Assembly (NCBI RefSeq): GCF_004803755.1
Contig: NZ_CP032311.1
Location: forward strand, 4,852,501 to 4,916,500
Source of the DNA: Pseudomonas sp. DG56-2
GTDB taxonomy: Bacteria; Pseudomonadota; Gammaproteobacteria; Pseudomonadales; Pseudomonadaceae
DNA: 64,000 nt
Reading direction: 5' to 3'
A program made the position numbers and the translations under genes. The notes under the pieces were generated by a model that ran no database searches, had not been told where the DNA came from, and was given only the letters and a program-made list of their open reading frames with translations. How positions within the stretch are numbered: position 1 is the stretch's first letter; each line of letters begins with the position of its first letter. Positions 1 through 64,000 of the stretch are shown one piece after another.

Positions 1-683
1 CCCGGCAACCAGATGATCTTGCGCAACCCCAGTTGCGCCTTGAGTTCCTCTTCAACCTCGGCCTTGCTCCAGTCACGGTTGCGATTGGCATTGATCCAGC
101 TGCTTTCGGTCATGATGCCCGTACCGTGACCGTCCACTTCGATGCCACCACCCTCACCTACCAATTCGCTGCGCTGATAGGTGGCCTCGGCGTTGTTCGC
201 TACCAGCCTTGCCACCCGAGCATCAAAGGCGTGTTGTTGCTTGTTGCCCCAACCATTGAAGTTGAAATCGACCGCACCCAGGTCGCCTTGCTCGGTTATG
301 ACAAAGTTGGCGCCGATGTCACGCATCCAGATGTCATCCAGTTCGGTGACGACAAAGGTGGTGTTCTTGCTTCCACACAGCTCTTCGGCCAGATCCCGTT
401 CATGGGCACGGCACAGCACAACCACAGGCTGGTAGCGAGCGATGGTGCTGGCGATCCGGCCGATCGCTTCTTGCACGTCACCGGTGAAGTCTTCCCAGAT
501 GGCTTCTTGGGCTCCAAACGATACGAAGGCGCATTGCTGCTTATCGCCCTCGTCCGGCATGAACCAGTGACCTTTACCGGCTGCCAACGCCCGTGGGGTG
601 CCGAAACCAAAGCCCATTGATGCAACCAGACCCAGACCGGCGGCCGCTGAAACCTGCTGTATAAACTCACGACGCGTTGGCAT
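1..683 (-). CDS. Tat-exported agmatine deiminase family protein (3' end outside window)
   Basis: The frame is open from an ATG at 683 to the window edge, so the C-terminus with the catalytic Cys is not visible. The N-terminus MPTRREFIQQ is a twin-arginine signal, followed by a hydrophobic stretch and an ALA-A cleavage site near residue 34. The mature part matches the agmatine deiminase (peptidyl-arginine deiminase, PAD_porph) family: DDIWMRDIGANF, FNFNGWGNK, GEGGGIEVDG and INANRNRDWSK. These residues line the guanidine pocket in the family. A GAGGGA ribosome site precedes the ATG. It is the last visible gene of an operon with aguA, aguB and a polyamine-binding protein, so it probably converts agmatine to N-carbamoylputrescine outside the cytoplasm. 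It is a second deiminase paralogue beside the cytoplasmic one at 2749-3801. Confidence 0.88.
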   Translation of the reverse strand, partial: MPTRREFIQQVSAAAGLGLVASMGFGFGTPRALAAGKGHWFMPDEGDKQQCAFVSFGAQEAIWEDFTGDVQEAIGRIASTIARYQPVVVLCRAHERDLAEELCGSKNTTFVVTELDDIWMRDIGANFVITEQGDLGAVDFNFNGWGNKQQHAFDARVARLVANNAEATYQRSELVGEGGGIEVDGHGTGIMTESSWINANRNRDWSKAEVEEELKAQLGLRKIIWLP

Positions 684-731
684 CTGTATGTCCCTCGATC
701 AAATCAATAACAGTGAACGGGCGCCACGCCG

Positions 732-1835
732 TTAGTTGCTGGACGCCGTTTTGAATTTGGTCCACACCCGCATCCGCGCACGCATGTCGGATTGAGGAAT
801 GTCCTTGCCTGTCACCAGGCGCTCGAAGGCCTCTTCAGCCGGATAGATGTCCGGGTTGTTGCGCATCTGCGGATCGACATCCGGGCGCGCCTTGGCGTTC
901 GAGGTGGGGTAACCGGTGAAATTGCTGATGGCCGCCATGTTCTCTGGACGCATGACGAAGTTGATAAAGGTATAGGCGTATTCCGGGTGTTTGGCATCGA
1001 CCGGAATCGCCATGTTGTCCATCCATACCGTGGTGCCCTCACGGGGGATGCGGTACTGGAAGCTGACTTTCCTGGACGCTGAGTCGGCCGTGCGCTGAGC
1101 CTGGGTCATGTCGCCGCTGTAACCGAGCGACAGGCACAAGTTGCCGTTGACCAGGTCAGTGACCGGTTGCGACTGGAACTTGCGGATATACGGCCTGATC
1201 TTGAGCAGCAGTTCACTGGCCGCAACGAGGTCTTCCTTCTTGGCACTGCGCGGATCGCGGCCCAAGTAATTAAGTACCACCGCCAGGGCTTCGTCCGGCG
1301 AATCGATCATCGAGATCCCGCAGTCGGCAAATCTGGCTGCCAGCTCCGGCTTGAACAACAAATCCAGGCTGTCCACCGGTGCATCCGGCATGCGCTTGCG
1401 AATCTGCTCATCGTTGTACGTCAGACCGATGGTGCCCCAGGTATAAGGCACTGTCGCCTTGCTGGCGTGCGGATAATGAGTACGCAGCTTCTGCAGGCCC
1501 GGCTCCACATCGGCCAGCGCGGTTATCTTCGAGCGGTCCAGCTCCTGCAGGCTGCCGGCACGCATCAGTCGCTCCGCCACGGTGTCGCCAGGAAAGATCA
1601 GGTCGTAGCCGCTGCCACCGGTCATCAACTTGGCTTCCAGCACTTCGCTGCCGTCCATCACGTCGTAGATCACCTTGATGCCAGTCTCGGCGGTGAACTT
1701 GGATAGGGTGTCCTCGGCAAAGTAATCAGCCCAGTTGTATAGGCGCAGGGTCTTTTCCTCAGCGTGTGCCGTGGTCAAGGTGGCCCCCAGCGCGAAGCCC
1801 AGGGTAACGAGCAAACGTTTATGGCTGATGTTCAT
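732..1835 (-). CDS. Polyamine ABC transporter periplasmic binding protein (PotF/SpuD type)
   Basis: A 367-aa protein starting at the ATG at 1835 (MNISHKRLLV), with AAGGGG upstream. A longer upstream reading overlaps aguB and lacks a signal, so I reject it. It has a Sec signal peptide of about 21 residues ending TTAHA. The mature protein starts with the typical polyamine-binder string LRLYNWADYF and continues with KVIYDVMDGSEVLEAKLMTG and TVWMDNMAIP. Family members bind putrescine or spermidine in the periplasm and deliver them to a PotGHI-type permease; no permease gene is in the window. It sits directly downstream of aguB, with only 1 nt between its start and the aguB stop, which links it to agmatine or putrescine uptake or sensing. 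The exact ligand cannot be read from sequence. Confidence 0.92.
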   Translation of the reverse strand: MNISHKRLLVTLGFALGATLTTAHAEEKTLRLYNWADYFAEDTLSKFTAETGIKVIYDVMDGSEVLEAKLMTGGSGYDLIFPGDTVAERLMRAGSLQELDRSKITALADVEPGLQKLRTHYPHASKATVPYTWGTIGLTYNDEQIRKRMPDAPVDSLDLLFKPELAARFADCGISMIDSPDEALAVVLNYLGRDPRSAKKEDLVAASELLLKIRPYIRKFQSQPVTDLVNGNLCLSLGYSGDMTQAQRTADSASRKVSFQYRIPREGTTVWMDNMAIPVDAKHPEYAYTFINFVMRPENMAAISNFTGYPTSNAKARPDVDPQMRNNPDIYPAEEAFERLVTGKDIPQSDMRARMRVWTKFKTASSN

Positions 1836-1836
1836 A

Positions 1837-2745
<909 letters not shown>

Positions 2746-2748
2746 GCA

Positions 2749-3801
2749 TCACCCCTTCATCGGCCAGGCAGGTTGCTGTTGAGTGATGCAGTGCACGCCC
2801 CCACCACCGTGGGCCAGATGGTTGATCTGCACCGGGACCACTTCACGTCCAGGGAACGCCTTGGCCAATACCTCGGCAGCCGCATGGTCCGCCTCGATGC
2901 CGTAGGCCGGCATGATGATGGCGCCATTGGCAATATAGAAGTTGGTGTAAGAGGCACAGAACACCTCGGCATCGACATCCACCGCCTCGCTCGCTTCGTA
3001 CAGCTCGTGCATTTCAAACCTGCGACCCTGGGCATCGGTGGCCAGCGCCAGCGCCCGACGGTTTTCCCGAGCGACGTGGCCATACACCGAACTCTGGTCG
3101 CGGGTCGCATCGACCAGCAACACGCCAGGACGAGCGAACGCGCAGACGCCATCAACGTGACCATCGGTCATGTCGCCAGTAACGTAATCTGGGTCACCCG
3201 GCAGCCAGATGGTTTTTTTGATACCCAGAAAGCGCGAGAAAATCTCCTCGATCTCGGCCTTGGTCATTCCCGGATTACGGTTAGGGTTGAGCAACACCGA
3301 CTCGGTGGTAATCAACGTACCCTCGCCGTCCACATGAATTGCCCCGCCTTCGTTGCTCAAGGCCGTGCCAAAGCAGTCCAGGCCAAGCGTGTTAAGCACA
3401 CGCCGCGCCAGGCCTTCATCCAGGTCATGCGCCGACTTGCCGCCCCAGGCGTTGAAGCGCCAACTGACACCGGCCAACCCAAACTGGGGATGACAAACAA
3501 AGCTTGGGCCCGAGTCGCGGCACCAGCTGTCGTTCACCGGCAGCTCGATCAACTCGATGTTCACCCCACAGAGTTTACTGGCACTGGCGCGGGCGGAGGG
3601 ATCGACCACCATCTTGACCGGTTCGAAGCGCGCAATCGCATTGGCAACACGGGCAAAGTCCACCTGAACCTGCTCCAGCGTCACCTTCCAGCCGGACTCC
3701 CACAACTGTTGGTTGTGCGGCCAGACCATCCAGGTCGCTGCATGGTTCACCCACTCTGCGGGCATGAACCAACCACTGTTCAGATCGTCATTGCGCTGCA
3801 T
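2749..3801 (-). CDS. aguA: Agmatine deiminase (cytoplasmic)
   Basis: A 350-aa agmatine iminohydrolase that converts agmatine to N-carbamoylputrescine and ammonia. Motifs include WCRDSGPSF, FNAWGGK, SNEGGAIHVDGEG, LNPNRNPGMT, DGHVDG and the C-terminal catalytic loop HGGGGVHCITQQQ, with the nucleophile at Cys338. There is no signal peptide, unlike the paralogue at 1-683. I chose the ATG at 3801 because AAAGGTGGG lies just upstream; a GTG at 3810 in the same frame has poorer spacing. First gene of the minus-strand operon aguA-aguB-binding protein-exported deiminase, divergent from a LysR gene. Confidence 0.96.
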   Translation of the reverse strand: MQRNDDLNSGWFMPAEWVNHAATWMVWPHNQQLWESGWKVTLEQVQVDFARVANAIARFEPVKMVVDPSARASASKLCGVNIELIELPVNDSWCRDSGPSFVCHPQFGLAGVSWRFNAWGGKSAHDLDEGLARRVLNTLGLDCFGTALSNEGGAIHVDGEGTLITTESVLLNPNRNPGMTKAEIEEIFSRFLGIKKTIWLPGDPDYVTGDMTDGHVDGVCAFARPGVLLVDATRDQSSVYGHVARENRRALALATDAQGRRFEMHELYEASEAVDVDAEVFCASYTNFYIANGAIIMPAYGIEADHAAAEVLAKAFPGREVVPVQINHLAHGGGGVHCITQQQPAWPMKG

Positions 3802-3840
3802 GCTTCCCACCTTTCAGTTAAGGGATATTAATTACTGAAA

Positions 3841-3854
3841 ACCGCTGCTGCGGT
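3841..3854. promoter_or_regulatory. Short palindrome in the aguA/LysR divergent promoter region
   Basis: Between the divergent starts of aguA (3801) and the LysR gene (3934) lies ACCGC-TGCT-GCGGT, a perfect 5-bp inverted repeat. Location fits an operator, but the arms are short and no consensus was tested. The AT-rich stretch around 3825-3838 may hold the aguA promoter. Treat as a weak candidate. Confidence 0.25.
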
Positions 3855-3933
3855 AAGAAAGTCCATGCTATGGCTTCATAAATGCGTAAACAAACGATAG
3901 ATTTAGCCGACAACTGATAAGTAGAGCTAATCA

Positions 3934-4800
3934 ATGCTAAAGCACTGGCCTCCCCTGAATGCCCTGCGCGGCTTTGAAGCTGCCGCCCGCCTGGGCAGCT
4001 TTCACAAGGCAGCCGAAGAGCTGCACCTCACTCAATCGGCGATCAGCCAGCAGATACGCAGCCTCGAAACATTCCTGGAGCAACCGTTGTTCTTTCGCAG
4101 CGGCCGCAGCGTGAGCCTTACCGATGCCGGCTACGACCTGCAAAGCACCACCCAGGCGATGCTGCAGCAACTGTCAGTGGGTATTCGCCGTCTGGAGCAA
4201 TACCGCAAGCCCAACCAACTGGTGGTCAACACCACACCAGCGTTCGCCCGCCACTGGTTGCTGCCGCGCCTGGGCGACTTTCATCGCCAGCACCCCGAGG
4301 TTGACCTGTGGTTGTTCACCAGCTTCGATCCACCGGACATGGCCACACAAACCATCGACCTGAGCATTCGCGACGACCTCAGCGCCCAGGCTGAATGCAG
4401 CCACCTGACCCTGCACCGTGATCGTCTTTACCCGGCTTGCCATCCTGATTTGCTCGACACGCCCAAGGAGCAGCGCACCACCTTGCATGGCGAACGCGAA
4501 ATGGACTGGAGTCACTGGGTAATAGAGGGCGGCGAAGATGTTGGCCAACGCAGCAATGGCCTGAACTTCTCCGACCCTGGCCTGCTGCTCGATGCCGCCT
4601 GCGCGGGCCATGGAATTGCCTTGGTCAGCCAACTACTGGCAAATCAGGCAAACAGCCAAGGATTATTGCAGCCGCTGTGCGCACAAACTGTACGCGGGCC
4701 TGACTGGAGCTGCCTGATACATCGCGATAGCGAGAAGAGCCCGTTGACGCGGAGTTTTAGTACTTGGTTACAGGCTAGCCTGCAAGTTGATGGCGATTAA
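3934..4800 (+). CDS. LysR-family regulator (GcvA-like), probable regulator of the agu operon
   Basis: A 288-aa LysR protein. The N-terminal winged helix-turn-helix is at about residues 6-65 (LNALRGFEAAARLGSFHKAAEELHLTQSAISQQ split across the helix pair), with FFRSGRSVSLTDAG following. The effector domain begins near residue 90 with LVVNTTPAFARHWLLPRL, the GcvA/AmpR-like subtype. It is transcribed away from aguA across a 132-bp spacer, the usual arrangement of a LysR regulator and its target. The effector is likely agmatine or a product of its degradation; this is inference from position. It ends with a TAA that overlaps the stop of the convergent gene at 4797. Confidence 0.92.
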   Translation: MLKHWPPLNALRGFEAAARLGSFHKAAEELHLTQSAISQQIRSLETFLEQPLFFRSGRSVSLTDAGYDLQSTTQAMLQQLSVGIRRLEQYRKPNQLVVNTTPAFARHWLLPRLGDFHRQHPEVDLWLFTSFDPPDMATQTIDLSIRDDLSAQAECSHLTLHRDRLYPACHPDLLDTPKEQRTTLHGEREMDWSHWVIEGGEDVGQRSNGLNFSDPGLLLDAACAGHGIALVSQLLANQANSQGLLQPLCAQTVRGPDWSCLIHRDSEKSPLTRSFSTWLQASLQVDGD

Positions 4801-5039
4801 TGATGTGGCGTTGTATGCGGCATCGCCAAAAGGTCGATTCCCAGGGCGCGAATAACTTTCAGCACTGTGTCGAAACGAGGCTTCGCACCTGGAGACAATG
4901 CCTTGTAGAGGCTTTCACGACCTGACCCACTGGCAACGGCTACCTGAGCCATGCCACGAGCTTCGGCAACATACCCAAGCGCTCTGATGAGCTCGCAGGC
5001 TTTGCCAATGCCTACAAAGTGCGGGTAATACCGTTCCAT
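4797..5039 (-). CDS. HigA-like (addiction module) antidote protein, N-terminally short
   Basis: An 80-aa Cro/XRE-type protein. The string EARGMAQVA..SGRESLYKALSPGAKPRFDTVLKVIRALGIDL is the signature of the putative addiction-module antidote family (split here for length). Family members usually have 15-20 more residues containing an acidic DPAEYL-type lead-in; here the protein starts with MERYYPHFVGIGKACELIRALG. No good ribosome site precedes the ATG at 5039, and no RelE/HigB-type toxin frame is visible upstream in 5040-5149. This suggests a remnant or solitary antitoxin rather than a working toxin-antitoxin pair. It converges on the LysR gene with overlapping stops. Confidence 0.6.
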   Translation of the reverse strand: MERYYPHFVGIGKACELIRALGYVAEARGMAQVAVASGSGRESLYKALSPGAKPRFDTVLKVIRALGIDLLAMPHTTPHH

Positions 5040-5074
5040 GTGGGAGCCCGCGTTGCCGGGGCTGCAGATGAAGA

Positions 5075-5096
5075 CGCGGCCCTGGTATGGGCCGCG
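5075..5096. terminator. Strong hairpin with short T-run on the plus strand
   Basis: CGCGGCCC-TGGTAT-GGGCCGCG is a perfect 8-bp stem with a 6-nt loop, followed on the plus strand by CATTTTCC. It lies 54 nt past the stop of the minus-strand YeeE gene and just upstream of the antidote gene. On the minus strand the tail is not T-rich, so it may act mainly as a structural block between units. Confidence 0.45.
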
Positions 5097-5149
5097 CATT
5101 TTCCAGGAGAGATGGCTAAAGCCATTATCGATGATGTGGTTCTGTAGGC

Positions 5150-6331
5150 TTATCGCGCGAAGAAGAACGGACGAATACGCACGCCAACCACGTTGCCCGC
5201 ATACGCCGCAATCAACCATAACCAGCCATGCACGCTACCGGAGGCAATACCGCTGAAGTACGCACCGATGTTGCAGCCATAGGCCAGGCGCGAGCCGTAA
5301 CCCAATAGCAGTCCGCCAATAACCGCAGCTACCAGTGATCGCAAGGGAATGTTCAGGTTTGGCGCAAAGCGACCTGCCAAGCCTGCGGCCAGCAGCGCAC
5401 CGAGGACAATGCCGATGTCCATCACCGTGGTGACATCCTCCCACAGTGGCGAAGCCAGGGCCTTGGCATTGGCCGGTACTTGCCAGAACGCCCAACTGCC
5501 GACGTCTACGCCCAGGCCGCCAAGGGTTTTTGCGCCCCACAGGGCGAATGCCGAGGTGATGCCCCATGGTCGCCCGGCCAGTGCCAGGGTTGCGTAATTG
5601 AGCAACGCCAGGGCCACGGCGCCCCACACCAGCGGCCATGGGCCACGCAGAAAACGACGCAGGCCCTGGTGCTCACTGGGAGGCGCAGTTTCCAGCAGAC
5701 CGTGACGGCGCTTTTCCAACACCACTGTGGTCCATGCAATTACCGCGAATACCGCCAGGCTCACCAGCACTGCCGGCAGCAGGCCAAAGGACTGAACAAT
5801 CGAGGTAGCCGGAAACGATGGCAGCGAGAACCACCAATCGACGTGATGGGTGGCCGATACTGAACCGATGATAAAAAACAGCAGGGTCACCAGCATCCGT
5901 GCGTTGCCGCCGCCGACGGTGAACAAGGTACCGGAAGCACAGCCACCGCCCATCTGCATGCCGATGCCAAAGATGAAGGCACCAAACGCTACCGAAACCC
6001 CGGCCGGAGCCACCAGTCCTTTGACCGGCTGACCGAACAGCGTGCCGGCATCCAGCGCCGGAAAGAACAGCAACACGGCGATGGTCAGCATGACCATCTG
6101 CGCCCGTAACCCTGCCCCGCGGCGTTCGTTGATGAACACGCGCCAAGCCGAGGTAAAGCCAAAGGCGGCGTGATACAGGGTGAGCCCCAAGGCGGCGCCG
6201 ACGATCAACAACAACACCTGGTTGGTGCCGACATAAGCCTTGAGGAACAGGGCGCCGATCAGCAGCAGCGCCATGGCGAACAGCGGCGCACCGAGGCGAC
6301 GTTCAGGCACGATGGGAACAGAAAGACTCAT
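5150..6331 (-). CDS. YeeE/YedE-family sulfur-compound transporter (TsuA-like)
   Basis: A 393-aa multi-pass inner-membrane protein with about 9-10 hydrophobic segments. Two family signature cysteine motifs are present: MGGGCASGTLF in the N-terminal half and YGCNIGAYFSG in the C-terminal half. In characterised YeeE/TsuA these cysteines line the thiosulfate path. The ATG at 6331 (MSLSVPIVPERR) begins the conserved protein; an in-frame extension to 6418 adds no membrane segment. The TusA-like partner YeeD often found beside it is absent here. Function as a thiosulfate or related sulfur importer is inferred from the family. Confidence 0.85.
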   Translation of the reverse strand: MSLSVPIVPERRLGAPLFAMALLLIGALFLKAYVGTNQVLLLIVGAALGLTLYHAAFGFTSAWRVFINERRGAGLRAQMVMLTIAVLLFFPALDAGTLFGQPVKGLVAPAGVSVAFGAFIFGIGMQMGGGCASGTLFTVGGGNARMLVTLLFFIIGSVSATHHVDWWFSLPSFPATSIVQSFGLLPAVLVSLAVFAVIAWTTVVLEKRRHGLLETAPPSEHQGLRRFLRGPWPLVWGAVALALLNYATLALAGRPWGITSAFALWGAKTLGGLGVDVGSWAFWQVPANAKALASPLWEDVTTVMDIGIVLGALLAAGLAGRFAPNLNIPLRSLVAAVIGGLLLGYGSRLAYGCNIGAYFSGIASGSVHGWLWLIAAYAGNVVGVRIRPFFFAR

Positions 6332-6432
6332 GACAATATCCGCGTGGCGATTTTTCAGTTGGCGATTGTACCTGCGCAAGCCAGCAGGCAGTGTAGGATT
6401 CCTGACACCCTCCCCCATCAGCGAGCCACCTT

Positions 6433-6909
6433 ATGCAACTGACTCATCGCCCAGTCCAGGCCGCGGACATCGCCGCCATCTGCTGCTTTCCCCAAGGCCC
6501 CGACGAGCTGTTCTACATGTTCCCCAAGGCCAATTACCCACTGACGCCAGCGCAATTGAGTGACGCAATTACACAGCGAGCCGGCTCGACAGTGGTAGAA
6601 GGCGATGGGACGGTGCTGGCATTCGCCAACTTCTACAAGGCCGAGCAAGGCGGTGTCTGCGCCTTGGGCAATGTGGTGGTAGCCCCTGCGGCCCGGGGTC
6701 ATGGCGTAGCGCGCTATTTGGTGCAGAGCATGATCGACCTGGCCCGCAGGGAGTTCGATGCCCGCGAAGTATGGGTATCGTGCTTCAACAGCAATACTGC
6801 CGGCTTGTTGCTTTATCCACAGCTGGGCTTTGAACCCTTTGCCATCGAGGAGCGCCAAGGGCCTGGCAATACGCGGATAGCCTTGGTGCAGATGAAGCAG
6901 ATGTTGTGA
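6433..6909 (+). CDS. GNAT-family N-acetyltransferase
   Basis: A 158-aa single-domain acetyltransferase. The acetyl-CoA binding motif A is NVVVAPAARGHGVARYLVQSM at about residues 80-100 (V-x3-R-G-x-G-x-A pattern). Motif B with the late Asn is CFNSNTAGLLLYPQLGFEPF. It reads alone on the plus strand, divergent from the YeeE gene and convergent with nrsF, whose stop is 2 nt away. The substrate cannot be assigned. Confidence 0.88.
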   Translation: MQLTHRPVQAADIAAICCFPQGPDELFYMFPKANYPLTPAQLSDAITQRAGSTVVEGDGTVLAFANFYKAEQGGVCALGNVVVAPAARGHGVARYLVQSMIDLARREFDAREVWVSCFNSNTAGLLLYPQLGFEPFAIEERQGPGNTRIALVQMKQML

Positions 6910-6910
6910 G

Positions 6911-7555
6911 CTACCAACGCAACCAGCGCGGCCCGAGCAACGCGCCTAGCAGCGTGGGAATGGCCATGCCCAGCACATACCAGACGCCCCAGAACGGCAC
7001 CTCCATCTCTGGGCAATGCAGGCAGTAGGCCAAGGTCGCAGTGGCGCTCGCCAACAAACCGGCCACTGCACCCGACAGGCGCAACTGAGTAGGTGCAAAC
7101 TCGCGCAAGACACGAATCAACGCAAAGAAGCCCGGCACCGACAACAACACAATGTTGAACGCACAGCTGCGCCAGGTCTGGCCGAAGATCATGCTCAATT
7201 GCTGTTCTTCAGGCACACCGCTCAATACCAGCAACGTCACCGCCCAAACCCCAAGCACGGGCGCGCCAATCCCGCCCCAGCGCAGGCCAACCTCAAGGCC
7301 AGGACGTGCCAACCGGTTGAAGACCAGTAGCGCAGCAACCATCAAGCTTGCCGGCAAGGCGATCTTGCCCCAGAACAACGGTGTTGCCGCCACCACGGCA
7401 AGATCGGCACGCACCCCATACAGCAGCACTGTCAGCACGCTGGCGCCGACAATGGCGATCAGCATGGCAAGGCCAATACGTCGCGTAAACTGCTGCCGAT
7501 CGATCGGTTCGATACCGGTGGCAAGCAGGGAAATCAGGTCGTCGGTTTTCATCAT
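6911..7555 (-). CDS. nrsF: NrsF-like anti-sigma membrane protein (DUF1109)
   Basis: A 214-aa protein with six predicted membrane segments (first at about residues 28-48, last near 190-208) and a short cytoplasmic N-terminus MMKTDDLISLLATGIEP. This is the DUF1109/NrsF layout. In Caulobacter NrsF holds the ECF factor SigF inactive until metal stress; two conserved cysteines matter there. Here Cys residues occur in WRSCAFN and in YCLHCPEMEVPFWG. Its ATG overlaps the stop of the sigma gene by 4 nt, so sigma and anti-sigma are co-translated. Together with the bufferin genes across the divergent promoter this gives a strong functional assignment. Confidence 0.9.
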   Translation of the reverse strand: MMKTDDLISLLATGIEPIDRQQFTRRIGLAMLIAIVGASVLTVLLYGVRADLAVVAATPLFWGKIALPASLMVAALLVFNRLARPGLEVGLRWGGIGAPVLGVWAVTLLVLSGVPEEQQLSMIFGQTWRSCAFNIVLLSVPGFFALIRVLREFAPTQLRLSGAVAGLLASATATLAYCLHCPEMEVPFWGVWYVLGMAIPTLLGALLGPRWLRW

Positions 7556-8121
7556 GTACCTCGAATCAACGCTGCGAGTGCCTTGAGCCCCCGATGGATG
7601 CCAACCTTCACCGCTGACCCGGAAAGCCCGGTCAGATGTGCGGTTTCCTCCACCGACAGCCCCTCCAACTTGACGTGCACAATCGGCAAGCGTTGCTTGT
7701 CTGGCAGTTGCTGCAGCAGTTTACCCAAGTCCCGCTGGGCTTGAGCCGGCGCTTGCTGCTCCTGTGCAAACAGCTCGTCACTGTCCTCCAGTGGGTCGTT
7801 CAAGGCGTCTCGTCGCCCCTGGCCGCGCAAATGATCGGCGAGTTTATAGCGGGCAATAGCCTGCACCCAGGCGGTCAACGGCTGATCGCGCTGATAGCTT
7901 TGACGGGCGTTATGCACCGCCAGCAGCACTTCCTGGAGCACGTCCTCGAGATCGTCCGAGCGCGAATACAGGCGCTTGCGCAAAAAACCTCGAAGGTGCC
8001 CGCTCAGTTGCTGCAGGAACAGTCGATAAGCCTGCGCATCGCCGTCCAGTCCTGCCACCAACAAGCCTTGCAACGCAGCTTCACGCGAACGCAGCAGTTC
8101 ACTCTGTTTAGTTCGGTCCAT
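7552..8121 (-). CDS. sigF: ECF sigma factor (SigF-like) of the bufferin locus
   Basis: A 189-aa sigma-70 family protein of ECF size. Region 2 is visible at about residues 45-95 (DDLEDVLQEVLLAVH, PLTAWVQAIARYKLADHLRG) and region 4 at about 138-185 (LPDKQRLPIVHVKLEGLSVEETAHLTGLSGSAVK). It is followed at a 4-nt overlap by the NrsF anti-sigma gene. It should drive the bufferin operon through the GTAACC-N16-CGAA sites at 8112-8137 and 8220-8245. The start is uncertain: the promoter-like motif at 8112-8137 covers the ATG at 8121, which would leave the ATG outside an autoregulated transcript. In-frame alternatives are a TTG at 8073 and a GTG at 8058, the latter with AAGG seven nt before it. Confidence 0.92.
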   Translation of the reverse strand: MDRTKQSELLRSREAALQGLLVAGLDGDAQAYRLFLQQLSGHLRGFLRKRLYSRSDDLEDVLQEVLLAVHNARQSYQRDQPLTAWVQAIARYKLADHLRGQGRRDALNDPLEDSDELFAQEQQAPAQAQRDLGKLLQQLPDKQRLPIVHVKLEGLSVEETAHLTGLSGSAVKVGIHRGLKALAALIRGT

Positions 8122-8137
8122 CCAGGGCTCTGGTTAC
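8112..8137 (-). promoter_or_regulatory. ECF (SigF-type) promoter motif reading toward sigF-nrsF
   Basis: On the minus strand GTAACC (8137-8132), 16 nt, then CGAACT (from 8115). The same motif and the same 16-nt spacer occur in the other direction at 8220-8245. It matches the SigF promoter pattern as I recall it from Caulobacter (GTAACC-N16-CGAA). It overlaps the first codons of the sigma gene, so either the real start is further in or a second promoter makes the long form. It supports autoregulation. Confidence 0.7.
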
Positions 8138-8219
8138 AGGGGACGAAAAGAAAATAGCTGCCAGAAACGATAGCGTTTTTAACTACCTGGCGAAAAGACA
8201 AAAAAAATTCTGCTGGGCT

Positions 8220-8245
8220 GTAACCCATCGACCAAACCCGGCGAA
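8220..8245 (+). promoter_or_regulatory. ECF (SigF-type) promoter motif of the bufferin operon
   Basis: GTAACC (8220-8225), 16 nt, then CGAACT (8242-8247). A start of transcription near 8251-8255 would give a leader of about 50 nt with GGAG at 8291-8294 before the ATG at 8304. Position, spacing and the twin site at 8112-8137 make a chance match unlikely. Confidence 0.82.
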
Positions 8246-8303
8246 CTACTTCACGAGCCGCAAGCAAAGATGCCCGGCCACCTAACCTTTGGAGTATGAC
8301 GCC

Positions 8304-8585
8304 ATGAAAACTTTCGCCGCTACCGCCGCCGCTCTCGCCTTCGCTTCGATCGCTGGGACTGCCGTTGCCGCTTCGTCCACCGATGCGCCAGCACCTGCCA
8401 TGGAAAAATGCTACGGCGTGGCCATGGCAGGTAAAAACGATTGCAAAGCCGGGGCCGGCACCAGTTGCGCCGGTACAGCAAAAATGGACTACCAAGCCAA
8501 CGCCTGGAAGAACGTGCCTGCTGGCACCTGCACCTCGATCAAAACTCCCAACGGCATGGGCTCGCTGACTGCAAAACAGTCCTGA
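8304..8585 (+). CDS. bufA1: Bufferin-type metallophore precursor (DUF2282)
   Basis: A 93-aa exported small protein. The start ATG at 8304 has GGAG nine nt upstream; an in-frame TTG at 8289 is not credible. A Sec signal peptide spans about residues 1-22 (ends TAVAA). The mature part has four cysteines, Cys36, Cys47, Cys55 and Cys76, in the DUF2282 pattern EKCYGVA, KNDCKAG, GTSCAG and VPAGTC. DUF2282 proteins are the precursors called bufferins; some of their cysteines are modified to thiooxazole-type heterocycles by the partner MNIO enzyme, and the product binds copper in the periplasm. It heads bufA1-bufB-bufC-doxX. The modification state here is inference from the family. Confidence 0.9.
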
Positions 8586-8616
8586 TCCTCGGCAACCGGT
8601 AAAGGGCGAAGCGACC

Positions 8617-9468
8617 GTGAACACACCTTCCTCTCTGAGTGCGAACACCGACTTGGGCGCCGGCCTCGGGCTCAAGGCCGAGCATTACGAAGACGCCGTG
8701 GCCTGCAGGACACCCGGAATGTGGTTCGAGGTTCACCCGGAGAATTACATGGTCGCAGGCCCTCGACTGGAATGGCTACAAGCCGTTGCCGAGCAGCACC
8801 CGCTGTCTTTGCATGGTGTGTCCATGTCGTTGGCCGCCGACCAGTTACCGGATGCCGAGCATCTGTATCGCCTCAAGGCGCTGACCGAACGAGTGCAACC
8901 ACAACTGTTGTCGGAGCACCTGGCCTGGTCTACCTGGCAAGGGCAGTACCACCCGGACTTGCTGCCCTTTGCGCGCAGCCACGCGGCCCTGCAACGCATA
9001 GTCGAGAACATTGACTACGCCCAGGATATCCTGGGCCGCCCGCTGGCGATCGAGAACCCAAGCCACTACACGCACCTGGACGGGCATGACTTCAGTGAGA
9101 TCGACTTTCTCACCGAGCTTTCCCAGCGTACCGGCTGCAGCCTGTTGCTCGATATCAACAATGTGCATGTCAGCGCCCATAACATGGGCTTTGAGGCCAG
9201 CACCTACCTGGATGCATTTCCGGCCCACCTGATCAGCGAGATTCACCTGGCCGGTTACAGTCAGGACGCCAACAGCGACCTGTTGATTGACTCCCACGAT
9301 GCTCCCATTGCCGCCGAGGTGTGGACGCTCTATCTGCGCTTGATAAAACGCATTGGCACGCGTCCTACCCTGATTGAGCGCGACGATCAGATCCCCCCCT
9401 TCGAGGCACTGCTGCGCGAGCGCGACATGGCCCAGTTGCTGCTCGATAGCAACAGTAGACAACCATGA
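8617..9468 (+). CDS. bufB: DUF692/MNIO bufferin-modifying enzyme
   Basis: A 283-aa TIM-barrel protein of the DUF692 family, now called multinuclear non-heme iron-dependent oxidative enzymes (MNIO). It starts at a GTG at 8617 with AAGGGCGA upstream. Likely metal ligands are His66 (SLHGVSMSL), Glu146 (IENPSHY), Asp179 and His184 (LDINNVHVSAHN), Glu209 and His210 (EIHLAGY), Asp226 and His227 (DSHDAP) and Glu254 (IERDD). Family members oxidise cysteine residues of a peptide precursor together with a partner protein. The gene starts 31 nt after the precursor gene and overlaps bufC by 4 nt. Confidence 0.93.
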   Translation: MNTPSSLSANTDLGAGLGLKAEHYEDAVACRTPGMWFEVHPENYMVAGPRLEWLQAVAEQHPLSLHGVSMSLAADQLPDAEHLYRLKALTERVQPQLLSEHLAWSTWQGQYHPDLLPFARSHAALQRIVENIDYAQDILGRPLAIENPSHYTHLDGHDFSEIDFLTELSQRTGCSLLLDINNVHVSAHNMGFEASTYLDAFPAHLISEIHLAGYSQDANSDLLIDSHDAPIAAEVWTLYLRLIKRIGTRPTLIERDDQIPPFEALLRERDMAQLLLDSNSRQP

Positions 9469-10211
9469 GCACTTCAACGCTGGGACAATTCCAGACAGCT
9501 TTCGTCAACGCCTTGTATGGCGGCGAAGCGTCGAATGAGCTGCTTGCACTCACCCAGCAAGTTGGTTTCACGGTGTATCGCAATACCGTGCTCAAAGGGT
9601 GTGTGGATGCCTTGCAGGCCAACTTTCCCTCCGTCGAGCGTCTGGTGGGCAACCCATGGTTCCGCGCTGCTGCTACGGTTCATGCAACCCTGACGCCGCC
9701 CAGTGACGCCCGCCTGATCCTCTATGGAGAGCACTTCGCAACCTTCATTGAGCAATTCGAGCCCGCACAACATCTGCCTTACCTGGCTGATGTGGCCCGC
9801 GCTGACAGGCTGTGGATCGAGGTGCACACCGCGCCTATCGACAGCAGCCTGAACATGCTGGCGATGACCAACCTGGTACCTGAACTGCTCGGTCAACAAC
9901 ACCTGCGCCCGCGCACCGATGTGCGCTGGCAATGGTTCGCCGAACAACCGATCTACAGCATTTGGGACAGTAACCGCAGGGCCGCGCCCGTGCCGGAGCC
10001 GCTTGCCTGGGAGGGTGAAGGGGTATTGATGCGCCGACAGCACGGCCAGGTGCTTTGGCAAGTTCTGAGTGAAGCCGATTGCATCTTTCTCGACGCCTGC
10101 GCCGCGGGCAACTCCCTGGAACAGGCAACCAACAGCGTCCTGACGTTCGACCCAACGCTGGACTTCACCACCCTGCTCGCCCGCCTGCTGGCGGCGGAAG
10201 TATTTGCTTGA
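9465..10211 (+). CDS. bufC: DUF2063 partner protein of the MNIO enzyme
   Basis: A 248-aa protein with the DUF2063 N-terminal domain: LGQFQTAFVNALYGG, VYRNTVLKGCVDALQANFPS and GNPWFRAAA, then YGEHFATFIEQFEPAQHLPYL. In the family this domain presents the precursor to the MNIO enzyme, much as RiPP recognition elements do. Its ATG overlaps the bufB stop (ATGA). The C-terminal half (about residues 140-248) is the less conserved arm. Soluble, no signal peptide. Confidence 0.9.
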   Translation: MSTSTLGQFQTAFVNALYGGEASNELLALTQQVGFTVYRNTVLKGCVDALQANFPSVERLVGNPWFRAAATVHATLTPPSDARLILYGEHFATFIEQFEPAQHLPYLADVARADRLWIEVHTAPIDSSLNMLAMTNLVPELLGQQHLRPRTDVRWQWFAEQPIYSIWDSNRRAAPVPEPLAWEGEGVLMRRQHGQVLWQVLSEADCIFLDACAAGNSLEQATNSVLTFDPTLDFTTLLARLLAAEVFA

Positions 10212-10248
10212 GCAGCGCCCACCCATGTGCCCTTGAATGGAGAACACC

Positions 10249-10722
10249 ATGCACTCGATCAGTGAAACGCCCGACAAACATCCAACCGCCGCTGGCACAT
10301 TCTGGTCGCGTTGCGCAGGGCAACTGCAAGGACTGATCAGCGACTCGTTGCTGTCACTGATCGCCCGCCTGGGCATCGCGGCGATCTTCTTTCTTTCAGG
10401 GCGCACCAAGGTCGAAGGCTTGCTCAGCATCACGCCGAGCACCTATGAGTTGTTTCGTGCCGAGTACGTGTTGCCGCTGCTCCCGCCCTGGCTGGCCGCT
10501 CACCTGGCCACTTATGCCGAACACCTGTTTCCGCTGTTGCTGGTACTTGGCCTGTGCACCCGCTTCGCCGGCTTGGCGCTGCTGGGAATGACCTTGGTGA
10601 TCCAGGTGTTTGTCTATCCCGACGCCTGGCCAACTCACTTGAGCTGGGCAGGTTTGCTGCTGGTGGTGATCGGTCGTGGCGGTGGTCGCTGGTCACTGGA
10701 TCACCGCCTGGGCATCCGTTAG
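10249..10722 (+). CDS. DoxX-family membrane protein of the bufferin operon
   Basis: A 157-aa protein with four predicted membrane segments and the DoxX opening [22 protein letters not shown] chose the ATG at 10249 because TGGAGA lies five nt before it; an earlier ATG at 10237 overlaps that ribosome site. It lies 37 nt after bufC and is probably the last gene of the operon. DoxX proteins are frequent in DUF2282-DUF692-DUF2063 clusters; the role is not settled (redox or maturation step suspected). Its stop overlaps the stop of the convergent permease gene at 10719. Confidence 0.88.
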
Positions 10723-11486
10723 GCCCGCACAAAACGCTGCCTGAGCACATCACTCAAGGCATCCACCAGCAACACCAGCACCAGCATGGCAATGATTACC
10801 GTGCTGGCCTGGGCCTCCTGGAACAGGCTCAAGGTGGTGTAGAGCATCTGCCCCAGGCCACCGGCCCCCACGAAGCCGAGCACGCTGGCCATACGAATAT
10901 TGTTTTCCCAGCGATATAGGCTGTAGGCCAGCAACTGCGGCCAGAGGTTGGGCAAGGTGCCAAAGCAGAAGGCGACCACTTGGCTGCCGCCCTGCAAGCG
11001 AATGGCTGCAGCCGGCTCTGGCGGCGCGTTCTCCAGCGCTTCAGCGAACAACCGGCCCAGCACTCCCGAGGTGTGCAGGGCCAACGCCAGGGTGCCGGCG
11101 TTCGGTCCCAGCCCAGCTGCCAACACGGTCAGCGCGGCCCAGACCAGTTCCGGTATCGCCCGCAGGGCATTGAGCAACAACCGTGCAGCCCCCTGCAGCG
11201 GCCAACCAAAACGCCCGGCAGCTGGCAGCGCCAGCAACAGGCCGAGGATCACCGCGAGCAAAGTACCCAAACCTGACATGGCCAAGGTTTCCAACGCGCC
11301 TTTGCCCACAGCCTGTAAATGCCCGGCACTGAGGTCCGGGCTGAGAAAGCGCGATGCATAGGCCCCCATTTGTCCCAGCCCGCCGTTACCGAACAGCGAC
11401 TGCAAATCGAGGCTGAGGTAGGCGAACGAGGCAAACACGGCCGCCAGCAGGGCAAGGATCAACGAAGCATTGAGCAAGCGTCTCAT
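10719..11486 (-). CDS. PhnE-type ABC permease 2 of a putative selenate importer
   Basis: A 255-aa inner-membrane permease starting at the ATG at 11486, which overlaps the stop of the upstream permease (ATGA). It has about six membrane segments. The BPD_transp_1 coupling loop is [21 protein letters not shown], followed by [12 protein letters not shown], as in PhnE. A longer frame upstream overlaps the other permease and is not used. It pairs with the permease at 11483-12310, the ATPase at 12304-13098 and the binding protein at 13095-13949. A phosphonate role cannot be excluded from sequence alone. Confidence 0.88.
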
Positions 11487-12310
11487 GCCAGCCTCCCGCG
11501 CAGCACTCGGCTGAGTTGGTCCGCCAGCCATACCAACACCAGGAAAGCCAGCAACATGCTCGCCACCTCGGCACCGGCGAACATGCGCATCGACAAATCG
11601 ATCTGTTGCCCGAGCCCTCCGGCGCCAACAAAGCCCATCACTACGGAGGCGCGAATCGCGCACTCCCAGCGATACACTGTGTATGACACAAGCTCCGCGG
11701 CTGCGTCCGGGAGGATGCCGTAGAAGAATGCGCTCAGACGACTACTGCCCGCCTGCAGTAGGGCATGGGCAGGACGCTGGTCGACCGACTCGAAGATCTC
11801 CGCGTACACCTTGCCGAGCATGCCGCTGTAGGTAATGGCGATGGCCAACACCCCGGCAGTCGGCCCCAGGCCCACCGCGCGAACGAACAGCAGCGCCCAG
11901 ACAATCTCCGGCACACTGCGCAGAAAGATCAGCAAGCCACGCACCGGCAGGCGCACCGTGCGTGACCACAGCCCCAAGCGACCACCACGAGAGGCGGCGT
12001 CCATGGACAGCGCCCGGCTAGCCAGCAAGCTGGCAGGAATAGCCAGCATCAACGCCAGGGCCATACCGGCAGTGGCCACCGCCAGCGTTTGCAAGGTGGC
12101 CTGCCAGAGCAAGACGAGAAAATCCGGGTCATGCGCTGGTGGCCAGAAAGCGCTGACGAAATTGCCCATTTCACGACGGTTTTCAGCCTGTAGGAGCACG
12201 CCGGGATTAAGCTCGCTCAACTGAATACCAGGCCAGAGCACGGCAATAATCAGCAGGGTCAGCAACAGCCTGGGCAAGGCTGCAGGGTCGCGTTTTTCGG
12301 CGCTTAGCAT
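11483..12310 (-). CDS. PhnE-type ABC permease 1 of a putative selenate importer
   Basis: A 275-aa permease. The coupling region GILPDAAAELVSYTVYRWECAIR and [13 protein letters not shown] match PhnE. A membrane segment is at about residues 12-30, then a periplasmic stretch and five further segments. Its start lies 7 nt inside the end of the ATPase gene, so the four genes from 13949 down to 10719 form one overlapping unit. Two separate PhnE-like permeases in one operon point to a heteromeric channel. Confidence 0.88.
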   Translation of the reverse strand: MLSAEKRDPAALPRLLLTLLIIAVLWPGIQLSELNPGVLLQAENRREMGNFVSAFWPPAHDPDFLVLLWQATLQTLAVATAGMALALMLAIPASLLASRALSMDAASRGGRLGLWSRTVRLPVRGLLIFLRSVPEIVWALLFVRAVGLGPTAGVLAIAITYSGMLGKVYAEIFESVDQRPAHALLQAGSSRLSAFFYGILPDAAAELVSYTVYRWECAIRASVVMGFVGAGGLGQQIDLSMRMFAGAEVASMLLAFLVLVWLADQLSRVLRGRLA

Positions 12311-13098
12311 CGTGGAATCTGCTGGGGCAGGGCCGGCAAAGGCACTTGAGGCGAAACCAGATGTTCGTTGGCATACAGCGCATCGAGCATGTCTTTGGAG
12401 ACCTCCGCAGCCGGCAGATCGAACATCACCTGCCCTTCGCGAATGCCGATTACCCGTGGAAAGTGCGCCAACGCAAGCTCCACCGCGTGGAGGCTCGCCA
12501 CCAGGGTGACACCACGTTCGGTAGCATGTTGATTGAGGGTTCTCAGGCTGTGTTCGGCCAACACGGGGTCCATGGCCGAAACAGGCTCATCCGCCAGCAG
12601 GATTTCCGGTTGCTGATACAGGGCGCGGGCAATGCCGACACGCTGCAACTGCCCGCCAGACAACTGCCCGCACTGGGCAAAGACCTTTTCCGCCATGCCC
12701 AGCCGCGACAGCACCGCGCGCACACCGGGTACATCCGAGGGGTGCAACAGATTGAGCAACCCACGCAAGGTGCTCCATTGGCCCAGACGCCCAGCCAGCA
12801 CCGCTGTCACCACGCGTTGGCGCGGCGGCAGTGGCGGCGCTTGATGAACCATACCGATACGCGCGCGCAGACGTTGGCGCGCACCTGCAGAAAGGCGCCA
12901 AGGCGCTTCACCGAGCAGCTCCACGCTACCGCTGGTGGGCGCCAGGGCACTGGCTATCAGGTGCAGCAGGCTGGACTTGCCGGCGCCCGAAGGGCCGATG
13001 ATTGCCAGCCGCTCGCCGGCCTCGACGCTCAGATCGACTTCAAGCAAGGCCTGCACCGCACCATGGCGCAGGCTGACGCAGTTGAGCTGGATCGTCAC
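12304..13098 (-). CDS. PhnC-type ABC transporter ATPase
   Basis: A 264-aa ATPase. Walker A is GPSGAGKS at 35-42, the signature LSGGQ at 146-150, Walker B ILLADEP at 166-172, and the H-loop His is in VASLHAVELAL. The best family fit is PhnC. It overlaps the binding-protein gene by 4 nt and the next permease gene by 7 nt. The context next to selD and selU suggests it energises selenium oxyanion uptake. Confidence 0.92.
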   Translation of the reverse strand: MTIQLNCVSLRHGAVQALLEVDLSVEAGERLAIIGPSGAGKSSLLHLIASALAPTSGSVELLGEAPWRLSAGARQRLRARIGMVHQAPPLPPRQRVVTAVLAGRLGQWSTLRGLLNLLHPSDVPGVRAVLSRLGMAEKVFAQCGQLSGGQLQRVGIARALYQQPEILLADEPVSAMDPVLAEHSLRTLNQHATERGVTLVASLHAVELALAHFPRVIGIREGQVMFDLPAAEVSKDMLDALYANEHLVSPQVPLPALPQQIPRC

Positions 13099-13949
13099 TT
13101 GAGCAACTCAGCAGCGCGAGCGGCCTCCTCGATACCCTTGTAGTTGTCCGGGCTGGTGGCGATGAATCGGCTGGCAGCCTGCAGGTCGAGGATCGCCTTG
13201 TCTGCGGGCTTGGCCGGATCAAGGTCAAGGAAGGCCTGTTTGATCTTGTCTTTCAAGGCCGGATCGAGGCTGCCGCGAACGGTCCAGTTGTAATCGTAGT
13301 AACTCGGGGTGGTGGCGAACACCTTGACCTTGTTGGTATCGACCTTGCCCGAGGCGACCAGCTTGTCCCAGACGCTGGCGTTGAGCACGCCGGCATCGAC
13401 CTTGCCGGCCTGTACCCAGGCTGCAGTCGCATCGTGAGCCCCGGAGTAGGCCACCCGACTGAAGTAGGTTTCCGGCTTGATGTTGTTGTCCTTGAGCATG
13501 AAGTAGCGCGGCATCAGGCTGCCGGAGGTGGACGAGATCGAGCCGAAGGCAAAGGTTTTGCCCTTGAGATCGGCCAGGCTCTCGATTTCCGGGTTGGCGG
13601 TGATGAATTTGCTGGTGAACTCGGCATCCTGCTCACGCTGCACCAGTGGTGTCGCGGTCGGGCTCTTCAGGTGTACCTGAACAAAGGTGAAGCCGCCCAG
13701 CCAGGCCATGTCCAGACGGTCGGTGGCCAATGCCTCGACCACAGCCGGATAGTCGGAAACCGGCACGAACTCGACCTTCATGCCTAGCTTCTGCTCCAGG
13801 TATTGGCCCAGCGGCTTGAATTTGCGCAGCAGTTCGGTGGGTGCCTCGTCGGGGATGGCACTGACGCGCAGGGTGTCGGCCGCTTGGGCCAGGTAAGTCG
13901 AACACGACAGTACGAGGCCGGCGAACAGCGCCAGGGGACGTTTGAGCAT
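13095..13949 (-). CDS. Putative selenate/phosphonate-type ABC transporter binding protein (PhnD-like)
   Basis: A 284-aa periplasmic binding protein with a signal peptide ending TYLAQAAD at about residue 23. PhnD-like motifs are VSAIPDEAPTELLRKFKPL, YPAVVEALATDRLDMAWLGG and GSISSTSGSLMPRYFML. A subfamily of PhnD-like proteins is annotated as putative selenate-binding because its genes sit beside selenophosphate synthase and 2-selenouridine synthase genes. That is exactly the neighbourhood here: selD starts 125 bp away on the other strand. Substrate is inferred from context, not from ligand residues. Confidence 0.85.
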   Translation of the reverse strand: MLKRPLALFAGLVLSCSTYLAQAADTLRVSAIPDEAPTELLRKFKPLGQYLEQKLGMKVEFVPVSDYPAVVEALATDRLDMAWLGGFTFVQVHLKSPTATPLVQREQDAEFTSKFITANPEIESLADLKGKTFAFGSISSTSGSLMPRYFMLKDNNIKPETYFSRVAYSGAHDATAAWVQAGKVDAGVLNASVWDKLVASGKVDTNKVKVFATTPSYYDYNWTVRGSLDPALKDKIKQAFLDLDPAKPADKAILDLQAASRFIATSPDNYKGIEEAARAAELLK

Positions 13950-14073
13950 GAGGGGTTCTCCGGTTCAATAGCGGGGAATGAGCCAGCACTGGGCTAGCTG
14001 CGGAAATTATAAGAGGCATCGGCGCAAAGACCAGCTTTGCTACAATCGGGCTTCACGATTTTTCGAGGTGCGT

Positions 14074-15108
14074 ATGAGCGAGCCGATTCGTCTGACCCAG
14101 TACAGCCATGGTGCCGGTTGCGGCTGCAAGATCTCTCCGAAGATGCTGGAGGTGATCCTTGCCGAAAGCGGTACACAGGCGCTGGACCCTAAGCTCTGGG
14201 TTGGCAATGCCTCGCGTGATGACGCGGCAGTTTACGCGCTGGACGATGAACGTGGCGTAGTTTCGACCACCGATTTCTTCATGCCTATCGTCGACGACCC
14301 GTACGATTTCGGTCGCATCGCCGCCACCAACGCCATCAGCGATATCTACGCCATGGGCGGCGATCCGCTCATGGCCATTGCCATTCTCGGCTGGCCGATC
14401 AATGTATTGGCCCCGGAAGTAGCCCGCGAAGTGATTCGCGGCGGTCGCGCGGTGTGCGCCGAAGCCGGTATCCCGCTGGCTGGTGGTCACTCGATCGATG
14501 CGCCAGAACCTATCTTCGGCCTGGCCGTGACCGGCGTTGTGCAAAAGCGCCACATGAAACGCAACGACACCGCCGTGCAAGGTTGCCGCCTGTACCTGAC
14601 CAAGCCTCTGGGCATCGGCATCCTCACCACCGCCGAGAAAAAATCCAAGCTGCGCGACCAGGACAAAGGGCTGGCCCGCGACTGGATGTGCACGCTGAAC
14701 ACCCCCGGCAGCCGCTTCGGCAAGCTTGCAGGCGTCAAGGCCATGACCGACGTTACCGGTTTCGGCCTGCTCGGCCATCTGGTTGAACTGGCAGACGGCA
14801 GCGGCTTGAGCGCACGCCTGAATTACAACGCCGTTCCGCGCCTACCGAGCGTCGAGCATTATCTGGCTGAGGGCTGTGTACCCGGCGGCACCTTGCGTAA
14901 TTTCGAAAGCTATGGCGAAAAAATCGCGCCGTTGAACGACGAGCAGAAACACCTGCTGTGCGACCCGCAAACCAGCGGTGGCCTGTTGGTAGCGGTAACA
15001 CCTGAAGGTGAAGCAGAGTTTCTCGCCCTGGCCGCTGAACTGGGCTTGAACCTGGCACCAATCGGCGAACTGGTCGAGCGACAGAGCCATGCGGTTGAGG
15101 TGCTGTAA
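14074..15108 (+). CDS. selD: Selenide, water dikinase (selenophosphate synthase)
   Basis: A 344-aa enzyme that makes selenophosphate from selenide and ATP. Start is the ATG at 14074, with GAGGTG just upstream. The glycine-rich N-terminal active site is HGAGCGCK, with Cys16 (a Cys, not a selenocysteine form) and Lys19. Other motifs are [40 protein letters not shown] and [10 protein letters not shown]. The stop shares one base with the selU start (TAATG). It supplies the selenium donor for the next gene's product. Confidence 0.97.
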
Positions 15109-16211
15109 TGCGTGACAACACCACCGACTACCGCCAGCTGTTTTTGCACGATGTACCCATGATGGACATGCGCGCCCCGGTCGAATTTGCCAAGGGCGCC
15201 TTTCCCAACGCGATCAACCTGCCACTGATGAACGACCTTGAGCGGCAAAAGGTTGGCACCTGCTACAAGCAGCAAGGCCAACAGGCCGCCATCGCCCTCG
15301 GCCATCAATTGGTCAGCGGGCAGACCAAGGACGAGCGTGTTGCTGCCTGGGTCGCCTTTGCCCAAGCCAACCCTGAGGGCTACCTCTACTGCTTTCGCGG
15401 CGGCCTGCGTTCGCAGATCGTCCAGCAATGGCTGCTAAGCGAGGCAGGCATTGAGTATCCCAAGGTGGTTGGTGGCTACAAGGCGCTGCGTAACTTTCTC
15501 CTCGACACTACCCAGAGTGCGGTGGCCGAGTGTGATTTCGTATTGATTGGCGGCCTGACGGGCACCGGCAAGACCGAGGTGCTGCAAGACCTGAACAACG
15601 CCCTGGATCTTGAAGGCCATGCCAACCATCGTGGCTCCAGCTTCGGGAAGCGCGCCACCGGGCAACCGGTGCAAATCGATTTCGAAAACAGCTTGGCCAT
15701 CGACATCCTGAAGAAACGCGCACGCGGTCTCGAACAGTTCGTGCTCGAGGATGAAGGTCGAATCGTTGGCAGTTGCTCGCTGCCCCTGGAACTGTACCAA
15801 GGCATGCAGCAGTACCCGCTGGTATGGCTGGAAGACAGTTTCGACAATCGCGTCGAGCGCATTCTTGGCGACTATGTGACCAACCTGTGCGCCGAGTTCG
15901 TGGCGCTGCATGGCCCTGAGCAAGGCTTCACGCTGTTCGCCGCGCGCCTCAACCAGAGCATGGGCAATATCCTCAAGCGCTTGGGTGGCGAACGCTACCA
16001 GCGGCTTTCAACGTTGTTGCTGCAAGCCCTGGAAGAACAACAGCGCAGCGGTGCAGTCGACCTGCACCGTGCCTGGATCAGTGGTTTGCTCAGCGAGTAC
16101 TACGACCCGATGTACGCCTTCCATCGCAACAGCAAGGTCGAGCGCATCGAGTTTTCCGGCAATCATGTCGAAGTCCGCGAATACCTGCGAGCCCGCGTAG
16201 CCCGACGCTGA
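15108..16211 (+). CDS. selU: tRNA 2-selenouridine synthase
   Basis: A 367-aa enzyme (also called MnmH/YbbB) that replaces the sulfur of 2-thiouridine at the tRNA wobble position with selenium through a geranylated intermediate. The N-terminal rhodanese domain has its active Cys95 in [11 protein letters not shown]-loop [10 protein letters not shown] is at 148-157. Translationally coupled to selD. It ends 8 nt before the convergent gene at 16220. Confidence 0.96.
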
Positions 16212-16219
16212 TCAAGCAA

Positions 16220-16600
16220 TCAAGGCTGACTCAGTGTTGCCAACTCATCTGCACGAGCCTTGGTCATATCCAGGACACAGCCAGCACCATTGAGCTGATC
16301 GATGGTGCCGCCAGTGAGGTTGAAGTACACCTTGCAATTGGCGTCACGGTATTTGATCCACAAGCGCTGGGCATCGAGCAACTGAGTTTGCTGGGCAGGC
16401 TCCAGCGCAGCCTTGGCTTTTTTGTAGGCACTGTTGAGGCGCGCGTCCTGGCGTTCGATTTCGGCGCCGTTACAGTTGTTCATGTCCAACGTTGATTGGG
16501 CCGTTTCCATGCATTGGCTGTAGGCAGGCGAATCGTTTTGAGCCATGGCGAATGGGGCAACAACGGCCAGCAGCGTGAAAGCCAGTAGCGGGTATTTCAT
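16220..16600 (-). CDS. LprI-family exported protein (DUF1311)
   Basis: A 126-aa secreted protein. Start at the ATG at 16600, with AAGGAG eight nt upstream; a longer frame upstream lacks a signal peptide. The signal peptide ends FAMAQ near residue 20. The mature domain has four cysteines (30, 43, 89, 108) and the DUF1311 pattern LDMNNCNGAEIERQDARLNSAY (split by family as LNxxY) and RLWIKYRDANC. LprI was reported as a lysozyme inhibitor in mycobacteria; that role is not shown for this protein. Confidence 0.85.
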   Translation of the reverse strand: MKYPLLAFTLLAVVAPFAMAQNDSPAYSQCMETAQSTLDMNNCNGAEIERQDARLNSAYKKAKAALEPAQQTQLLDAQRLWIKYRDANCKVYFNLTGGTIDQLNGAGCVLDMTKARADELATLSQP

Positions 16601-16713
16601 CTTCGGAACTCCTTGTAAGGGGCCCTCAGAATGCAGGGTGAAGGGGTGCGTCACAATAGGCAGCACTCAGGTTTCGCAGCTGCTGCGCAGCCAATCGCAG
16701 CGCAAGCCCGCGC

Positions 16714-17625
16714 TTACCGGGGTGGTGAGGCTGACACCTGCGCTACTCGCTCGCGCAACCAGCGGTGCCCAGGCTCACTTTCGCGACGTTGATGCCAAGC
16801 TTGCTGGAAAGCAAAGGCCTTGATCGGCAGCGGCGGATCGAAGCGCCGCAGGCGCGGGTCGAGTTTGCTGTTGTCGAGGCTACGTTGGGCAATGGTGAGG
16901 ACCAGGTCGGTACCGGCAATCACTTCCTGCGCCGCTGCCCAGTGCGGCAATGCCAGTGCCACCCGGCGACGGGCGTCAATCGCTGAGAGCGCCAGATCGA
17001 TCTCGTTGTCGACACCAGGTCGCACCGCAACCAGTACGTGCGGGCGCGACAGCCACTCGGCTAACTCCAGACCACCACGGACAGGCAAATGACGACGATC
17101 AGCGATACAGGTAAAACGTTCCTCAAACAGGGTTTCAACCTGTAGCTCTGCCGGTTGCTGCGCAAAAACACCCAATGCCAAGTCGGCCTCTCCATCGAAC
17201 AGATGCCCGAGCATCGCTTCTCGACTGCCCTGGATCACCACCAGGTCTACCTCCGGTGCTTCATCACGCAGCACCCGCATCAGCCCCGGCAATACCACCC
17301 GCGCTCCATAGTCCGACATGGCCAGGCGAAAGCTGCGACGTGCCTTGCGCGGGTCAAATCCCGGATGGGCAAGCAACCCATCCAGCTGCTCCAAGGCCTG
17401 TTGCAATGGCTCGACCAAGGCCTGCGCCCGGGCGGTGGCCTGCAAGCGCCCACCACGGCGCACCAACAGGGGATCGGCAAACAGCTCGCGCAACTGCGCC
17501 AAGGCATGACTCACCGCAGGCTGACTGCGGTGCAAACGCAACGCCGCGCGCGAGACATGCTTTTCCGCCAGCAAGGCGTGCAAGGTCAGCAGCAAGTTAA
17601 GGTCGATACGGCGCAGATCATCCAT
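16714..17625 (-). CDS. LysR-family regulator (NahR/LinR subgroup)
   Basis: A 303-aa regulator. N-terminal helix-turn-helix at about residues 5-64 (LRRIDLNLLLTLHALL, SQPAVSHALAQLR, DPLLVRRGG). The effector domain starts near 95 with RSFRLAMSDYGARVVLPGL. It is divergent from the small DMT-type transporter at 17715, separated by 89 bp, so that gene is its likely target. Ligand unknown. Confidence 0.9.
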   Translation of the reverse strand: MDDLRRIDLNLLLTLHALLAEKHVSRAALRLHRSQPAVSHALAQLRELFADPLLVRRGGRLQATARAQALVEPLQQALEQLDGLLAHPGFDPRKARRSFRLAMSDYGARVVLPGLMRVLRDEAPEVDLVVIQGSREAMLGHLFDGEADLALGVFAQQPAELQVETLFEERFTCIADRRHLPVRGGLELAEWLSRPHVLVAVRPGVDNEIDLALSAIDARRRVALALPHWAAAQEVIAGTDLVLTIAQRSLDNSKLDPRLRRFDPPLPIKAFAFQQAWHQRRESEPGHRWLRERVAQVSASPPR

Positions 17626-17714
17626 CGGGCGAATAACTCCTGTGCAGCATTCGAATTTCCATTAGCAACATGGATAGCGAAGACTTTACCAAGACATTTT
17701 CAAGGAGTCTTGCC

Positions 17715-18197
17715 ATGAGCGTATCTTTCACCCCGGCGGCCCTGCTGCCGCTTGCCATCGCCCTGCTAGCCGGCGCAGCAGTTCCTTTTCAGGCTGGCAG
17801 CAATGCCGCCTTGGGCCGTCTGCTCGGTCATCCGTTGTGGGCCACGCTGGTATCGCTGGGGGTGAGCGTGCTCATGGTGATACCGGCCCTGCTGATGCTG
17901 CGCGCGCCGCTACCCCAGGTCGGCGCCCTGGCTCAGGCCCCTTGGTGGGCCTGGCTGGGCGGAGTAGGAGGTGTGGCTTACATCACCGCAGCGCTGATGC
18001 TCACCCCACGCCTGGGCGCAGCCGGGTTTATCGTTTGCGTGATTGCGGGTCAAGTACTGTCATCCCTGCTGATCGATCAATGGGGTTTGATGGGCCTGGC
18101 GCAGCGGCCGGTGAATGGACTGCGCCTGGCCGGCGTCGGTCTGATTGTGCTCGGCATGCTGGTGGTGCAATGGGGCACTTCGACGTCGGCTAGATAG
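17715..18197 (+). CDS. DMT-superfamily small transporter (YdcZ/DUF606)
   Basis: A 160-aa protein with five predicted membrane segments. Start at the ATG at 17715 with AAGGAG nine nt upstream; a 15-residue in-frame extension to 17670 lacks a better site. Family motifs are AGAAVPFQAGSNAALGR and GGVGGVAYITAALMLTPRLGAA. Single DUF606 domain. It probably exports or imports a small molecule under control of the divergent LysR gene. It overlaps the convergent gene at 18190 by 8 nt. Confidence 0.85.
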   Translation: MSVSFTPAALLPLAIALLAGAAVPFQAGSNAALGRLLGHPLWATLVSLGVSVLMVIPALLMLRAPLPQVGALAQAPWWAWLGGVGGVAYITAALMLTPRLGAAGFIVCVIAGQVLSSLLIDQWGLMGLAQRPVNGLRLAGVGLIVLGMLVVQWGTSTSAR

Positions 18198-18747
18198 TGT
18201 CGGGGGTAATCGGCTGGATTGTAGGTTGCGGCTCCAGGGCGCGATCGATCTCAAATCTCAGGCCCGGTTCTTCAATGGCAAAACTGATCGTAAGGCCCAG
18301 CACTACCAGCAAGCCGCCGTCCAGCCAATGCCAGCCAGGGAGTGTGGCACCTCGACGCGCCTGAACACACCACCAGGCTTGCGCCAGGCAAAAGCCCAGA
18401 ATCGACAGCAACCAGATGTAAAAACCCGGCGCGAAGTGGGTCAGGTAGACAAAGTTGTAGCTACGATTATCCGGCATCCGATCAACCCCGAAGCTGGTCA
18501 ACGCCAGGCACAACGCGCCCAATCCCAACACCAACGATACCCAGCGCCAGCGACGATGCAGAAGAATTGCCAGCCCAAGCAAGGGATTGGCAAACCAGCC
18601 GAACATGCCAAATACCATGCCCCAAGGGCCATACAACAGCGCCTGCAAGGCGTGCAGGCGCCCGCCACCGGTGAGGTACATGGCGTTGAAGCACAAGCTC
18701 ACCAAGAACAGCGCCAGGGTAATCGAAATGTAACGGCTAGCAATCAT
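18190..18747 (-). CDS. Hypothetical membrane protein
   Basis: A 185-aa protein with about five hydrophobic segments (roughly residues 5-25, 38-60, 64-86, 105-125 and 140-160). It is rich in Trp and Leu and has no motif I recognise. The C-terminal 30 residues are soluble and proline-rich. Single gene between the DMT transporter and the YkgJ-family gene. Existence is supported by a clean start (ATG at 18747) and length; function unknown. Confidence 0.7.
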   Translation of the reverse strand: MIASRYISITLALFLVSLCFNAMYLTGGGRLHALQALLYGPWGMVFGMFGWFANPLLGLAILLHRRWRWVSLVLGLGALCLALTSFGVDRMPDNRSYNFVYLTHFAPGFYIWLLSILGFCLAQAWWCVQARRGATLPGWHWLDGGLLVVLGLTISFAIEEPGLRFEIDRALEPQPTIQPITPDTI

Positions 18748-18842
18748 TGCGCAGTACCCGAGGATGCGGCACGGTCAGAACGCCTGTCCTTTCCGAGAGC
18801 CGCACAGTCTACCTCAAGGTTGCCGGGCGCTGCCCACGACGA

Positions 18843-19217
18843 TCAGGCTACCTCAGCGCCATCATCCGGCCAGATCGGCTCGTTGGCTTCAAGCGGGGTC
18901 AAACCATAGGCTGCCCGCGCAGCATCACAACTCGGATTGGGCTGACCATTGACCCACGCCGCTTCGAACTCCCGGCAAGGGGTGGAGCGTTTTTCATAAA
19001 GGCTGCAGCTGACACCTTTACCAATCTCGCCCTCCAGGCCAATACAGCGGCAAGGCTTGCTATCGGTGCCGATCATCGCTACGCGGGTAGGATTGATCTG
19101 AACCACCAGGTCGTCGGGCACCAAACCTCCCGACGACTCGCACTCGCCCCAGAAAAATGACACACGGAAATACCCGCAGCAGGCGCCGCAGTTCAAACAA
19201 GGATTATGTTCGGACAT
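18843..19217 (-). CDS. YkgJ-family cysteine cluster protein
   Basis: A 124-aa soluble protein starting at the ATG at 19217 (MSEHNPCLNCG). It has the CxxCxxCC cluster CLNCGACC at about residues 7-14 and further cysteines in KPCRCIGLEG, GVSCSLY and TPCREFE, the UPF0153/YkgJ pattern thought to bind zinc or an Fe-S cluster. No operon partner is evident. Biochemical role unknown for the family. Confidence 0.85.
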   Translation of the reverse strand: MSEHNPCLNCGACCGYFRVSFFWGECESSGGLVPDDLVVQINPTRVAMIGTDSKPCRCIGLEGEIGKGVSCSLYEKRSTPCREFEAAWVNGQPNPSCDAARAAYGLTPLEANEPIWPDDGAEVA

Positions 19218-19310
19218 GATGAGAAGACGGGGGGGCAAGTTATCGTTATTGGGAGAAAACCCGCCGCCATTCTATGCTTCGCAACGATTTTGAGAAGGGG
19301 GTGCGAGCAG

Positions 19311-19340
19311 AAAAAAACCGTCGCTGACGGACGGTTTTTT
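19311..19340 (-). terminator. Rho-independent terminator downstream of alaC
   Basis: AAAAAACCGTC-GCTGACG-GACGGTTTTTT forms a 6-bp GC stem flanked by A- and T-runs, so it can work in both directions. It lies 28 nt past the alaC stop (19368) on the minus strand. Confidence 0.8.
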
Positions 19341-19367
19341 CGTGGTCTCGCAGTGCGACTGCTGCGC

Positions 19368-20585
19368 TTACTTCTGAGACTTGCCCCCTACCCCATCAGC
19401 GCGGAACATCTGACGAATACCCCTGACTGCCTGACGGATCCGGTCCTGATTTTCGATCAGGGCAAAGCGTACGTGGTCATCGCCATAGTCGCCAAAGCCA
19501 ATACCTGGGGATACGCAAACCTTGGCCTCAGCCAGCAGCTTTTTGGAAAACTCCAAAGAACCCAGATGAGCGTATTCCTCTGGGATTTTTGCCCAGACGT
19601 ACATCGAAGCCTTGGGGTTCTCGACCATCCAGCCCAGCTCGTGCAACCCCTTGACCAGCACATTGCGACGCTGGCGATACTGCTCGGCAATATCCCGTAC
19701 GCACTGCTGGTCGCCTTCCAGGGCAGCGATCGCGGCAACTTGCAGGGGGGTGAAGGTGCCGTAGTCGTGGTAGCTCTTGATTCGCGCCAAAGCGTTGACC
19801 AGCTCCGGGTTACCGACCATAAAACCGATTCGCCAGCCTGCCATGTTGTAGCTCTTGGATAGCGTGAAGAATTCGACGGCAATGTCCTTGGCGCCGGGAA
19901 CCTGCATGATCGATGGCGCTTTCCAGCCGTCGTAGACGATGTCGGCGTAAGCCAGGTCGTGAATGACCAGCACGTCGTACTGCTTGGCCAAGGCCACTAC
20001 GCGCTCGAAGAAGTCCAGTTCTACACACTGTGCAGTAGGGTTGGAAGGAAAGCCGAGAATCATCATCTTCGGCTTGGGGATCGACTCGCGAATCGCCCGT
20101 TCCAGCTCGTTGAAGAAGTCCACACCCGGCACCAGCGGTACCGAACGCACCTGGGCACCGGCAATTACCGCACCGTAGATATGAATCGGGTAGCTTGGGT
20201 TGGGGACCAGCACGGTATCGCCATGGTCCAGGGTGGCAAGCATCAGGTGCGCCAGGCCTTCCTTGGAACCAATGGTGACGATGGCTTCGCTTTCCGGGTC
20301 GATCTCGACCTCGTAGCGTTCTTTGTACCAACGCGAAATCGCCCGGCGCAGGCGGGGAATACCGCGAGAGGTCGAATAGCCGTGGGTGTCATCACGCTGG
20401 GCGACTTGCACCAGTTTCTCGACAATGTGCGGCGGCGTCGCCCCATCGGGGTTGCCCATGCTCAGGTCGATAATATCCTCGCCACGACGGCGCGCAGCCA
20501 TCTTGAGTTCGGCGGTGATGTTGAAAACGTAAGGGGGGAGACGATCAATGCGCGCAAAGCGGCGCGGCGAACCTTGGTCAGCCAT
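19368..20585 (-). CDS. alaC: Alanine transaminase (class I/II aminotransferase)
   Basis: A 405-aa PLP enzyme. Start is the ATG at 20585 ([13 protein letters not shown]), with GAGGAAACC upstream; the longer frame upstream runs into the intergenic region. Motifs are [49 protein letters not shown] and the PLP lysine string [14 protein letters not shown]. This is the AlaC (formerly YfdZ/Aat) subgroup, which makes alanine from pyruvate and glutamate. A terminator follows at 19311-19340. Confidence 0.93.
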
Positions 20586-20728
20586 GGTTTCCTCGAAGAC
20601 GTAAGCGCCCGGAACCGTCCGAGCGACGTTGGCCACTGCGGTGGCCGGGGCAAACAATAGAGCCTGGGCGTGCCGCCTGTCCAGTAGCAAAGTAAACACC
20701 AGGACGGCCAGCCCAGGCCGGCAGGCAA

Positions 20729-21862
20729 CTAGCGGATGTCCTTGTAAGTGGCGGCGCTCCAAGTCACAGGACTCGCAAGGGCGCTGTCCGGTTGGAAGGC
20801 CCCGCCCTGGATACTTGAGAACGCCACACTTTGGCCCCCCAGACTGACGCGGCGCTCATTCTTCTCGGACTCGGTGATCACCGTGTATGAGTGCTTGCGC
20901 ATCGACTCATATTTGCCCTCATCGCGAGCCAGTGCCTGATGGTGGTTGTTCAAATCGCCTTCACTGAGTTTGAGCATCTTGTTCAACTTTACCCCCCAGC
21001 GCGTCAGGCAGACCTCAGCAAAATGGCGAACGATCAAGCCAGGTTCGGCGAGCACCTTGCCGCCACCGGCACCATCCGCCGAGGCGTTGCCCACCAACGT
21101 CGCGTGTCGGCCTGACATAGGGTAGATATGGCAGCGGGTAGTGCCGTGGGTTTTCGGAACAACGCAGGAAAAACCCTTGGATCGCTCATCGCGTGAGAAG
21201 AAGCCAACGTACTCCTTCACATTGGCACCGAGTTGCACACGATGGCTGTCGAAATTGCCAACACCTGGAACCGGGTCAATGGCGAAAATGTTAACCGGGA
21301 GCTTGCTCAGTTCACTGTCTGCGAGCATCGCATTAGCGAGCATGTGACAGCTGATACCGCCCCGGCTCCATCCGACCAGGTTGACCTGGGTAGGGATGAT
21401 GCCGTCCTTGCGAAATTGCTTGATGATCTGCTCCTGAAGCATCTGTGGAGTGATTTTGCGGTGACCGTAGTTGTACGTACGCCAGAACCAGGAGGCTGTC
21501 GCCGTAGGCTCAGGAATAGGCACGCCAGATGCCTTGAGGCGCTGATACTCGTCTTCACTGAGCTCCTTGCGCTGCCAATTGCTGCGGCCCTTGATGATCT
21601 GCATTGCGTGCTGAACGTTCTCTTCCCAGCCCTTACCGAACAAGGTCTGATTCCAGTTGTAGTAGCCACCGGGTTTTACGAACAGCTCATCGGCTTGCAG
21701 GTTGCCACTGCCAGGCCCGTCGACTGCAATCCAATGGGCGTACTCCTTGCCCTGATCGTTGGCAGCCAGGGTCGAAACCAGCTCGCCATTCCAGAAGCTG
21801 GGGTTGGCATCATCGAAGCGATGGGAGCCGGTGCCACAAAAGTAGACGGTCAGTACACTCAT
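20729..21862 (-). CDS. Alpha/beta-hydrolase with GWSRG lipase motif (Tle/DUF2235-like), unknown role
   Basis: A 377-aa soluble protein starting at the ATG at 21862, with GGAGG eight nt upstream. It opens with [15 protein letters not shown], comparable to the opening FxDGTGN of DUF2235/Tle-type lipases. The nucleophile elbow is [15 protein letters not shown] (GxSxG). Asp candidates for the triad are in [13 protein letters not shown], and a His in [11 protein letters not shown]. No signal peptide, no membrane segment and no VgrG, PAAR or immunity-type neighbour is visible. Some type VI phospholipase effectors share this fold, but the evidence for that here is only the motif set. The gene is isolated between alaC and the cyo terminator. 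Confidence 0.7.
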
Positions 21863-21961
21863 GTAATTATCCTCCGTGAACAAGTAGTGGCGCACTCTAA
21901 TCACGGTGTTCACACAGCAGCAGAGGGCAACCCTGCCCTACTGCGCATTGACCGAGGCACA

Positions 21962-21996
21962 AACAAAAACGCCCCGAACCTTGCGGTTCGGGGCGT
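21962..21996 (-). terminator. Terminator of the cyo operon
   Basis: GCCCCGAACC-TTGC-GGTTCGGGGC is a perfect 10-bp stem at 21971-21994. On the minus strand it is followed by GTTTTTG, and it lies about 22 nt past the cyoE stop. Confidence 0.88.
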
Positions 21997-22016
21997 TCTC
22001 ATTCAACCCGACACAC

Positions 22017-22904
22017 TCAATGTGCGTAGGTCAGCAAAAGCTCTGTCGGCACTTTGGTGTCCAGCGACATCATCACGCTCAAGGCTGTGATGGTGAAGAT
22101 GGAGAACACAAACAACTTGCGTGCCCACAGGCGATCATCCACCGCCTTGTAGCCGGTCCAGGCCATGTACAGCCAGTACATGCCCATGGCCGCAGCCACC
22201 GCCATGTAGCTCATGCCCGCATAACCACCGATGGTAAGCATCAGGGTTGCCGCGAGGAACGCGACGATGTACCAGAGGATGTGCTTCTTGGCGACCAGGA
22301 TGCCGCGCTTGACCGGCAGAACCGGAATGGAGGCTGCCAGGTAGTCGTTGAAGCGGAAGATCGCGATGGCATAGGAATGCGGCATCTGCCAAAGGCTGAA
22401 CATCACCAGCAGCGTCAGTGCAGCCAGATCGAAGGTATTGCTCACGGCGCAGTAGCCGATCACCGGAGGCATGGCACCGGACAGGCTGCCAACCAGGGTG
22501 CCGTGCACCGATTTACGCTTCAGATACAGGCTGTAGAAACCTACATAGATGATGAAGCCGATCAGGCCGAACAACGCTGCCAGCGCATTGGCCTGCACGT
22601 ACAGCAGGCCAAGGCCGGCCACCCCGAGCAGGGTGGCATAGGCCAAAGCGACTTTCAGCGAGATCTGGCCTTGAACCATCGCACGGTTCTTGGTGCGCTC
22701 CATCTTGATGTCGATGTCACGGTCGATGCAGTTGTTGAACACGCAACCGGACGCCACCACCAACGAAGTACCAATCACTGTGGCCAGGAACAGCAGGAAG
22801 TCGACATGCCCTTGCGCGGCAAGGAAGAAACCGCCCGCCACAGAAAGCACGTTACCGAAAATGATCCCCGGTTTGGTGATTTGGATAAAGTGCTTAATGG
22901 ACAT
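22017..22904 (-). CDS. cyoE: Protoheme IX farnesyltransferase (heme O synthase)
   Basis: A 295-aa UbiA-family membrane enzyme that adds a farnesyl group to heme B for the bo3 oxidase. The prenyl-diphosphate site is [18 protein letters not shown] (NxxxDxxxD), and the second Asp-rich loop is around [21 protein letters not shown]. About nine membrane segments. Last gene of cyoABCDE, 11 nt after cyoD. Confidence 0.97.
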
Positions 22905-22915
22905 GTCGTCTTACC

Positions 22916-23248
22916 TCACTTCGCCATCATGCTGGTGTGGATGCTGAACATGATCCACAGCGACAGGCCTACCAGCAGTGCAATGACCATCGCGGTGAAC
23001 AGGAAGGTCGACACGTTGGAACGCTGCTCGGCAGAACGGTCCATGTGCAGGAAGTACACCAAGTGCACGACCACCTGAATGACCGCCAGGGCCACTACGA
23101 CCATGATAGTGATGTCCTTCGGCATGCTTGGGAACATCACCAGGCCGAATGGAATTGCAGTCAGGATCACCGAGAGGATGAAGCCGATTACATAGGACTT
23201 GACGCTACCGTGGTTGCCCTCGGCGTGGCTGTTATGTGCATTAGCCAT
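22916..23248 (-). CDS. cyoD: Cytochrome bo3 ubiquinol oxidase subunit IV
   Basis: A 110-aa subunit with three membrane segments. Motifs are SYVIGFILSVILTAIPFGLVMF and VQVVVHLVYFLHMD, typical of subunit IV. Starts immediately after the cyoC stop. It helps stabilise the CuB site in subunit I. Confidence 0.96.
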   Translation of the reverse strand: MANAHNSHAEGNHGSVKSYVIGFILSVILTAIPFGLVMFPSMPKDITIMVVVALAVIQVVVHLVYFLHMDRSAEQRSNVSTFLFTAMVIALLVGLSLWIMFSIHTSMMAK

Positions 23249-23878
23249 TTACAGAACCCCCAGCAGATACACGACGGTGAACACACAGATCCAGACCACG
23301 TCCAGGAAGTGCCAGAACAGGCTCAGGCAGCTCATGCGGGTCTTGGCAGTGCCAGTGATACCGTGCTTGTTGATCTGGTACATCATCACCGCCATCCAGA
23401 TCAGACCAGCAGTCACGTGCAGACCGTGGGTGCCCACCAGCGCAAAGAACGCCGAGAGGAAACCGCTGCGCTGCGGGCCGAAGCCCTCAGCGATCAGGTG
23501 ATGGAATTCATAGATTTCCATCGCGATGAAGCCGGCACCAAACAGGAAGGTGACAGCCAGCCAGCCCAGCACGCCGCTCTTGTTGCCCTTGAACATCTGC
23601 AACATGGCGAAGCCGAAGGTGATACTCGAGAACAACAGCAACGCGGTTTCGACCGCGACAAAGTCCAGTTGGAAAATGTCGTGACCGGACGGGCCGCCGG
23701 CAAAACTGCCGGACAGCACCGCGTAGGTAGCGAAGAGCGACGCAAACAAGATGCAGTCGGTCATCAGGTACAGCCAGAAACCGAAGACGGTCATCTGGCC
23801 CGAGTCGTGGTGGTGATCGTCATGGCCATGGTCGTGACCATGGGCATGAGTGTCTGCATTGATTACATGACTGGACAT
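23249..23878 (-). CDS. cyoC: Cytochrome bo3 ubiquinol oxidase subunit III
   Basis: A 209-aa subunit with five membrane segments. The N-terminus is His-rich ([17 protein letters not shown]), then [21 protein letters not shown], and the family His and Glu residues in [15 protein letters not shown] and FHHLIAEGF. Three nt separate it from cyoB. Confidence 0.96.
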
Positions 23879-23881
23879 TGA

Positions 23882-25900
23882 TTAAACCCGCTCAAACGAT
23901 TTGACACGTGCGCCGTCCGGCGAACCGGTAGCCAGGCCCAGGGCCTTCATGCGCTCGCCTTCGATACGCGCCACTTCCTCGGCAGGAACCATGTAGCCCT
24001 GGTCGTCACGCGCAGCGTGGGCGACGAAGACAGCGATGGTGCCAACCAGGCTGGCTGCAACCAGCCACCAGATGTGCCAGATGAAAGCGAAACCGAATAC
24101 GGTGAGCAACGCACCCATGAACACACCGGTAGAGGTGTTGTTCGGCATGTGGATCGCTTCGTACTTGGCCGGAACCTTGTAGGCGCCGCCGGCTTGCTTG
24201 GTTTCGTGCCAGGCATCGAGCTCGACGTTTTCAGGCATGGTGGCGAAGTTGTAGAACGGAGGTGGCGACGAAGTCGACCATTCCAGGGTACGGCCGCCCC
24301 ATGGGTCGCCGGTCACGTCCATGTTGTCCTTGCGGTCGCGGATCGAAACGTACAGCTGGATCAGCTGGCAAGCGATACCGAACAGGATCAGCACGGCGCC
24401 GAATACGGCTACGTACAGGTAGGGTTCCCACAGTGGGTTGTCGGAGTGGTTCAGACGACGGGTCATACCCATGAAGCCCAGTGCGTACAGTGGCATGAAG
24501 GCCACGTAGAAACCGGAGATCCAGAACCAGAAGGCAGCTTTGCCCCACTTCTCGTTCAGGGTGAAACCGAAGGCTTTCGGGAACCAGAAGGCGAAGCCGG
24601 CAATGTAGCCGAATACCGCACCACCGATGATCACGTTGTGGAAGTGAGCGATTACGAACAGGCTGTTGTGCAGAACGAAGTCAGCACCTGGAACAGCCAG
24701 CAGTACGCCGGTCATACCACCAATGGAGAAGGTAACCATGAAGCCCAGGGTCCACAGGACCGGCGCGGTGAAGCGCAGACGGCCTTGGTAGATCGTGAAC
24801 AGCCAGTTGAACAACTTCACCCCGGTCGGAATCGAGATCAGCATGGTTGCCAACCCGAAGAAGGTGTTGACGCTTGCGCCCGAACCCATGGTGAAGAAAT
24901 GGTGCAGCCATACCGCAAAGCCCAGTACCGCGATCGCGCCCGAAGCGTAGATCATCGACTTGTGGCCGAACAGACGCTTACCTGCGAAGGTCGAGGTCAC
25001 TTCCGAGAACACACCGAAGGCCGGCAGGATCAGGATGTAGACCTCAGGGTGACCCCAAGCCCAGAACAGGTTGACGTACATCATCGGGTTCCCACCAAGC
25101 TCGTTGGTGAAAATGTGGAAGTCCAGATAACGGTCAACAGTCAGCAGTGCCAGAGCGGCGGTCAGAATCGGGAACGAAGCAACGATCAGTACGTTGGCCC
25201 AGGTGCAGGTCCAAGTGAAGATCGGCATGTCCATCAGCTTCATGCCAGGGGCACGCATTTTCAGCACGGTGGCCAGGAAGTTGACCCCCGTTAGCGTCGT
25301 ACCTAGCCCCGATAGCTGTAGCGCCCAAATGTAGTAGTCGACACCCACGCCCGGACTGTATTGGATACCCGCCAGCGGTGGATAAGCGACCCAGCCAGTC
25401 TTGGCGAATTCACCAACACCCAAGGACACGTTGACCAGCACGACGCCGGACACCAGGAGCCAGAAGCTCAGGGAGTTGAGGAACGGGAAAGCAACGTCAC
25501 GCGCACCGATCTGCAGAGGCAGGGCCAGGTTCATCAGGCCGGTGAAGAATGGCATTGCCATGAAGATGATCATGATCACACCGTGAGCGGTGAAGATCTG
25601 GTCATAGTGTTCGGGAGGCAGGTAGCCTTCGGAACCGCCGGTGGCCATGGCCAACTGCGTACGCATCATGATGGCATCGGCAAAACCGCGCAGCAGCATG
25701 ATCATCGCGACGATGATGTACATCACCCCGATTTTCTTGTGGTCGACCGAAGTCAGCCACTCGGACCACAGGTAGGTCCATTTTTTGAAATAGGTGATTG
25801 CACCAACGAGCGCGAGACCGCCGAGCGCAATCATGGCAAGTGTCACCATGACTATCGGCTCGTGATACGGAATCGCATCCAGACTTAGTTTACCGAACAT
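23882..25900 (-). CDS. cyoB: Cytochrome bo3 ubiquinol oxidase subunit I
   Basis: A 672-aa catalytic subunit with about 15 membrane segments. It reduces O2 with electrons from ubiquinol and pumps protons. Visible metal ligands are in [13 protein letters not shown] (low-spin heme His), [15 protein letters not shown] (CuB His and cross-linked Tyr), WLHHFFTMG (CuB His pair) and [12 protein letters not shown] (heme O3 and low-spin heme His). Three nt after cyoA. Full length for the family. Confidence 0.98.
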
Positions 25901-25903
25901 CTC

Positions 25904-26848
25904 TTACTCCTCTGCCCCAGCAGCTGAATGCATACTCACGTCCATCCCTTCGGTACCGGCCGCTTCTTTGCTCTGCTCTTTCTCGTGGACTGGCCGGCCG
26001 CGGTTCATGCCTTCGTACTTGTCGACGATGGACTGGAACTGCTCAGGCGAGGCCACGCTGTACAGCGCGACTGGATTGTTTTCGCTAGTTTTGGCCAATG
26101 CAGCGTATTCAGCCGCATCCAGCTGTTTTGGCGATTGCTTGACTTCGTTCACCCATGCTTCGAAATCAGCCTGGGAGGTGGCGGTTGCCTTGAACTTCAT
26201 ACCGGTGAAGCCCGCGCCGCTGTAGTTCGCCGAGATACCGTCGAACTCGCCATTTTCGTTGGCGATCAGGTGCAGCTTGGTGGTCATGCCGGCCATTGCA
26301 TAGATCTGGCCGCCCAGGCCCGGGATGAAGAACGAGTTCATCACAGAGTCCGAGGTCACGCGGAAGTTGATCGGGGTGTTAGCCGGGAAGACGATCTTGT
26401 TGACCGTGGCAATGCCTTGTTCCGGGTAGATGAACAGCCATTTCCAGTCCAGGGCAACCACGTCGATCTGCACCGGCTTCACATCGGAAACCAGCGGACG
26501 ATACGGGTCCAGCTCATGGGTGGTCTTGTAGGTCACATAGCCCAAGGCAATGATGATCAGAACCGGGATAGTCCACACCGCCACTTCGATCTTGGTCGAG
26601 TGCGACCAGTCAGGCGTGTAAGTAGCGGCCTTGTTGGAGGCGCGGTACTTCCAGGCGAAAGCGAGGGTCATGAAAATGACAGGAATCACCACCAGCAACA
26701 TCAAGCCGGTAGCGATCAGGATAAGGTTCTTTTGCTCAATGCCGACCTGACCTTTCGGGTCGAGCAGGGTCCAGTTGCACCCACTGAGTAAAAGCATGCC
26801 TAAAAAGGGCAGAATGCCAAACAGTCTGGGGTAACGCTTTTTACTCAT
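25904..26848 (-). CDS. cyoA: Cytochrome bo3 ubiquinol oxidase subunit II
   Basis: A 314-aa lipoprotein subunit. Start is the ATG at 26848 (MSKKRYPRLFG) with AGAGGTCGTGAG upstream; a longer frame adds non-homologous residues. Lipobox LLLSGC with Cys24, two membrane segments, and a cupredoxin-like domain lacking CuA ligands, as expected for a quinol oxidase. Strings such as WKWLFIYPEQGIATVN and MNSFFIPGLGGQIYAMAGM are family-typical. The C-terminal 30 residues are acidic. First gene of the operon, with a long 5' region. Confidence 0.97.
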   Translation of the reverse strand: MSKKRYPRLFGILPFLGMLLLSGCNWTLLDPKGQVGIEQKNLILIATGLMLLVVIPVIFMTLAFAWKYRASNKAATYTPDWSHSTKIEVAVWTIPVLIIIALGYVTYKTTHELDPYRPLVSDVKPVQIDVVALDWKWLFIYPEQGIATVNKIVFPANTPINFRVTSDSVMNSFFIPGLGGQIYAMAGMTTKLHLIANENGEFDGISANYSGAGFTGMKFKATATSQADFEAWVNEVKQSPKQLDAAEYAALAKTSENNPVALYSVASPEQFQSIVDKYEGMNRGRPVHEKEQSKEAAGTEGMDVSMHSAAGAEE

Positions 26849-27411
26849 CTCACGACCTCTAGAGCAGCTTGCTTCAATGCAATTTGTGTTTTGGTCGCCA
26901 ACACTTCGTCCTGCCAAGCGTTAGCATTTATGGGAGCGGGTACGGTCATGCCTTGAGGCCAGCTGCGGCGGCTCGGCATAAACCGGGTACTGCGGTGTTT
27001 ATTGTTTTGACTTCGTAGGCAACAGGCCTGTGTTCAGACCAATTCCATTTGGTGCGGGAAATCACGGAGGGGGGTCAGCCCGGCATCGCCGCGGGCGATG
27101 CTCGTCAGAGTCTGCAAAAAAGAGCCTGAGCTCCTTTAATCCTGCGACTCGCAAGCGGTGCCGAACGGAAATTGGGGGCGATTGTAGATAGGTCGTCATT
27201 CAATGACTATGACTAATTGAGCAACAGTCCTTTACAGAATTGACAATAATCAAGCCTAAAAAATCAGTTTCGCGACAGTTTGTCGCACCCCTCTCAATAC
27301 CCCTGAAGCCCTTGAAATACAAGGTCTCGCGCTTGATCTGAATCAAGAGAAGTGCAACGTCGCAGCGATGTTTCCGAAGGTGGCGCAGATGTATCAAAAC
27401 ATTACTTTTGT
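26849..27411 (-). promoter_or_regulatory. cyoA upstream region, 563 bp without a gene
   Basis: No credible coding frame here. It holds a hairpin GCATCGCC-GCG-GGCGATGC at 27083-27101, a tentative promoter on the minus strand (TAGTCA at 27209-27204, 17 nt, TACAAT at 27186-27181), a short palindrome CCTTG-AAATA-CAAGG at 27310-27324 and an ANR box at 27333-27346. If the tentative promoter is real, the cyoA leader is over 320 nt and contains the hairpin. Confidence 0.5.
27333..27346. promoter_or_regulatory. ANR/FNR box upstream of cyoA
   Basis: TTGAT-CTGA-ATCAA is a perfect match to the TTGAT-N4-ATCAA consensus. It lies 485 bp upstream of the cyoA ATG and 66 bp past the dsbB stop. ANR is known to repress cyo genes in Pseudomonas when oxygen is low, so oxygen control of cyo is the simplest reading. 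Confidence 0.75.
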
Positions 27412-27918
27412 CTAAGGCTTGCGGCGATTGCGGTAGATACCGACGGGCACCAGAACAGCCGTAAGCGTAAAGGCAAGCAATGCCCATTGCGCCAACGACA
27501 AACCCAACACCGGTGGGTAAGGCGTAGAGCAGAATCCATCGACCTGGAACACCAGTGGCAATACCGACGCCAGGGGCAGGCCATCGACGATCGGCTGCAG
27601 GGTATCGATGCCGCAACTGATCGCAGGGTTGGCGAGGATATACACATGGTTGCCAGCAGCGGCCATGCCGCCGATGGCGCTCAGTACCACCAGGCCTTCA
27701 AGGATGGTGAGGCTGCGACGTCCTGGCATTGCCGCACCGATGAATGCAAACACCGCTATCAACAGCAAGGCGTAGCGCTGCAGGATACACAGCGGGCAAG
27801 GCGCCTCGCCGAGAACGATCTGCATATATAAGGCACCGCCAATCAAGGCCAGGCAGATCACCCCCAGCAGTACCAGAAAGCGCCGTTCCCGGTTCAGGCG
27901 CGATGTGTGCTCGTTCAT
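27412..27918 (-). CDS. dsbB: Disulfide bond formation protein B
   Basis: A 168-aa inner-membrane protein with four membrane segments that reoxidises DsbA and passes electrons to ubiquinone. Both periplasmic Cys pairs are visible: Cys41 and Cys44 in APCPLCILQRY, and Cys102 (AISCGI) and Cys130 (DGFCST). Length is normal for the DsbB family. A DsbH-type paralogue is possible but the neighbourhood fits dsbB. Confidence 0.93.
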   Translation of the reverse strand: MNEHTSRLNRERRFLVLLGVICLALIGGALYMQIVLGEAPCPLCILQRYALLLIAVFAFIGAAMPGRRSLTILEGLVVLSAIGGMAAAGNHVYILANPAISCGIDTLQPIVDGLPLASVLPLVFQVDGFCSTPYPPVLGLSLAQWALLAFTLTAVLVPVGIYRNRRKP

Positions 27919-28099
27919 TGCATATCCTTAGTTGACTGAATGGCTCTTCTGCCTTGGCGGGAATTCTACACGCTCATCAAGACCTTCAAGAACGGTAAAA
28001 GTGCCGCGCTGACGGTTTCAACCCGGCATGACCGGTTCTGCAAAAGCAGAATGCTGATTTGCCACTATCTTAGTCGTGTGGATTACCCTATCATTAACA

Positions 28100-28115
28100 C
28101 TGTACAAATAAACAG
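28100..28115 (+). promoter_or_regulatory. LexA (SOS) box of yebG
   Basis: CTGTACAAATAAACAG fits the CTG-N10-CAG LexA consensus with an AT-rich core. It lies 41 bp upstream of the yebG start, in the position expected for repression by LexA. Confidence 0.85.
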
Positions 28116-28156
28116 TATCGAGTACCTCGATATTCAAAAGGCATGTGAGGTGATGA

Positions 28157-28420
28157 ATGGCCGTCGAAGTGGTATACCGCAGCAGCCGCGATCTGGAGCG
28201 CTTGTTCATGGATAAAGCCGAAGCTGACCGTCACGACAAAATGCTCGAGTTGGCCGAGCTGCTCGCCGAGGTCCTGAAAAAAGCCGTGCCGTCGCTGAGC
28301 GAGCAACAAGTCGAGGATGCTGGCATTTATATGGCGAAAAACCGCGATGTGTTTGCCAAGGCGTTCAAGAGCCAACCGGACGCATTGTCCGAGCTGCTGA
28401 CTGACAGCGCAGCAGAATAA
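28157..28420 (+). CDS. yebG: YebG-family DNA damage-inducible protein
   Basis: An 87-aa protein opening MAVEVVYRSSRDLERLFMDK, then KAEADRHDKMLELAELLAEVL, the conserved YebG pattern. YebG is an SOS-induced protein of unclear biochemical role. The LexA box at 28100-28115 supports both the identity and the regulation. It converges with the dehydrogenase gene at 28428, 7 nt apart. Confidence 0.92.
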   Translation: MAVEVVYRSSRDLERLFMDKAEADRHDKMLELAELLAEVLKKAVPSLSEQQVEDAGIYMAKNRDVFAKAFKSQPDALSELLTDSAAE

Positions 28421-28427
28421 ATACCCG

Positions 28428-29447
28428 TCAGTTGTAGATCAACCGTTCGGCAAGCATCTGCGCGACTCGCGCAGGTGAGCGCTTTTCGGCCTGCGCATGG
28501 GCAAATACTTCGGTGAGCCGCGAAGGGATGCGCGCCAGGTGCGCAGTGATCGTCTGCAGTTCCTCTCCCCTGTGCTTGAGTGCTACGTAGATCAAGCCGC
28601 CGGCATTGATTACATAGTCAGGCGCATAGAGTATCCCGCGACTCTCCAACTGATCAGCCACCTGCAGTGTGGTGAGCTGGTTGTTCGCCGCTCCCGCCAC
28701 GGCTGCACAGCGCAATTGCATCACAGTCTGTCCGTTGAGTACCGGCCCTACCCCACAAGGGGCGAAGATATCGCAGGGGGTGCTGATCAACATTTCATTG
28801 GCCACCGGGCGTGCATTGAACTGCTCGATCGCCAATTGCACTTTTCCCTGGTCCAGGTCGCTGACCAGCAGCTCGGCACCCGCGGCATGCAGTTGCTCGG
28901 CAAGTGCATAGCCAACGTTCCCCAGGCCTTGTACTGCCACCCGCAACCCCTCCAGATTGTCACTACCAAGTCGGGCCATAGAGGTGGCACGAATGCCGGC
29001 AAATACCCCCATGGCAGCATGAGGCGACGGGTCGCCGGCAGAAGTGGTACTGGTGACGTGTTGGGTAGTCTGGGCGATGCAGTCCATATCCAGGGTAGAA
29101 GTACCGCTGTCTACGGCGGTAATGAACCGGCCTTGCAGGGTTTCGACGAAGCGACCAAACGCTTCAAACAACGCAGCACGGTTTTCCACATGTGGATTAC
29201 GAATGATCACCGCCTTGCCACCCCCCAAAGGCAGGCCCGCCAACGCTGCCTTGTAGCTCATGCCTTGGGCAAGACGCATGGCATCGATCATCGCGCTGTC
29301 GTCATCGGGATAGGCCAGGTAGCGACAACCGCCCATAGCCGGCCCAAGATGCTCGCTGTGGATAGCGACCACCGCCTTGAGCCCGGTACAGGGGTCAATG
29401 CACATGTGCAGCGATTGCGTGCGGGTGCTTTGCATGATCGCGAACAT
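28428..29447 (-). CDS. Glu/Leu/Phe/Val dehydrogenase family protein (leucine dehydrogenase-like)
   Basis: A 339-aa NAD-dependent amino-acid dehydrogenase. The catalytic Lys region is GLPLGGGKAVI, with GPAMGGCRY before it. The dinucleotide site is VQGLGNVGYALAEQL. A conserved Asn-rich C-terminal string is GAANNQL and DYVINAGGLI. The size fits the short leucine or phenylalanine dehydrogenase group rather than glutamate dehydrogenase. It oxidatively deaminates branched-chain or aromatic amino acids; the exact preference is not readable. Confidence 0.88.
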   Translation of the reverse strand: MFAIMQSTRTQSLHMCIDPCTGLKAVVAIHSEHLGPAMGGCRYLAYPDDDSAMIDAMRLAQGMSYKAALAGLPLGGGKAVIIRNPHVENRAALFEAFGRFVETLQGRFITAVDSGTSTLDMDCIAQTTQHVTSTTSAGDPSPHAAMGVFAGIRATSMARLGSDNLEGLRVAVQGLGNVGYALAEQLHAAGAELLVSDLDQGKVQLAIEQFNARPVANEMLISTPCDIFAPCGVGPVLNGQTVMQLRCAAVAGAANNQLTTLQVADQLESRGILYAPDYVINAGGLIYVALKHRGEELQTITAHLARIPSRLTEVFAHAQAEKRSPARVAQMLAERLIYN

Positions 29448-29572
29448 CAGCGGGCTCCTCAGTGAGGTGCTGATCCCAGTATAGGCTGCGCCACACCGAT
29501 TGATGGCTTCACCCGGACCACTGGACGAAAGGCTGAGTCAGCGCTACAAAATAAGCTTGAGCGGAGATTGTC

Positions 29573-30379
29573 ATGACCCCACGCCAAGCTTGTCTTGCCT
29601 GCCTGGAACGCGAACCGGTCGATTTGCTGGAGGCGGCGGTGTGGGTGGCAGCCGAGCACGACGACAACCTGCGTACAGCGGATGTCATGGCACAGGTCAA
29701 GGCGCTTCAGCAGGAGGTCAGCGCAGGCCTGCCGATGCTGCCGCTTTGCGAGTTGGCCCAGCCGTTGTTGCGCAGGCTCAGCGCCTTGGGATTCCAGCAA
29801 GACGAATACCACCCCTTGCGCCCCCAGGTGGCCTTGCTCGACAAAGTCCTGGAGCGACGTCGCGGCCAACCGCTGGCCTTGGCATTGCTGACCCTGGAGC
29901 TTGCCCGTGGCTTGTCGATTCCGTTGGAGGGGGTGAACTTTCCCGGGCATTTTCTTCTGCGCGTGCCCGGCGCCGACCATCTGCTCGACCCGTGCGGTGG
30001 ACGCAGGCTTTACCCGGCCGATTGCCGTGAATTACTCGGTCGTCAGTTTGGTCCGCAATTGCAGCTAAATGCCGAGCACCTGCTGACTGCAAGTCCCAAG
30101 CAGATACTTCAACGCCTGTCACGCAACCTGCGCCAATTGCACACCTCTCATGACGATGACCTGGCAGCACTCAAGGACGCCGAAAGAGTCTTGCTACTGG
30201 GCCCTGCCCTGGCCAGCGACTACATGGCCCGCGCCACCTTGTACCAACACCTTGAATGCCCCCAGGCCGAACGCTTCGACCTGGAGCATGCATTGCTACT
30301 CAGTGACGATCCAATCCAACGTTTGCGCCTGACTGAACGCTTGAGCCATCTGCCCCATACATCGCCATCCGTGCACTAA
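29573..30379 (+). CDS. SirB1-family transglutaminase-like protein
   Basis: A 268-aa soluble protein of the SirB1/transglutaminase-core family. Motifs are DEYHPLRPQVALLDKVLERRRGQPLALALL and EGVNFPGHFLLRVPG and LLDPCGGRRLY, with the His (FPGHF) and Asp or Cys (DPCGG) of the transglutaminase-like core. In many members the catalytic Cys is lost, and the role is unknown. It reads away from the dehydrogenase gene (126 bp spacer) and overlaps the convergent maiA by 4 nt. Confidence 0.85.
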   Translation: MTPRQACLACLEREPVDLLEAAVWVAAEHDDNLRTADVMAQVKALQQEVSAGLPMLPLCELAQPLLRRLSALGFQQDEYHPLRPQVALLDKVLERRRGQPLALALLTLELARGLSIPLEGVNFPGHFLLRVPGADHLLDPCGGRRLYPADCRELLGRQFGPQLQLNAEHLLTASPKQILQRLSRNLRQLHTSHDDDLAALKDAERVLLLGPALASDYMARATLYQHLECPQAERFDLEHALLLSDDPIQRLRLTERLSHLPHTSPSVH

Positions 30380-31005
30380 CCCGGCATATCCGGTTGTTTG
30401 GACGGATGAGCCTGGACAAAGGCGGCATGCTGTTCGGCCAACCCGGCGACCCGACGAATACGCGAGAAGCCGCCAAGATCGATGTTGAAACGTTCAGCCG
30501 CATACAGCTGTGGAATCAAGTAGACATCGGCCAGCCCCGGCTCTTCTCCGAAGCAAAAGCCCTCGTCCCCAATCAGTTGTTCGACGGCTGCCAGCCCCTG
30601 GCTTACCCAGTGGGCAATCCACTGGCTGACTTGCGCATCGTTCTGCCCCAACCCTCGCAGCTGATTGAGCACACTGACGTTGTGTAACGGATGAATATCG
30701 CAACCAATCAATGCCGCCACGCCCCGCACCTGGGCGCGTTGCACCGGGTCTTGAGGGAGTAGCGCCGGGCTAGGATAAACCTCTTCCAGATACTCGATGA
30801 TTGCGGGTGACTGCACCAGCAGTTCACCGGAGTCAATCTTCAAGGCCGGCACTCGGCCCTGAGGATTGAGGGCGAGGAAATGCTCTTCGCGCTGCTCACC
30901 CTTGAGCAGGTTGACCGGAACGTACTGGTACTCGAGTTGCTTGAGCGCCAGCGCAATCCTCACCCGGTAGGATGAGGTCGAACGGTAGTAATTGAGCAGA
31001 TCCAT
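30376..31005 (-). CDS. maiA: Maleylacetoacetate isomerase
   Basis: A 209-aa zeta-class glutathione transferase that isomerises maleylacetoacetate to fumarylacetoacetate. The zeta signature SSYRVRIALALK is at about residues 10-22, with QGRVPAL and SPAIIEYLEE in the thioredoxin-like half. Third gene of hmgA-fahA-maiA, 12 nt after fahA. Third-to-last step of tyrosine and phenylalanine catabolism. Confidence 0.95.
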   Translation of the reverse strand: MDLLNYYRSTSSYRVRIALALKQLEYQYVPVNLLKGEQREEHFLALNPQGRVPALKIDSGELLVQSPAIIEYLEEVYPSPALLPQDPVQRAQVRGVAALIGCDIHPLHNVSVLNQLRGLGQNDAQVSQWIAHWVSQGLAAVEQLIGDEGFCFGEEPGLADVYLIPQLYAAERFNIDLGGFSRIRRVAGLAEQHAAFVQAHPSKQPDMPG

Positions 31006-31017
31006 GATGTTGCCCTC

Positions 31018-32310
31018 TCAATGTGCCGGCAGAATCTTGCCTCGGCACTCGCCAAAGCCGATCGATGCCACGCCGTCCCGGACGCAGCGAGCACGCAGAA
31101 TGACTTCGTCGCCATCTTCGAGGAACTTGCGCACTTCACCCGACGCCAGTTGCACCGGCTCCTTGCCACCCTGGGTGATCTCCAGCAGGCTGCCGAACTG
31201 GCCAGGCTGGGCGCCGGACAAAGTGCCCGAACCGAACAGATCGCCCGACTGCAGCTGGCAACCGTTGACGCTGTGATGGGCGACCATCTGAGCCACGGTC
31301 CAGTACATGCTTAAAGTATTGCTCAACGTCAGGCGATGGGCGGGCAGATTTTGCTCGCGCATACGCTCGGTGAGCAGCAGCACTTCCAGTTCGATATCGA
31401 AGGCGCCGTTAGCCTGGTCGCGCTTGTCGAGCAGGTACGAAAGCGGCTGCGGGTCGCCCTCTGGACGCGCCGGCTGGGCGCAACGGAATGGCTCAAGGGC
31501 TTCGGCGGTCACCACCCATGGAGAGATGGTCGAGATAAAGCTCTTGGACAGGAACGGACCCAGCGGCTGATATTCCCAGGCCTGGATGTCGCGTGCCGAC
31601 CAGTCGTTGAGCAGACAGAAGCCCGCGATGTGTTCAGCGGCTTCGGCGACTGGGATCGAATCGCCCATATCATTGCCCTGGCCGATCCAGATGCCCAGTT
31701 CCAGTTCGTAGTCCAGGCGCGCGCACGGGCCGAAGCTCGGCTCGTTCTGGCCGGCGGGCAGGGTCTGGCCTTTTGGTCGACGCACATCTGTGCCGGACGG
31801 GCGAATGGTCGACGCGCGACCGTGGTAACCGATCGGCACGTACTTATAGTTGGGCAGCAATGGGTTGTCGGGACGGAACAGCTTGCCGACGTTCTTGGCA
31901 TGCTCGATGCCAACATAGAAATCGGTGTAATCGCCGATCTGCGCAGGCAGATGCAACTGACACTCGGCACTGACGAGCAACAGCGGCGTTAGCGCAGCCT
32001 GATGCTCACTGTGTTCACCGAGCAGTTGCAACAGGCGTTCACGCAAAGCCACACGGGCGCCTCGGCCCAGGGCGAAGAACGCATTCAGCACGCCGCCACG
32101 AGTGGCCTCGACAGCGGCACGTGCCTCACCGTCGAACAGCCCAGCGCTCAAGGCACCTTCAAGGTCGAGAATCGCGTCACCAATGGCCACGCCGCAGCGC
32201 TTGGCCTGATCCTTGTGGGTAAAGATCCCCAGCGGCAGGTTCTGCAGTGGAAAATCGCGATGCCCGTTGGCGTGTTCGACCCAACTGCGGGCAATTGCGG
32301 ACTGATTCAT
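31018..32310 (-). CDS. fahA: Fumarylacetoacetase
   Basis: A 430-aa hydrolase that splits fumarylacetoacetate into fumarate and acetoacetate. Metal-site and substrate motifs include DFYVGIEHAKNVGKLFRP, GYHGRAST, ELGIWIG and LLNDWSARDIQAWEYQPLGPF. The start ATG at 32310 is 3 nt from the hmgA stop. Length is typical for the bacterial and eukaryotic two-domain form. Confidence 0.97.
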   Translation of the reverse strand: MNQSAIARSWVEHANGHRDFPLQNLPLGIFTHKDQAKRCGVAIGDAILDLEGALSAGLFDGEARAAVEATRGGVLNAFFALGRGARVALRERLLQLLGEHSEHQAALTPLLLVSAECQLHLPAQIGDYTDFYVGIEHAKNVGKLFRPDNPLLPNYKYVPIGYHGRASTIRPSGTDVRRPKGQTLPAGQNEPSFGPCARLDYELELGIWIGQGNDMGDSIPVAEAAEHIAGFCLLNDWSARDIQAWEYQPLGPFLSKSFISTISPWVVTAEALEPFRCAQPARPEGDPQPLSYLLDKRDQANGAFDIELEVLLLTERMREQNLPAHRLTLSNTLSMYWTVAQMVAHHSVNGCQLQSGDLFGSGTLSGAQPGQFGSLLEITQGGKEPVQLASGEVRKFLEDGDEVILRARCVRDGVASIGFGECRGKILPAH

Positions 32311-32313
32311 GGG

Positions 32314-33615
32314 TTATCTCCGATTCGGGGTGAAGGTGCTCGGCAACGAGGCCCAGCAACTATCGTAGTCGGCCTGCAACTGCGGGCACTCTAACGCATG
32401 ACGGCTCGGACGCAGCACCTGGCTGGTCTCGAACATGAACGCCATGGTGTTGTCGATTTTGTTCGGCGCAAGATCCGCGGCAATGGCCTTGGCACAGGTT
32501 TCGGCGTCCGGACCATGGGCGCTCATGCAAGCGTGCAGCGAGGCACCGCCAGGCAGGAACCCTTCGGCCTTGGCGTCGTACTCACCCTTGATCAACCCCA
32601 TGAACTCGTTCATCAGGTTGCGGTGGAACCATGGTGGACGGAAGGTGTTCTCGGCCACCATCCAGCGCGGCGGGAAGATCACGAAGTCGAGGTTGGCCAT
32701 GCCTGGCACGCTGGTCGGCGAGGTCAACACAGTGAAGATCGACGGGTCCGGGTGATCGAAACTGACAGTACCGATGGTGTTGAAGCGACGCAGGTCGTAC
32801 TTGTACGGCACGTTGTTGCCGTGCCAGGCGACCACGTCCAGTGGCGAATGGTTGAGCTGGCAACTCCACAGTTCACCGAGGAACTTCTGCACCAATTGCA
32901 CCGGTGCGTCGACTTCTTCGTAATGTGCCACTGGCGCGAGGAAGTCTCGCGGATTGGCCAAGCCATTGCTACCGATCGGCCCCAGGTCCGGGATACGCAA
33001 TGGCGCCCCGTGGTTTTCGGCCAGATAGCCACGGGCCTGAGCGTCGATCAGTTCAACCCGGAACTTGAGGCCACGAGGCAGTATGGCGATTTCCAGCGGT
33101 TCGACTTCCAGTACACCCAGTTCCGTTACGATGCGCAGGCGGCCTTGTTCAGGTACCAGCAGCAATTCACCGTCGGCGTTAAAGAACACCCGCTCCATGG
33201 AGCAATTGGCGCAGTAGGTGTAAATGCTGATTCCGGCCGGCTTTTCGCCCGCCGAGTTGGCCGCCATGGCCACCCAGCCGTCGATGAAATCGGTCGGCTC
33301 GCTCGGGATGGGTTGCGGGCTCCAGCGCAGGCGGTTAGGGGTAACCGGGCCCAGCGGACCACCGGCCAACTGCCGCTCCAGGCGCTCGAAACGCGGATGC
33401 AAGGCCGACGGACGAATACGGTAGAGCCAGGTGCGGCGCGACTCGCTACGGGTCATGGTGAAGGCCGTGCCGGAAAGCAACTCGGCATACAGGCCATAGG
33501 GCGCCTTTTGTGGCGAGTTCTGGCCGACCGGCAGGGCACCGGGCAAGGCTTCACTGGCAAATTCGTTGCCGAAACCGCTCAAGTAGTCGAGGACAGGGGT
33601 GCTTTCGAGGTTCAT
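32314..33615 (-). CDS. hmgA: Homogentisate 1,2-dioxygenase
   Basis: A 433-aa iron enzyme that opens the homogentisate ring to maleylacetoacetate. Start is the ATG at 33615 ([19 protein letters not shown]) with GGAGG upstream. Iron ligand regions are visible in [26 protein letters not shown] (His and Glu) and SAHGPDAET. First gene of the operon. The HmgR operator candidate lies 93-109 bp upstream. Confidence 0.97.
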
Positions 33616-33707
33616 CGAGCCTCCGGGCCCAATGCAGGCCGGTTGATGGCAGCTGGCTGGCGCCGGTGACGCTGGCAAACAGGCTGCATTATTTTTATCG
33701 TAATTAC

Positions 33708-33724
33708 ATTACGCATAACGTAAT
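33708..33724. promoter_or_regulatory. HmgR operator (17-bp palindrome)
   Basis: ATTACG-CATAA-CGTAAT is a 17-bp inverted repeat in the hmgA/hmgR spacer. HmgR of P. putida has been described to protect a 17-bp palindrome in the hmgA promoter, and position and length agree. The flanks are AT-rich, as for an overlapping promoter. Confidence 0.8.
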
Positions 33725-33787
33725 TTGATTGGCGAAGACCGTCAAGCTATAAAGACGCCCATCTGAACCATCCGGAACATTCCTACA

Positions 33788-34582
33788 ATGGCCAAAGCCA
33801 GCTCCCCCGCCGACAGCACCGGCAAACAGAAGGTACGCTCGGCCGAGGTCGGTACCGATATCCTCAAGGCCTTGGCCCAACTATCGCCCTCCACCTCGCT
33901 GTCGCGCCTTGCCGAACATGTCGACATGCCGGCCAGTAAAGTCCATCGCTATTTGCAGGCGCTGATCGCCAGTGGCTTTGCCGAGCAAAATCCGGCCACC
34001 AACCACTACGGGCTGGGTCGTGAAGCGCTGCGCGTAGGTCTCGCCGCCCTCGGCGGTATGGACGTGCTGAAAGTTGCGGCCATGCCGCTGTCGCAATTGC
34101 GTGATGCACTCAACGAAAGCTGCTTCATTGCCGTGTGGGGCAATCAGGGCGCCACAGTGGTCAGCATCGAACCGGCGGTCCGCGCGGTGACCGTGGTCAC
34201 CCAGATCGGTTCGGTGCTGCCTTTGCTTAGCTCATCGACAGGGCTGGTGTTTGGTGCCTACCTTCCCGAGCGCGAAACTGTCGAACTACGCGATCAGGAA
34301 CTGGCCATCCTCGGACACAACGTCAACGACTACGAAACGCTGTTCGCCGACATTCGCCTGCGCGGCCTGCACCATATCCATGGCTTGCTTATGCCAGGCG
34401 TCGACGCGCTCTCGGCCCCGGTGTTCAATGCGGTGGGAAAAATTGTCGCGGTATTGACTGTCGTTGGGCCGACTTCGATCTTCCATGCCGATGAACAAGG
34501 TCCGGCAGCGCAACAACTATTGGCGGCGGCAAAAATGATCAGTTGGCGCATGGGCTACGAAGAAGCGCCCCTGCATGCCTGA
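33788..34582 (+). CDS. hmgR: IclR-family regulator of homogentisate catabolism
   Basis: A 264-aa IclR protein. The winged helix-turn-helix is at about residues 18-75 (VGTDILKALAQLSPSTSLSRLAEHV split, SKVHRYLQALIASGF). The effector domain starts near 85. It is divergent from hmgA across 172 bp with the 17-bp palindrome between them. In P. putida HmgR represses hmgABC and is released by homogentisate. Confidence 0.94.
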   Translation: MAKASSPADSTGKQKVRSAEVGTDILKALAQLSPSTSLSRLAEHVDMPASKVHRYLQALIASGFAEQNPATNHYGLGREALRVGLAALGGMDVLKVAAMPLSQLRDALNESCFIAVWGNQGATVVSIEPAVRAVTVVTQIGSVLPLLSSSTGLVFGAYLPERETVELRDQELAILGHNVNDYETLFADIRLRGLHHIHGLLMPGVDALSAPVFNAVGKIVAVLTVVGPTSIFHADEQGPAAQQLLAAAKMISWRMGYEEAPLHA

Positions 34583-34596
34583 CTCGAGACGCCCTG

Positions 34597-34821
34597 CACT
34601 GTTGCCAGTGATGTAACAGTGAATGTCCGAATTGGCTATTTTTCCTTTGGGGTCAGCGGCTTATTCTGTTTGCAGCTGGATCGCGCCATCATAGGCAGCC
34701 GCTCTGGCCCGGGCATTTCAGACGTGCACACCCCGTCCCCGGCAACAGGTTCACCGACGTTGATTTTGAAGCTCCTTGATCTAACGTCTTACTTGGCCGC
34801 TGCTTTGCAGCGGCCTTTTTT
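34597..34821 (+). other. hmgR 3' region with terminator; possible small RNA
   Basis: The 280 bp between hmgR and the gene ending at 34863 hold no convincing ORF. There is an inverted repeat CACTGTT-N11-AACAGTG at 34597-34621 and a strong terminator at 34795-34821. The 170-nt stretch between them could be an hmgR 3' UTR or a small RNA. I found no convincing promoter and no homology that I can name. Confidence 0.25.
34795..34821 (+). terminator. Rho-independent terminator
   Basis: GGCCGCTGC-TTT-GCAGCGGCC is a perfect 9-bp stem followed by TTTTTT. It closes the transcript from hmgR or from a gene-free unit upstream of it. Confidence 0.9.
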
Positions 34822-34862
34822 ATGCGCTCATCGCAGGGCAAGCCCACACCTATCGGCTGCGG

Positions 34863-35219
34863 TCAATCGTCGTCATCGCTGTCGTCGAAGTGAAAGCGAT
34901 GCAGTATCCGATGAGCGACAGGGGTCAGGATCAACCCGATACTGGCAACGAACACCAGCCCGACATACAAGCCATAGATAGCAAAGAACAGCTTGCCGCC
35001 CATGGTCTGCGGCAAGATCACCGGCCCTACCCCACCCAGTAACAAGGTGGCATTGAAGATGGCGTCGTGCAGGGGAATGTGCGGTTCGAAGTACCAATGA
35101 CCAAGTACCCCGAACAGCACCGAGGCGACCAGCAACACGCAGGCCGCCAGGCCATGGCGCAATAAACGAAAGCGAAACTGCCGAGGCGAAATGAGCGCTT
35201 CTGTCTTGGACTCGTACAT
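34863..35219 (-). CDS. Small two-TM membrane protein resembling a K+ channel pore with altered filter
   Basis: A 118-aa protein from the ATG at 35219, with AGGAG eight nt upstream. Membrane segments are at about residues 22-44 and 74-98. Between them is a pore-loop-like string, DAIFNATLLLGGVGPVILPQTMGGKLF, at 52-78. In KcsA-type channels the equivalent reads TVGYGD-x-PxTxxGR; here the filter position reads GGVGPV. The C-terminus is HFDDSDDDD. The layout TM-pore helix-filter-TM is seen directly; channel function is not shown. It could be a divergent channel-like protein with a different role. Confidence 0.65.
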   Translation of the reverse strand: MYESKTEALISPRQFRFRLLRHGLAACVLLVASVLFGVLGHWYFEPHIPLHDAIFNATLLLGGVGPVILPQTMGGKLFFAIYGLYVGLVFVASIGLILTPVAHRILHRFHFDDSDDDD

Positions 35220-35293
35220 CCTTGTCACTCCTGTCACGATCATGACCGCCCAGCATAGGAAAGAACCTCGGGCGACCACAACCTCAGGCAGCC

Positions 35294-36208
35294 TCAGCGC
35301 TGTGGGAATTTCTGCAGGTTGGCCATCATTTGCTGCAATGCTTGCAGGCTGTCGTGCGGGTGTACGGCATCGGTAAAGTCGCCAATGTCCTGCCAGTTGG
35401 CGGCGATGTCTTCGGGCGTGAATCCTTGGTGGGGATTGAAGCCCACGCCCAGGCTACGCTCCCAACGCACTTTACCAACCCAGCCACCGCCCACTTCATA
35501 CAAGCCTGCACTGTCTTGGCATTGCTCACTGCCCAGGTAAACGACCAACGGACTGACCAGCTCGGGCTTTAATTGCTCGAAAACCTGAGGAGGGATCAAA
35601 CCTTCGGTCATGCGCGTGCCGCCTGTAGGCGCAATGGCATTGACCAGAATGTTGTGTTTGCGTCCCTCGATGGCCAAGGTTCGGGTCAAACCGTAGAGAC
35701 CCAATTTGGCCATGCCGTAGTTGGACTGGCCGAAGTTGCCATAGATACCCGAAGTGGAGGCGGTGAAAATCACCCGTCCCCAATTCTGTTCACGTAGATG
35801 TGGCCAGGCCGCATGAGTGACCTTGTAGGCCCCTTCGACATGAACCCGATAGACCTGATCCCAGTCGCTGTCTTCCATTTTGTGGAATGTCTTGTCGCGC
35901 AGAATACCGGCATTGTTGACCACCACATCGACGCGACCAAAGGTATCCAGCGCCTGCTCGACAATACGATGACCATCGGCCACCGAGTCATGGTTGGCCA
36001 GTGCTGTACCTCCCGCCTCCCGGATCTGTACAACCACCCGGTCGGCCGCAGAGGCGTTCGCACCTTCGCCATGAGTGGAGCCGCCCAGATCATTGACCAC
36101 CACCCGCGCCCCGTGACGAGCAAACAACAAGGCATGGGCTCGGCCCAGCCCCCCTCCGGCGCCCGTCACTATCACCACTTTATCGTCCAGGCGCACAGAA
36201 TCGCTCAT
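35294..36208 (-). CDS. SDR-family 3-hydroxyacyl-CoA dehydrogenase-like oxidoreductase
   Basis: A 304-aa short-chain dehydrogenase close to the first domain of peroxisomal multifunctional enzyme type 2. The cofactor site is VIVTGAGGGLGRAHAL followed by VVVNDLGG. The catalytic set is Asn (NNAGILRDK), Ser (STSGIYGNFGQ) and the YxxxK motif (NYGMAKLG). Start ATG at 36208 has GGAG eight nt upstream; a GTG at 36217 is less likely. Probably acts on an acyl-CoA or steroid-like hydroxyl group. The nearby hydrolase gene at 36335 is on the same strand and may be co-transcribed. Confidence 0.87.
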   Translation of the reverse strand: MSDSVRLDDKVVIVTGAGGGLGRAHALLFARHGARVVVNDLGGSTHGEGANASAADRVVVQIREAGGTALANHDSVADGHRIVEQALDTFGRVDVVVNNAGILRDKTFHKMEDSDWDQVYRVHVEGAYKVTHAAWPHLREQNWGRVIFTASTSGIYGNFGQSNYGMAKLGLYGLTRTLAIEGRKHNILVNAIAPTGGTRMTEGLIPPQVFEQLKPELVSPLVVYLGSEQCQDSAGLYEVGGGWVGKVRWERSLGVGFNPHQGFTPEDIAANWQDIGDFTDAVHPHDSLQALQQMMANLQKFPQR

Positions 36209-36334
36209 GCTCGACACTCCAACAAATCAACAGGGGATGTCCGAGTGTCGGCCAGCATCGGCCCGCACACAATCAAGCGCACCTGAGATGAATGGCAGTC
36301 GATAAGGCCAGAAAATGATGCAATTCGCCTGTCC

Positions 36335-37237
36335 TCAGGACCAGGCCACCTTCTGCGGCGCAGGCAGGGCCTGCTCGCGAAACGCCAGATAATGGCGCAA
36401 CACTTGCGTTGGCGCTTCTGTATGAGGGTAATGACCAATGCCCGGGAGCAAGACAGCATCTGGGTTTGGAATTAATTCCAGGTAACGCTGATACATATGT
36501 GCGCCACAAACCGGATCCACTGCACCGTTGATAAAACGCAGCGGTATGCCCTCTTTCTGCATCGCCGCGAGCCAACGCTCGCGGTGGGTCGCCCGCTCCG
36601 GCACGTAGGCCACCAACTTGTGCAGGATACGGGTGCCGCGGTTGGCAACCATCAGGCTCCAGCAGTCATCCAGGGCACTCTCGCTGGGATGCGTGCAAGG
36701 CCCGTAGACCTGGGTGACGTTACGCACCAGATCATCACGGCCGAACGAGCGCGCCACCAACCAACCGAGCCGGCTGAGCAGCAGTTTCTGGATCAACAGT
36801 GAACGATGGCATTCAGGAAACAGCCCGCCATTAAGGAACACACAACTGGCAATGTCGGCCCGACCTTCATGATGGCGTGCCAGCAGTTCCTGAGCGACGC
36901 TGCCGCCATAGTCATGGGCCAACAAGTGAACCGGCTGATCAACTTGCAGGTGTTCAAGCAAAGCCTGTTGCAGATCGGCCTGCTCGATCAAGGTGTAGTG
37001 GTGATGAGCGGGTTTGGAGGAATCGCCAAAGCCGAGCATGTCACAGGCAATTACCCGAAAGCGCTGGGTCAGTGGAGCCCACAGGTAGTGCCAGTCCCAG
37101 CTTGCAGTGGGAAAGCCGTGGATAAGCAGCAGTGGTTCACCTTGACCTGCTGTCCAGTATCGAATGGTCTGGCCACGGAAGGTAAAGTTCAGCCCTCGAG
37201 TGCGCCAGACGCATAATGGAATTTCGGTCAAGGGCAT
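36335..37237 (-). CDS. Alpha/beta-hydrolase, haloalkane dehalogenase/epoxide hydrolase type
   Basis: A 300-aa hydrolase. The oxyanion motif is LIHGFPTASWDWHY and the nucleophile is Asp109 in LLAHDYGGSVAQEL, which separates it from serine esterases. The C-terminal His is in GIGHYPHTEAP. A lid domain lies at about 130-210. Asp nucleophile with HGFP fits epoxide hydrolases and dehalogenases; the substrate is unknown. The 184 bp upstream (37238-37421) show no gene. Confidence 0.85.
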   Translation of the reverse strand: MPLTEIPLCVWRTRGLNFTFRGQTIRYWTAGQGEPLLLIHGFPTASWDWHYLWAPLTQRFRVIACDMLGFGDSSKPAHHHYTLIEQADLQQALLEHLQVDQPVHLLAHDYGGSVAQELLARHHEGRADIASCVFLNGGLFPECHRSLLIQKLLLSRLGWLVARSFGRDDLVRNVTQVYGPCTHPSESALDDCWSLMVANRGTRILHKLVAYVPERATHRERWLAAMQKEGIPLRFINGAVDPVCGAHMYQRYLELIPNPDAVLLPGIGHYPHTEAPTQVLRHYLAFREQALPAPQKVAWS

Positions 37238-37421
37238 CAGCGTATCCCCGTTGAACAGGGGGATAGCGGGTTGGGCAAGGCATCAGTTGCGATCATTGCA
37301 ATCACCTCGGCACATTCGTGTGCTCTAGTGACGCAGTCTAATCAGCACACTGGCAAAGGTAAGTTGCATTGGCAGCCAGCTTATTGACCTTGTGAGTCAG
37401 GTAGTAAAATAACTCGACCGG

Positions 37422-38108
37422 TCACACCACCAATAGCAGCAACGGTGCGGCAAACAGGTTGAGAAGCCCGGTCAGTACCATCACCAGGCCCGCTACAGAG
37501 CCTTCTTCGCCCCCGACCTCATGGGCCCGACTGACCCCTGCGCCATGCGCGCCAACACCAAACAACGCGCCTCGTGCCAAGGGCGTGCGCAACGGCAGGA
37601 ACTTCAGCAACACCCCACCAAACATCGCGCCCAGCACGCCGGTGAACATCACGAAAACCGCTGTCAGCTCCGGCACCCCACCCAAATCCCGGGCCATCGG
37701 CATGGCAAAGGGCGTGGTAATCGAGCGCGGCAACAACGACAGGCTCACCGAGTTATCCAGCGACAGCAGGTGCGCCAAGCCCCAGGAACTGGAGATAGAT
37801 GCGGCGCTGCCCACCAGCATTCCCAGGGTCAATGCCGGCCAGTGACGAGCCAGCAGGGCCCGCTGTTGCCAGATCGGAACCGCGAACGCCACCGTCACCG
37901 GCCCCAGGACCGCCATCAGCCAATGGGTGTCCCGTGAGTATTCGGCGTAAGCCGTGTTCAACGGTACCGCAACCGCCAGCAGCAACGCTGGCACCAGAAT
38001 CAGTGGCGACAACAGGTAACGACCTGTGCGCCGGTACAACCAGCGGCTTCCCAGGTAAGCCGATAGCGTCAGCATCAGCCAGAACAGGGGCATGGGTTCA
38101 AGCGTCAT
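37422..38108 (-). CDS. lrgB: LrgB/CidB-family membrane protein
   Basis: A 228-aa protein with about six membrane segments. The family string is LLPRSITTPFAMPMARDLGG with GLAHLLSLD before it, and ARGALFGVGAHGAGVSRAHEVGGEEGSVAG near the end. It partners LrgA/CidA proteins, holin-like pairs linked to autolysis control or to pyruvate and glycolate by-product export. The ATG at 38108 lies 11 nt inside the 3' end of the lrgA gene. Confidence 0.9.
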   Translation of the reverse strand: MTLEPMPLFWLMLTLSAYLGSRWLYRRTGRYLLSPLILVPALLLAVAVPLNTAYAEYSRDTHWLMAVLGPVTVAFAVPIWQQRALLARHWPALTLGMLVGSAASISSSWGLAHLLSLDNSVSLSLLPRSITTPFAMPMARDLGGVPELTAVFVMFTGVLGAMFGGVLLKFLPLRTPLARGALFGVGAHGAGVSRAHEVGGEEGSVAGLVMVLTGLLNLFAAPLLLLVV

Positions 38109-38484
38109 GACGCATCCTCCAGCGGCACACCCACTCCACGGTGACGGCGGTCATAACCATGACCATCAAGGTACTGACCGCGATCACCAGAAGAATTCGC
38201 CAGCCCTCATCGCGCAGCAAGCTACCGTAGTCGAGCAGGCTCATCAGCGCTGGAATGAAGAACAGCAGCATTTCGGCCATCAACAAACCGGCGCCTAGCT
38301 GCAAGGCTGCAGGCTTGAGCCAACCCAGGGCAAATGCGATCAGCAGCAGCGCCAGCCCCATGACTCCGCCGGGAATTGGCCAGCCGAGCCAAGCTGCCAA
38401 CTGGCCGCCAATTGCATAAAGAGAAAGAAATACTGCCAGTTCGGCAAGTAGACGCAGGAAGCGTTTGAATGATGCGGGTTTCAT
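38098..38484 (-). CDS. lrgA: LrgA/CidA-family holin-like protein
   Basis: A 128-aa protein with four membrane segments. Family motif GWPIPGGVMGLALLLIAFALGWLKP and LLMAEMLLFFIPALMSLLDYG. The ATG at 38484 has GAGG nine nt upstream; a TTG at 38502 in frame is less likely. It overlaps lrgB by 11 nt and is divergent from a LysR gene, as in the cidABR arrangement. Confidence 0.9.
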   Translation of the reverse strand: MKPASFKRFLRLLAELAVFLSLYAIGGQLAAWLGWPIPGGVMGLALLLIAFALGWLKPAALQLGAGLLMAEMLLFFIPALMSLLDYGSLLRDEGWRILLVIAVSTLMVMVMTAVTVEWVCRWRMRHDA

Positions 38485-38581
38485 CGCAGTGGACCTCTTC
38501 AAGGCTCTATTCTAGAGTCCCCTTCACCACGCTAAAAACGAATTGTTAGACTAGCTTCCATTCCATAATGGAATTCAGAAC

Positions 38582-39469
38582 ATGGAATTCAAACAGCTAC
38601 GCAGTTTCATCGAAGTGATCCACCACGGTGGTTTCACTCAAGCCTCGCACACCCTGAACATCAGCCAGTCGGCCGTCAGCAAGCAAGTGGCCCAGCTCGA
38701 GCACGACCTGGGCACACCATTGCTGGAACGCCAAGGTTCACAATTACACCTGACGTCTGCCGGCAGGATTGTGCTGGAACGAGGCGAAGCGATGCTGCGC
38801 ATGCGCCAGGAACTGCTCAATGAGCTCGATGACTTGAGCCAACTGGGCCGCGGCGAACTGCGTCTTGGACTGCCGCAGCTTGGTAGCGACGCGCTGTTTG
38901 CCAGGCTGTTCGCCGAGTACCGTCGGCGCCATCCCAACATCACCATTCATTTGCTTGAAGGCGGTAGCCGCAGTGTCGAGCAGGCCGTGCTAAGCGGTGA
39001 GCTGGAGCTCGGTGGCAGCCTGACACCGAATGATCCGGCGTTCGCGTTTCAGCCGTTCTGCAATGAGCCGCTCGATGCACTGCTGCCCACCGATCACCCC
39101 TTGGCTGGGGCCGGACGAGTCAGTCTGGCGCAATTGGCTGAGACACCATTTTTGCTCTATCAGCGCAGCTTCGTGCTCAATGACCGGCTGCTTGGCGCGT
39201 GCCAGCAACTGGGCTTTACCCCGAGGGAGGGTGGACGAAGCGGCCAAGCCGACTTCCTCGCTGCGCTAGTCGCCGCAGGCCAGGGCGTCGTGTTGCTGCC
39301 GAGCGTAGTAGCCCGAGGCCTGGAACGCCCAGGCGTGGTTCGCCTGACGTTGAGCGAACCAACCGAACTGCGCTGGGACATCGCCTTCATCTGGCGAAAA
39401 GGCGCTTATCTGTCACGCGCAGCGCAGGCCTGGCTGCAATTGCTGCGTGAGCAACCTCACGCGGACTGA
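38582..39469 (+). CDS. LysR-family regulator of the lrgAB pair (CidR-like)
   Basis: A 295-aa LysR protein, opening MEFKQLRSFIEVIHHGGFTQ, with helix-turn-helix LNISQSAVSKQVAQLEHDLG at about 20-60. It is divergent from lrgA across 97 bp, the standard layout for CidR/LrgR-type control. The spacer contains CCATTCCATAATGGAATTC around 38557-38575, an imperfect palindrome that may be its box. Ligand unknown. Confidence 0.9.
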   Translation: MEFKQLRSFIEVIHHGGFTQASHTLNISQSAVSKQVAQLEHDLGTPLLERQGSQLHLTSAGRIVLERGEAMLRMRQELLNELDDLSQLGRGELRLGLPQLGSDALFARLFAEYRRRHPNITIHLLEGGSRSVEQAVLSGELELGGSLTPNDPAFAFQPFCNEPLDALLPTDHPLAGAGRVSLAQLAETPFLLYQRSFVLNDRLLGACQQLGFTPREGGRSGQADFLAALVAAGQGVVLLPSVVARGLERPGVVRLTLSEPTELRWDIAFIWRKGAYLSRAAQAWLQLLREQPHAD

Positions 39470-39925
39470 TCAGCCGCGCAGCGCGCTGGTCAATTCTGCC
39501 AGCCATGGCTCGGCATCGGTTTCCGGAGTGACGGTTTCGCTGGCATCCAGGCGCAACATTGGTAGCACTTCGCGCACGCCCATTTCAGCGAACAACTCAC
39601 GCATCTGTTCGCCACCTCCACAGAAGGTATCGCCGTAACTGGAATCACCCAGGCCGATCACTGCGCCGGGAAGCCCGCGCCAGGCTGCGGGCAGCACGTC
39701 GCGAATTTCACTGAACAATGGCATCAGGTTATCAGGCAACTCGCCCATCCCCGTGGTTGAGGTCACCGCCAGGAAGGCTTCAGGAGCAAAGCCCTGAAGA
39801 TCTTGCAAAGTAGCGCGATTGGCGTGCCAGGCCTCGAATCCTGCAGCGTTGAGCAGGGACTGAGCATGCCGGGCGACTTCTTCGGCCGTACCGTAGACCG
39901 AACCGGAAAGGATGGCGACTTTCAT
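39470..39925 (-). CDS. Flavodoxin (MioC-like)
   Basis: A 151-aa flavodoxin with the FMN phosphate loop SGSVYGTAEEVA at about residues 6-17, TSTTGMGELPDN for the isoalloxazine loop and GLGDSSYGDTFCGGG. ATG at 39925 with AAAGGA-like spacing upstream (TTTATG context is weak). It stands alone, convergent with the LysR gene (stops adjacent) and divergent from the LOV gene across 139 bp. Electron carrier; partner unknown. Confidence 0.9.
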   Translation of the reverse strand: MKVAILSGSVYGTAEEVARHAQSLLNAAGFEAWHANRATLQDLQGFAPEAFLAVTSTTGMGELPDNLMPLFSEIRDVLPAAWRGLPGAVIGLGDSSYGDTFCGGGEQMRELFAEMGVREVLPMLRLDASETVTPETDAEPWLAELTSALRG

Positions 39926-40064
39926 AAAGGATTCCGAAGCTGAGTAAAAACGTAGGATACTAGCATCGGACACTGGCAAAAGGCCTCATTCTCCGGATGT
40001 GAGGCGCCAGCCAATCCTCTAGAATCAACCGCCGTTCTTGTTTCAGCCTTGCGGACCTCGTCGA

Positions 40065-40523
40065 ATGATTAACGCAACATTGCTGCAACGTATGGTCGAT
40101 GCCTCGGTCGACGGCGTCGTGATTGCCGAGCAAGAAGGTGATGATGACACCATCCTGATTTATGTGAACCCGGCGTTCGAGCGAATGACCGGTTACCAAG
40201 CCAACGATATTCTTTATCAAGACTGTCGATTCCTGCAGGCCGATGATCGAGACCAGGACGCCCGCGCGCGAATCCGGGAGGCGATCAACAGCGGCCGACC
40301 AAGCCGGGAAATCCTGCGTAACTACCGCAAGGATGGCAGCATGTTCTGGAATGAACTGTCGATCACCCCGGTGCTCAATGAGGCCGATCAGCTCAAGTAT
40401 TTCATCGGTATTCAGAAGGATGTCACCCGCCAGGTCGAGAGCGAACATCGGCTGGTGGAACTGGAACGCGAGCTCGCCGAAGCCAAGGCATATATTTTCA
40501 GGCTGGAAAGCGACGAACGGTAA
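40065..40523 (+). CDS. Short LOV blue-light photoreceptor (PpSB-LOV type)
   Basis: A 152-aa single-LOV-domain protein. The photoactive Cys is Cys54 in LYQDCRFLQ, the signature of flavin-binding LOV domains. Other LOV marks are YVNPAFERMTGY, ILRNYRKDGSMFWNELSITPV and YFIGIQKDVT. After the core there is a C-terminal helix (about 125-150) with a heptad-like VESEHRLVELERELAEAKA, which dimerises short LOV proteins. There is no effector domain. It strongly resembles PpSB1-LOV and PpSB2-LOV of P. putida. Its neighbours include a LitR/MerR-type regulator at 41198-42184, which fits a signalling pair. Confidence 0.94.
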   Translation: MINATLLQRMVDASVDGVVIAEQEGDDDTILIYVNPAFERMTGYQANDILYQDCRFLQADDRDQDARARIREAINSGRPSREILRNYRKDGSMFWNELSITPVLNEADQLKYFIGIQKDVTRQVESEHRLVELERELAEAKAYIFRLESDER

Positions 40524-40595
40524 AAACAAAACTACCGTATGGTTGTCCATCACGGTGACTAAATGCATTCACGACTGACCCATTCGAGTTCGACC

Positions 40596-41213
40596 ATGCA
40601 AGCAGATGCCCTCCTGACTCAGGATGAGTTGGACTTTATCAGGACCATGCAGCGCGCCTCGCAGCCTTCTTCGGCTGAGTCGCCTTCGCGCCTGATGGTC
40701 AATGGCGGCACCGAGATCAAGCACCTGCTGACCCAACTGATTGCCCAGGAGCAAGTCACCCTGCAGGCGCAGTTCGACAACCACCAGATGACCTTCCCCC
40801 TGCATCTGGTCGAAGATGAGTTCCACTCCCTGCAGCTGCAACTGGGTGCGCCGCACATCTATGAAGAAGGCCCGATGGTACGGCCATGGCGCCTGACCCT
40901 CGATACTCCAGTCGCGCTGGTAGATGAACTGGGCCTGAGCACCGGTTTGTGGGTACGGGAGATTTCCTTCAAGGGCGTATTGGTGGAATTTCGGGATCAG
41001 CCCAAACCGCCGAAAACCTTCGACCTCTGGTTCGCCCCGGACAATTGCCCGCCCATTGCCTTGCACGGGATTCTGCAGCGTCGGACCGGGCAAAACCTGG
41101 CTGCGTACAAGCTGAGCCAGAGCCAGCAGGGAGAAATCGACCGGCTACGCGAGTACATTCTCCAGGCCCATCGCCAAGCTCACCCGGAACTGCATCCTCA
41201 ACTATCCAAGTGA
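40596..41213 (+). CDS. PilZ-like protein of unknown function
   Basis: About 205 aa from the ATG at 40596; an earlier ATG at 40563 is possible. The first 90 residues resemble a YcgR-type N-terminal domain. The string VREISFKGVLVEFRDQP at about residues 130-147 looks like the D/NxSxxGxxxxF core of PilZ domains, but the RxxxR arginine motif is not clear. c-di-GMP binding is therefore uncertain. It follows the LOV gene by 72 bp and overlaps the end of the convergent regulator by 16 nt. Confidence 0.65.
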   Translation: MQADALLTQDELDFIRTMQRASQPSSAESPSRLMVNGGTEIKHLLTQLIAQEQVTLQAQFDNHQMTFPLHLVEDEFHSLQLQLGAPHIYEEGPMVRPWRLTLDTPVALVDELGLSTGLWVREISFKGVLVEFRDQPKPPKTFDLWFAPDNCPPIALHGILQRRTGQNLAAYKLSQSQQGEIDRLREYILQAHRQAHPELHPQLSK

Positions 41214-42184
41214 CCTGCCAGCGATTGCTGCAAACGACGCAGCATCAAGCGGCCTTCATTGCCAAGGCACGCCACTTGCGACCCGATAAGGCTGTCCTGG
41301 GCCATTTCCGCAGCCTCTCCCGCCAGCAATAACGGACACTCCAAGCCCAGAGCAAGCCGAGCCAAACGCTTGGGCAAGTCATGCGCCGGAGGATGATTGG
41401 AGAACAGCACCAGGGCGTGTGGACTCATGCGTTCGCAGACCAGGGTGAGTTCTTCCACAGGCTGGCCCAGACCGAGTACTGTCACCCCAATTTCACTGGT
41501 ACCCAGCATCAGCGCGGTTACCAGCAGTTCCAGCTCGCGGCAGTGGCCAGGTATCGCCGCAAGCACCACCCTGATCTCCTGCTGCCCAGCGCTCAACTGC
41601 AGGCGCTGGAGCACGCGGCCGCGCAGGAAACCATCGAGAAACAGCCATTCGCTGAGGTGACCGAACGCTTCCTGGGTGCTGCGCAACTCCTGCCAGACTG
41701 GCAAAAAGATGTCCTGGAATGCCACCACCTGTGGATAAGTACTGAACACCTGACCGTACACCTGCTCCAGGCGCAGCTCATCGAACGCTCTTACAGCTTG
41801 GCGCAGTTGCAGTTGCCACTGCTTGAAATCGTCTTTGGAAATCGGGTTGGGTCGAACTTCGCCTTGCAGCTTGAGGCTCTGGCTGCGCGCCAGGATCTTG
41901 CCTACTTTACTCACGGCAACGCCACGCTCGATCCAACCGAGGATATTACGCACCTCATCGATATCGGCCTGGGAATAGAGGCGGTGCCCACTTTCGGTGC
42001 GTGTCGGCTGGATAAGCCCATATCGACGCTCCCACGCGCGTAGCGTAACCGGGTTGATACCCGTCAGGCGCGAGACTTCACGAATGGGAAACAGCTCCTC
42101 ATGATCGAGGTCACCGGCGTTCGATGAAGGCTGGGCAGACTCAAGCATTGCCAGAAACCACGACTCTTTTGGGGTAGAGCACAT
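41198..42184 (-). CDS. MerR-family regulator, LitR/CarH-like without clear B12 site
   Basis: About 328 aa if translated from the ATG at 42184 (GGAG four nt upstream); an ATG at 42148 is also possible. The MerR helix-turn-helix is LFPIREVSRLTGINPVTLRAWERRYGL followed by GHRLYSQADIDEVR. The C-terminal part has the cobalamin-domain fold pattern (VVLAAIPGHCRELELLVTALML, GVTVLGLGQPVEELTLVC, PHALVLFSNH). The DxHxxG cobalamin ligand motif reads IPGHCRE, with no Asp, and the CarH-type W-x9-EH motif is not evident. That matches class II LitR proteins of P. putida, reported to act with a short LOV protein. It is divergent from the ABM protein gene at 42374. Confidence 0.85.
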   Translation of the reverse strand: MCSTPKESWFLAMLESAQPSSNAGDLDHEELFPIREVSRLTGINPVTLRAWERRYGLIQPTRTESGHRLYSQADIDEVRNILGWIERGVAVSKVGKILARSQSLKLQGEVRPNPISKDDFKQWQLQLRQAVRAFDELRLEQVYGQVFSTYPQVVAFQDIFLPVWQELRSTQEAFGHLSEWLFLDGFLRGRVLQRLQLSAGQQEIRVVLAAIPGHCRELELLVTALMLGTSEIGVTVLGLGQPVEELTLVCERMSPHALVLFSNHPPAHDLPKRLARLALGLECPLLLAGEAAEMAQDSLIGSQVACLGNEGRLMLRRLQQSLAGHLDS

Positions 42185-42192
42185 TCTACTCC
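42171..42192. promoter_or_regulatory. Imperfect palindrome at the 5' end of the LitR-like gene
   Basis: GGGGTAGA-GCACAT-TCTACTCC is an inverted repeat (7 of 8 pairs) that spans one of the two possible start codons of the regulator (42184). If translation starts at 42148, this would sit as an operator in the 5' region. Autoregulation is only inferred. Confidence 0.35.
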
Positions 42193-42373
42193 GGGCAATA
42201 CAAAAGCGACTATTGGCATTTCTGTCAGTTGGCGACAACCCAGCACTGACGAGTCAGGTTATTTCAGGAATAATCCGTGCCCGCTTTTTGCATGCAACCC
42301 AATGCCGTCCTCCACCCCGGACGCATTATACGGGCAAGGCCATCCGCCCTGCCCCGTTGCCAGGAGATACACA

Positions 42374-42943
42374 ATGTCTACCCCTCCCGTTACGTTGATG
42401 GTAACGCGCCGCGTCGCCGAAGGCCGCTATCAGGATCTGATGAGCTGGCTTCACGAAGGCGAACAATTGGCCACCGACTTTACCGGCTACCTGGGCTCGG
42501 GCGTACTGGCGCCACCGCCACAGGGCGACGAGTTTCAAATCATCTTCCGCTTTACCAACGAGCACACCATGCATGCCTGGGAGCACTCGGCTTCGCGTAA
42601 CGCCTGGTTGACCCGTGGCGACGGTTTGTTCGAGCAGCCGCACGAGCTGCGGGCCAGTGGCCTGGACGGCTGGTTTGGCACCAATCCGGTACAGCGCCCT
42701 CCACGCTGGAAACAAGCTGTGGCAATCTGGCTGGCGTTCTTTCCGGTCTCACTTTTGTTCAACCTGTTGTTCGGCCAATGGCTGGGCGCCCTCGACCTGG
42801 TTCCGCGCATACTGCTGAGCACGCTAGGGTTAACGCCCTTGATGGTGTATGTGTTCATTCCCTTGTCCACCCGCCTGCTGGCCAACTGGCTCAACGCCCC
42901 GGCACGCAGCTGCAGGCCGCAGGGTGCGCGCAACGCGGTCTAG
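42374..42943 (+). CDS. Antibiotic biosynthesis monooxygenase-domain protein with two membrane segments
   Basis: A 189-aa protein. Residues about 5-100 form an ABM-like ferredoxin-fold domain (VTLMVTRRVAEGRYQDLMSWL, FRFTNEHTMHAWEHSASRNAWL). Two membrane segments follow at about 118-140 and 150-172. CAGGAGAT precedes the ATG. It is divergent from the LitR-type gene, so it may be a light-regulated target. Similar genes lie next to short LOV/LitR genes, but the enzyme activity is unknown. Confidence 0.82.
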   Translation: MSTPPVTLMVTRRVAEGRYQDLMSWLHEGEQLATDFTGYLGSGVLAPPPQGDEFQIIFRFTNEHTMHAWEHSASRNAWLTRGDGLFEQPHELRASGLDGWFGTNPVQRPPRWKQAVAIWLAFFPVSLLFNLLFGQWLGALDLVPRILLSTLGLTPLMVYVFIPLSTRLLANWLNAPARSCRPQGARNAV

Positions 42944-42998
42944 TTCGGGTATGCTGGCGGTCATCCAAGCGAACCTGCAAAAGTTGACCGTCCCCACC

Positions 42999-43697
42999 AT
43001 GAACAGCCCAATTCTTGTCACCGGAGCCAGCCAACGAGTCGGACTGGCGTTGGCCCTGAACCTGGCGCAGGCCGGCCATACCGTGGTCAGCGCCAGCCGT
43101 AGCAAAAACCCCGAGGCTACGCACCCGAACATCATCCAGTTCCAGGCCGATTTGTGCCGGGAAGACGACCGCCAGGCCCTGATCGAGCATCTCAAGAGCA
43201 ACTATGACGGCCTCAGAGCAATTATTCACAACGCCTCGTTGTGGCTCGACGACGATCTGGTCAATCTCAACACCATGTTCAAACTGCACGTCGAAGCGCC
43301 GTACCACCTGAACCTGGCGCTGGGCGAGCAGCTGTTGAAAATGGCCAAGGCCGATATCATCCATATCTGCGACGAAACCTCCTCGCGCGGCAGCAAGAGC
43401 CACATTGGCTATGCCGCTACCAAGGCTGCGCTGCAGAACATGGTGTTGTCCTTTGCCGAGAAATACGCACCGGTGGTCAGGGTCAATGCGATTCTGCCCG
43501 GGCTGCTGATTCTCAAGGAAAACAGCGACGACGCGTACCGTCAACAAACCCTGAAGAAGGCCTTGCTGGAATTTGAGCCGGGCGCGCAGCCGCTGATCGA
43601 GGCGGTGCAATTCCTCCTCGAAAGCCAATACAGCACCGGCAGCAATGTGGTCATCAACGGTGGCCGCCATCTGAAAAACCGCATCGCGGTAGACTGA
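42999..43697 (+). CDS. folM: Dihydromonapterin reductase (FolM-type SDR)
   Basis: A 232-aa short-chain dehydrogenase. The cofactor site is LVTGASQRVGLALALNL, with Arg in the usual pteridine-reductase position. Active-site motifs are HNASLWLDD and SRGSKSHIGYAATKAAL (YxxxK). Start at the ATG at 42999 removes a 16-residue lead-in that has no ribosome site. FolM makes tetrahydromonapterin in Pseudomonas, a cofactor for phenylalanine hydroxylase. Followed by DUF1244 and hopJ genes, 24 nt and overlap. Confidence 0.88.
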   Translation: MNSPILVTGASQRVGLALALNLAQAGHTVVSASRSKNPEATHPNIIQFQADLCREDDRQALIEHLKSNYDGLRAIIHNASLWLDDDLVNLNTMFKLHVEAPYHLNLALGEQLLKMAKADIIHICDETSSRGSKSHIGYAATKAALQNMVLSFAEKYAPVVRVNAILPGLLILKENSDDAYRQQTLKKALLEFEPGAQPLIEAVQFLLESQYSTGSNVVINGGRHLKNRIAVD

Positions 43698-43721
43698 ATT
43701 GTCCTTGTCACGAGAATGACC

Positions 43722-44018
43722 ATGAACGACCAACAAAAACTTGAGCTAGAAGCCGCCGCCTTCCGCCGGCTGGTTGCTCATCTGGACAGCCGCAAGGATG
43801 TACAGAACATCGACCTGATGAACCTTTCCGGTTTCTGTCGTAACTGTCTGTCCAAGTGGTACAAGGCCGCCGCCGACGAGCGCCAGATCGAACTGAGCCT
43901 GGATGACGCCCGCGAAGTGGTCTACGGCATGCCCTATGCCGAGTGGAAAGCCCAATACCAGAAAGAAGCCAGCTCCGAACAGCAAGCTGCCTTTGCCAAA
44001 GGAAAACCCCATGACTGA
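43722..44018 (+). CDS. DUF1244 family protein
   Basis: A 98-aa protein (100 aa from an ATG at 43716). The conserved core is LMNLSGFCRNCLSKWYKAAAD, with two cysteines three apart, and DAREVVYGMPYAEWKAQYQ. The family has no known biochemical role. It is tightly linked to folM and overlaps hopJ by 8 nt, a pairing seen across Pseudomonas. No signal peptide. Confidence 0.88.
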   Translation: MNDQQKLELEAAAFRRLVAHLDSRKDVQNIDLMNLSGFCRNCLSKWYKAAADERQIELSLDDAREVVYGMPYAEWKAQYQKEASSEQQAAFAKGKPHD

Positions 44019-44349
44019 TCTGAACACCCTGCGCAAAAGCCTGAACAGTGGCGAACATGCCTTCGCGGACACCTTGGCTTTTGTCGCTGCCCACTACGAG
44101 TATCAGCCACAAGCATTCAGCAATGGCGGTGTGGAAAGTACTGCCGGACAGAACGAAGGCTCATGCAAAACCTTGGGCCTGGCCCTGCTCGAAGGTCTGA
44201 GCAACGAAGAAACGCTGCTGGCATTCGGCGAACACTACCGCTCGGTCCTGGCTACCCCTGAAGGCAGCGACCACGGCAACATCCGCGCCCTGATGCAGCA
44301 CGGCCTGGCCGGCGTCACGTTTGCGGCACCGCCGCTCAAGGCTCGCTAA
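44011..44349 (+). CDS. HopJ-family protein
   Basis: A 112-aa protein with HAFADTLAFVAAHYEYQPQAF, NEGSCKTLGLALLEGLS and HYRSVLATPEGSDHGNIRALMQHG, the HopJ family pattern. The family was named after a P. syringae effector candidate but occurs in many non-pathogens and marine bacteria. No type III genes are in the window, so I read it as a housekeeping protein of unknown role. It overlaps the convergent hydrolase gene by 14 nt. Confidence 0.88.
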   Translation: MTDLNTLRKSLNSGEHAFADTLAFVAAHYEYQPQAFSNGGVESTAGQNEGSCKTLGLALLEGLSNEETLLAFGEHYRSVLATPEGSDHGNIRALMQHGLAGVTFAAPPLKAR

Positions 44350-45283
44350 GGGCGAGCAGGCGTCCCGGCGCGCCATCGGCCAATTGCCCGTGTTGCAGCC
44401 ACTGCAGGGCAATTGGCCAGAGCCGGGTCTCGAAACGATTGTGGAAAAAAGCGAAATGGCCAATCTGCGCCTCGCCGATATCGGCCGGTGCAATGCGCAA
44501 ATGGCTGGGTGAACTGGAGGCACAGTAACTGAGCAAGCGCTCGATTGCCGCAACCGTGCCGAAAGGATCATCGGTCAGACTGATCGCCAAGGTTTGCGCC
44601 CTGAACCGGGTAAACGGCCGTTCGATCAACGCCTTGCCGCTGGGACGCCGCTCGTAGGCTGCGCTCAACGTGCTCCAGTCTTTGACCACGCCGGCCGGGG
44701 TGTCTTCCAACCAACCCAGGCGCTTGCCGGGAAAATATCCGAAGAGCTGCGTCAGCAGCGGCATTACTACATGCCACTTGCCAAACAGCTGCCAGCGGCT
44801 GTCGGCGGCATAGTCACGCCAATAAGCAAACTGCGCGCCCACCGTTACCAACCTGCGCAACTGGGTGGACGATGCCGCCAATCCTGCCGCACAGCCACCG
44901 AAGCTATGGCCGACAACATCGATCGGCTGGCCGGGAAACTCTCGATGAGCACGCTGCAATACCGCTTCGAAGTCCAGTACGCCCCAGTCGGTCCAGGTCG
45001 CCTTGAAGTTGTGCATCGATGCCGGGCGCGACTCTCCAATGCCGCGATAGTCATAGGTCATGACATCGAAGCCGTGGTTGAACAGGTATTGGGCAAAACG
45101 GGCGTAGTAACTGCAACGCACCGAGGTGGCAGCGTTAATGATCACCACCGGGCGTGCGCTGTCGACCAAGGGATGGTGCCAGCTGAAACCGCCAATGGAA
45201 TAACCATCGCTTGCCGTTTCGCGAAACGCTTGTGCAGCGCTGCTGGCGGCCAATAGAGGTGAAAATGCTTCGAGGCTGCTCAT
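44336..45283 (-). CDS. Alpha/beta-hydrolase family protein
   Basis: A 315-aa serine hydrolase. The nucleophile elbow is VVGHSFGGCAAGL (GxSxG), preceded by DYRGIGESRP. A conserved early string is VVIINAATSVRCSYYARFA, as in the YheT/alpha-beta alpha group acting on lipid-like esters. The His candidate is IGHFAFF near residue 275. Substrate unknown. Lone gene, 60 nt upstream of fabV in the opposite reading of promoters (both minus). Confidence 0.85.
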   Translation of the reverse strand: MSSLEAFSPLLAASSAAQAFRETASDGYSIGGFSWHHPLVDSARPVVIINAATSVRCSYYARFAQYLFNHGFDVMTYDYRGIGESRPASMHNFKATWTDWGVLDFEAVLQRAHREFPGQPIDVVGHSFGGCAAGLAASSTQLRRLVTVGAQFAYWRDYAADSRWQLFGKWHVVMPLLTQLFGYFPGKRLGWLEDTPAGVVKDWSTLSAAYERRPSGKALIERPFTRFRAQTLAISLTDDPFGTVAAIERLLSYCASSSPSHLRIAPADIGEAQIGHFAFFHNRFETRLWPIALQWLQHGQLADGAPGRLLALSEP

Positions 45284-45343
45284 CGGGAAACCTCAAACAG
45301 TCGCCGCTCCCGCACGAATACGGGAACGGCGGCAGAGGACTGC

Positions 45344-46543
45344 TTACAGCTCGATGCAGTCGAATTTAACGTCGGTGGCTACATCGGCGTCGTAATCAAC
45401 GTCCGCACGCTCGAAACCGAACAACTTGAGGAACTCGCGCTTGTAGTCCTTATAGTCGGTAACGTCGAACAGATTCTCGGTGGTCACAGTTGGCCACAGG
45501 GCTTTGCAGGCATCCTGGACGTCATCACGCAGCTCCCAATCGTCCAGACGTAGGCGGCCTTCTTCGTCCAGTGCTGCCGGTGCACCATCTTCACGGTACA
45601 GACGGTCACGGAACAGACGGTCCAACTGATCCTGAGTACCTTCGTGAACACCCTTTTCCTTCATGATCTTGAAGACCATCGACAGGTACAGCGGCATCAC
45701 CGGAATAGCCGAGCTTGCCTGGGTAACCACGGACTTGAGCACCGCCACATTGGCGCCACCACCGACTTTGCTGCTCAGACGCTTGGCCGTTTCGTCCAGG
45801 TCCATCTTGGCCTTGCCCAAGGCGCCGTGCCAGTAGATCGGCCAGGTAATCTCGGTACCGATGTAGCTGAAGGCAACAGTACGAGCTTGCGGGGCCAGAA
45901 CGCCGGCAGCATTCAGGGCATCGATCCACAGTTGCCAGTCCTGGCCACCCATGACGGTAACGGTATCAGCGATTTCCTGCTCGGTAGCAGGCTCGATGGA
46001 GGCCTCGATGATGGTGTCTTTGTTGGTGTCGATGGCAGTCGACTTGTACGGCTGGCCAATCGGCTTGAGGGCCGAACGTACCAGTTCACCGGTCTGTGGC
46101 AGTTTGCGCACAGGCGAAGCCAGCGAGTAGACCACCAGGTCGACCTGGCCGCCCATTTCGTTCTTGATCAGTTCAATGACCTTGGCCCGCGCTTCGTCGG
46201 AGAAGGCATCGCCATTAATCGACTTGCTGTACAGGCCTTCGGCCTTGGCGAACTTGTCGAATGCGGCGGCGTTGTACCAGCCGGCAGTGCCTGGCTTGGT
46301 CTCAGTACCCGGCTTTTCGAAGAATACGCCCAGGGTGTCTGCACCAAAGCCGAACGCGGCGGTGATGCGTGCTGCCAGGCCGTAGCCGCTGGATGCACCG
46401 ATCACCAGGACCTTCTTCGGACCATCCTTGCGCACGCCCTGCTTGCGGGTGGCTTCGATCTGATCACGTACGTTCAGCTCGCAACCGGTTGGATGCGTAG
46501 TGGTGCAGATAAAACCGCGAACTTTAGGGTGGATGATGGCCAA
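45344..46543 (-). CDS. fabV: Enoyl-ACP reductase FabV (trans-2-enoyl-CoA reductase)
   Basis: A 399-aa NADH-dependent enoyl-ACP reductase. The FabV active-site pattern Tyr-x8-Lys is visible as [10 protein letters not shown], and the cofactor loop as [16 protein letters not shown]. The N-terminus [22 protein letters not shown] is diagnostic. It carries out the last reduction in fatty-acid elongation. FabV enzymes are known to be insensitive to triclosan. The 171 bp upstream (46544-46714) contain no gene. Confidence 0.96.
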
Positions 46544-46714
46544 TGTCTGTACCTCGTCAGTGAATATGCTGAGGGAGCCGAATCGCGGGGGACTCGTGGT
46601 TCCGTTGCTGTGAGGGTGAGACTACACCCGCAGCGTTGCCGACACATCCGGCTCCCTGGAATCCTTAAGGGCGCTACTTTGTCACAGCGTGGAAAAGTTC
46701 AGCAACTGCTGATA

Positions 46715-48745
46715 TCAGACTCTGAATGCTCCGATCAGGCGCTTGAGCTCCATCACCTGGGCTGACAGCTGGCGGCTGGCATCTTCAGTCTGGTGAGCGC
46801 CTTGGGTGGTGTGTTCGGCTGCCCGATTGATCTGCACGATATTCTGGTCGATGTCCTGGGCAACCGCTGTCTGCTGCTCGACCGCCGCCGCAATCTGCTG
46901 GTTCTGATCGACGATGGTACCAACCGCGCCCAGTATGTTTTCCAGGGCCTGCTGCACCTGCTGCGACTGCCCGACCGTACCGGCAGCCACTTGGTGGCTG
47001 GCATCCATGGCCTTGACCGCAGCACCGACACCGCCTTGCAGGCGCGAGATCATCTGGTCGATTTCTTCGGTCGAGTGTTGGGTACGCTTGGCCAGGGTAC
47101 GTACTTCATCGGCCACCACGGCAAAGCCACGCCCCTGTTCTCCGGCACGCGCGGCCTCGATGGCAGCATTGAGTGCCAGCAGGTTGGTTTGCTCGGCAAT
47201 GCTCTTGATGACTTCAAGTACGCGACTGATGGCCTGACTGTCACCTGCTAGTTGATTGATGACCGCCACTGACTGATCGATTTCTCCGGCCAGTCGCGCA
47301 ATATTGCCTTGCTGAACCTCTACCAGACCGCGGCCACTCACGGTTTCCTGATTGACGCTATGAGCACTGTTGACCGCCGCCGCGGCACTGCGCGCCACTT
47401 CCTGGGCAGTGGCCGACATCTGATTCATGGCCGTGGCCACCTGCTCGATCTGCCCACGCTGGCCACTGACCGCCTGATTGCTGCGTGCCGACACCGCATG
47501 CACCTGCTCTGCCTGGTGCTCGACTTCAACCACAGTGCGACCGACCTGCTCGATAAGATCATGAATACGCTGGACCGTACCGTTGAACACCTGCCCCAGC
47601 TCACCCAGTTCGTCACGGCTGTTGGCTCGAAAGCTTACGGTCATATCCCCGGCAGCAACCTTGTCCATCACCTCGCCCAGGCTTTTCAGGGTATGACGGG
47701 TAGATGCGTAGAAACCGCCGTAGAGATAGACGATCAGTAAAAATACGCCTGCCAGCGCAGATACCAGCAAGATCATGTGCAAACGATGCTCGCCGAGACG
47801 CTGCTGTAATTGCTGATCCAGAAACTCCCCTGTAGCCGTGTTGAGCGCGTAGGTATGGGCCATCAGCGCGCTGACTTGCTGGTAGAACCCCAACCACGGT
47901 GCGTCGAAGGTTTCGGCCATGACCACCTGTTCTTCGAACAGCTCACTGGCCTGCTTCAACGAAGCCTGGCTGCTGCTGGCCAGGCTGCCTAGACGCGCCT
48001 GCGCAGCAGGCTCACTGGCCAATGCCTCCTGGACCCTCAACGCATAGTTTGCTGAGAGCTTGTCCAGTCGCTGCAGCAAATCTTCGAAGCGGGTACTGAC
48101 AGCAGAGTTGAGAAAGCCTTGGCCCAGCGAATAAGCCCCCATCGCCCGGCCTTCGCCCAGGGTCTGGGTCACTTCAGGAGTGACGTTGACCATCAATTCT
48201 GTCAGTTGGCGAATTGCCACATCGCCGTCCTGGGTAAGTCCGGCCTGACTGGCAATCATTTTGCTCAACACCTGCGCCTGCGCCAGAAGCTTGTCGAGAT
48301 GGGCAACCTTGCTGGTCAGGGACGACTCGGCTTGGGCAGCTTTAAGCAAGTTGAGCATGTCATCGCGCTTGCCATGGAGGTCCCGCGCCTGGCCCTCATC
48401 GGCGATAACAGCAGAAATACCCGACAAACGCTCGAACACTTGCTGCTCAAGCGTCGAAATCTGCGCCTCAAGATCGCCGGCCTTACCCGACTGGCCGAGT
48501 ATGGCGTTGATTTGTACCAGGTTGCCCAGGGTTTCCAGGTCACCACGCAAGGTCATACTGTTACCCAGCAGTTCAAGACTCTTGAGCTCGACCTGGGTGG
48601 CATGGAATTTCGCGTAGGAGTCGTGGACCAGGTAGTAGTTGGTCACCAACATAGGCAGGAAGAACAGAATACTGATCAGGCTGAATTTCATCCCGAAGCT
48701 CAGCCGATTCATCAGTGCGATGGCCGGATACAACAGACTCTTCAC
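46715..48745 (-). CDS. Methyl-accepting chemotaxis protein with large periplasmic sensor
   Basis: A 676-aa transducer. I chose a GTG start at 48745 because GGAGGGG lies eight nt upstream; a longer frame to 48790 is not supported. Membrane segments are at about residues 20-38 and 324-345, giving a sensor of roughly 285 residues that looks all-helical. HAMP follows to about 400. The signalling hairpin is [20 protein letters not shown]. The C-terminus ends [12 protein letters not shown] with no CheR pentapeptide. Ligand unknown; the long helical sensor fits the helical-bundle type. Confidence 0.93.
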
Positions 48746-48864
48746 AGGCGGTCCCCTCCGATTCTTATTGTTATGCGCGCACAATGGCACTAGGCCACTG
48801 ATGAAATTTCAGCACCTGTATAACGCATATCGGAAGGAGGTTTTGTAACTTAAGGTAAACCGAT

Positions 48865-48892
48865 GCGGGAGCAGACCAGCGGCTGCTCCCGC
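48865..48892. terminator. Hairpin between the chemoreceptor promoter and ampE end
   Basis: GCGGGAGCAG-N8-CTGCTCCCGC is a perfect 10-bp stem, 9 nt past the ampE stop. The following minus-strand bases (ATCGGTTTACC) are only weakly T-rich, so termination is plausible but not certain. The composition is REP-like. Confidence 0.5.
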
Positions 48893-48900
48893 TCGCGGAG

Positions 48901-49734
48901 TCAGCCAAGGACGGTCCACAGGGCGAAACACGCATACCAGAGCACTGCAGAGCGAAGCAGCAGCTCCCATAGCGAATCCAGCCCGACCAGACCAACAGGT
49001 CCTGCTGGCACATCTGCTGGCATGTCCCCGGCGACTTTACCGACCGATGCGATCAATTTTTCCGCACTGATGTGCCAATTGAGCAACTCGTGCAGCATCA
49101 CTCGGCTTACTGCAACAAAATTGCCGACCAGGGCAAAGCTCACACCCAGCACTCGTACCGGCGCCCAGTCGAAGGCATGACGCAATTGCTGGGCACGTTC
49201 ACGCAGCGCTGCCGTATTGGCATGCTCGGCGCTCAACGCCAGCAAACGATAGGCCAGCGCCGCCGCCGGGCCCAACAGGGCATACCAGAAAATCACCGCA
49301 AAGAAGCTTTGGTACGCTTGCCACAACAAGTGCCCCTGAACCCGCTCGAGCAGAGATGACGCGTCGTCGCCGGTCACATTCAGGTCACGTTCGGCCACGT
49401 GCACCGCAGCTTGCTCATCGCCGCGCCGCCAGGCGTCGCGAAACGGGCCCAGTGATGCTTTGACGTCACCGCGGCCCAGGCTGTAGATCAGCACCAGCAA
49501 ATGCACTGGCAGTGCCAGCAAGCCGTAGGCGACCGGTTGCAGCACATGAACCAGCAAAGCCACCAGCAGCACCGGCAACAGCACCAGTATCAGCAGCAGC
49601 CACCATGGATGGCTTTTGCCGCTGCGCTCCAGGCGGGCAAGTTCGGCACGAAAGAAACCGTCGCGTTGCAGTCGCTGGCGCAATGCCGAAAATTTCTCGA
49701 CCCACAGCACCAGTAACAACACCAGAAAACTCAT
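48901..49734 (-). CDS. ampE: AmpE regulatory membrane protein
   Basis: A 277-aa inner-membrane protein opening MSFLVLLLVLWVEKFSALR, with four membrane segments. Conserved strings are LLALPVHLLVLIYSLGRGD and FDWAPVRVLGVSFALVGNF. AmpE is co-transcribed with ampD and takes part in sensing beta-lactam stress, with a poorly known role. The ATG overlaps the ampD stop by 4 nt. Confidence 0.93.
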   Translation of the reverse strand: MSFLVLLLVLWVEKFSALRQRLQRDGFFRAELARLERSGKSHPWWLLLILVLLPVLLVALLVHVLQPVAYGLLALPVHLLVLIYSLGRGDVKASLGPFRDAWRRGDEQAAVHVAERDLNVTGDDASSLLERVQGHLLWQAYQSFFAVIFWYALLGPAAALAYRLLALSAEHANTAALRERAQQLRHAFDWAPVRVLGVSFALVGNFVAVSRVMLHELLNWHISAEKLIASVGKVAGDMPADVPAGPVGLVGLDSLWELLLRSAVLWYACFALWTVLG

Positions 49735-50297
49735 GATCTGCCCTCTTTGTTCTGCAAGGCCGCACGGTATCGCGACCAGTCGAAAGCTGGGCCCGGGTCG
49801 GTCTTGCGCCCCGGGGCAATATCGCTGTGGCCCTGGATTCTCTGCTCGTCAATGGCCGGCCAGGCAACCTGGATCTGACGGGTCAGTTGCTCCAGAGCCT
49901 GATACTGGGCATCGGTGAAAGGCAGCTCATCCGTGCCTTCAAGCTCGATGCCGATGGAAAAGTCGTTGCAGGATTCACGTCCGGCAAAACAGGACACCCC
50001 AGCATGCCAGGCGCGATCCAGACAGGAAACGAACTGGGTCACCTTGCCGTCTCGCTCAATCAGAAAGTGCGCTGACACGCGCAGATGCTTGATCCCTTCG
50101 AAATAGGGGTGTTCGTCCGGGTCCAGGCGATTTTGAAAGAACTCCTGGACCTTGCCGGTAGCAAACTGCGCGGGCGGCAGACTGATATTGTGAATCACAA
50201 GCAGAGAGATGACTTCGCCGTCGGCGCGGGCATTGAAGTTCGGCGAAGGGCAATGAGTGATGCCGGCGAACCAACCTGTAGTGCGGTCCAGTTGCAT
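49731..50297 (-). CDS. ampD: 1,6-anhydro-N-acetylmuramyl-L-alanine amidase
   Basis: A 188-aa cytoplasmic zinc amidase that cleaves the peptide from anhydro-muropeptides during wall recycling and so keeps ampC expression low. Zinc ligand regions are VIHNISLP (His36) and QGHSDIAPGRKTDPG (His and Asp). SIGIELEGTD carries the catalytic Glu region. Start ATG at 50297; the longer frame adds an unrelated 20 residues. Full length, no sign of an inactivating change. Confidence 0.95.
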   Translation of the reverse strand: MQLDRTTGWFAGITHCPSPNFNARADGEVISLLVIHNISLPPAQFATGKVQEFFQNRLDPDEHPYFEGIKHLRVSAHFLIERDGKVTQFVSCLDRAWHAGVSCFAGRESCNDFSIGIELEGTDELPFTDAQYQALEQLTRQIQVAWPAIDEQRIQGHSDIAPGRKTDPGPAFDWSRYRAALQNKEGRS

Positions 50298-50377
50298 AGA
50301 AAATCCTGAGGCACGAGAGCACGCTCTCAGTATGCCCCGAGGCGTAAAGGGATGCATGGTTAAAACACGTGGGAAAA

Positions 50378-52570
50378 CTAACGCAGCTGATGTCGGCGCA
50401 ATTGACTCACTACCGAGTCCAACGCCCGGTCGAACAGCAGCGTGTCGTCGAGTACGCGCGCATTACCGCGGCGAAAGGCAGCTGCCAGCGCGAGCGGCGA
50501 ATACTCACAAACCTTGAGGCCGGTGCGGTTGACGAACACCAGCCGGTCAGTGCTGTCGATCTGGGTAATCAGCTTGCATCGCTGCACATCTTCGCCATCC
50601 TTCAGCTCTACCCAGTTGCCAATACGCAAGCGTTGCACTTGCAGTAAAGCCGGATCGTCGTTGGTCATGCACATCACGCTGTCCACCGGCATTGCCTGTT
50701 CCGGGCCGATCAGGTTGATTTCATCGAGCACCAGCACACGCTCCAATCCGGCGTTGCTCAGTTGGCTGTCAGTGAACGGATTGTCGAATGCCTGTATGTG
50801 CAAGGCTTCCAGTTGCGCAAAGAACTCGCTGGTGGCGAAGGGATCAAAAGCAGCGCTGGCCAGGCCATCACGCAGAGCCTTGAGCAACCCCGGCAAAATC
50901 TCAAGCAAGCGCTGGCGCGCCTGCGGCTCGTCGGTGGAATGCTCGACACTCCAGATCAATTCATCCATGGTCTCCAGCCCTTCGAGCCACGAAACCGATG
51001 TATCACCATACTTGAGATAAGCCAGTAGCAGCACCTGGCTCCAGGCCTCTTCGAGCAAGCGCACCACCACCCGTGGCAGGCTTTTGCCCAAGAGCCGGCG
51101 ATTGAGCTCCTGCTGCACGCGTTGACGCGCCAGATGCGCGCGTGCGCGGCCTTCTTCGGCATCACGCGTGCGTTGTTCCAGCAGTTCATTGCGCCGTCGC
51201 TCTTCGCTGCTGAAGGCGACAAATTCGTTAAGCAGTTCGGAAAAAATCACCGGATCATCGTCAAAGTCGTTAAGCAGGCTCTGGATGATTTTCTCCACGC
51301 GCAGGTAAAAGGCATCGCGCTGGCCGTCATCGCCTGCCTCCCAACCCACGGCTGCGGTGGCGATTTCGTTGAGCAGGCGTCGGGCGGGATGACAGCTGCG
51401 ACTGAAAAAGCGCTTATCCAGCACTGCAACCTTGAGCATGGGGATCTGCATACGTCCGATCAGGCTGCGCAGAGAATGCGGCAGGTTGTGATCGGCAAGA
51501 ATGAAATCGAAGAGCATGGCAATCAGGTTGATGACATCCTCATCAACCCCTTCGACCTTGCGGTAGGTGCCGCTCTTTACACTGACGCGAGTCAACAACT
51601 GCTCAAGCTGCTGGTGCAGGTCGAAATCATCAGCCTCGCAGGCCGGCGGTACATAGTGCTGCAGATGAGAAAGCAGGCGCAGCAGATCACGAGTACTGAT
51701 CGGCTGCACCGGGCTACACGCCTCAAGCCGCGGCGCTACACGTCCACGCACCCTCGACAGCAAACTTTGCAAAGAGGCGAATACCGCCTGCTCGTTGGCA
51801 TCCAGCTCTATATTCGGCTCACCACATTGGCAGGAGGTGTCCTCGACGCTTGGTATGGGACGGTGCTGCGCTCGACGCCGATGTACCGCTTTGAGTTCAG
51901 GCAGAATCCCGGTCGCCATCAATAACTGATTGGCTTCGCCATACAGTTGCTGGGCGTCCTGCAGGACGTAACGCTCGAAAAGCTTGAGGATGATCAGCTT
52001 GACCTTGATGCCCACCCCCAGATTGCGCCCAGCCTGGAGAAAGTACTCACATAGCATGGCCGGGCCGAGTGGATTGCGTCGGTCATCGAGAGGCTGGCCG
52101 GTCAGTGCGCTGAAACGCAAGGTCAGCTGATTGAGGGCAAAGCCGTCGCGCGCAAGAATCCGCTCGACCATCGCCTCCAGCACGCTGGAGCGCTCTTGCT
52201 CGTTCAAAACCGTCTGAGCTGACTGTTCACGGCTGCCAGACTGCCCGGGTAACAGCATCTCGGCCTGCCCCATGCGCCCGAAGGCTTCATAGAAGCAGTC
52301 CAGGTAGCCACGCTCGATATTCTTGCTTTTCAGCCGCAGGTCTCGCATGGCTTCGAACAGTGCGTTCTGCTCACTGTTACTGACCGCTTTATCAGCCATC
52401 TCGAACAGCATGTCGTCGGCATTCTCGAACAACGCCTGCAGCCCTTGACGCAGTTGTAATGCAGCTTTGTCACGCACCTGCAGAAGCACCACCGGCAGAC
52501 GAGCCATAGGCGCGTTGAGCGCCTGATCGATGGTGGCCTTGATTGGCACCACCTTCCCGTCTTTGTGCAT
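50378..52570 (-). CDS. DUF1631 family protein
   Basis: A 730-aa soluble protein. N-terminal strings such as LFENADDMLFEMADKAVSNSEQNALFEAMRDLR and the late AALQLRQGLQ fit DUF1631. Predicted mostly helical. A PilZ-like beta segment near the C-terminus (RLRIGNWVELKDGEDVQRCKLITQIDSTDRLVFVNRTGLKV, split) resembles a c-di-GMP domain lacking the arginine motif. It lies between ampD and divergent nadC, a conserved order in Pseudomonas. Function is unknown. Confidence 0.85.
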   Translation of the reverse strand: MHKDGKVVPIKATIDQALNAPMARLPVVLLQVRDKAALQLRQGLQALFENADDMLFEMADKAVSNSEQNALFEAMRDLRLKSKNIERGYLDCFYEAFGRMGQAEMLLPGQSGSREQSAQTVLNEQERSSVLEAMVERILARDGFALNQLTLRFSALTGQPLDDRRNPLGPAMLCEYFLQAGRNLGVGIKVKLIILKLFERYVLQDAQQLYGEANQLLMATGILPELKAVHRRRAQHRPIPSVEDTSCQCGEPNIELDANEQAVFASLQSLLSRVRGRVAPRLEACSPVQPISTRDLLRLLSHLQHYVPPACEADDFDLHQQLEQLLTRVSVKSGTYRKVEGVDEDVINLIAMLFDFILADHNLPHSLRSLIGRMQIPMLKVAVLDKRFFSRSCHPARRLLNEIATAAVGWEAGDDGQRDAFYLRVEKIIQSLLNDFDDDPVIFSELLNEFVAFSSEERRRNELLEQRTRDAEEGRARAHLARQRVQQELNRRLLGKSLPRVVVRLLEEAWSQVLLLAYLKYGDTSVSWLEGLETMDELIWSVEHSTDEPQARQRLLEILPGLLKALRDGLASAAFDPFATSEFFAQLEALHIQAFDNPFTDSQLSNAGLERVLVLDEINLIGPEQAMPVDSVMCMTNDDPALLQVQRLRIGNWVELKDGEDVQRCKLITQIDSTDRLVFVNRTGLKVCEYSPLALAAAFRRGNARVLDDTLLFDRALDSVVSQLRRHQLR

Positions 52571-52721
52571 CCCGGACTCCTTGCAGGGTAGATTTTTGTA
52601 GTGAGGCGACAGATCGTCAAAGCCATGACGTCAAATACAAGTCGCATTATCTGGCAAAATCAAGACACTCGCCAGCACGGGCTGCCCTATAATCCCGGGC
52701 AATTAGCTTGTGGAGCCTGCC

Positions 52722-53570
52722 ATGCCGAATTTACGCCTCGCCGACCTGACCGCCGAAATCGAAGCCAACGTGCGCCGTGCGTTGCTCGAAGACGTTGGCA
52801 GTGGCGACATCACCGCCCAGTTGATCCCGGCCGAGCGCCTTGCCAAAGCCACTATCATTACCCGCGATGCGTGCGTCATCGCCGGCAGTGCCTGGGTCGA
52901 TGCCGTGTTTCGTCAGCTCGATCCGCGGGTAGCGGTGCATTGGCAGGTAAAGGACGGCGAGCGTGCCCAGCCCAACCAGCCGCTGTTTCATCTGGAAGGA
53001 CCCGCCCGCTCGCTGCTGACCGGGGAGCGCAGTGCGCTGAATTTCCTGCAATTGCTCTCGGGTGTGGCAACGCGCGCGCAGTTCTTCGCCGATAAAGTCG
53101 CCGATACCCAGGTCAAGCTGCTCGATACCCGCAAGACCCTGCCGGGCCTGCGCCTGGCGCAGAAGTACGCGGTCACCTGTGGCGGTTGCCACAATCATCG
53201 TATCGGTCTGTTCGATGCCTTCCTGATCAAGGAAAACCACATCGCCGCCAGCGGCGGAATTGCCCAGGCTATCAGCGCCGCCCACAAGATCGCGCCCGGC
53301 AAGCCGGTGGAAGTCGAAGTGGAAAGTCTGGAAGAGCTCGAGCAAGCCTTGGCTGCCGGTGCCGACATCGTCATGCTCGACGAACTGAGCCTGGACGACA
53401 TGCGCGAAGCCGTGCGCCTGAATGCCGGCAAGGCCAAGCTTGAGGCCAGCGGGGGCGTAAACGAAGACACCCTGCGGGTGATTGCCGAGACCGGCGTGGA
53501 CTACATCTCCATTGGTGCCATGACCAAGGATGTGAAGGCTGTGGACTTGTCCATGCGTCTGAGCCTGTAA
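52722..53570 (+). CDS. nadC: Nicotinate-nucleotide pyrophosphorylase
   Basis: A 282-aa quinolinate phosphoribosyltransferase that makes nicotinate mononucleotide in NAD synthesis. Motifs are [39 protein letters not shown] and [16 protein letters not shown]. The C-terminal barrel has [11 protein letters not shown] and [21 protein letters not shown]. Start ATG at 52722 with TGGAG upstream. Divergent from the DUF1631 gene. Confidence 0.97.
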
Positions 53571-53574
53571 ACGC

Positions 53575-53645
53575 ATTGCGGGGCAATCCCGCTCCTACCG
53601 GCTAGTGCAGCCACCGGTGGGAGCGGGATTGCCCCGCAATTTTTG
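53575..53645 (+). terminator. Large REP-like hairpin and terminator after nadC
   Basis: A perfect 21-bp inverted repeat (53575-53595 and 53620-53640) with a 24-nt loop, followed by TTTTTGC on the plus strand. The arms read ATTGCGGGGCAATCCCGCTCC, the composition of Pseudomonas REP elements (GCGGG...CCCGC with GCTCCTAC). It ends the nadC transcript and separates it from convergent trxB. Confidence 0.85.
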
Positions 53646-53656
53646 CTACAGCAGAA

Positions 53657-54625
<969 letters not shown>

Positions 54626-54685
54626 TCAAAGCGGGCGCTGGATTGCCCGCTTCGTATCGCCGGGGTGGCCGGCTGGGATAAAAAA

Positions 54686-54727
54686 GAACCTGCGAAGCAC
54701 TTGGGGAAGGCTTTTGGCCGCAGGTTC
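54686..54727 (-). terminator. Terminator of the peroxiredoxin gene
   Basis: GAACCTGCG and CGCAGGTTC form a 9-bp stem with a 24-nt loop. On the minus strand the hairpin is followed by TTTTTTATCC. It lies 23 nt past the ahpC-type stop, so trxB needs its own promoter. Confidence 0.8.
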
Positions 54728-54749
54728 TGAAAACCGTTTAAACGCAGCC

Positions 54750-55349
54750 TTACAGGCTGGCGGCGTTTTCCGCCAGGTAGTCGGCAACGCCTTTGGCATC
54801 AGCCTTCATACCTTTCTGGCCCGGACGCCAGCCAGCAGGGCAAACTTCGCCGTGCTGCTCGGTGAACTGCAGTGCTTCGACCAGACGGATCATCTCGTCG
54901 ACTTCACGACCCAGCGGCAGGTTGTTGACAACCTGGTGCTGGACCACGCCTTGCTGGTCGATCAGGAACGAGGCACGCAGTGCTACGCCAGCATCGTGTT
55001 CGATACCGTAGGCACGGGTGATTTCGTGCTTGACGTCGGCAACCATGGTGAATTCGACTTCGCCGATACCACCCTTCTCCACCGGCGTGCTGCGCCAGGC
55101 GTGGTGAGTGAACTGCGAATCGATGGAGACACCTACCACTTCAACACCCAGCTCACGGAATTTATCCATGCGGTTGTTGTGGGCAATAATTTCCGACGGG
55201 CAGACAAAGGTGAAGTCCAGCGGCCAGAAGAACAGCACGACGTATTTGCCGCGCAGCGAGGAAAGCTTGAAGCTGTCGACGATAGAACCGTCGCCCAGAA
55301 CTGCCGCCGCATCGAAATCAGGGGCTTGCTTGTTGACCAGAATGCTCAT
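54750..55349 (-). CDS. 2-Cys peroxiredoxin (AhpC/TSA family)
   Basis: A 199-aa typical 2-Cys peroxiredoxin. Peroxidatic Cys50 is in DFTFVCPSEI and resolving Cys170 in GEVCPAGWRPGQKG. The C-terminus after Cys170 is long enough for the resolving arm. It likely detoxifies H2O2 and organic peroxides with electrons from thioredoxin, and its neighbour trxB supplies the reductase. Gene order with trxB and cysZ matches the second ahpC-like locus of Pseudomonas rather than ahpCF. Confidence 0.93.
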   Translation of the reverse strand: MSILVNKQAPDFDAAAVLGDGSIVDSFKLSSLRGKYVVLFFWPLDFTFVCPSEIIAHNNRMDKFRELGVEVVGVSIDSQFTHHAWRSTPVEKGGIGEVEFTMVADVKHEITRAYGIEHDAGVALRASFLIDQQGVVQHQVVNNLPLGREVDEMIRLVEALQFTEQHGEVCPAGWRPGQKGMKADAKGVADYLAENAASL

Positions 55350-55420
55350 GAAAACTCCTTGAAGATCAGAATTCGAAGGCGTTGAAAAATATGTGCGCAC
55401 TTTAGCGAGGCCGCAGAGAT

Positions 55421-55436
55421 TAAGGAAATATCCTTA
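55421..55436. promoter_or_regulatory. Palindrome upstream of the peroxiredoxin gene
   Basis: TAAGGA-AATA-TCCTTA is a perfect 16-bp inverted repeat, 72 bp upstream of the peroxiredoxin ATG. OxyR sites are longer and less symmetric, so I cannot name the factor. The rest of 55350-55615 holds no gene. Confidence 0.35.
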
Positions 55437-55615
55437 GACAATCCACCTTATAGGCCGGCTCTATTCATCATCAGGGACTACAGCTGTTTGCCTATGACAG
55501 TACGCCTAGCCAGGAGCCGAGCTTTGTTACAGCCCGTTTCCTCCATAGCGCCGCGCTTTCGCCAGCCGCTCAAACTCGGTAAGGTCAGCGCGTTTGCCTT
55601 TACCCGGAGTTCTCT

Positions 55616-56371
55616 ATGCAAGCCCCTGTACTCTCTGGCCCTCAGTACCTGCGTGAAGGACTGAATCTGGTCCTGAGCCCGAGCCTGCGCCTATTCGTAT
55701 TGCTGCCTCTGGCAGTCAACCTGCTGCTGTTCGTCGGTTTGATCTATTTCGCTGGCCATCAATTCAGCCTCTGGGTCGATTCACTCATGCCAAGCCTGCC
55801 GAGCTGGCTGAGCTTTCTCAACTACGTGCTGTGGCCATTGTTCGTCGCACTGGTGGTGTTGATGGTGTTCTTCACCTTCACGTTGCTGGCGAACATTATC
55901 GCTGCGCCCTTCAACGGCTTTCTCGCTGAAAAGGTCGAAGTGGTCGTACGCGGCACGGATGACTTCCCGGCCTTCAGCTGGGCCGAACTGACCGCCATGG
56001 TCCCGCGCACCCTCAGCCGCGAGATGCGCAAGCTGGGCTACTTCCTGCCGCGGGCCCTGGCGCTTTTCGTCCTGTCGCTGATTCCAGTGGTCAACATCAT
56101 CGCCGCGCCGCTGTGGCTGCTGTTCGGTATCTGGATGATGGCGATCCAGTACATCGACTACCCGGCCGACAACCACAAGATGAGTTGGCAAGACATGCTC
56201 GCCTGGCTGCGCGAAAAGCGCTGGCAGAGCCTGGGCTTTGGTGGCATCACCTATCTGGCGCTGATGATTCCTTTCGTCAACATCCTGATGATGCCCGCCG
56301 CGGTTGCTGGCGCCACCTTGTTCTGGGTGCGCGAGCGCGGAGCCGAAACAGCAGCAGTACAGAAACGCTGA
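55616..56371 (+). CDS. cysZ: CysZ-family sulfate transporter
   Basis: A 251-aa EI24/CysZ-family membrane protein. Opening [28 protein letters not shown] and [13 protein letters not shown] are family-typical, with [16 protein letters not shown] and [27 protein letters not shown] later. CysZ imports sulfate for cysteine synthesis. No cys genes are nearby. The next gene, ccpA, has its own ANR box, so it is probably separate. Confidence 0.92.
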
Positions 56372-56379
56372 TATCGGCG

Positions 56380-56393
56380 TTGATCTGTATCAC
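56380..56393 (+). promoter_or_regulatory. ANR/FNR box of the cytochrome c peroxidase gene
   Basis: TTGAT-CTGT-ATCAC matches the consensus TTGAT-N4-ATCAA at all but the last base. It lies 62 bp upstream of the ccpA ATG, a distance suited to activation. Di-heme cytochrome c peroxidases are known ANR/FNR targets in Pseudomonas and E. coli. Confidence 0.75.
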
Positions 56394-56402
56394 GGCAGCA
56401 AA

Positions 56403-56446
56403 CCCCTACATGGAACATGGTTATTAAAACTATAAGCCTGTAGGGG
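56403..56446 (+). other. Inverted repeat that can pair with the ccpA ribosome site
   Basis: CCCCTACA (56403-56410) and TGTAGGGG (56439-56446) are perfect complements with a 28-nt loop. The right arm contains the ribosome-site bases AGGGGAG. Whether the left arm is in the transcript depends on the start site, which I cannot fix. If it is, the hairpin could reduce translation. Confidence 0.4.
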
Positions 56447-56454
56447 AGTGCACC

Positions 56455-57447
56455 ATGTTTAGACCACTGATGCTGATGTTCGGGTTAATGGCGGGAGGAC
56501 AGGCATGGGGCTCAGCCCCTGCCAACGAGCCCATCTTGCCGGTACAACCGGCGAAGATCACCAATGCAGCCAAGGTTGAGCTGGGCAAGCAGTTGTTCTT
56601 TGATCCACGCCTGTCCAAGTCCGGCTTCATTTCCTGCAACTCTTGCCACAACCTGAGCATGGGCGGTAGCGATAACCTGCCAACCTCCATCGGTCACAAC
56701 TGGCATCAAGGCCCGATCAACTCCCCTACCGTGCTCAACTCGAGCATGAGCGTCGCCCAGTTCTGGGATGGCCGCGCCGCTACCCTCAAAGAGCAGGCCG
56801 GTGGGCCCATCGCCAACCCCGGAGAAATGGGCTTCACCCACGACCTGGCGGTGGACGTGCTGCGCTCGATTCCCCAGTACAAAGCATCGTTCAAGCAGGT
56901 GTACGGCAATGACAACGTCACCATCGACGAGGTAACCGACGCCATTGCAGCCTTCGAAGAAACCCTGGTCACACCCAACGCTCCATTCGATCGTTGGCTG
57001 AAGGGGGACAAAAAAGCCATCAGCGCCACCGCCGAGAAAGGCTATCAGTTGTTCAAAAGCATCGGCTGCGTCGCTTGCCATAATGGCGAAGCCGTAGGTG
57101 GCGCCTCGTTCCAGAAAATGGGCATGGTCGAACCCTATGCCACCAAAAACCCGGCCCAAGGTGTCGCGGGGCTGACCGGCAAGGATCAGGACCGTATGAT
57201 GTTCAAGGTGCCGACGCTGCGTAACGTCGCGTTGACCTACCCCTACTTCCATGACGGCGCCTACTGGCAACTGGAAGAAGCAGTGGATGTGATGGCGCGG
57301 TTGCAATTGGGGCGCAAGTTGAGCGGTGACGAGGTCTCCCAGATCGTCGCCTTCCTCGATACGCTGACCGGCGATCAACCGAGTTTCAAACTGCCAATAC
57401 TGCCACCGTCTTCGGCGCAAACGCCGCGTCCGGCACCGTTCAACTGA
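56455..57447 (+). CDS. ccpA: Di-heme cytochrome c peroxidase
   Basis: A 330-aa periplasmic peroxidase that reduces H2O2 with electrons from cytochrome c. Signal peptide to about residue 19 (QAWG). Heme sites are CNSCH at 61-65 and CVACHNG at 205-209. Conserved strings are NSPTVLN, FWDGRAATLKEQAGGPI and FDRWLKGD, and FKVPTLRNV and YPYFHDGAY near the end. Start ATG at 56455 with GGGGAG upstream. Low-oxygen induction is suggested by the ANR box. Confidence 0.95.
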   Translation: MFRPLMLMFGLMAGGQAWGSAPANEPILPVQPAKITNAAKVELGKQLFFDPRLSKSGFISCNSCHNLSMGGSDNLPTSIGHNWHQGPINSPTVLNSSMSVAQFWDGRAATLKEQAGGPIANPGEMGFTHDLAVDVLRSIPQYKASFKQVYGNDNVTIDEVTDAIAAFEETLVTPNAPFDRWLKGDKKAISATAEKGYQLFKSIGCVACHNGEAVGGASFQKMGMVEPYATKNPAQGVAGLTGKDQDRMMFKVPTLRNVALTYPYFHDGAYWQLEEAVDVMARLQLGRKLSGDEVSQIVAFLDTLTGDQPSFKLPILPPSSAQTPRPAPFN

Positions 57448-57469
57448 GCCACATCGGCTTGGTCAATGC

Positions 57470-57501
57470 GGGCGCCTGCCTTGTGTGCAAGGCAGGCGCC
57501 C
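57470..57501. terminator. Bidirectional hairpin between ccpA and the PAS protein gene
   Basis: GGGCGCCTGCCTTG-TGTG-CAAGGCAGGCGCCC is a perfect 14-bp stem with a 4-nt loop. It lies between two convergent genes (stops at 57447 and 57506). Neither side has a T-run, so termination would rely on the strong stem. Confidence 0.6.
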
Positions 57502-57505
57502 GTAC

Positions 57506-58822
57506 TCAGACGTTCAGTTGACTTGAAAACTGCCCCACGGCATTGACGACCTTTTTCGCCCCGTCCTGGATTTCAACGATCACCGTACCGGTGTGACCGG
57601 CAAGCATCAGCCCCTCCTCGGCCTGACGCTTGCTGCTGTCGATGATATCCACCGCAGCCTTGGCCAACTGCTCGTTCTGCTGCACCACCCGGGCGATTTC
57701 CTCGGTGGCCGTGCTGGTGCGCGAAGCCAACTGCCGTACTTCGTCGGCTACAACGGCAAAGCCGCGCCCCTGCTCTCCGGCGCGAGCTGCCTCGATGGCG
57801 GCATTGAGGGCCAACAGGTTGGTTTGTCCGGCGATGTCACTGATGGTCTTGATGATCGAACCGATGACCTGCGACTGCTTGTTCAGCGCTTCGATACCCT
57901 CCGCCGCTTCCTGCATGCACGACTCCAGGCCACGCATGACATCGACGGTCTGGGTCACCACATCCGTAGCCTTGCGCGCACTGCTGTCGGTTTCCAGCGA
58001 GGTGGTGTAGGCGATATCGGCCGCTGCAGCCACGGCAATTTCCTGATTGACCTGTTCGGTGATCACGGTAGCGAACTTGACCACTTTGTAGAGTACGTCA
58101 TGAGCATCGATGATCGGGTTATAGGACGCTTCCAGCCAGACCACCCGGCCATGCGCGTCCACACGCTTGAAGCGTTCGGCAACGAACTGACCGTGGCGCA
58201 AACGCTCCCAGAACGCATGGTAGGCAGTGGAGTTGTACTCCTGCGGCTCACAGAACATACGGTGATGTTTGCCGACAACTTGCTCCAGGCGATAGCCCAT
58301 GGTCTGCAGGAAGCGGTCATTGGCGGTCAGTACTTCGCCCTGCAGATTGAACTCGATCACGGCAGTAGAGCGCATCAGTGCCTTGATCAGGCTCTCATGT
58401 TCACGCGAGGTCTCGATCGTACGGGTCAGATCACTGGAGTGCAGAGTGAAAAACTTGAGGCGTCCCTCACTGTTTTTCACCGGCTGCAGAATGGAGCGCA
58501 GCCAAGCCTCTTCACCATTGCCGCGCAGCAGGCGAAACGCACCGTTGAGGTGCTCGCCGCGAGTAATTGCAGCCTTCATGCGCTGGTAGAAATCCAGTTG
58601 CTTGACGTGAGGCGGGATTATTTCCTCGATATTACGGCCAATCAGTTGATGGCTGCTGTAGATCATTTCCTTTTCGAAATTGCTGTTGACCGATTCAATC
58701 CGCCCCTGAGGGTCAAGCTCCAGAACCAGCATCTCGCTGTCCAGACTGCTTTTGACCTGCTCCATCGACAGCAGCTCTTCGCGCAACTTGAGGTTTTCTT
58801 TTTTCAGTTTGCTGTTGAACAT
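57506..58822 (-). CDS. Soluble PAS-PAS methyl-accepting-type protein (BdlA-like)
   Basis: A 438-aa cytoplasmic protein with no membrane segment. An N-terminal coiled coil ([17 protein letters not shown]) leads into two PAS domains at about 30-140 and 150-270 ([45 protein letters not shown] and [19 protein letters not shown]). A short MCP signalling part with [27 protein letters not shown] follows. This is the architecture of P. aeruginosa BdlA, which controls biofilm dispersal, and of soluble aerotaxis receptors. Start ATG at 58822 with AGGAG upstream. Role inferred. Confidence 0.88.
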
Positions 58823-58999
58823 CAACGCTCTCCTGGAGCGAAATCGGTCATTCGAGTGCCTCTGCATCGGCAGATCGGCACACATTCTTGAGTACCCGCC
58901 TGGGAAATATTTTCAGCCAGCAAGCACTAAAAACCGGGCATCACAAATCAGTCATCAATATGTCATTGCTGCGCAATCGAGGCCGCTGAAACTGGCCTT

Positions 59000-60214
59000 A
59001 TGAGCGCCCCATCCCTGCACGTCACCCTGGTCAGCGAAACCTTCCCACCGGAAATCAATGGCGTGGCAATTACCCTTGGCCACTTGATCGAGGGGTTGTG
59101 CCAGCGAGGCCATCACGTCGAGCTGATCCGCCCACGTCAGGCGGAGGATCCGCCGGGTGACAAAAGTGACTGGCAATTGCTCTGCCGAGGCTGGCCGTTA
59201 CCGGGCTATCCAGGATTGCAATGGGGCCAGGTTTCTATGCACAAGCTGATGCGACGCTGGCGCAGACAGCGTCCAGACGTGCTGTACATCGCCACCGAAG
59301 GGCCGCTGGGCTTAAGTGCTCTGAGGGCGGCGCGCAGGCTGGGAATAGCCGTGATCAGCGGCTTTCACACCAACTTTCACCAGTATTCGAGCGAGTATGG
59401 GCTGGGGATGCTGGCCAGGTTGCTTACCCACTACCTACGCGCGTTCCACCGTCGTACCCATACCACCCTGGTAGCAAGCGTCAGCCAGCATCTTGAACTA
59501 GGACGTCGCGGTTTCGACAACCTCACGCTGATGGGCCACGGCGTGGACAGCCAATTGTTCAAGCCGGGAAGGCGAAGCCAGGCATTGCGTGAACAGTGGG
59601 GACTGGGAAACGACGACATCGCGTTATTGCATGTCGGACGTCTGGCGCCGGAGAAAAACCTCGGCGTGCTGCAACACTGCCTGCACGCAGCACAGAAAAA
59701 CTATCCACAGCGACGCATCAAGTTGATTGTGGTCGGTGATGGCCCGCAGCGCAGGGCTTTGCAACAGCAGCTACCTGACGCCTTGTTCTGCGGAGCCCAA
59801 CGCGCTGAAGCCCTGGCCGAACATTACGCGTCCGGGGATATTTTCCTATTCCCCAGCCTGACCGAAACCTTCGGCAACGTGGTGCTTGAAGCAATGGCAG
59901 CGGGGCTGGCAGTGGTGGCCTACGATCAGGCAGCCGCCGCCCAGCACATCCGGCACGGCCACAGCGGTGCGCTGGCCATGCCGGGCGACGAAGCAGCTTT
60001 TATCGATGCCTGTAACTGGCTGCTCAATGACCCCGAAGCGTTACGACGAGTACGCTTGAACGCCCGACAACACGCCAGCCGGCAAGGCTGGTCAGCAGTT
60101 GTCGAGCAGTTCGAGGGCCATCTTCACGCTGCCTGTCGCCAAGGCCGCAACGTAATGCAGCCACCGCCGCCAGCGCTGATCATCAAGCCAGAGTCGTCAA
60201 CGCTTCACGGCTGA
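59000..60214 (+). CDS. Family 4 glycosyltransferase
   Basis: A 404-aa GT-B glycosyltransferase. The N-terminal domain opens VTLVSETFPPEINGVAITLGHL, typical of GT4 alpha-mannosyl or glucosyl transferases. The nucleotide-sugar motif is HVGRLAPEKNL and the ExxxxxxxE motif is FPSLTETFGNVVLEAMAAGLAVV. The sugar donor cannot be read. It stands alone, 177 bp upstream spacer, and overlaps the convergent gene by 32 nt. Confidence 0.92.
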   Translation: MSAPSLHVTLVSETFPPEINGVAITLGHLIEGLCQRGHHVELIRPRQAEDPPGDKSDWQLLCRGWPLPGYPGLQWGQVSMHKLMRRWRRQRPDVLYIATEGPLGLSALRAARRLGIAVISGFHTNFHQYSSEYGLGMLARLLTHYLRAFHRRTHTTLVASVSQHLELGRRGFDNLTLMGHGVDSQLFKPGRRSQALREQWGLGNDDIALLHVGRLAPEKNLGVLQHCLHAAQKNYPQRRIKLIVVGDGPQRRALQQQLPDALFCGAQRAEALAEHYASGDIFLFPSLTETFGNVVLEAMAAGLAVVAYDQAAAAQHIRHGHSGALAMPGDEAAFIDACNWLLNDPEALRRVRLNARQHASRQGWSAVVEQFEGHLHAACRQGRNVMQPPPPALIIKPESSTLHG

Positions 60215-61286
60215 ATGGCAAAATGTCCTGCTCGCGCCCATCGCGCACCTTGGCCGCCCAATCCGGATCGACCAGCAACGCACGCCCTACTGCTACCAGG
60301 TCGAACTCATCATTGCTCAGACGCACCAGCAGGTTTTCCAGACTGGCCGGCTGCGCCACCTTGTCAGTGGCCACCATGAACTGCAGGAACTCGCCATCCA
60401 GGCCAACGCTCCCCACGGTAATGGTCGGTTTCCCGGTGAGCTGGCGAGTCCAGCCAGCAAGGTTCAGGTCAGAGCCTGCGAACTCTGGCTCCCAGAAGCG
60501 GCGAGTGGAGCAATGGAAAATGTCCACACCGGCATCGGCCAGCGGCTGCAAAAATGCACCCAGCGCTTCGGCGCTTTCAACCAGACGGGCACTGTAGTCC
60601 TGCTGCTTCCACTGCGAGAAGCGGAAAATGATCGGGAAATCAGCACCCACGGCGGCCCGTACAGCCTGGATCAGCTCGATGGCAAAACGCGAACGTCCAG
60701 CCAAATCGCCACCATACTCGTCGGTACGTTGATTACTGCCGGCCCAGAAAAACTGATCGATCAGATAGCCGTGGGCACCATGAATCTCCACGCCGTCCAT
60801 GCCGATGGCTTGAGCGTCACGAGCAGCCTGGGCAAAGGCTTCGATAACCTCACGAATATCGTCATGGCTCATGCCATGGACCGCTACCTGGCCGTCCTTG
60901 ATCTTCTCACTTGGGCCGTAGCCCGGCACGCTGGCATCAGGCTCGGTGCCCACACGCCGCACACTGCCCACGTGCCAGAGCTGCGGAACGATACGTCCGC
61001 CTTCGGCATGCACGGCATCAACCACCTGTTTCCAACCCGCCAGTGCGTCTTCACCGTGAAAGCGTGGAACGTTCGGGTAACCGTTAGCGGCTTTATGATC
61101 GACGGTGGTGCCTTCGGTAATGATCAGCCCGACACCTGCAGCGGCACGTCGACGGTAGTACTCGACGACCTTGGCGTGGGGCACGCCACCGGGGCAGAAC
61201 GTGCGGGTCATCGGCGCCATCACCACACGGGTTGGCAGCTCAAGAGAGCCCAGTTGGAAAGGGGTGAACAGTGCAGTAGCGGACAT
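60183..61286 (-). CDS. Old Yellow Enzyme-family NADH:flavin oxidoreductase
   Basis: A 367-aa FMN enzyme. Opening FTPFQLGSLELPTRVVMAPMTR, the substrate-binding motif GVEIHGAHGYLIDQFF (HGAHGYL), and FRFSQWKQQDYS follow the OYE barrel. The start ATG at 61286 with TTTGGAG upstream is preferred over a longer frame. Such enzymes reduce activated C=C bonds or nitro compounds; the substrate is unknown. Overlaps the glycosyltransferase 3' end by 32 nt. Confidence 0.9.
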   Translation of the reverse strand: MSATALFTPFQLGSLELPTRVVMAPMTRTFCPGGVPHAKVVEYYRRRAAAGVGLIITEGTTVDHKAANGYPNVPRFHGEDALAGWKQVVDAVHAEGGRIVPQLWHVGSVRRVGTEPDASVPGYGPSEKIKDGQVAVHGMSHDDIREVIEAFAQAARDAQAIGMDGVEIHGAHGYLIDQFFWAGSNQRTDEYGGDLAGRSRFAIELIQAVRAAVGADFPIIFRFSQWKQQDYSARLVESAEALGAFLQPLADAGVDIFHCSTRRFWEPEFAGSDLNLAGWTRQLTGKPTITVGSVGLDGEFLQFMVATDKVAQPASLENLLVRLSNDEFDLVAVGRALLVDPDWAAKVRDGREQDILPFSREALTTLA

Positions 61287-61374
61287 GCGACGCTCCAAAG
61301 AAGTAGGAATGCGCCAAAGCATAGGGTCAGCGGTGTGGGTGGCCCAGCACTATTGATTTGAGTGATTTAACAGC

Positions 61375-61428
61375 ATCGCGGGCCAAACCCACTCCCACAG
61401 TCTCATGGGAGAGGGCTTGTCCCGCGAT
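61375..61428. repeat. REP-like palindrome
   Basis: ATCGCGGGCCAAACCCACTCCCAC and its imperfect complement GGGAGAGGGCTTGTCCCGCGAT flank a short loop. It has the GCGGG...CCCGC and CTCC features of Pseudomonas REPs and lies 8 nt past the gpx stop. Confidence 0.65.
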
Positions 61429-61436
61429 CAGATCGA

Positions 61437-61919
61437 CTAATCCAACGCCTTTTCGATCGCCTGCACCACGGTCGCATCATCCGGTGCGGTGCGCGGTGAG
61501 AAACGTGCCAGCACCCGACCGTCCTTGCCCACCAGGAATTTCTCGAAGTTCCAGGTAATGTCGCCAGGGAACTCGGCCCCTTCACCGGCGAGCAGACGAT
61601 ACAACTGGTGGCGTTCAGCGCCGTTGACGTCCAGCTTGCTGCCCAGCGGAAAGCTCACTCCGTAATTCAGGCTGCAAAACTGCTGGATTTCTTCTTCAGT
61701 GCCCGGCTCCTGCCCGGCAAACTGGTTGCATGGCAAGCCCAGCACACTGAAACCTTTGCCTTTGTATTGCTGATAAAGGTTTTCCAGCGCTGCATATTGC
61801 GGGGTCAGGCCACACTTGGAGGCGACATTGACCACCAGCACCACCTGGCCCTTGAACGGCGCCAGAGGCAACTCCTGCCCATTCAACGCCTGCAACTTCA
61901 GGTCGTGAAATGCACTCAT
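61437..61919 (-). CDS. Glutathione peroxidase
   Basis: A 160-aa thiol peroxidase of the glutathione peroxidase fold. Active Cys36 is in NVASKCGLTPQY, with GLPCNQFAGQEPGT and the Trp-Asn site ITWNFEKFLVG. The start ATG at 61919 opens MSAFHDLKLQALNG. Cys instead of selenocysteine. Such bacterial enzymes usually use thioredoxin as reductant. Confidence 0.94.
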   Translation of the reverse strand: MSAFHDLKLQALNGQELPLAPFKGQVVLVVNVASKCGLTPQYAALENLYQQYKGKGFSVLGLPCNQFAGQEPGTEEEIQQFCSLNYGVSFPLGSKLDVNGAERHQLYRLLAGEGAEFPGDITWNFEKFLVGKDGRVLARFSPRTAPDDATVVQAIEKALD

Positions 61920-62075
61920 GACGTACTCCCCTCTCCAGATCCCGGTTGCCGCTGCAGGCTGCAATCAGTAACACCAGCCCATTAAAAAAGCGCCCTGCCA
62001 AGCCGTCTTCCCCTATCTGGAGTGCGACGGACTTGCCCGGGCGCCTTCGCGACTCTCTGAGCTTAGCGCAGAAAA

Positions 62076-62561
62076 TCAGTGGTGATGGCCACCTTCGCCA
62101 TGGACGTGGCCATGAGCTACTTCTTCTTCGCTGGCGTCACGAATGGTGATGACCTTGACCTTGAAGTTCAGGCGCTGACCCGCCAGTGGGTGGTTGCCGT
62201 CGACAGTTACGTCGTCGCCATCCAGATCACGGATGGTAACGATCTGCATCTGGCCATCTGGAGCAGAAGCGTGGAACTGCATGCCCACTTCCAGTTGGTC
62301 GACGCCTTCGAACATGCTGCGGTTCAGGGTGCTGACCAGTTCGGCCAGGTATTCGCCGTAGGCGTCTTCTGGTTCGATGGCAACTTCCAGTTCGTCACCG
62401 GCAGTTTTACCTTCCAGGGCTTTTTCCAGGCCAGGAATGATGTTGCCTGCGCCATGCAGGTAAACCAGCGGAGCGCCGCCGGCGGAGCTGTCGATGACCT
62501 CACCAGCGTCGTTGGTGAGGGTATAGTCGATGGAGACAGCCTTGTTGGCGGCGATCAGCAT
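62076..62561 (-). CDS. slyD: FKBP-type peptidyl-prolyl isomerase SlyD
   Basis: A 161-aa isomerase and chaperone. The FKBP core is IDYTLTNDAGEVIDSS, PLVYLHGAGNIIPGLEKALEGK and PEDAYGEY. The inserted flap is residues about 75-125. The His-rich C-terminal tail is short (HGHVHGEGGHHH), a metal-binding feature of SlyD. Start ATG at 62561; the ribosome site is weak. Confidence 0.93.
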   Translation of the reverse strand: MLIAANKAVSIDYTLTNDAGEVIDSSAGGAPLVYLHGAGNIIPGLEKALEGKTAGDELEVAIEPEDAYGEYLAELVSTLNRSMFEGVDQLEVGMQFHASAPDGQMQIVTIRDLDGDDVTVDGNHPLAGQRLNFKVKVITIRDASEEEVAHGHVHGEGGHHH

Positions 62562-62659
62562 GGGGCGAGACCTTTTGCATAAGAATGTAGAGCAACAAGT
62601 GTAACCAACGCATCGCTTGAAAGCGAACGCAACCCGGACCAACGGGCCCCCGCACCTGG

Positions 62660-62735
62660 CCTGCAGGAGCAGGTTTGCCCTGCGATAGAATGTCGCGGGC
62701 AGGTGGCCGGCAATCGCGGAACAAGCCCGCTCCGG
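62660..62735. repeat. Pair of REP-like elements
   Basis: CCTGCAGGAGCAGGTTTGCCCTGCGATAG at 62660-62688 and, in the opposite sense, CAATCGCGGAACAAGCCCGCTCCGG at 62711-62735. Both are degenerate versions of the Pseudomonas REP (GGAGCGGGTTTGCCCGCGAT). They lie in the 258-bp space between slyD and pta, which holds no other gene. Confidence 0.65.
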
Positions 62736-62819
62736 CGCAATACCCGCTATCGGCTGGGTGTCGATAACGATACCCTTGGCAATTGAATTTTTTGCCACAG
62801 CTCTTTTCGAGAAGCTCGC

Positions 62820-64000
62820 ATGCAGACATTTTTCATCGCGCCGACCGACTTTGGTGTCGGCCTGACCTCCATCAGTCTCGGCCTGGTTCGTACCCTGGAG
62901 CGCGCCGGCCTGAAAGTCGGCTTCTTCAAGCCGATTGCCCAACCGCACCCTGGCGACACCGGCCCGGAGCGCTCCACCGAGCTGGTTGCCCGCACCCACG
63001 GCCTCAAGCCACCCCAGCCATTGAGCCTGGGTCATGTCGAACGCATGCTCGGTGATGGTCAGCTGGATGAATTGCTCGAAGAAATCATCACCCTGTATCA
63101 GCAGGCATGCATTGGCAAGGACGTGGTGGTGGTCGAGGGCATGGTCCCTACCCGCCACGCCAGCTATGCCGCTCGGGTCAACCTGCACCTGGCCAAAAGC
63201 CTGGATGCCGAGGTAATTCTGGTATCGGCGCCGGAAAACGAAGTGCTCACCGAGCTGTCCGGCCGAGTCGAGTTGCAGGCGCAACTGTTCGGCGGCCCGA
63301 AAGACCCGAAAGTGCTAGGTGTGATCCTCAACAAAGTGCGCACCGACGAAAGCATGAACGTGTTCGCCGACCGCTTGAAAGAGCACTCGCCGTTGCTACG
63401 CGGTGGTGACTTCCGCCTGTTGGGCTGCATTCCCTACCAGGCAGACCTCAACGCCCCACGCACCCGCGATGTGGCCGAGTTGCTCGGTGCCCAAGTGCTC
63501 AACGCTGGTGACTACGAACAGCGGCGGATGAACAAGATCATTATCTGCGCCCGAACCGTGGCCAACACCGTGCCCCTGCTCAAGCCGGGCACCCTGGTGG
63601 TAACACCGGGTGACCGTGACGACATCATCCTCGCGGTAAGCCTGGCAGCGATCAACGGCGTACCGCTTGCTGGTCTGCTGCTGACCAGCGACAGCAAGCC
63701 TGACCCGCGCATTCTCGAACTGTGCCAGGGCGCTTTGCTGGCAGGCCTGCCGATTCTCTCGGTGAGCACCGGCTCCTACGACACCGCCAACCAATTGAAC
63801 CAGCTCAACAAGGAAATCCCGGTGGATGACCGCGAGCGTGCGGAAATCATCACCGACTTCGTCGCCAGTTACTTGGATGCCGACTGGCTGCACCTGCGCT
63901 GCGGTACCCCACGCGAGCTGCGACTGTCGCCAGCGGTGTTCCGTTATCAGTTGATCCAGCGCGCCCAACAAGCCAACAAGCGCATCGTCTTGCCTGAGGG
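62820..64000 (+). CDS. pta: Phosphate acetyltransferase (3' end outside window)
   Basis: Open to the window edge (393 codons visible of about 700 expected). The N-terminal domain is the P-loop-like region with FFIAPTDFGVGLTSISLGLVRTLERAGLKVGFFKPIAQ, as in long Pta enzymes. VVVVEGMVPT and GVILNKVRTDE fit. The DRTGG regulatory domain is at about 215-330 (TPGDRDDIILA). The beginning of the catalytic PTA_PTB domain appears at the edge (RIVLPEG). It converts acetyl-CoA and phosphate to acetyl phosphate. ackA is presumably outside the window or absent nearby. Confidence 0.94.
   Translation, partial: MQTFFIAPTDFGVGLTSISLGLVRTLERAGLKVGFFKPIAQPHPGDTGPERSTELVARTHGLKPPQPLSLGHVERMLGDGQLDELLEEIITLYQQACIGKDVVVVEGMVPTRHASYAARVNLHLAKSLDAEVILVSAPENEVLTELSGRVELQAQLFGGPKDPKVLGVILNKVRTDESMNVFADRLKEHSPLLRGGDFRLLGCIPYQADLNAPRTRDVAELLGAQVLNAGDYEQRRMNKIIICARTVANTVPLLKPGTLVVTPGDRDDIILAVSLAAINGVPLAGLLLTSDSKPDPRILELCQGALLAGLPILSVSTGSYDTANQLNQLNKEIPVDDRERAEIITDFVASYLDADWLHLRCGTPRELRLSPAVFRYQLIQRAQQANKRIVLPE

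Follow-up and report, generated by a model that had tools for sequence, protein, structure and literature searches.

The window, a 64,000-nucleotide stretch of contig NZ_CP032311.1 from Pseudomonas sp. DG56-2, contains six genes in two divergent groups at 6911-10722, together with two sigma-F boxes (Table 1). The bufA, bufB, bufC, and doxX genes form an uninterrupted plus-strand set in the order given by the preliminary description, with all Pfam scores above their cut-offs. The sigma/NrsF pair it had also reported is present on the minus strand, with the start of nrsF overlapping the stop of sigF, although the interval it had assigned to the locus (7552..10722) excludes nrsF. No other MNIO or DUF2282 gene was found in the genome.

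Table 1. Genes and promoter features of the buf locus (window positions; profile scores in bits)
Feature	Position	Strand	Description
nrsF	6911-7555	-	Membrane anti-sigma factor; PF06532 (NrsF) 234.4, cut-off 26.8
sigF	7552-8121	-	ECF sigma factor, Caulobacter SigF type; Sigma70_r4_2 43.1, cut-off 25.7
Sigma-F box, sigF	8110..8137	-	Exact GTAACC-N16-CGAACT; spans sigF start codon
A/T-rich, UP-element-like block ahead of sigF box	8146..8156	-	Boundaries placed by eye
Sigma-F box, buf operon	8220..8247	+	Exact GTAACC-N16-CGAACT; bufA start 56 bases further on
bufA	8304-8585	+	Buf1/DUF2282 precursor, 93 aa; PF10048 88.4, cut-off 22.4
bufB	8617-9468	+	GTG start; MNIO (DUF692) bufferin maturase; MbnB_TglH_ChrH PF05114 310.3, cut-off 25
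bufC	9465-10211	+	DUF2063 partner protein; PF09836 63.2, cut-off 27.2
doxX	10237-10722	+	DoxX-family membrane protein; PF07681 63.2, cut-off 23.6

The BufA precursor has a hydrophobic N-terminus ending in AVAA, judged by eye to be a signal sequence, and cysteines at positions 36, 47, 55, and 76. Their spacing (+11/+8/+21) is kept in 70 of 72 rows of relatives, the other two rows being pieces of a single precursor (L007). A Shine-Dalgarno-like GGAG, also recognised by eye, precedes the ATG at 8304, making the mechanically called TTG start at 8289 less likely. A structured leader was not found at bufA (z -0.26). BufB exceeds the cut-off of the "MNIO family bufferin maturase" model NF050167 (345.8 against 310 bits) and can be aligned to the solved MNIO proteins 3bww and 8hci, while a phmmer search of BufC against solved proteins returned no relative. 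As in Buf1 loci, the DUF2063 partner gene adjoins the precursor and maturase genes.

The sigF product scores 300 bits against PRK12536 (cut-off 250) in a profile search. NrsF contains cysteines at 131, 178, and 181, with Cys 131 and 181 as the two conserved cysteines of an NrsF/DUF1109 anti-sigma factor. NrsF, DoxX, and BufA score under the cut-offs of NF042994, NF050144, and NF050166. NrsF gives 118 bits against the NCBIfam equivalog AntiSigF_NrsF (NF042994, cut-off 300), a cut-off reached in one of 398 genomes, so this model looks narrow. The DoxX protein scores 43.9 against the HvfX model (cut-off 80). BufA was also considered as a Buf2 peptide and this was rejected, as it scores 23 bits against the BufA2 precursor model NF050166 (cut-off 60). 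The region is very likely a Buf1 (DUF2282) bufferin locus under dedicated SigF/NrsF control. The earlier assignment as a bufferin locus is borne out by the BufB score, the four-cysteine DUF2282 precursor, and the SigF/NrsF pair with two Caulobacter-type promoters.

The closest described system is CC3252-CC3257 of Caulobacter, which has the same six-gene set with sigF-nrsF adjoining the buf operon, the same GTAACC-N16-CGAA promoters, and NrsF cysteines at the same positions, 131 and 181 (PMC3511200). Unlike Caulobacter, this strain has a single operon and no second bufferin. In Cupriavidus metallidurans CH34 the gig operon (locus L064) contains bufA, bufB, and a sigF-type gene, its bufB being 61% identical to that of the window. 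The Pep1 cluster of Pseudomonas fluorescens (eLife 2021) likewise groups DUF2282, DUF692, DUF2063, and DoxX genes; it is listed as a putative peptide cluster, and the passages concerned mention neither sigF/nrsF nor promoters (PMC8719888). A DUF2282 gene is carried by 177 of 298 Pseudomonas genomes. The value of the locus as a new study system is lessened because such loci are common in Pseudomonas and have been listed as Pep1 (PMC8719888). The remark that no other metal genes lie nearby was checked for ten neighbours, none of which is a copper exporter. These neighbours include selenium-related genes on both flanks and cyoB at 23.9-25.9 kb.

Copper binding and cysteine modification of BufA are inferred from published relatives. 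By analogy with Caulobacter Buf1, BufA would be made with a Sec signal, and BufB, helped by BufC, probably converts the central Cys 47 and 55 to thiooxazoles in the cytoplasm. After export, the outer Cys 36 and 76 would form a disulphide and the mature peptide would sequester copper in the periplasm. Inner-membrane NrsF is predicted, again from Caulobacter, to hold SigF until metal or thiol stress at Cys 131/181 frees it. In Caulobacter the SigF regulon is raised under copper and a sigF::Tn5 mutant is copper-sensitive (PMC8224329). Alternatively, the locus may answer first to gold, silver, chromate, cadmium, oxidants, or reactive chlorine, with copper secondary. The chromium and cadmium response of Caulobacter SigF (PMC3511200), the response of the C. 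metallidurans gig cluster to gold and silver as well as copper (PMC8224329), and the HOCl response of a Brucella ECF16 pair (PMC8315932) are consistent with this. However, loss of Caulobacter sigF is harmful under copper and not under chromate or cadmium (PMC8224329), and Buf1 chelates copper (PMC12452194); a primary signal other than copper is considered unlikely.

ECF16-type promoters of the form GTAACC-N16-CGAA are present both at sigF and at its target operon. A relaxed longer form, TGTAAYY-N16-CGAAYT, matches the 5.8 Mb genome exactly twice, at the sigF and buf boxes described here, and its reversed control has no match. The short form GTAACC-N16-CGAA is not informative, with 15 matches compared with 20 of its reversed control. 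Twelve of its 13 matches elsewhere lie within an ORF of at least 90 aa on one strand, one of which (L026) also reads CGAATT; the remaining place (L024) reads CGAATC and has a 92-aa ORF 35 bases on. A larger SigF regulon was considered and is unsupported, as the relaxed longer form matches this locus only. The SigF regulon of this strain apparently consists of two promoters, simpler than that of Caulobacter.

Box and sigma factor co-occur across the genus, in counts where related genomes are not independent samples. Within the genus, 56 of 398 genomes have a sigF homolog at E <= 1e-40. Of the 29 top-scoring bufA loci from other genomes (L034-L062), 15 have the box, and sigF is present in every one of these 15 genomes, in three cases on a separate contig (L041, L048, L062). 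None of the genomes of the 14 loci without the box is among the 56 with a sigF match. A divergent buf-side box, preceded by an A/T block, lies no more than 500 bases away in 52 of 57 Pseudomonas sigF loci. In the 57 aligned sigF sequences this block lies at about -20 to -11 ahead of the -35, and it is placed likewise on the bufA side.

The unusual feature of the locus is the position of the sigF box. In the window there is an in-frame stop inside the -35, the ATG (8121-8119) is located in the spacer, and the -10 falls in codons 3-4. Of the 57 Pseudomonas sigF genes, 55 have identical geometry, including the in-frame stop, and 56 have the ATG in the spacer. With each gene set on its own ATG (56 of the 57 genes; L089, which starts past the box, was left out), codon 3 is CGA in 56/56 and codon 4 is ACT in 53/56. 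From codon 6 on, across all 57 genes, CGA accounts for 141 of 1123 Arg codons and ACT for 35 of 361 Thr codons. A chance origin of the box within coding sequence was rejected on this bias, together with the -35 being kept 16 bases upstream. Codons 10-14 are translated, with a ratio of synonymous to nonsynonymous codon differences of 1.01 in frame vs. 0.11 and 0.08 out of frame. The same holds for the 21 of 56 genes, including that of the window, without ATG, GTG, or TTG at codons 5-14 (0.80 vs. 0.12 and 0.07). No structure was detected in the region after the box (z 0.55).

Outside the organism's class, a start codon follows the box in all 23 box-containing homologs; up to three mismatch points were allowed per box, and one of the 24 loci (L098) has no box. 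The same loose rule would also score a downstream start in many Pseudomonas genes (35/56 at codons 5-14). The sigF of the window differs in having no start codon at codons 5-14, a comparison made here and not a published family criterion. Within the class, nine homologs besides that of the window, one of them from the same family, show mixed layouts. In two the only starts are inside the box, in five the script's rule scores a further start downstream, and in two the start is no more than 8 bases from the -10. These contradict the layout as a uniform trait of the class, and the claim is therefore firm for Pseudomonas only. The start codon of L089, L007, and L008 lies 6 bases past the -10. In L011, L014, L016, and L064 no box occurs in the 140 bases preceding the aligned part of sigF. 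Two of these, L016 and L064, have a more distant upstream box; the nearest exact box in L064 is 239 bases before the aligned part and therefore does not cover the sigF start.

Once released, SigF would read the two promoters of buf and sigF. ECF promoters have a usual geometry, on which the transcript starts assumed here are based. The buf promoter would give a transcript with a normal leader, while that from the sigF box would start near codon 6-7. As this promoter lies across the start codon, its transcript could not encode full-length SigF; NrsF would most likely be its sole product, resulting in negative rather than positive feedback. The overlap of nrsF with the sigF stop means translation may be coupled, which would weaken an nrsF-only message. 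There is precedent in Corynebacterium glutamicum, where a SigH-controlled promoter inside the sigma gene drives rshA alone (PMC3489674). RshA belongs to an unrelated anti-sigma family, however, and the promoter concerned has its start 62-66 nt upstream of rshA rather than across the start codon of the sigma gene.

If the box is read in this way it could not yield SigF, so a second sigF promoter must exist. None was found in the 57 aligned upstream sequences or in a consensus promoter scan of 6300-11000, and the A/T block holds no shared sigma-70 -10 (TAnnnT in 15/57 vs. 17.8 expected after shuffling). These results bear on another route to negative autoregulation, in which SigF polymerase over the start region occludes a housekeeping promoter just upstream and no nrsF message is needed. 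Such a roadblock fits the sharing of the same DNA by box, leader, and start codon, and Kohler et al. suggested that SigF and a second regulator compete at the sigF promoter of Caulobacter (PMC3511200). With no housekeeping promoter recognised and an A/T block that also precedes the bufA box, as expected of a working promoter, occlusion alone is possible yet on the unlikely side.

Positive autoregulation would instead require the SigF-driven message to give a slightly shorter SigF from codon 9 or 10. An ATG, GTG, or TTG is available at one of these codons in 33 of 56 genes, with a spacing similar to that in homologs outside the class. However, the 21 genes without a start at codons 5-14 are still translated through codons 10-14, and the spacer ATG is kept in 56/57; a shorter SigF is regarded as improbable. 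From the layout of the sequence, SigF would probably raise the level of its own inhibitor or shut off sigF rather than amplify itself. It is tentatively proposed that the box over the sigF start does both in Pseudomonas and some members of its class, producing an nrsF-only message and letting polymerase block sigF, with no self-amplification.

In Caulobacter, sigF itself is raised under copper (table values 2.17-4.70; PMC8224329). The contrast is tempered by the Caulobacter sigF start codon being downstream of the box, unlike that of the window. The same layout is seen in L096, the homolog nearest to Caulobacter NrsF and the sole one above the NF042994 cut-off. An overlap of this kind was not found among the matches listed in literature on ECF autoregulation and start-codon-promoter overlap, where subscription journals are little covered. 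The locus as such is of an ordinary kind; its new element appears to be the wiring.

Copper-handling bufferins occur widely, and Pseudomonas is a convenient organism in which to study them. In Caulobacter, chromium or cadmium stress does not bring about strong autoregulation of sigF (PMC3511200), and the sigF layout makes this a testable question of sigma/anti-sigma balance. If the proposal is true, promoter, translation start, and feedback brake would be combined in a single 28-bp element, and expression of the copper-buffer operon would come as a brief, self-limiting pulse, with L089, L007, and L008 contrasting as self-amplifying.

This is an ordinary Buf1 bufferin locus; such loci are already catalogued in Pseudomonas as Pep1 in the available text of PMC8719888. 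The preliminary description had named a DUF2282 precursor with four Cys, an MNIO, a DUF2063 partner and a DoxX protein on the plus strand, with a divergent ECF sigma/NrsF pair. This composition holds: all six genes are recognised by Pfam, with sigF-nrsF on the minus strand. The bufferin assignment is likewise borne out, as BufB scores 345.8 against the NCBIfam bufferin maturase (cut-off 310) and the precursor matches DUF2282, with a score under the Buf2 cut-off. Among 72 rows from relatives, 70 share the Cys spacing of the precursor (+11, +8, +21); the remaining two are pieces of one precursor in P. morbosilactucae MAFF 302030 (locus L007, 3201-3459), where the neighbouring genes match well. 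When BufB is aligned with the solved MNIO protein 3bww the HG, HL, EN, DxNN, HxAG, DxH and ERD blocks are retained; such blocks presumably hold the iron ligands. The host genome, a single contig of 5.82 Mb, has a single gene each for MNIO and DUF2282.

Features of the buf locus and its surroundings (window positions)
Feature	Position	Strand	Remark
nrsF	6911-7555	-	overlaps sigF stop
sigF	7552-8121	-	followed by nrsF on same strand
Sigma-F box GTAACC-N16-CGAACT	8110-8137	-	mismatch-free; across sigF translation start
Sigma-F box GTAACC-N16-CGAACT	8220-8247	+	mismatch-free; ordinary leader of bufA behind it
bufA	8304-8585	+	
bufB	8617-9468	+	
bufC	9465-10211	+	
doxX	10237-10722	+	
Putative selenate ABC transporter substrate-binding protein	within 10719-16211		TIGR04553, 372 bits
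Two PhnE-like permeases, PhnC-like ATPase, SelD, MnmH	within 10719-16211		selenium gene run
cyoB, haem-copper quinol oxidase subunit	23882-25900		13 kb downstream of locus

As far as the available text of each source goes, Buf1 carries its modifications on the central Cys, has a disulphide between the outer pair and acts as a copper chelator in the periplasm (PMC12452194), while 5-thiooxazoles are given for all MNIO-PME1 products characterised (PMC13097082). The Caulobacter SigF regulon is copper-responsive and a sigF mutant is copper-sensitive (PMC8224329). By analogy with these relatives, the locus studied here would have the same copper, modification and regulon roles.

One flank of the locus (5150-6418) carries a GNAT-like gene and a YedE-like membrane protein, the latter reaching 135 bits to the selenium YedE/FdhT model, under its cut-off of 350. 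The other flank is a run of selenium genes. GNAT and PhnE also lie beside the buf locus in three relatives (L003, L004, L009); neither had a match at four further loci (L005-L008).

DUF2282 is present in 177 of 298 genomes of the genus, and a SigF homolog at E <= 1e-40 in 56 of 398. In a set of 16 loci drawn from named genomes, Pseudomonas arcuscaelestis has the closest MNIO gene (99% identical). The bufA loci read form roughly two groups, one with a sigma-F box and one lacking both box and sigF. BufB of the latter group is for the most part less similar (42-50% identity), locus L055 being the exception at 66%. Of the 29 bufA loci with the highest scores in other genomes (L034-L062), 15 have a box at bufA, all from genomes with sigF, and 14 have none; no genome of these 14 is in the sigF list. 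In 3 of the 15 box-bearing genomes bufA and sigF lie on separate contigs and the bufA box is still there, which ties the box to the sigma factor and not to position. A similar set occurs on the conjugative Pseudomonas plasmid NZ_CP083747.1 (L063). It consists of sigF, a single bufB-bufC-doxX and two genes each of the NrsF (DUF1109) and DUF2282 types, one more of either type than at the window locus. Genes for a chemotaxis receptor and an HD-domain protein lie in between, and its MNIO (66.7% identity) is found on four plasmid records from Stenotrophomonas and Pseudomonas.

Within the window the full box has two exact places, or five with two mismatches permitted (2.7 expected). Genome-wide, the short form GTAACC-N16-CGAA occurs at 15 places, not above the 20 in the control. 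The relaxed longer form TGTAAYY-N16-CGAAYT retrieves the two locus boxes only (control 0), and the SigF regulon of this genome therefore probably consists of these two units alone. A second, divergent box lies <500 bases away in 52 of 57 Pseudomonas sigF genes, and an A/T-rich block ~10-20 bases ahead of the -35 is common to both boxes. At four Herbaspirillum and Duganella loci (L011-L014), the gene behind the bufA-divergent box seems to be one with an NrsF-like start instead of sigF, so SigF may control an additional NrsF there; L011 and L014 have a sigF-nrsF pair at a greater distance.

The sigF box has an unusual relation to the gene. Its GTAACC contains an in-frame TAA stop and its 16-base spacer contains the ATG; codons 3 and 4 are the -10 itself, CGAACT. 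This stop-ATG-box order is found in 55 of the 57 genes; L090 keeps the spacer ATG with the stop elsewhere, and in L089 the ATG is 6 bases beyond the -10. The L089 layout recurs in L007 and in L008 (P. chlororaphis). In these three the sigF start looks duplicated: ATC replaces the spacer ATG and the start region recurs 6 bases beyond the -10, so that the message would have almost no leader. With L089 left out and codons counted in each gene from its own ATG, CGA stands at codon 3 in 56/56 (141/1123 Arg codons later in the same genes) and ACT at codon 4 in 53/56 (35/361 Thr codons). Nucleotides as well as amino acids are conserved here.

Codon constraint supports the spacer ATG as the start. Across the same 56 genes the ratio of synonymous to nonsynonymous codon differences at codons 10-14 is 1.01 in frame vs 0.11 and 0.08 out of frame, with a weaker excess at codons 5-9 (0.20 vs 0.07 and 0.05). 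Codons 10-14 are thus under protein constraint. In 21 of the 56, including the window's gene, codons 5-14 contain no ATG, GTG or TTG, and codons 10-14 are also constrained (0.80 vs 0.12 and 0.07), so translation begins before codon 10. A prior tally of 55 genes had put the two in-frame ratios for codons 10-14 higher, at 1.25 and 1.08. Judged from these sequences, the sole in-frame start candidate there is the spacer ATG. Outside Gammaproteobacteria, each of the 23 box-bearing homologs has a start codon that is in frame and 9 or more bases beyond the -10. The same loose rule finds a start-type codon downstream of the box in 35/56 Pseudomonas genes, and the contrast therefore depends on the 21 genes that lack such a codon, together with the retention of the spacer ATG.

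Transcription from ECF promoters usually starts several bases beyond the -10, which at sigF is past the spacer ATG. A SigF-driven transcript from this box would include nrsF, whose ATG is preceded by GAGG in the window, and would miss the sigF start codon. Released SigF would then turn on the buf operon and nrsF and not sigF itself, which it may also occlude. Counting against such a brake, sequence searches for a second sigF promoter found none, nrsF translation may be coupled to that of sigF, and copper raises Caulobacter sigF itself in the available text of PMC8224329. Kohler et al., in the part available, describe Caulobacter sigF as weakly autoregulated under chromium and cadmium, and propose a second regulator competing there (PMC3511200). 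In C. glutamicum, a SigH-controlled promoter drives the anti-sigma gene alone; going by the accessible portion of that paper, the logic is alike and the parts are different (PMC3489674). Among the matches listed in literature on SigF/NrsF, ECF16, ECF autoregulation and Pseudomonas bufferins, the available text holds no description of the present wiring, which is by sequence comparison a conserved variant. Its simplest reading, put forward tentatively at slightly under even chances and resting on an inferred transcript start, is a brake by which released SigF would activate its target operon and its own anti-sigma factor, but not itself.
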